From the NCBI GenBank assembly GCA_003646505.1, contig QMKT01000028.1, positions 1-14,442 of the forward strand: a stretch of DNA of 14,442 nucleotides, read 5' to 3'. The notes beneath the pieces were generated by a model that was not told where the DNA came from, searched no databases, and worked only from the letters and a program-made list of their open reading frames with translations. Below, piece after piece: positions 1-14,442 of this stretch. The position numbers were made by a program, and so were the translations under genes. Position 1 is the stretch's first letter; each line of letters opens with the position of its first letter. This DNA comes from Campylobacterota bacterium (GTDB lineage Bacteria > Campylobacterota > Campylobacteria > Campylobacterales > Sulfurovaceae).

Positions 1-17
1 ATTCCAACATAAAACAT
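1..17 (-). CDS. IS110-family transposase, first codons only (partial)
   Basis: On the minus strand an AAGGGG Shine-Dalgarno (29-24) sits 6 nt before an ATG at 17-15, which opens a frame reading M-F-Y-V-G and then an AT-starting codon (I or M) at the edge. IS110-family transposases commonly begin MFYVGIDIAK or close variants, where the Asp belongs to the RuvC-like DEDD catalytic site. Here the frame is cut before that Asp. Five residues alone are weak evidence. The call is strengthened by the good SD and by the roughly 180-nt structured, gene-free leader, as in IS110-group elements. Another short-start protein cannot be excluded. Confidence 0.35.
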
Positions 18-23
18 AATAAA

Positions 24-200
24 CCCCTTGAGTGTTAATTTTAAAGTTCTCATAGCTTCGTGTTATACAAGGTAGAAGTTCTTACACTCCTCCTTAGCAT
101 CCTATAGATGATTTTTAAAGCTAACACAAGACGTTTTATGTGCTGGTACCAAAGTCCAAAAAGGAAAAAAACTTGTTTATTGTTAGCTTTTGTGAAAACT
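24..200 (-). ncRNA. Candidate IS110 bridge RNA (two-hairpin guide RNA)
   Basis: Read 5' to 3' on the minus strand, the leader contains two large hairpins. The first (190-117) pairs AAAGCTAAC (190-182) with GTTAGCTTT (125-117) and ACAAG (176-172) with CTTGT (130-126). It leaves an AATAA bulge (181-177) on the 5' arm and a 41-nt loop. The second (89-30) pairs GAGTGT (89-84) with ACACTC (35-30), plus an A-bulged two-pair extension. Known bridge RNAs have a target-binding loop followed by a donor-binding loop, directly upstream of the transposase start; order, size and location all agree here. The second hairpin carries CTATGAG (55-49) on its 3' side, complementary to CTCATAG at the presumed element end (205-199). 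The RNA ends are estimates. A small hairpin (TGAGT 220-216 with ACTCA 206-202) lies just upstream but probably outside the element. Confidence 0.38.
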
Positions 201-269
201 ATGAGTCTTTATTGAACTCAACCTTATTTTATCGATTTGGTTGATAAATATATTATACGAAGGAAAGTG

Positions 270-881
270 ATGAAAAAAGTAATACCGATATTAGTGGCAA
301 TGGCAGCAATAAGTAATTTGGGGTTTGCAGGTGGAGATATTGAGCCGGTAGAAGCAGTAGTGGTAGTAGAAAAAGAAGTGTATCCATTTTATGTAGGAGT
401 TGGTCTTTCTTTTGTAAGTACACGTTATTCTAGTGTTTCCTTGGGGTTTTTCGATGATAAATCTGGAGAAGATGATACTGGAGACATTTTACTTATGGCT
501 GGATATGAGTTTAACCCGTATATCGCACTGGAAGGTCGTTATATGAGCTCTTTTACTGGTGAAGATTCTCTTACCCGAGATTCATGGGGAGTTTATGTAA
601 AACCTCAATATCCGGTGAATGATAAATTTAGTGTATATGCATTATTAGGGTATGGTGGTATGACAGTTGATGGTAAAGATAATGGCCTTATACCTGTAGT
701 TGTAGATGAAAGTGGTTTTCAATGGGGCTTAGGTGCAAGTTATGACTTGAATGTACATTTTTCCATTTTTATTGATTATGTCAATATTGCAAATGATATG
801 GATACAAATATATTAGTGGGGTCAACTTTTGAAAAAGTGGATTCAGATGCACTTTCAATGGGTGTGACTTATCATTTTTAA
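270..881 (+). CDS. Outer-membrane beta-barrel protein (OmpA/OmpW-like porin fold)
   Basis: A 203-residue exported protein. The N-terminus is a Sec signal peptide (MKKVIPILVAMAAISNLGFA, probable cleavage after the LGFA Ala at about residue 20). It is followed by alternating hydrophobic/polar strands such as YVGVGLSF, ILLMAGYEF, YIALEGRY, SVYALLGYGG and FQWGLGASYDL. It ends in a C-terminal Phe (GVTYHF), the usual BAM recognition signal of outer-membrane barrels. Size and pattern fit the eight-stranded 'outer membrane protein beta-barrel' family; no peptidoglycan-binding OmpA domain follows. The ATG at 270 is chosen because AAGGA (260-264) precedes it by 5 nt and the signal peptide starts there; the frame stays open upstream to a TTG at 237, which lacks these supports. 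A presumed IS110 end lies about 65 nt upstream, so its promoter may have been displaced or replaced. The ligand or cargo is unknown. Confidence 0.85.
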   Translation: MKKVIPILVAMAAISNLGFAGGDIEPVEAVVVVEKEVYPFYVGVGLSFVSTRYSSVSLGFFDDKSGEDDTGDILLMAGYEFNPYIALEGRYMSSFTGEDSLTRDSWGVYVKPQYPVNDKFSVYALLGYGGMTVDGKDNGLIPVVVDESGFQWGLGASYDLNVHFSIFIDYVNIANDMDTNILVGSTFEKVDSDALSMGVTYHF

Positions 882-885
882 TTTT

Positions 886-907
886 CCTCGGGAATAATTC
901 CCCCAGG
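886..907. terminator. Stem-loop between convergent genes, possible weak terminator
   Basis: GGGAA (890-894), loop TAA, TTCCC (898-902), with an outer CCT/AGG pairing (886-888 with 905-907). It sits just after the outer-membrane protein gene and before the end of the opposing gene. Neither side has a clear T-run, so classical Rho-independent function is doubtful; it may only protect the 3' end. Confidence 0.35.
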
Positions 908-962
908 AATATTAAAAATACATTATCCTATACTAGCTAGATCACTCCAACAATCATCAATT

Positions 963-1424
963 CTAACGGGTATACTGTGATACTTTTCCCTCTTCATTAA
1001 TGACATTTAACTGCTGTGCATTCCTACTCTGAATCTTCAGAATACGTATGGACTGAGTATCAAAACGATGTCTGAAATAATTCGCCAGTTGCTCTAACGA
1101 TTTCTGAGAGATACGATACACTTCTTTTGCCAAAGGAACATCGATCGTCTTAATGACATACACTAAAGTATCCTTATGTACTTTCCATATTCCCGTAACT
1201 TTAATTTGAAGATCTTTGACAAAAGCATCACCTTTTTGAACACTCACCAGCAATAAAAGTGAAAACGTATTGTTGGCATTTAAATTCAAATACTCTTTTT
1301 CTATAGTTAAGGTTCCCTTATTTTTCGTTTGACTGACCGATTGCCATTTTCCCACAAGAAGCCTATTTTGATTCATAGCAGAAAGTTCTGCCATCATGAT
1401 CAGGATCATCAGTAAAATTTTCAT
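963..1424 (-). CDS. Small exported protein of unknown function, lipocalin-like pattern
   Basis: A 153-residue protein that I do not recognise. The N-terminus (MKILLMILIMMAELSAM) is a short Sec-type signal peptide with likely cleavage near residue 16, so the mature protein should be periplasmic. The body begins with LLVGKWQSVSQ and continues as a series of short beta strands (GTLTIEKEYLNL, NTFSLLLLVSV, IKVTGIWKVHKDTLVYVIK). A GxW motif near the start, a second GxW and repeated strands resemble small lipocalin-like or 'DUF' barrel proteins, but this is pattern only. A helical insertion (QKSLEQLANYFRHRF) precedes the last strands. AAAGGGA lies 6 nt before the ATG at 1424. It is transcribed away from the Sel1-repeat gene, with a TATAAT box on the minus strand in between, and converges on the outer-membrane protein gene. 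Confidence 0.7.
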   Translation of the reverse strand: MKILLMILIMMAELSAMNQNRLLVGKWQSVSQTKNKGTLTIEKEYLNLNANNTFSLLLLVSVQKGDAFVKDLQIKVTGIWKVHKDTLVYVIKTIDVPLAKEVYRISQKSLEQLANYFRHRFDTQSIRILKIQSRNAQQLNVINEEGKVSQYTR

Positions 1425-1452
1425 ATTCTATCCCTTTGTATTCAACTGCAAT

Positions 1453-1458
1453 ATTATA
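1453..1458 (-). promoter_or_regulatory. Candidate -10 box for the small exported protein gene
   Basis: TATAAT on the minus strand about 29 nt before the ATG at 1424, a perfect sigma70 -10 consensus. No convincing -35 is visible, which is normal for Campylobacterota promoters. The site lies next to a perfect 12-bp palindrome (1461-1472). Confidence 0.45.
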
Positions 1459-1460
1459 AT

Positions 1461-1472
1461 CAGTTATAACTG
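1461..1472. promoter_or_regulatory. Perfect 12-bp palindrome between divergent promoters, possible operator
   Basis: CAGTTATAACTG is an exact inverted repeat placed between the minus-strand TATAAT (1458-1453) and the plus-strand extended -10 (1498-1506). It abuts a second, smaller inverted repeat, CTGTAAACAG (1470-1479). Where a -35 would be for the leftward promoter, a dimeric regulator could bind and affect one or both genes. The regulator is unknown. Confidence 0.35.
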
Positions 1473-1497
1473 TAAACAGTGTAGTAAAGCATAGTTT

Positions 1498-1506
1498 TGT
1501 TATACT
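1498..1506 (+). promoter_or_regulatory. Candidate extended -10 promoter for the Sel1-repeat gene
   Basis: TGT followed by TATACT forms an extended -10 (TGN-TATAxT), preceded by a T-rich stretch. Transcription would start near 1513, giving a leader of about 40 nt that contains AGGA (1541-1544), 7 nt before the ATG at 1552. Confidence 0.4.
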
Positions 1507-1551
1507 CTTTGTCAAATATTCCCCTGTAAATTTCTCACATAGGATAGAACT

Positions 1552-2970
1552 ATGAATCAAACTAAAAAAAGATTAAGTATCATTAAAATTGCCATTTCGA
1601 TCACTGACATTGAAACCATTCAACTTCAGATCTTAAAATTGGGCTTGCTAAAAACAGATGAAAAGATCCAAAACATTATTTCCATGCTTCAGGCTGAAAA
1701 TTATGCACAGGCACAGGGACTGATCACTACTTATATAGAAACGCCTACAGAAAATATACTGCAAAGAAGTTCTCAGGAGAGAAAACAGACATTCACAAAA
1801 GAAGAACAATCAACCGTTGATGAATTTCAACTTTTTGTAACCCCGAACGGAAATGAGAAAAAAGTAGAAATAGATATTAATGATTATATAAGTGATGATC
1901 TTCAGATCCCTACTGTCAAATCTCTAGAGAAAGAGAAAAAAAGAGAACCCATAGAAAAAATTCAGGAAATTGAAGAGATAGATATTAATGATTTTCTCTC
2001 TGTTGCCCCTGTTATACCAAGCAAGCAGACAGAGAGAGATACTGTCAAAACCAGTCATATAGCGACAAATGATTTTGACTCTCTACTCAATATGGATGCG
2101 AATGATGTACTTACAGATAATATTGATCTAAAGATTAACTATACGGAAGAAGATAACTTTTTTGCATTGCCAAGCCAATCACCAAAAACGCTTACCCCTA
2201 CCTCTGACATTCCAAAAGATACTTTTTTTGACATCCCAGATAGCATTGATATTTTAAGTCCGACACTTATGCAAAATACTAAAGTTGAAGAAGTACCAAA
2301 AGAAGAATCTTTCTTGTTGACACAAGAAGAGCCATTACAAGATGAGCCCTTAGAAAAAAATATAGTTGAAGAAAATATATTACAAGAAGAAAAGAATCCA
2401 CTCCAAGAACTCTCCCCTTCAGACATTATAACGGAAGATACAGCCCCAACACACTATAAAAGTATTCCTTACATATCACAAAAACTCGAAAGTATGCACA
2501 AACAGTACCCTTCCCCCTACAGCAATTATGAACCTTTTTCTGCCCTCTCTGGGCTGTTGACAAAAATCAGGCAAGAGACATACCTCGAAGAAGAGATAGA
2601 AGAGATATTAGGAGATGTCAAAAAATTGAAAGGAGAGCAGCAATTCTCGCAGGCAACACAACTCTTGCTTGTATGTGCTTCTACTCCATCACCCTTTGCA
2701 CAACTCAATTTAGCCAGAGAACTCTACAAGGGTATCTTGTTGACACAAAACATTCCTCAAGCTTTTATTCTTCTCAATACACTTGCAATGGATGACTACC
2801 CAGAAGCACTTTGTGATCTGGGGCAATTTTATGAAAACGGTATAGGCACAAAAAAAGATAAGAAAAGAGCGGAACATCTTTACAAAGATGCCATGGAGTT
2901 TGGTATTAAAAGAGCAAAAACCCATTTTGAACGTCTAAAACAACAAAATAAAGGGTTTTTTAGAAAATAG
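1552..2970 (+). CDS. Sel1/TPR-repeat protein with long acidic linker
   Basis: A 472-residue protein in three parts. Residues 1-75 are helical (ETIQLQILKLGLLKTDEKIQ onward) with no signal peptide. Residues 76-330 form a low-complexity, acidic, proline-containing linker that is probably disordered. Residues 330-465 are alpha-helical and end in Sel1-like repeats: a weak one around 383-412 and a clear one around 416-450 (EALCDLGQFYENGIGTKKDK, then AEHLYKDAMEFG). Sel1 repeats are protein-interaction scaffolds. The linker carries a repeated short motif, E-I-D-I-N-D-[YF]-[IL]-S, at about 106-114 and 142-150, with a degenerate copy (TNDFDSLL) at 172-179. The start has AGGA at 7 nt. The location is probably cytoplasmic. 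The stop codon is 4 nt from the end of the convergent bioA. The partner and role are not evident. Confidence 0.75.
   Translation: MNQTKKRLSIIKIAISITDIETIQLQILKLGLLKTDEKIQNIISMLQAENYAQAQGLITTYIETPTENILQRSSQERKQTFTKEEQSTVDEFQLFVTPNGNEKKVEIDINDYISDDLQIPTVKSLEKEKKREPIEKIQEIEEIDINDFLSVAPVIPSKQTERDTVKTSHIATNDFDSLLNMDANDVLTDNIDLKINYTEEDNFFALPSQSPKTLTPTSDIPKDTFFDIPDSIDILSPTLMQNTKVEEVPKEESFLLTQEEPLQDEPLEKNIVEENILQEEKNPLQELSPSDIITEDTAPTHYKSIPYISQKLESMHKQYPSPYSNYEPFSALSGLLTKIRQETYLEEEIEEILGDVKKLKGEQQFSQATQLLLVCASTPSPFAQLNLARELYKGILLTQNIPQAFILLNTLAMDDYPEALCDLGQFYENGIGTKKDKKRAEHLYKDAMEFGIKRAKTHFERLKQQNKGFFRK
1870..1993 (+). repeat. Short direct repeat encoding the IDIND linker motif
   Basis: The 16-nt sequence ATAGATATTAATGATT occurs exactly at 1870-1885 and 1978-1993, 108 nt apart and in the same reading frame. 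Both copies encode I-D-I-N-D-(Y/F). A partial third copy (AATGATTTT at 2068-2076) follows. It looks like a duplicated linear interaction motif rather than a mobile repeat. Confidence 0.6.
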
Positions 2971-2981
2971 CTCTCTATTTT
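2964..2981. terminator. AT-rich palindrome holding both stop codons of convergent genes
   Basis: AAAATAG (2964-2970), loop CTCT, CTATTTT (2975-2981) is a perfect 7-bp stem. The TAG of the Sel1-repeat gene and the TAG of bioA are the mirrored halves. With T-rich flanks on both strands it could act as a minimal bidirectional terminator, but the stem is weak. Confidence 0.35.
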
Positions 2982-4282
2982 GCGATCTTCCTGATCCCTT
3001 CATAAGCTACTGCTATCATCTTATCTATCTCTTCATACGTAATAATATAGGGTGGCATAAAATAGATAATAGAACCCAGGGGTCTTAAAAGTACCCCTTG
3101 TGTCAATGCATACTCATAGATCTTCAATCCTATACGTTCACTGGCTTCATACCCTTCTAGTTCAATGGCTGTAACCATTCCCTGCTGCCTGATCTCTTTT
3201 ACATTGGGTAAGTCTGAAAATTTTTCTAAATTTTCCAATATATAGTGGCTCTTCTTTTCATTTTCACCTAAAATATCATTTTGTTCAAATATTTCCAATG
3301 TAGCCAAAGCAGCTGCGCAGGCCAAAGGATTTCCTGTATAACTATGTGAATGTAAAAAAGCTTTATGCTCATTATAATCACAATAAAAAGCAGTATAGAC
3401 ATCATCACTTGTCATCACCACAGAAAGAGGCAAATATCCTCCTGTCAATCCTTTTGAGAGTGTCATAAAGTCAGGAGATATCCCTGCATAATCACAGGCG
3501 AACATCTTTCCTGTACGTCCAAACCCTGTCATGATCTCATCAGCTATAAGATGCACATCATATTTTTTTGTCAACTTTCTTGCCCCCTCAAGATAAGCAG
3601 GATGATACATATGCATCCCTCCTGCTCCCTGAATAAGCGGTTCAAGAATAAATGCAGCGATCTCTTCACCTTTTTCTTTTAAGGTCTCTTCTAAACTGAC
3701 CAATGCATCATTGGCTGCATTGATCGTCTGATCTTCAGGAACAGGAACTTGCATATTTGCAATAAGCAAGGGCGCATACGTTTCTTTGTAAAGACTAACA
3801 TCTCCTACACTCAAAGCACCGATCGTTTCACCATGGTAAGAGTTAGACAAAGATAAAAACAGTGCCTTACTTTTCCCTAGATTGAGATGATAATGATAAC
3901 TCATTTTTAAAGCAGCTTCCACTGCACTCGATCCGTTGTCGACATAAAATACCTTACGCAGTTCTTCTGGTGTGATAGCAACCAGTTTATGTGCAAGATC
4001 TATGGCAGGTTCATGGGTAAAACCTGCCAAAAGAACATGTTCAAGTGTATCAAGTTGTGCTTTTATTTTGTTATTGATATGTGCATTGGCATGTCCAAAA
4101 AGATTCACCCACCAGGAACTGACTGCATCAATGTATTTATTGCCTTCAAAATCATAAAGATAGACACCTTTTCCTGACTTTACAGGCACAAGTGGCAAGG
4201 TCTCATGATCCTTCATTTGGGTACAAGGATGCCATATCACTTCAAGGTCCCGTTGCATCATTTCAGTATTTTTTTGAGACAT
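2975..4282 (-). CDS. bioA: Adenosylmethionine-8-amino-7-oxononanoate aminotransferase
   Basis: A PLP-dependent class-III aminotransferase that moves the amino group of S-adenosylmethionine to 7-keto-8-aminopelargonate (KAPA) to give 7,8-diaminopelargonate (DAPA), the antepenultimate step of biotin synthesis, in the cytoplasm. Counting from the TTG at 4300, BioA hallmarks are WHPCTQM (23-29), DAVSSWWVN with the paired Trp (63-64), NGSSAVEAALKM (PLP phosphate site, 122-133), SYHGETIGALS (154-164), ADEIMTGFGRTGKMF with the cofactor Asp (254), and TLSKGLTGGYLPLS with Schiff-base Lys283. The C-terminal domain ends RPLGSIIYFMPPYIITYEEI. Length is normal. I prefer the ATG at 4282 (435 aa): the TTG at 4300 has no SD, while GGAG (4297-4294) precedes the ATG, though at 11 nt. 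It is divergent from the chaperone-ftsAZ operon; no other bio gene is in view. Confidence 0.95.
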   Translation of the reverse strand: MSQKNTEMMQRDLEVIWHPCTQMKDHETLPLVPVKSGKGVYLYDFEGNKYIDAVSSWWVNLFGHANAHINNKIKAQLDTLEHVLLAGFTHEPAIDLAHKLVAITPEELRKVFYVDNGSSAVEAALKMSYHYHLNLGKSKALFLSLSNSYHGETIGALSVGDVSLYKETYAPLLIANMQVPVPEDQTINAANDALVSLEETLKEKGEEIAAFILEPLIQGAGGMHMYHPAYLEGARKLTKKYDVHLIADEIMTGFGRTGKMFACDYAGISPDFMTLSKGLTGGYLPLSVVMTSDDVYTAFYCDYNEHKAFLHSHSYTGNPLACAAALATLEIFEQNDILGENEKKSHYILENLEKFSDLPNVKEIRQQGMVTAIELEGYEASERIGLKIYEYALTQGVLLRPLGSIIYFMPPYIITYEEIDKMIAVAYEGIRKIAK

Positions 4283-4300
4283 GCTTTTTTCACACTCCAA

Positions 4301-4367
4301 TTCATTAGCGATAAGCTTATTTTAGATAGAATATTGTACAAATTTTTTGATTGAAGGTAGATGAAGT
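4301..4367. promoter_or_regulatory. Divergent promoter region between bioA and the chaperone-ftsAZ operon
   Basis: Rightward, TAGAAT (4327-4332) could serve as a -10, with a start near 4340 and about 28 nt of leader before the ATG at 4368. GAAGG (4353-4357) is the best SD, at 10 nt. Leftward, TAAAAT on the minus strand (4324-4319) lies about 37 nt before the bioA ATG. The two boxes nearly overlap, so the promoters may compete. No -35 elements or BirA-type operator palindrome are visible. Confidence 0.35.
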
Positions 4368-5843
4368 ATGATTAGTTGGATGCAAAAACACAATAAGTAT
4401 CTTGTATGGACAATATGGGTAGCAACCATCGCATTTATTGGTGCAGGTTTTGTAGGATGGGGAAGTTACAGCTTTGGTTCCAAAGCAGGTAATGTAGCCA
4501 AAGTGGGTGACATTGAGATCACACAGACAAAACTCAACATGGTTTACAGTAATGTGTATAACCAATATAATGAAGCACTACAAGGTAAACTTGATGATAA
4601 GAAAGCCAAAGAAATGGGTCTTATAAAACAAGCATTTGCACAATTGGAAACACAGGCTAAGATCCTCAATTTTTCAAAAGAACTTGGTATTGTTGTCTCA
4701 GATGCAGAGATCGTAAATAGATTACAAAGTATCAAGTCATTTCAAAAAGACGGGGTCTTCAATAAAGAAATCTATAATGGATACCTTAGAGCACAAAGAC
4801 TTAAAGCAAATGTATTTGAAGATACACTGAGAGAAGAACTAGTCATTCAAAAAACCATTGCATTACTCAATGTAGATGCTTTACCTTTTGAAAAAGAAGC
4901 AATCGCTGCGGGTATGAATGTAAGTGATAAGTTAGCCTATAAAGTATTGACACAAGATGATCTTGATTTTGTACCGGATGAAGCTAAAATGAAAGCATTC
5001 TGGGAAGCAGAAAAAGATACATTCCTAACAGACAAAATGCTTACGCTTTCTGTTGTTTGGACTCAAAGCAACGATACAGTGGTCACAGAAGATGAGATAA
5101 AAGCACATTACGACACAAACAGTTTTAATTATACCAATGAAACAGGGAAACAACTCACTTTTGAAGAAGCTAAAGCTTTGGCTGAAAAAGATTTAAAACT
5201 GAAAAAAACAAAAAAGACAGCGCAGAAAGCCTATATCGCATTCAAAAAAGGAAAGCTTGACAGCAGTGAAAAAATAACACTTCCTTTCGGTGATACTACA
5301 CTCTCAAATGACCTATGGAATACAGTCAAGGAAAAATCTGTGGGAGATATACTTAAACCAAAAGTCGTAGCAGATAAATATGCAACAGTCAAAATAGAAA
5401 ATATAGTCTTACCACAAATAAAAACATATGAAGATGCCAAAGAAGAAGTAAGTGTACTTTATGCAACACAAGCAAAAAAAGAAGCACTTCTTGCATCGGC
5501 AGAGTTAACACTCAAAAATTTTGATCAAAGTGATGCGATTGTATCAGATTTCCTGAAGTTAGAAGAAGGTGTCAACCTAAAACCATTAAATAATCAAGAA
5601 AGTTTACAATTTTTACAAAAACTCTTTACATCCTCAAAAGAAAAGGGTATTATAAGCGTATCAAATAAAGTCGTGGTTTACAACATATTGGAACAAAGGC
5701 TTCAGTCGATGGATGAAAACCAGACAAATTTTGTAAACCAAACTGTCAGTAAATTAAAACAAAGTACATTTGAATCAAACCTGATAAAAATGTTACATAA
5801 AAAATATCCAACAGAAGTCTATATGGGAGGGCTTACAAATTGA
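4368..5843 (+). CDS. PpiD/SurA-N-type periplasmic chaperone, membrane anchored
   Basis: A 491-residue protein with one N-terminal membrane anchor (about residues 12-34, within LVWTIWVATIAFIGAGFVGW) and a periplasmic body. Residues 35-190 match the SurA_N/PpiD chaperone region: KVGDIEITQTKLNMVYSNVY, LIKQAFAQLETQAKILNFSK, GIVVSDAEIVNRLQS and FNKEIYNGYLRAQRL. PpiD-class proteins help outer-membrane and secreted proteins fold as they leave Sec. The middle (about 200-380) has some parvulin-like edges (ITLPFGDTTLSNDLW, YATVKIENIVLPQIKTYEDA), but I cannot find the catalytic parvulin core, so isomerase activity is doubtful. This is common for the family, and E. coli PpiD, at about 620 aa, is longer. 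It overlaps ftsA by 4 nt, which suggests translational coupling with cell-division genes. The same order is recalled from Helicobacter and Campylobacter. Confidence 0.85.
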   Translation: MISWMQKHNKYLVWTIWVATIAFIGAGFVGWGSYSFGSKAGNVAKVGDIEITQTKLNMVYSNVYNQYNEALQGKLDDKKAKEMGLIKQAFAQLETQAKILNFSKELGIVVSDAEIVNRLQSIKSFQKDGVFNKEIYNGYLRAQRLKANVFEDTLREELVIQKTIALLNVDALPFEKEAIAAGMNVSDKLAYKVLTQDDLDFVPDEAKMKAFWEAEKDTFLTDKMLTLSVVWTQSNDTVVTEDEIKAHYDTNSFNYTNETGKQLTFEEAKALAEKDLKLKKTKKTAQKAYIAFKKGKLDSSEKITLPFGDTTLSNDLWNTVKEKSVGDILKPKVVADKYATVKIENIVLPQIKTYEDAKEEVSVLYATQAKKEALLASAELTLKNFDQSDAIVSDFLKLEEGVNLKPLNNQESLQFLQKLFTSSKEKGIISVSNKVVVYNILEQRLQSMDENQTNFVNQTVSKLKQSTFESNLIKMLHKKYPTEVYMGGLTN

Positions 5844-7237
5844 GTGACACAATTTTAGCTATTGATATCGGTTCCACTAAAATATGTGCCCTCATCGCAG
5901 AGGTTGAAGACTCCAAAGTTACGCTGCAAGGTCATGGTATCACTAAATCCCAAGGGATTAAAAAAGGTGCCATCACCAATATAGAACTTGCCTCAAAATC
6001 CATCAAAAAATCCATTAATGATGCGAAACGTATTGCAGGGAGTAATATTACTTCTGCCACTGTTTCTATCTCTAATGCTTATGCAAAAAGTCTGAACTCT
6101 ACTGGTATTGTCAACATACCACATAAAGATATCTCTATCAAAGAGATAAACCGTGTCATGCAAACTGCGCTTTACAATGCAAATGTTCCCAATGAGTATG
6201 AAGTGGTCCACGTCCTTCCTTATAACTTTAGAGTAGATGACCAGGATTTCATAGAAGATCCATTTGGTATGAATGCCTCTCGACTTGAAGTTGATGTCAA
6301 CATTATCATGACACAAAAATCAAATCTTTCAAATCTTAAAAAAGCCGTTCGTTCTGCAGGTGTAGATATAAACGGTATTGTTCTTAGCGGGTATGCCTCA
6401 GCTATTGCTACTATGAGTGAGGATGAAAAAGAACTTGGTGTTGCCGTCATCGATCTTGGAGGACAGACATCCAACCTTGTCATTCATACAGGTAACTCTA
6501 TCAGATACAATGATTTCCTAGGTGTAGGATCAAATCACATTACCAATGATTTATCTATGGCTCTGCATACTCCTTTGCAGATAGCTGAAAATGTAAAAAT
6601 ACGTCATGCCAACTTAGTGGAAACCAGTAATGAGATGATTGAACTACCTATTATAGGTGATGAAGAGAGTAGAAATGAAGTCTCTTTGGAGATCGTACAT
6701 TCTGTTATTTTCTCACGTGTTGAAGAAGCACTGATGATCCTCTCCAAGTCTGTAGACAAATCCGCACTCAAAGAACAAATAGGTGCAGGACTTATCCTTA
6801 CAGGAGGTATGACAAAACTCAAGGGTATCAGAGAATTAGCACAGGCCATTTTCTCTGGTATGCCTGTACGAGTAGCTTACCCGCATAATGTAAATGGGCT
6901 TTTTGAAGAATTAAAAGACCCTGCTTATGCTACAGTCATTGGTTTATTGCTTTACAATGCCGGTGAACATACACAATATGAGATCAATTTTCAGCAAGAA
7001 TTGTTACACTCAAAAGAAGAACACAAGGATGACCTGACAAATATCAAGATAGGTCATACTTCTAACGATACGGAAGAGAAAGCAGAAACGAAAAGTCAAA
7101 AAACTGCCAAAGACAGTAAATCGTCAAAAGATACTATAGAAGAGACAAGTATCACATTTGACGATTTACCGGATCTAGGTCATGAAAACAAAAATCCTAT
7201 TAAAAAGCTAGCCAATTGGGCAAGGCAGCTTTTTTAA
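5840..7237 (+). CDS. ftsA: Cell division protein FtsA
   Basis: An actin-like ATPase that tethers FtsZ filaments to the inner membrane and recruits later divisome proteins. Of 465 residues, the nucleotide-site motifs are LAIDIGSTKICALIAEVED (phosphate 1, 6-24), AVIDLGGQTSNLVIH (phosphate 2, 202-216) and GLILTGGMTKLKGI (adenosine, 317-330). The FtsA-specific 1C domain lies around 85-165 (FRVDDQDFIEDPFGMNASRL). Residues about 385-450 form a charged, variable linker. The extreme C-terminus, NPIKKLANWARQLF, is the amphipathic membrane-targeting helix. The start is TTG at 5840, overlapping the upstream TGA (TTGA) and preceded by GGGAGGG (5825-5831) at 8 nt, a very strong SD that compensates for the weak start codon. 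A terminator-like hairpin covers its final codons, upstream of ftsZ. Confidence 0.97.
   Translation: MSDTILAIDIGSTKICALIAEVEDSKVTLQGHGITKSQGIKKGAITNIELASKSIKKSINDAKRIAGSNITSATVSISNAYAKSLNSTGIVNIPHKDISIKEINRVMQTALYNANVPNEYEVVHVLPYNFRVDDQDFIEDPFGMNASRLEVDVNIIMTQKSNLSNLKKAVRSAGVDINGIVLSGYASAIATMSEDEKELGVAVIDLGGQTSNLVIHTGNSIRYNDFLGVGSNHITNDLSMALHTPLQIAENVKIRHANLVETSNEMIELPIIGDEESRNEVSLEIVHSVIFSRVEEALMILSKSVDKSALKEQIGAGLILTGGMTKLKGIRELAQAIFSGMPVRVAYPHNVNGLFEELKDPAYATVIGLLLYNAGEHTQYEINFQQELLHSKEEHKDDLTNIKIGHTSNDTEEKAETKSQKTAKDSKSSKDTIEETSITFDDLPDLGHENKNPIKKLANWARQLF
7202..7235 (+). terminator. Terminator-like hairpin within the last codons of ftsA (possible attenuator)
   Basis: AAAAAGCT (7202-7209), bulged A, GCC (7211-7213), loop AATTGGGCAA (7214-7223), GGC (7224-7226), AGCTTTTT (7227-7234). 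This makes an 11-pair stem with one bulge, ending in a run of six T (7230-7235) that continues into the ftsA stop TAA. It has the form of a Rho-independent terminator but overlaps coding sequence, so ribosomes finishing ftsA would block it. It may set the ftsZ:ftsA transcript ratio. Confidence 0.45.
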
Positions 7238-7272
7238 TCGATTTCACATACAACACAAAAAGGGAGGAAAAA

Positions 7273-8430
7273 ATGGAAGAGTTTGAAATAGACATTATTG
7301 AAACAAAGTGTCACACTAATGGGGCAAAAATAAAAGCTATCGGTGTCGGCGGTGGTGGCGGAAACATGATTAATCATATGATAACTGAGGGTATCAATAG
7401 TATTGATCTAATTGTTGCCAATACTGATGCACAGGCATTAGATTCTTCACTTGCACCATTTAAGATGCAACTTGGAATGAACGCAACTAGAGGTTTGGGT
7501 GCGGGAATGGTTCCAGACAAAGGTAGAGAAGCTGCACTTGAAAGTTTTGAAGACATCAAAGCAATGCTGGAGGGTTCAGACATCGTCTTTATCTCTGCAG
7601 GTCTTGGCGGGGGTACTGGTACCGGTGCTGCACCTATCATTGCTCAAGCTGCAAAAGAGGTAGGTGCACTTACTGTTTCTATCGTTACAAGTCCTTTTAA
7701 ATTTGAAGGTCGTAAAAGAACGAAACTTGCAAAAGAAGGTTTGGAAGAACTCAAACGTGAGAGTGATTCTATCATTGTTGTTCCTAACGAAAAACTTCTT
7801 TCTATTGTTGAAAAGAACCTTGGGATCAAAGAGAGTTTTAGAATGGTAGATGACATTCTCGCTCAAGCTGTTGGTGGTATTTCAAAAGTGATCCTTTCAC
7901 ATGGTGACAATGACATAAACCTTGACTTTGCCGATGTAAAAACAGTGATGAACCATAGAGGTTTAGCACTGATGGGTACAGGATACAGTTCTGGTGCTGC
8001 TGCAGCTTATGATGCGGCAAAAATGGCTATCGAGTCACCACTACTTGATAACATCTCCATTGATGGTGCTATGGGTGTACTTGTTCAGTTTGACATACAT
8101 CCAGACTACCCACTTAACGGTATTTCCGAAGCGATGGAAATCATCTATGAGAGTGCAGATGAAGATGCGGATGTTATTTTTGGTACCACAACAAATGAGT
8201 CTATGGAAATTGATGAAGTTAGAATTACAATCGTTGCTACTGGTTTTGAAGATAAAAATGCTATTCCTGCTCCAACAGAGAAAAAACAGGAAACACTTTT
8301 AAACACTAGTGCCAACTCTTGTAATATCAATACCCTTAGATCTGCAAACAAAATGGTTGTAGGTGGATACAATGGCGATAATGAAGATATTTTAGATGTA
8401 CCAACTTTTCTAAGAAAGCAAATGGATTAG
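7273..8430 (+). CDS. ftsZ: Cell division protein FtsZ
   Basis: The tubulin-like GTPase that polymerises into the Z-ring at midcell and organises septal wall synthesis. Of 385 residues, the nucleotide fold starts at KIKAIGVGGGGGNMINHMI (19-37), the tubulin signature GGGTGTGA is at 112-119, and the T7 synergy loop is NLDFADVKTVM (216-226; Asp218 and Asp221 complete the GTPase site of the next subunit). The C-terminal domain runs to about 330, then a short linker (about 330-370) leads to the conserved tail peptide LDVPTFLRKQ (374-383), the FtsA-binding motif. The ATG at 7273 is chosen over the in-frame upstream start at 7216 because GGGAGG (7262-7267) lies 5 nt before it and the upstream extension overlaps ftsA. 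It is the last gene of the operon, with a strong terminator 53 nt after the stop. Confidence 0.98.
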   Translation: MEEFEIDIIETKCHTNGAKIKAIGVGGGGGNMINHMITEGINSIDLIVANTDAQALDSSLAPFKMQLGMNATRGLGAGMVPDKGREAALESFEDIKAMLEGSDIVFISAGLGGGTGTGAAPIIAQAAKEVGALTVSIVTSPFKFEGRKRTKLAKEGLEELKRESDSIIVVPNEKLLSIVEKNLGIKESFRMVDDILAQAVGGISKVILSHGDNDINLDFADVKTVMNHRGLALMGTGYSSGAAAAYDAAKMAIESPLLDNISIDGAMGVLVQFDIHPDYPLNGISEAMEIIYESADEDADVIFGTTTNESMEIDEVRITIVATGFEDKNAIPAPTEKKQETLLNTSANSCNINTLRSANKMVVGGYNGDNEDILDVPTFLRKQMD

Positions 8431-8482
8431 AAAGCTAGTCGATTAAAAATGGAAATAGTCTAAAAACTTTTCCTTCCCTTTT

Positions 8483-8508
8483 AAAAGAGAGTTTTTCCAC
8501 TCTCTTTT
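8483..8508. terminator. Strong bidirectional Rho-independent terminator after ftsZ
   Basis: AAAAGAGAGT (8483-8492), loop TTTTCC, ACTCTCTTTT (8499-8508): a perfect 10-bp stem, followed by T on the plus strand and by a T-run on the minus strand as well. It ends the chaperone-ftsA-ftsZ operon and, 7 nt beyond its stop, the convergent cytochrome c gene. Confidence 0.85.
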
Positions 8509-8514
8509 TATTCA

Positions 8515-10194
8515 TCAAGGTCTGACTATCATATTTTCTATATCTGTTTTCAATCCTTCTTTTATTTCTTTATAAACATTTTCCATCACTTTAACATTAG
8601 ATTCTCTTCCATACATAAAACTCTGCTCTTCCACGATCACTTTATAGGCTTTATTAAGCTTTAAAGCACGCCTTTGAGAAGGGAACAGCAACAATGATAT
8701 ATCATCATGTAAAGCATCTATCATAGACTCATTTATACTTCCATTACTATCGAAGAATATTTCTTTTACCTCATCATTGTTTCTAAATTCATTGCCCGAG
8801 TGATTGTTGTGTAAATAAAAACTGTATTCATACTGTTTCCCATACTTTTTATACTCTACCTTGGGTTCATTCATGCCCTTAAGTCCTTTTTGACTCCAGT
8901 GATTCCAGCCATGATCATTCTGATCTTTATGCACACCTTCAAACTTGCGTGCAAATGCAAAAGTAGAATCTGTCGTAGCCCCGAGATGTGAATGACAACC
9001 CATACAGGATATGGTCTCTTCATGTGTTTGAGGTCTGAGACCCCCTGCCTTGTCTTCTATAAACCCTTGATATTTCCATCCGATCTCATTACGCAAGCCC
9101 TCTTCATAGTTTCCTCTAAAAAGAGCTATTCTTGCTTCCAAACTCTCTAGTGCTTGAGCCTCCCAGAATTCTGACTGGGCAGCTCTTTGAATCTCACCAT
9201 AGGTTTTCCAGGTAGTTTTTTTAGCATAGCGAAGTTCTTTCATTCTTGCAGACAGTTTGATTAGATCTTTTTTTTCATCCCAATCCAAATATCTTACAGA
9301 GTGTAAAAACTCAGTATTTTCAGGAAAAAGTCCTGGAGCCAAATGTATTTTTTCTGCTTTCAGATACCATTTTGCCAATCCGACATAAGATCTTACCTTG
9401 GGAGAAATAATGTTGGAGGTATCAGCGATCCCGTTAGCATTAATATCAACACCATAAGTCCGTTCATCCACAGGAAAATCAAATGTTATCTCTTTTTGTT
9501 TCACCAAAGCTTCGACAATAGCAAGGTTAAGTTTATATACCTCTTTGTCAAATGTATTATTCTCGTCTTGTGTGAACAGAGTGTCGAGTCGGATAAGAAC
9601 ATCATCTGTAGAACCGTTTGTTGGCCAAAATGTCCCTAAGAAAGGAAAATATCTAAATGCTCTCCAACCTGTGTAAGCACCATTTTTATTTTGATCAAAC
9701 CCTTCATCATCAAAGTTGAAATAACAATCTGGCCTATATCCTTTCCATGTGTCAGGAAGTTCCTGAGATAATAAAATATCTCCCTCATCAGTAAAGTAAT
9801 TTGATCTACGTACATAGTCCAAGATATAGCTATCACTCATCACTCCTACTTCTTTTCTTTTATCTTTAAACAAATTAGTAAAAGGGTTTTTCATTGCTTG
9901 CTTGGGAAAATTATAGACTTCTTGTAAATGACTGTCATTATAATAATTAGGTATCTTCCCCTTGGTATGACAGGAGTAACAAGGGTTAAAAACTTTTGCT
10001 TCCTCTTTATCGGATGTTTTGGTATAACACATAGGCGTAATATATGCCGCTCTTGTATTAATTATCTTCTCATAGCTGATACTGTTTTTTGCTTCGAGGG
10101 TTTGTATATAAGTCTGCTTCTTAACACTGTCTGAGAAAAGAGAACTACAACTCAAAACAAATAATAAAAGTTTTATTTTTATACTTGACCTCAC
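8515..10194 (-). CDS. Exported di-heme cytochrome c of unknown function
   Basis: A 559-residue protein with two c-type heme attachment motifs: CYSCH (72-76) near the N-terminus and CMGCH (397-401), more than 300 residues later. The N-terminus (SIKIKLLLFVLSCSSLFS) is a secretion signal. It could be cut by signal peptidase I after about residue 21, or as a lipoprotein at Cys16 (VLSC is a poor lipobox). Hemes would be attached in the periplasm. Between the hemes lie aspartate/asparagine-rich loops of the Ca-binding type (DDEGFDQNKNGAYTG, 162-176; DINANGIADT, 250-259). The start is GTG at 10194, supported by AAGGA (10204-10200) at 5 nt, which overlaps the stop of the upstream PhoX-like gene; the two genes form an operon. 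I do not recognise the family. Its size exceeds simple electron carriers, so an enzymatic or partner role with the PhoX-like protein is likely. Confidence 0.8.
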   Translation of the reverse strand: MRSSIKIKLLLFVLSCSSLFSDSVKKQTYIQTLEAKNSISYEKIINTRAAYITPMCYTKTSDKEEAKVFNPCYSCHTKGKIPNYYNDSHLQEVYNFPKQAMKNPFTNLFKDKRKEVGVMSDSYILDYVRRSNYFTDEGDILLSQELPDTWKGYRPDCYFNFDDEGFDQNKNGAYTGWRAFRYFPFLGTFWPTNGSTDDVLIRLDTLFTQDENNTFDKEVYKLNLAIVEALVKQKEITFDFPVDERTYGVDINANGIADTSNIISPKVRSYVGLAKWYLKAEKIHLAPGLFPENTEFLHSVRYLDWDEKKDLIKLSARMKELRYAKKTTWKTYGEIQRAAQSEFWEAQALESLEARIALFRGNYEEGLRNEIGWKYQGFIEDKAGGLRPQTHEETISCMGCHSHLGATTDSTFAFARKFEGVHKDQNDHGWNHWSQKGLKGMNEPKVEYKKYGKQYEYSFYLHNNHSGNEFRNNDEVKEIFFDSNGSINESMIDALHDDISLLLFPSQRRALKLNKAYKVIVEEQSFMYGRESNVKVMENVYKEIKEGLKTDIENMIVRP

Positions 10195-10202
10195 TAGCGT
10201 CC

Positions 10203-12080
10203 TTACTTAAATATCTCTGATGGTAATCCATCAAAATATCCAATACTTGCGTTAAGTTGCTCCTCTGTCGCACTTTCTATAAGCCTGGCATTATCCACAG
10301 AACCATCAATCGCTTTAGGGTTATCTCGAAAAGGGTGCTGTATATTTATGAGTAAAATACCTTTTTCATTGATAGCTTTTATGTCTACCCCTGTCACCTC
10401 TGCCCCAATAGGTAATGATGCAATTCGCGTTAATTTTTTACTTTGTGTATTGTATGCCCAGGTCATGTTGTTGACATGTTTTACTGTATCTTCAGAGATA
10501 AGCAGTGTACTATGCCCAATATAAGTAATGTTGTCCGGATTAGAAATACCAGCTGGGTGACATGTCCATTCATTTGCATAGGTATCGTTTATATCTAAAG
10601 GTTGTCCAACAACGACCGTTTTCATAGATATACCACTATAACTGCTATCTAAAGCCAATTCATACACTGCACCGCAAACATTGGATTCAAGTCTTATATC
10701 ATTAATCGGCTCTTGACCTTTATAATTATCTTCCATACTCTTTTTGATTTCAGACATTGAAATGTAGAGTACATTTTTGTCTGCATCATAGCTAAGACCT
10801 TCTTCTTTTCTAAATTCTATTGTTGCACCTTTAAGTGCTGCATATTTTCTTGTTTCGAGGAATGCTGCGGCTTTCTCTTGACCCACTTTAAGTGTAAGAC
10901 ATTCAAGCGTAGAGTCTTCATATACTTTTGTACCCGTAACACAGGTTCCATTCTCATCAGGTTTCAAAATATCAAAGATATCTGTTATTTTCATTTTAGA
11001 CTTTATCATCGCCTCAATTTCACTGTCTTTTGCATGACCAAGTTCTATCCAGGAAACATCAAAAGCACCGCCATTCTGAGCAGAAGTCTGCACTACTTTA
11101 GCTGCATACAGTGTCCCCTCCCAGTCTGCTTTAAAATCTGTGATCTCAGCATCTGAAACAAACTTCCATAAGCCTTTTGCCGTACCGTCATCTGACATAT
11201 AAACTGTTTTACCATCAGGCATCATAGTTGCCAGTTCCGGCGTATATTTACCTGTCACATAGTGTTTGGAACTTTTAGTTGATCCATCTTCCTGAGGCTG
11301 CACTTCGACAATATATCCATAATTGTATGGAGAAAAACTGTCTCCGTTATACCCATTATTCTTATCTATATTTACATCACCAAGATAGCTTTGCATGCCA
11401 TCAACATACGCACAAAAATAATCTGCTTTGCCTTCTACATCATTCACTGTACCATCTAAAGCACAGTCAACATAAAAAGGTGAATTCGTGTCTGCAAAAA
11501 TGGAATTCAATGAATAATCTTCTTCTCCACCCAGATGACTTCCATACATCGTTTTTGAAGAGGCACAGTTAATGATCGTACCGCCCATAGCAGAAAGGTC
11601 AACCGGTTTGGTATCCACCGCTTTAAATACATCCTCTTCCACTGTTACTTCTGTCTGATAAAGCATCCCTGGTCTCTCTTCCATATGTGTGATAAGGTAA
11701 TGTTTATTCCCTACAGTGATCAGTGAATTCCCATCAGGCATATCAGAGATATCTTCTTCTTTTCCCTTTAATATAGGTTTATTATGGATATCTGTCATAA
11801 GCCCGATCTTCCCAGAACCTATGATATCACCCATCTTTGCTAACACTTTATACTTTAATGGGTAGGCTCTGCTTGTATTATCATCATACTTTACAACAAG
11901 CGTTTCTGAGATCCTCATCTTTTGTTTTTCTACATCATTTTTTGAAAGTGGTACAGAGGAGAATGAAATACCAATAACATTTTTTTGAGTAAAGAAAGTG
12001 CTGTCAAATCTATTGAGAATGAAGAATAGGAAGAATAATAAGCCAAGAATTAGAAATATAAAACGCGTCGTACTTTTCAT
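10203..12080 (-). CDS. PhoX/DUF839-family protein, membrane-anchored, non-Tat
   Basis: A 625-residue protein resembling PhoX-type (DUF839) beta-propeller phosphatases, which use Fe and Ca to cleave phosphate esters in the periplasm. Family-like segments in order are MGGTIINCASSKTMYGSHLG then EED (165-188; compare the NCxGG-TPWGTWLTCEE region), YGYIVEVQP (254-262), TGKYTPELATM (277-287, where PhoX has GRFxHE; Glu282 is kept), VYMSDDGTAKGLWKFV (293-308), NPDNITYIGHSTLLISED (514-531), and AEVTGVDIKAINEKGILLIN then IQHP (560-583). The N-terminus (residues 7-23) is a plain hydrophobic anchor with no twin-arginine motif, although classical PhoX is Tat-exported. The main catalytic Trp/Glu positions look altered, so phosphatase activity is uncertain. 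The distal gene of the operon, 8 nt away, is a di-heme cytochrome c, which hints at a redox rather than purely hydrolytic role. Confidence 0.72.
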   Translation of the reverse strand: MKSTTRFIFLILGLLFFLFFILNRFDSTFFTQKNVIGISFSSVPLSKNDVEKQKMRISETLVVKYDDNTSRAYPLKYKVLAKMGDIIGSGKIGLMTDIHNKPILKGKEEDISDMPDGNSLITVGNKHYLITHMEERPGMLYQTEVTVEEDVFKAVDTKPVDLSAMGGTIINCASSKTMYGSHLGGEEDYSLNSIFADTNSPFYVDCALDGTVNDVEGKADYFCAYVDGMQSYLGDVNIDKNNGYNGDSFSPYNYGYIVEVQPQEDGSTKSSKHYVTGKYTPELATMMPDGKTVYMSDDGTAKGLWKFVSDAEITDFKADWEGTLYAAKVVQTSAQNGGAFDVSWIELGHAKDSEIEAMIKSKMKITDIFDILKPDENGTCVTGTKVYEDSTLECLTLKVGQEKAAAFLETRKYAALKGATIEFRKEEGLSYDADKNVLYISMSEIKKSMEDNYKGQEPINDIRLESNVCGAVYELALDSSYSGISMKTVVVGQPLDINDTYANEWTCHPAGISNPDNITYIGHSTLLISEDTVKHVNNMTWAYNTQSKKLTRIASLPIGAEVTGVDIKAINEKGILLINIQHPFRDNPKAIDGSVDNARLIESATEEQLNASIGYFDGLPSEIFK

Positions 12081-12206
12081 TAAATCTTATTTTCCTTTTT
12101 ATAAACATTTTACCATAATATACCCACTAAAAATCACTTCAAATACTATACGCTGTCATTAATAATTTTTAGTTAAAATTAGATAATTTTTTTTTAGGAA
12201 TAATGC
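12081..12206. promoter_or_regulatory. Divergent promoter region of the PhoX-like operon and UPF0323 lipoprotein gene
   Basis: Leftward, TATAGT on the minus strand (12150-12145) is a fair -10, which would give a leader of about 58 nt before the ATG at 12080. Rightward, TAAAAT (12174-12179) is the best -10, with a start near 12186 and AGGAA (12196-12200) 6 nt before the ATG at 12207. I see no -35 boxes and no Pho-box-like repeats. Confidence 0.35.
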
Positions 12207-12779
12207 ATGAAACATTTAACAAAACTTTCAACTATAGCAGCTGCTACTGGACTTGGTGCTCTTTTAGCCACAGGTGTAACAGGATGTACACAGCAACAAC
12301 AAGAACAACAACAGGCAAAAGGTGCTTTTGTCTTCATTGAAGAGACAGCTGTGGGAAAATATAAGATTATAAATGAATTTCCTGCAGAAGAGACACGTAT
12401 CGTACTTAAAAAACTCGATGGCAGTGAAGATTTTTTGAATCAAGCTCAACTAGATGCACTCATCAAAGAAGAAGCAGCAAAAATAGATGATGGTACTTCA
12501 GAGCTTACAAAGGAAAATCCACAAGCAAGTCAAGGTATGGGGCTGGGTTCCACCATCATGGCAAGTATGGCTGGTGCTATGCTTGGTGCATGGATAGGAA
12601 ACAAACTTTTTGGAAATCAAAACTACCAAAACAACCGTAAAGCAGGATATAAATCTCCTTCAACCTACTCTAAAAGTAAAAAAAGTTTTAATAAACCAAG
12701 AAGTACTTCCAGTAAAAAAGGCGGATTCTTTGGAGGTAAAAAATCTTCAAGTAGATCCGGCGGATTCTTTGGAGGATAA
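12207..12779 (+). CDS. UPF0323-family lipoprotein
   Basis: A 190-residue lipoprotein. The signal peptide (MKHLTKLSTIAAATGLGALL) ends in the lipobox VTGC, with lipidated Cys27. It is followed by a Gln-rich stretch, a conserved globular part (AFVFIEETAVGKYKIINEFP, then EETRIVLKKLDGSEDFL, about 40-77), a Gly/Ala-rich hydrophobic helix (GLGSTIMASMAGAMLGAWIG, about 111-130) and a basic Ser/Lys/Gly tail ending in two GGFFGG repeats. This matches the UPF0323 lipoproteins I recall from Helicobacter and Campylobacter, whose function is unknown; there, as here, the next gene is a glutathionylspermidine-synthase-like protein. The glycine-zipper helix suggests membrane insertion or oligomerisation. AGGAA lies 6 nt before the ATG. 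The DNA of the last GGFFGG repeat supplies the SD of the next gene. Confidence 0.88.
   Translation: MKHLTKLSTIAAATGLGALLATGVTGCTQQQQEQQQAKGAFVFIEETAVGKYKIINEFPAEETRIVLKKLDGSEDFLNQAQLDALIKEEAAKIDDGTSELTKENPQASQGMGLGSTIMASMAGAMLGAWIGNKLFGNQNYQNNRKAGYKSPSTYSKSKKSFNKPRSTSSKKGGFFGGKKSSSRSGGFFGG
12720..12775 (+). repeat. 17-bp direct repeat encoding the GGFFGG tail, second copy carrying the next gene's SD
   Basis: GGCGGATTCTTTGGAGG occurs exactly at 12720-12736 and 12759-12775. Each copy encodes G-G-F-F-G-G. The GGAGG ending the second copy is 7 nt before the ATG at 12783 and is the only SD in sight for the synthetase gene. The repeat is thus coding sequence and translation signal at once. Confidence 0.7.
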
Positions 12780-12782
12780 GCA

Positions 12783-13973
12783 ATGTTAAATTTACAAAAA
12801 ACCACTCCCCTAGATACAGACTACTTAGAGTCACTTGGTTTTGTCTGGCATACAGACAGTGATGAGACATCTTATATTTCAGATGAACTGCTCGTACTCT
12901 CGGAAGCTGAGGCAGAAGCCTACTATGAGGCTACAAATACTTTGTATGACATGGTGGTTGAAGCAGCAGAACATGTCGTAGAAAATAATCTCTTCCATGA
13001 AATAGGTATACCCTTTAACCTTGTAGACGTCATCAAAGAGTCTTGGGAAAATGATGTACACTGGCATCTTTACGGACGTTTTGATTTAGCGGGAGGAATA
13101 GATGGGACACCCATTAAACTCTTAGAGTTCAATGCCGATACCCCTACCGCACTTTTTGAAACTGCCATACTCCAATGGGCTATGCTCAAACAAGATGGTC
13201 TTGAAGAATCAAGTCAATTCAATGCCCTCTATGAAGCTCTTATTGACAACTTTAAACGTTTGGTCACACTTCAGGAAGATGTCTCGGATTTTGAAGAACG
13301 TTATGACGGGTGGGACTTTCTGTTTACCTCGGTAAAAGGAAACTCTGAAGAAGAAAATACCGTAAGACTGCTTCAGCATATCGCAACAGAGGCAGGGTAT
13401 CAAACAGAGTTTGCTTACATTGATGATATAGAGTTCTCTGCAGAAGAAGGCATAAGCTATAACGATAAAAACTATGAACTTTGGTTTAAACTCATCCCGT
13501 GGGAAGACATTGCACTCGAAGAATCAGATCTGGCAATGCTACTGACCAATATCATCAAAAACCAAAAAGCCATCATTTTCAATCCGGCCTACACCCTGCT
13601 CTTCCAAAGCAAAGGATTACTCAAAATACTATGGGATCTCTTCCCGGGTCACCCTCTTCTACTCGAAACATCTTTTGAACCCTTAGATGGACAAAAACAA
13701 GTCAAGAAACCAGTATTTGGAAGAGAAGGCGGTTCGGTCAGTATCTTAGATGAAGAAGCAAATGCCATAGAAAGTGTAGAAGGTGACTATGACAACCATA
13801 AAATGGTGTACCAAGCCTACACAGAACTAGCAACCGATTCACAAGGACAATCATATCAGGCAGGTGTCTTCTATGCTTATGAAGCCTGTGGACTTGGATT
13901 TAGAAAAGGTGGAAGAATTCTTAATAATATGTCTAAGTTTGTGGGGCATGTTGTTCAAATTACACCAATATGA
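12783..13973 (+). CDS. Glutathionylspermidine-synthase-like ATP-grasp protein
   Basis: A 396-residue member of the GspS_C (glutathionylspermidine synthase C-terminal) family. Such proteins are ATP-grasp C-N ligases that join a carboxylate to an amine through an acyl phosphate. Visible family segments are YGRFDLAGGIDGTPIKLLEF then NADTPTALFE (97-126, the substrate/metal loop), NPAYTLLFQSKGLLKILWDL (267-286), PVFGREGGSVSIL (310-322, nucleotide-binding), and CGLGFRKGGRILNNMSKFVG (369-388). There is no amidase domain like the one in E. coli Gsp, so this is the synthetase half alone. In E. coli the substrates are glutathione and spermidine; for these single-domain homologues the true substrate is not known, and they may act on a peptide or protein such as the adjacent lipoprotein. 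It lies 3 nt after that gene's stop and shares its transcript. It probably acts in the cytoplasm, having no signal peptide. Confidence 0.85.
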   Translation: MLNLQKTTPLDTDYLESLGFVWHTDSDETSYISDELLVLSEAEAEAYYEATNTLYDMVVEAAEHVVENNLFHEIGIPFNLVDVIKESWENDVHWHLYGRFDLAGGIDGTPIKLLEFNADTPTALFETAILQWAMLKQDGLEESSQFNALYEALIDNFKRLVTLQEDVSDFEERYDGWDFLFTSVKGNSEEENTVRLLQHIATEAGYQTEFAYIDDIEFSAEEGISYNDKNYELWFKLIPWEDIALEESDLAMLLTNIIKNQKAIIFNPAYTLLFQSKGLLKILWDLFPGHPLLLETSFEPLDGQKQVKKPVFGREGGSVSILDEEANAIESVEGDYDNHKMVYQAYTELATDSQGQSYQAGVFYAYEACGLGFRKGGRILNNMSKFVGHVVQITPI

Positions 13974-13990
13974 GCGTAATGAAAAAAGAG

Positions 13991-14442
13991 TTAAAAAGAA
14001 GTTAAGCGCTCAATGAGCCAAAAGGTCGAAAGCGCACCAATCATATAGACTACAACTGTTTTTGACTTCTCGAGCAATGTACCTAAGTTTAAAGAGACCA
14101 GTACAAATCCCAATGCCATAACCGTTGCAATAAACAACAGTTGCCCCAACTCAACACCTACATTAAAAAAGATAAGTGCAAGGTTCAGTGCATTTTGAGG
14201 CAAGCCAATCTCTGCAAGTGCCCCGGCAAAACCAAAACCATGCAAAAGTCCAAAAGAAAAAGCTATCACCCAAGGGTAACGTGAGGTAATACCCATCTTA
14301 CCTTTTTTCTCATGCATTATTTCTACTGCTAAAAACAGTATACTCAAAGCAATCATAGCTTCAACAGGCTTTTGAGGCAGGTACAAGTAGCCAAGAGAAG
14401 AACCTACGAGCGTGATGCTGTGTGCAAGGGTAAAGGCGGTAA
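13991..14442 (-). CDS. HupE/UreJ-type multi-pass membrane protein (N-terminus beyond window)
   Basis: The frame is open to the right edge: codons before a TTG at 14386 still read as family sequence (TAFTLAHSITLVGSSLGY), so the start lies outside the window. About 149 C-terminal residues are present. HupE/UreJ_2 marks are AHSITL with a conserved His, LPQKPVEAMIALSI, and FGLLHGFGFAGAL with a second conserved His. At least four membrane helices follow (LNLALIFFNVGVELGQLLFI, TVMALGFVLVSL, VVVYMIGALSTFWLIERL). The family includes hydrogenase/urease accessory membrane proteins and proposed nickel permeases, and many members are of unknown function. It converges on the ATP-grasp gene with only a 17-nt gap and no clear terminator. 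No hydrogenase or urease genes are visible here, so nickel transport is only an inference. Confidence 0.8.
   Translation of the reverse strand, partial: TAFTLAHSITLVGSSLGYLYLPQKPVEAMIALSILFLAVEIMHEKKGKMGITSRYPWVIAFSFGLLHGFGFAGALAEIGLPQNALNLALIFFNVGVELGQLLFIATVMALGFVLVSLNLGTLLEKSKTVVVYMIGALSTFWLIERLTSF

Follow-up and report, generated by a model that had tools for sequence, protein, structure and literature searches.

IS900 of M. avium subsp. paratuberculosis reportedly seeks out the start sites of genes, going by the title of a 1997 paper by Doran. The element belongs to the IS110 family, and its target motif CATGNNNNNNTCTCCTT combines a start codon with a Shine-Dalgarno sequence on the complementary strand, as given in the part of PMC8141618 at hand; in view of this motif and that title, there is precedent for start-site targeting among IS110 elements. 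How does such an element find the start of a gene? The same part of PMC8141618 describes the targeting with no bridge RNA explanation. Bridge RNAs are carried in the left end by IS621 and the IS110 group and in the right end by the IS1111 group (PMC11208160, PMC11208158, PMC11187229, as far as the available portions of these papers go). Here we describe a locus at the edge of a Campylobacterota contig. The window, that is, the whole stretch analysed (14,442 nucleotides), is the entire contig C28 of a draft genome of 142 contigs (G000). Its positions 259 to 1, read on the minus strand, are probably the left end of an IS110-type element of about 1.64 kb with a proposed bridge RNA cycle directed to Shine-Dalgarno sequences; the family (in relatives), the ends, the core, the covariation of the RNA and the location at gene starts are the observations on which this reading is built.

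Family, ends and copies of the element

Because the window is the whole contig, only five transposase codons are visible, ATG TTT TAT GTT GGA at 17 to 3 on the minus strand, and the frame is truncated at position 1 (Table 1). The sequence-only reading had seen in this short peptide and in the Shine-Dalgarno sequence upstream of it the opening of an IS110 transposase, and both can be read directly. Can five codons place a protein in a family? No IS110 protein was found anywhere in the G000 assembly (80% complete), so the family status rests on relatives. In the relative L002 the homologous leader and start run into an intact IS110 transposase of 403 aa, which bears out the family membership by proxy: by sequence comparison it is established in relatives, not for the window's own copy. 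The L002 protein scores 95.4 bits with PF01548 (cut-off 29) and, at its C-terminus, 73.6 bits with Transposase_20 (PF02371, cut-off 21.3), including the catalytic serine. Relatives with solved structures are the transposases of IS621 and ISCro4. SGNS of L002 aligns to SGSS of IS621, whose first serine we counted as S241, and the DEDD acidic stretches GID, VEST and NDAIDA align to GID, IEAT and TDTVDA; the serine residue and the roles of the DEDD residues in IS621 are taken from the available part of PMC11208158. Elsewhere in the window ftsA and ftsZ are adjacent at 5840-8430, with no relation to the element.

Whole or in part, the 205-nt leader was matched in 11 of the 175 genomes of the bacterial family, the window's own genome counted, where a second match (42 nt) lies at the end of contig C55. 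The leader is therefore not a chance sequence, and the conservation among copies and relatives on which the sequence-only reading depended is there. That reading had let the left end extend over 1 to 205, but comparison of flanks between copies places the real end at 259, where CG (259-258), followed by TATAAT, is common to the copies and the host DNA past the core is variable. The stretch 206-259 is common to other copies as well and holds a 5' stem-loop and the TATAAT box. In clade A the right boundary comes after TTTATAGGATGG, directly followed by the core TT. This core was found at 30 of 31 clade A left junctions, the exception being L012 with CT, and CT is the core of clade B; in each of these two clades the same dinucleotide stands at both element ends. 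The L002 element comprises 1,638 bases including one core. Its left end is longer than its right end (243 versus about 181), as in G277 (327 versus about 275), and the right end measures 179-325 nt in 13 of 18 elements, those in which its start was found.

Some copies deserve a separate word. The search that gave the right end in the window's own genome, on contig C131, returned 18 matches, among which L030-L033 are chance matches and were left unused. A right end on contig C8 of G008 was considered as the partner of a left end before murE and does not look matching. One clade A element, L071, comes from a 3.3-kb contig that carries the label Flavobacteriales, which likely reflects a binning error or a transfer. 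The 2.0-Mb genome G277 holds 14 copies with identical transposase matches (L159, L168, L172, L175, L177, L179 and L181-L188), and two of them, L186 and L187, are about 1.3 kb apart.

Table 1. Features of the locus in window coordinates, with the basis of each assignment
Feature	Position	Strand	Basis
MFYVG, first five IS110 transposase codons plus two bases	1..17	-	sequence; homologous start in L002
Left non-coding end (LE) of the element	18..259	-	comparison of insertion sites
Transposase Shine-Dalgarno AAGGGG	24..29	-	sequence
Predicted RNA, match of covariance model R2	48..207	-	177.8 bits, E 1.9e-38; covariation
Closing stem, 3' arm; innermost pairs overlap right donor guide	49..59	-	helix 1
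Predicted right donor guide CGAA	57..60	-	tracks core and left end, four types
Stem-loop inside donor module	69..95	-	helix 6
Predicted left donor guide, within CTATAGGATGCTA	95..107	-	11/14 identities with right end; tracks ends across five types
Target-binding loop hairpin	117..190	-	helices 2-4
Predicted right target guide AUAAAA	134..139	-	position by IS621 analogy
Predicted left target guide UUUUUCCUU	161..169	-	between helices 3 and 4, as in IS621
Closing stem, 5' arm, around target loop	195..205	-	helix 1
5' stem-loop CAACC...GGTTG of predicted bridge RNA	219..243	-	A1 consensus fold
TATAAT box reading inward, -10 half of predicted split promoter	252..257	-	invariant in 11 A1 leaders
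Core dinucleotide TT, host side of left junction	260..261	-	TT after GGATGG at 13 aligned clade A right junctions
Shine-Dalgarno AAGGA of host gene, left target, intact after insertion	260..264	+	flank comparison; start-site count
Host gene beside insertion, outer membrane beta-barrel protein	270..881	+	PF13505, 61.1 bits

Insertion at gene starts

What lies on the host side of the left junction? The target, which the sequence-only reading overlooked, is on this side a Shine-Dalgarno sequence: beyond the core most copies have AAGGA or AGGA and then a start codon. Counted over 63 distinct left junctions (31 from clade A, 28 from clade B and 4 from clade C), a frame of 40 codons or more begins with an ATG 9-13 nt from the core in 53, an insertion at the Shine-Dalgarno sequence before the start codon as in IS900, and with any start codon in 56; this position is occupied by 2.0-3.6% of TT or CT dinucleotides in the background (300 kb). 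The junctions with no such reading frame and start are L004, L008, L013, L016, L018, L176 and L183; L008, L016 and L018 have the ATG of a shorter frame, and the GTG at L013 was treated as a coincidence. Two G544 copies with one common flank were counted once. Excluded from the 63 are L190 and L195 (too little flank), L081 and L014 (left boundary absent), and L011 and L090-L092, which the pattern missed and all four of which have an ATG. The start-site pattern fits 7 of 7 clade C sites and, in the one-contig genome G277, 13 of the 14 copies. Of note, these seven clade C sites, L086-L092, belong to a more distant IS110 clade (28-29% identity) with a different leader, and the insertions stand at AGGAG before starts.

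The genes behind the insertions include those for MurE, enolase, IMP dehydrogenase, dephospho-CoA kinase and adenylate kinase, each above the NCBIfam cut-off. The element sits before murE in G008, and at the corresponding place, 11-12 nt before the start, all 10 insertion-free murE orthologues examined read AAGG.

The predicted bridge RNA

The covariance model R2, trained on 13 leaders with the window excluded, finds an RNA of about 160 nt in the left end. Since these training leaders are close in sequence to the window, the match mainly shows conservation. How far does the model reach? Clade B is the more informative case. Its transposases are 42-49% identical to that of L002 where measured (the G542 protein, measured against G277 alone, gave 50%), and across 10 clade B loci four leaders were matched over the full model with E < 0.01 (L162, L192, L079 and L161), two weakly (L077, E 0.47; L160, E 3.4) and the remaining four not at all. 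Among three clade C loci L090 alone was listed, at E 4.5, and the best background E in seven 20-kb stretches was 2.2. A search of Rfam gave no family match, its two listed entries (E 0.73 and 0.82) being far below their gathering scores.

Further evidence comes from covariation, which the sequence-only reading had made a test of its stems. In an alignment of 18 sequences (the window, the 13 training leaders and four from clade B), 28 of the 44 base pairs are changed on both sides, versus 10.5 +/- 2.2 after shuffling and at most 7 when the structure is slid; the alignment is model-fitted, which favours covariation. The left end thus holds two modules with covarying stems. Of the two hairpins drawn in the sequence-only reading, the one at 190-117 is the target-binding loop and folds better than its shuffles (z -2.38, 6 of 200 as good), as does the whole stretch 240-20 on the minus strand (z -2.71, 2 of 200). 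The hairpin at 89-30 as drawn does not (z -0.48, 56 of 200 as good), and it was rejected as the donor loop. The conserved helices lie elsewhere, in a closing stem that joins 205-195 with 59-49 (4 of 11 pairs changed on both sides) and in a hairpin that joins 95-88 with 77-69 (helix 6, 8 of 8). As the closing stem encloses the target hairpin together with the donor guides, the donor part is a multiloop; the proposed order, target loop before donor part, was right. The 5' stem-loop has no pair with a counted double change, and a CAATCA/TGATTG version in L006 was noticed by eye.

Could the right end encode a second RNA? This candidate was rejected, as no pair with double changes was present in 8 clade A right ends. 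The stretch CTCATAGTTTTCACAAAAGCTAA of the left end belongs to the RNA and recurs, inverted and imperfectly, in clade A right ends (e.g. L002:2657-2700); a right-end transcript could pair with the bridge RNA.

Predicted target and donor guides

In a register set by the core, UUUUUCCUU, the predicted left target guide, complements a Shine-Dalgarno sequence with an A-rich spacer. G277, with its many copies, offers the clearest comparison: with the register again set by the core, the consensus of its 14 targets, TTTTTTCCT, agrees with the guide of this genome at 9 of 9 positions, and the single targets match at 3-6 of the 7 non-core positions. Is the start codon read as well? In G277 the ATG lies at offsets from 10 to 12, and the CA of CAU is apparently in a stem, so the start codon was discarded as a part of the guide. 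The predicted right target guide is followed by CG at 133-132, possible handshake bases; its pairing beyond the core is weak, and the G277 right flanks match their guide at 1-4 of 6 positions.

For the donor side, position and the analogy with IS621 suggest AGGAUGCU at 103-96 as the left guide. CGAA, the right guide, is predicted to pair with the core TT and the CG of the left end, and GC at 56-55 may be its handshake bases. Across types, the element ends GGATGG, AAAAGG, GGATTG, AAACGG and GGAAGG pair off with GGAUGC, AAAAGC, GGAUGC, AAACGC and GGAAGC in the RNA, with the end base that adjoins the core a mismatch in 5 of 5; one G677 copy has GGATTC in place of GGATTG. The combinations of core and left end TTCG, CTCG, CTCC and TTTA likewise pair off with the guides CGAA, CGAG, GGAG and CAAA. 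When each type is paired with its own guide, the left donor side gives 24 matches of 30, which 2 of 120 permutations equal, and the right donor side 15 of 16, which 1 of 24 permutations equals; the types were picked by eye, and with that proviso the permutations point to guides complementary to the donor ends. Shuffling of single sequences sets the donor match apart in clade A, where 35 of 2000 shuffles do as well for the window and 53 for L006; in clade B, with 758 to 1882 of 2000, it does not, so the donor case rests on covariation.

What sets the precision of insertion

Does the guide by itself take the element to gene starts? As the sole cause it was ruled out: 41 of 737 background CT sites with at least five guide matches are at starts, and because of this low share and the partial matches at single sites the guide alone cannot explain the pattern in G277. 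A 16-nt motif built from the sites does better, with 9 of its top 20 background matches at starts compared with 2.5% of all CT sites, and sequence preference therefore explains part of the precision. Probably the loss of harmful insertions through selection, or another factor, adds the rest. One could go further and regard the element as an ordinary IS110 member whose guide weakly prefers T-rich CCT or CCTT, the start pattern being mere survivorship, in which insertions within genes disappear whereas positions right in front of a Shine-Dalgarno sequence tolerate them. The mostly off-start background does show that something beyond the guide acts, and the motif together with the loss of harmful insertions might suffice. 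However, insertions at non-essential genes and at other intergenic sites should survive too, yet the great majority of junctions keep to the narrow distance before an ATG given above, and among non-coding sites with at least five guide matches 17 of 75 are at starts. We therefore hold survivorship as the whole account to be unlikely, though it is the strongest of the alternatives.

A different doubt concerns the window's own copy, which might be a dead remnant in a genome with no active system. In the relatives L008 and L011 left-end fragments occur without the rest of the leader, as does a partial one in L014, and the failure to find a transposase in the incomplete assembly would fit as well. 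On the other hand, the left end in G000 is on C28 and C55 and the right end on C131, and all three contigs break off within the element, which is what an intact repeat would give if the assembler failed to resolve it; a dead remnant seems to us improbable. That something besides the guide directs insertion, for instance contacts made by the protein or DNA that is open at transcribed starts, with the CCUU of the loop incidental, is very unlikely, for although three G277 sites with a poor Shine-Dalgarno sequence (AGTGAA, AGTTAA and AGAGAA) are still 10-12 nt before an ATG, the guide has a helix on either side, like its IS621 counterpart, and reads the same as the target consensus.

A proposed cycle

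How would a Shine-Dalgarno-directed bridge RNA cycle run? The recombinase would excise the element as a circle, at whose right-left junction a Campylobacter-type -35 element, TTTAAG, from the right end would be joined to the TATAAT of the left end. A -35-like TTTAAG is present in the right end at 48 of 58 distinct right junctions. In C. jejuni the -35 element is TTTAAGTnTT with a spacing of 19 in that promoter (from the available part of PMC3824568), and in the circle the ten-base -35 region is predicted to lie 18 nt from TATAAT. By analogy with what is described for IS110 circles, a promoter split across the circle junction may thus be proposed; inspection of the left end by eye established no outward promoter. 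The junction promoter would drive expression of the bridge RNA and the transposase, the recombinase would presumably bind the RNA, and the donor guides AGGAUGCU and CGAA would pair with the junction. Pairing of the left target guide with the Shine-Dalgarno sequence would have the orientation of that between the tail of 16S rRNA and mRNA, so that the circle would integrate at the TT opposite AAGGA. The gene would keep its Shine-Dalgarno sequence and start codon and might continue to be expressed.

Why would a guide resemble the tail of 16S rRNA? We put forward tentatively, and with slightly less than even confidence, that the guide imitates the near-universal anti-Shine-Dalgarno sequence, that the same trick explains IS900, and that it arose or persisted in several IS110 lineages. 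If this is true, the element could insert itself upstream of nearly every gene, always in one orientation and with the gene unbroken. A guide for a short motif that precedes very many genes would show RNA-guided recombinases trading specificity for safe sites. It would also give a testable account, at the level of RNA, of the start-site targeting by IS110 elements that is known for IS900 without a mechanism in the part of the literature at hand.

Comparison with known systems

Among the matches listed in a search of the IS110, IS900 and bridge RNA literature, titles and abstract openings contained no bridge-RNA targeting of Shine-Dalgarno or start sites, and the term 'Shine-Dalgarno' is absent from PMC11208160, PMC11187229 and PMC11208158. 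With IS1111 elements, as described in the available parts of PMC11208160 and PMC11187229, the locus shares the length of the right end, donor guides in a multiloop, reported for many IS1111s, and a repeat inverted between the ends, which here may not be the subterminal repeat of IS1111. It differs in that the guides and the covarying RNA belong to the left end, an IS110-type trait, eight right ends of clade A having given no covarying pair.

The closest match is with IS621 and the IS110 group (available parts of PMC11208160 and PMC11208158): a DEDD and Tnp20 recombinase, a bridge RNA in the left end, a 5' stem-loop followed by the target loop and then the donor guides, guides that include the core and, as predicted here, a promoter split over the circle junction. 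In contrast, the core of IS621 is CT and that of clade A is TT, the donor loop of IS621 is a hairpin of its own whereas here the donor guides lie in a multiloop with the closing stem around the target loop, and the non-coding right end is 179 nt or more. With its TT core and a donor part that wraps around the target loop, the locus is a candidate for a naturally occurring bridge system. IS621 targets REP; IS900, like the present element a member of the IS110 family, targets a motif of start codon and Shine-Dalgarno sequence (PMC8141618, in the part available). What appears to be new here is that the left target is the Shine-Dalgarno sequence and that the predicted guide, UUUUUCCUU, is its complement.
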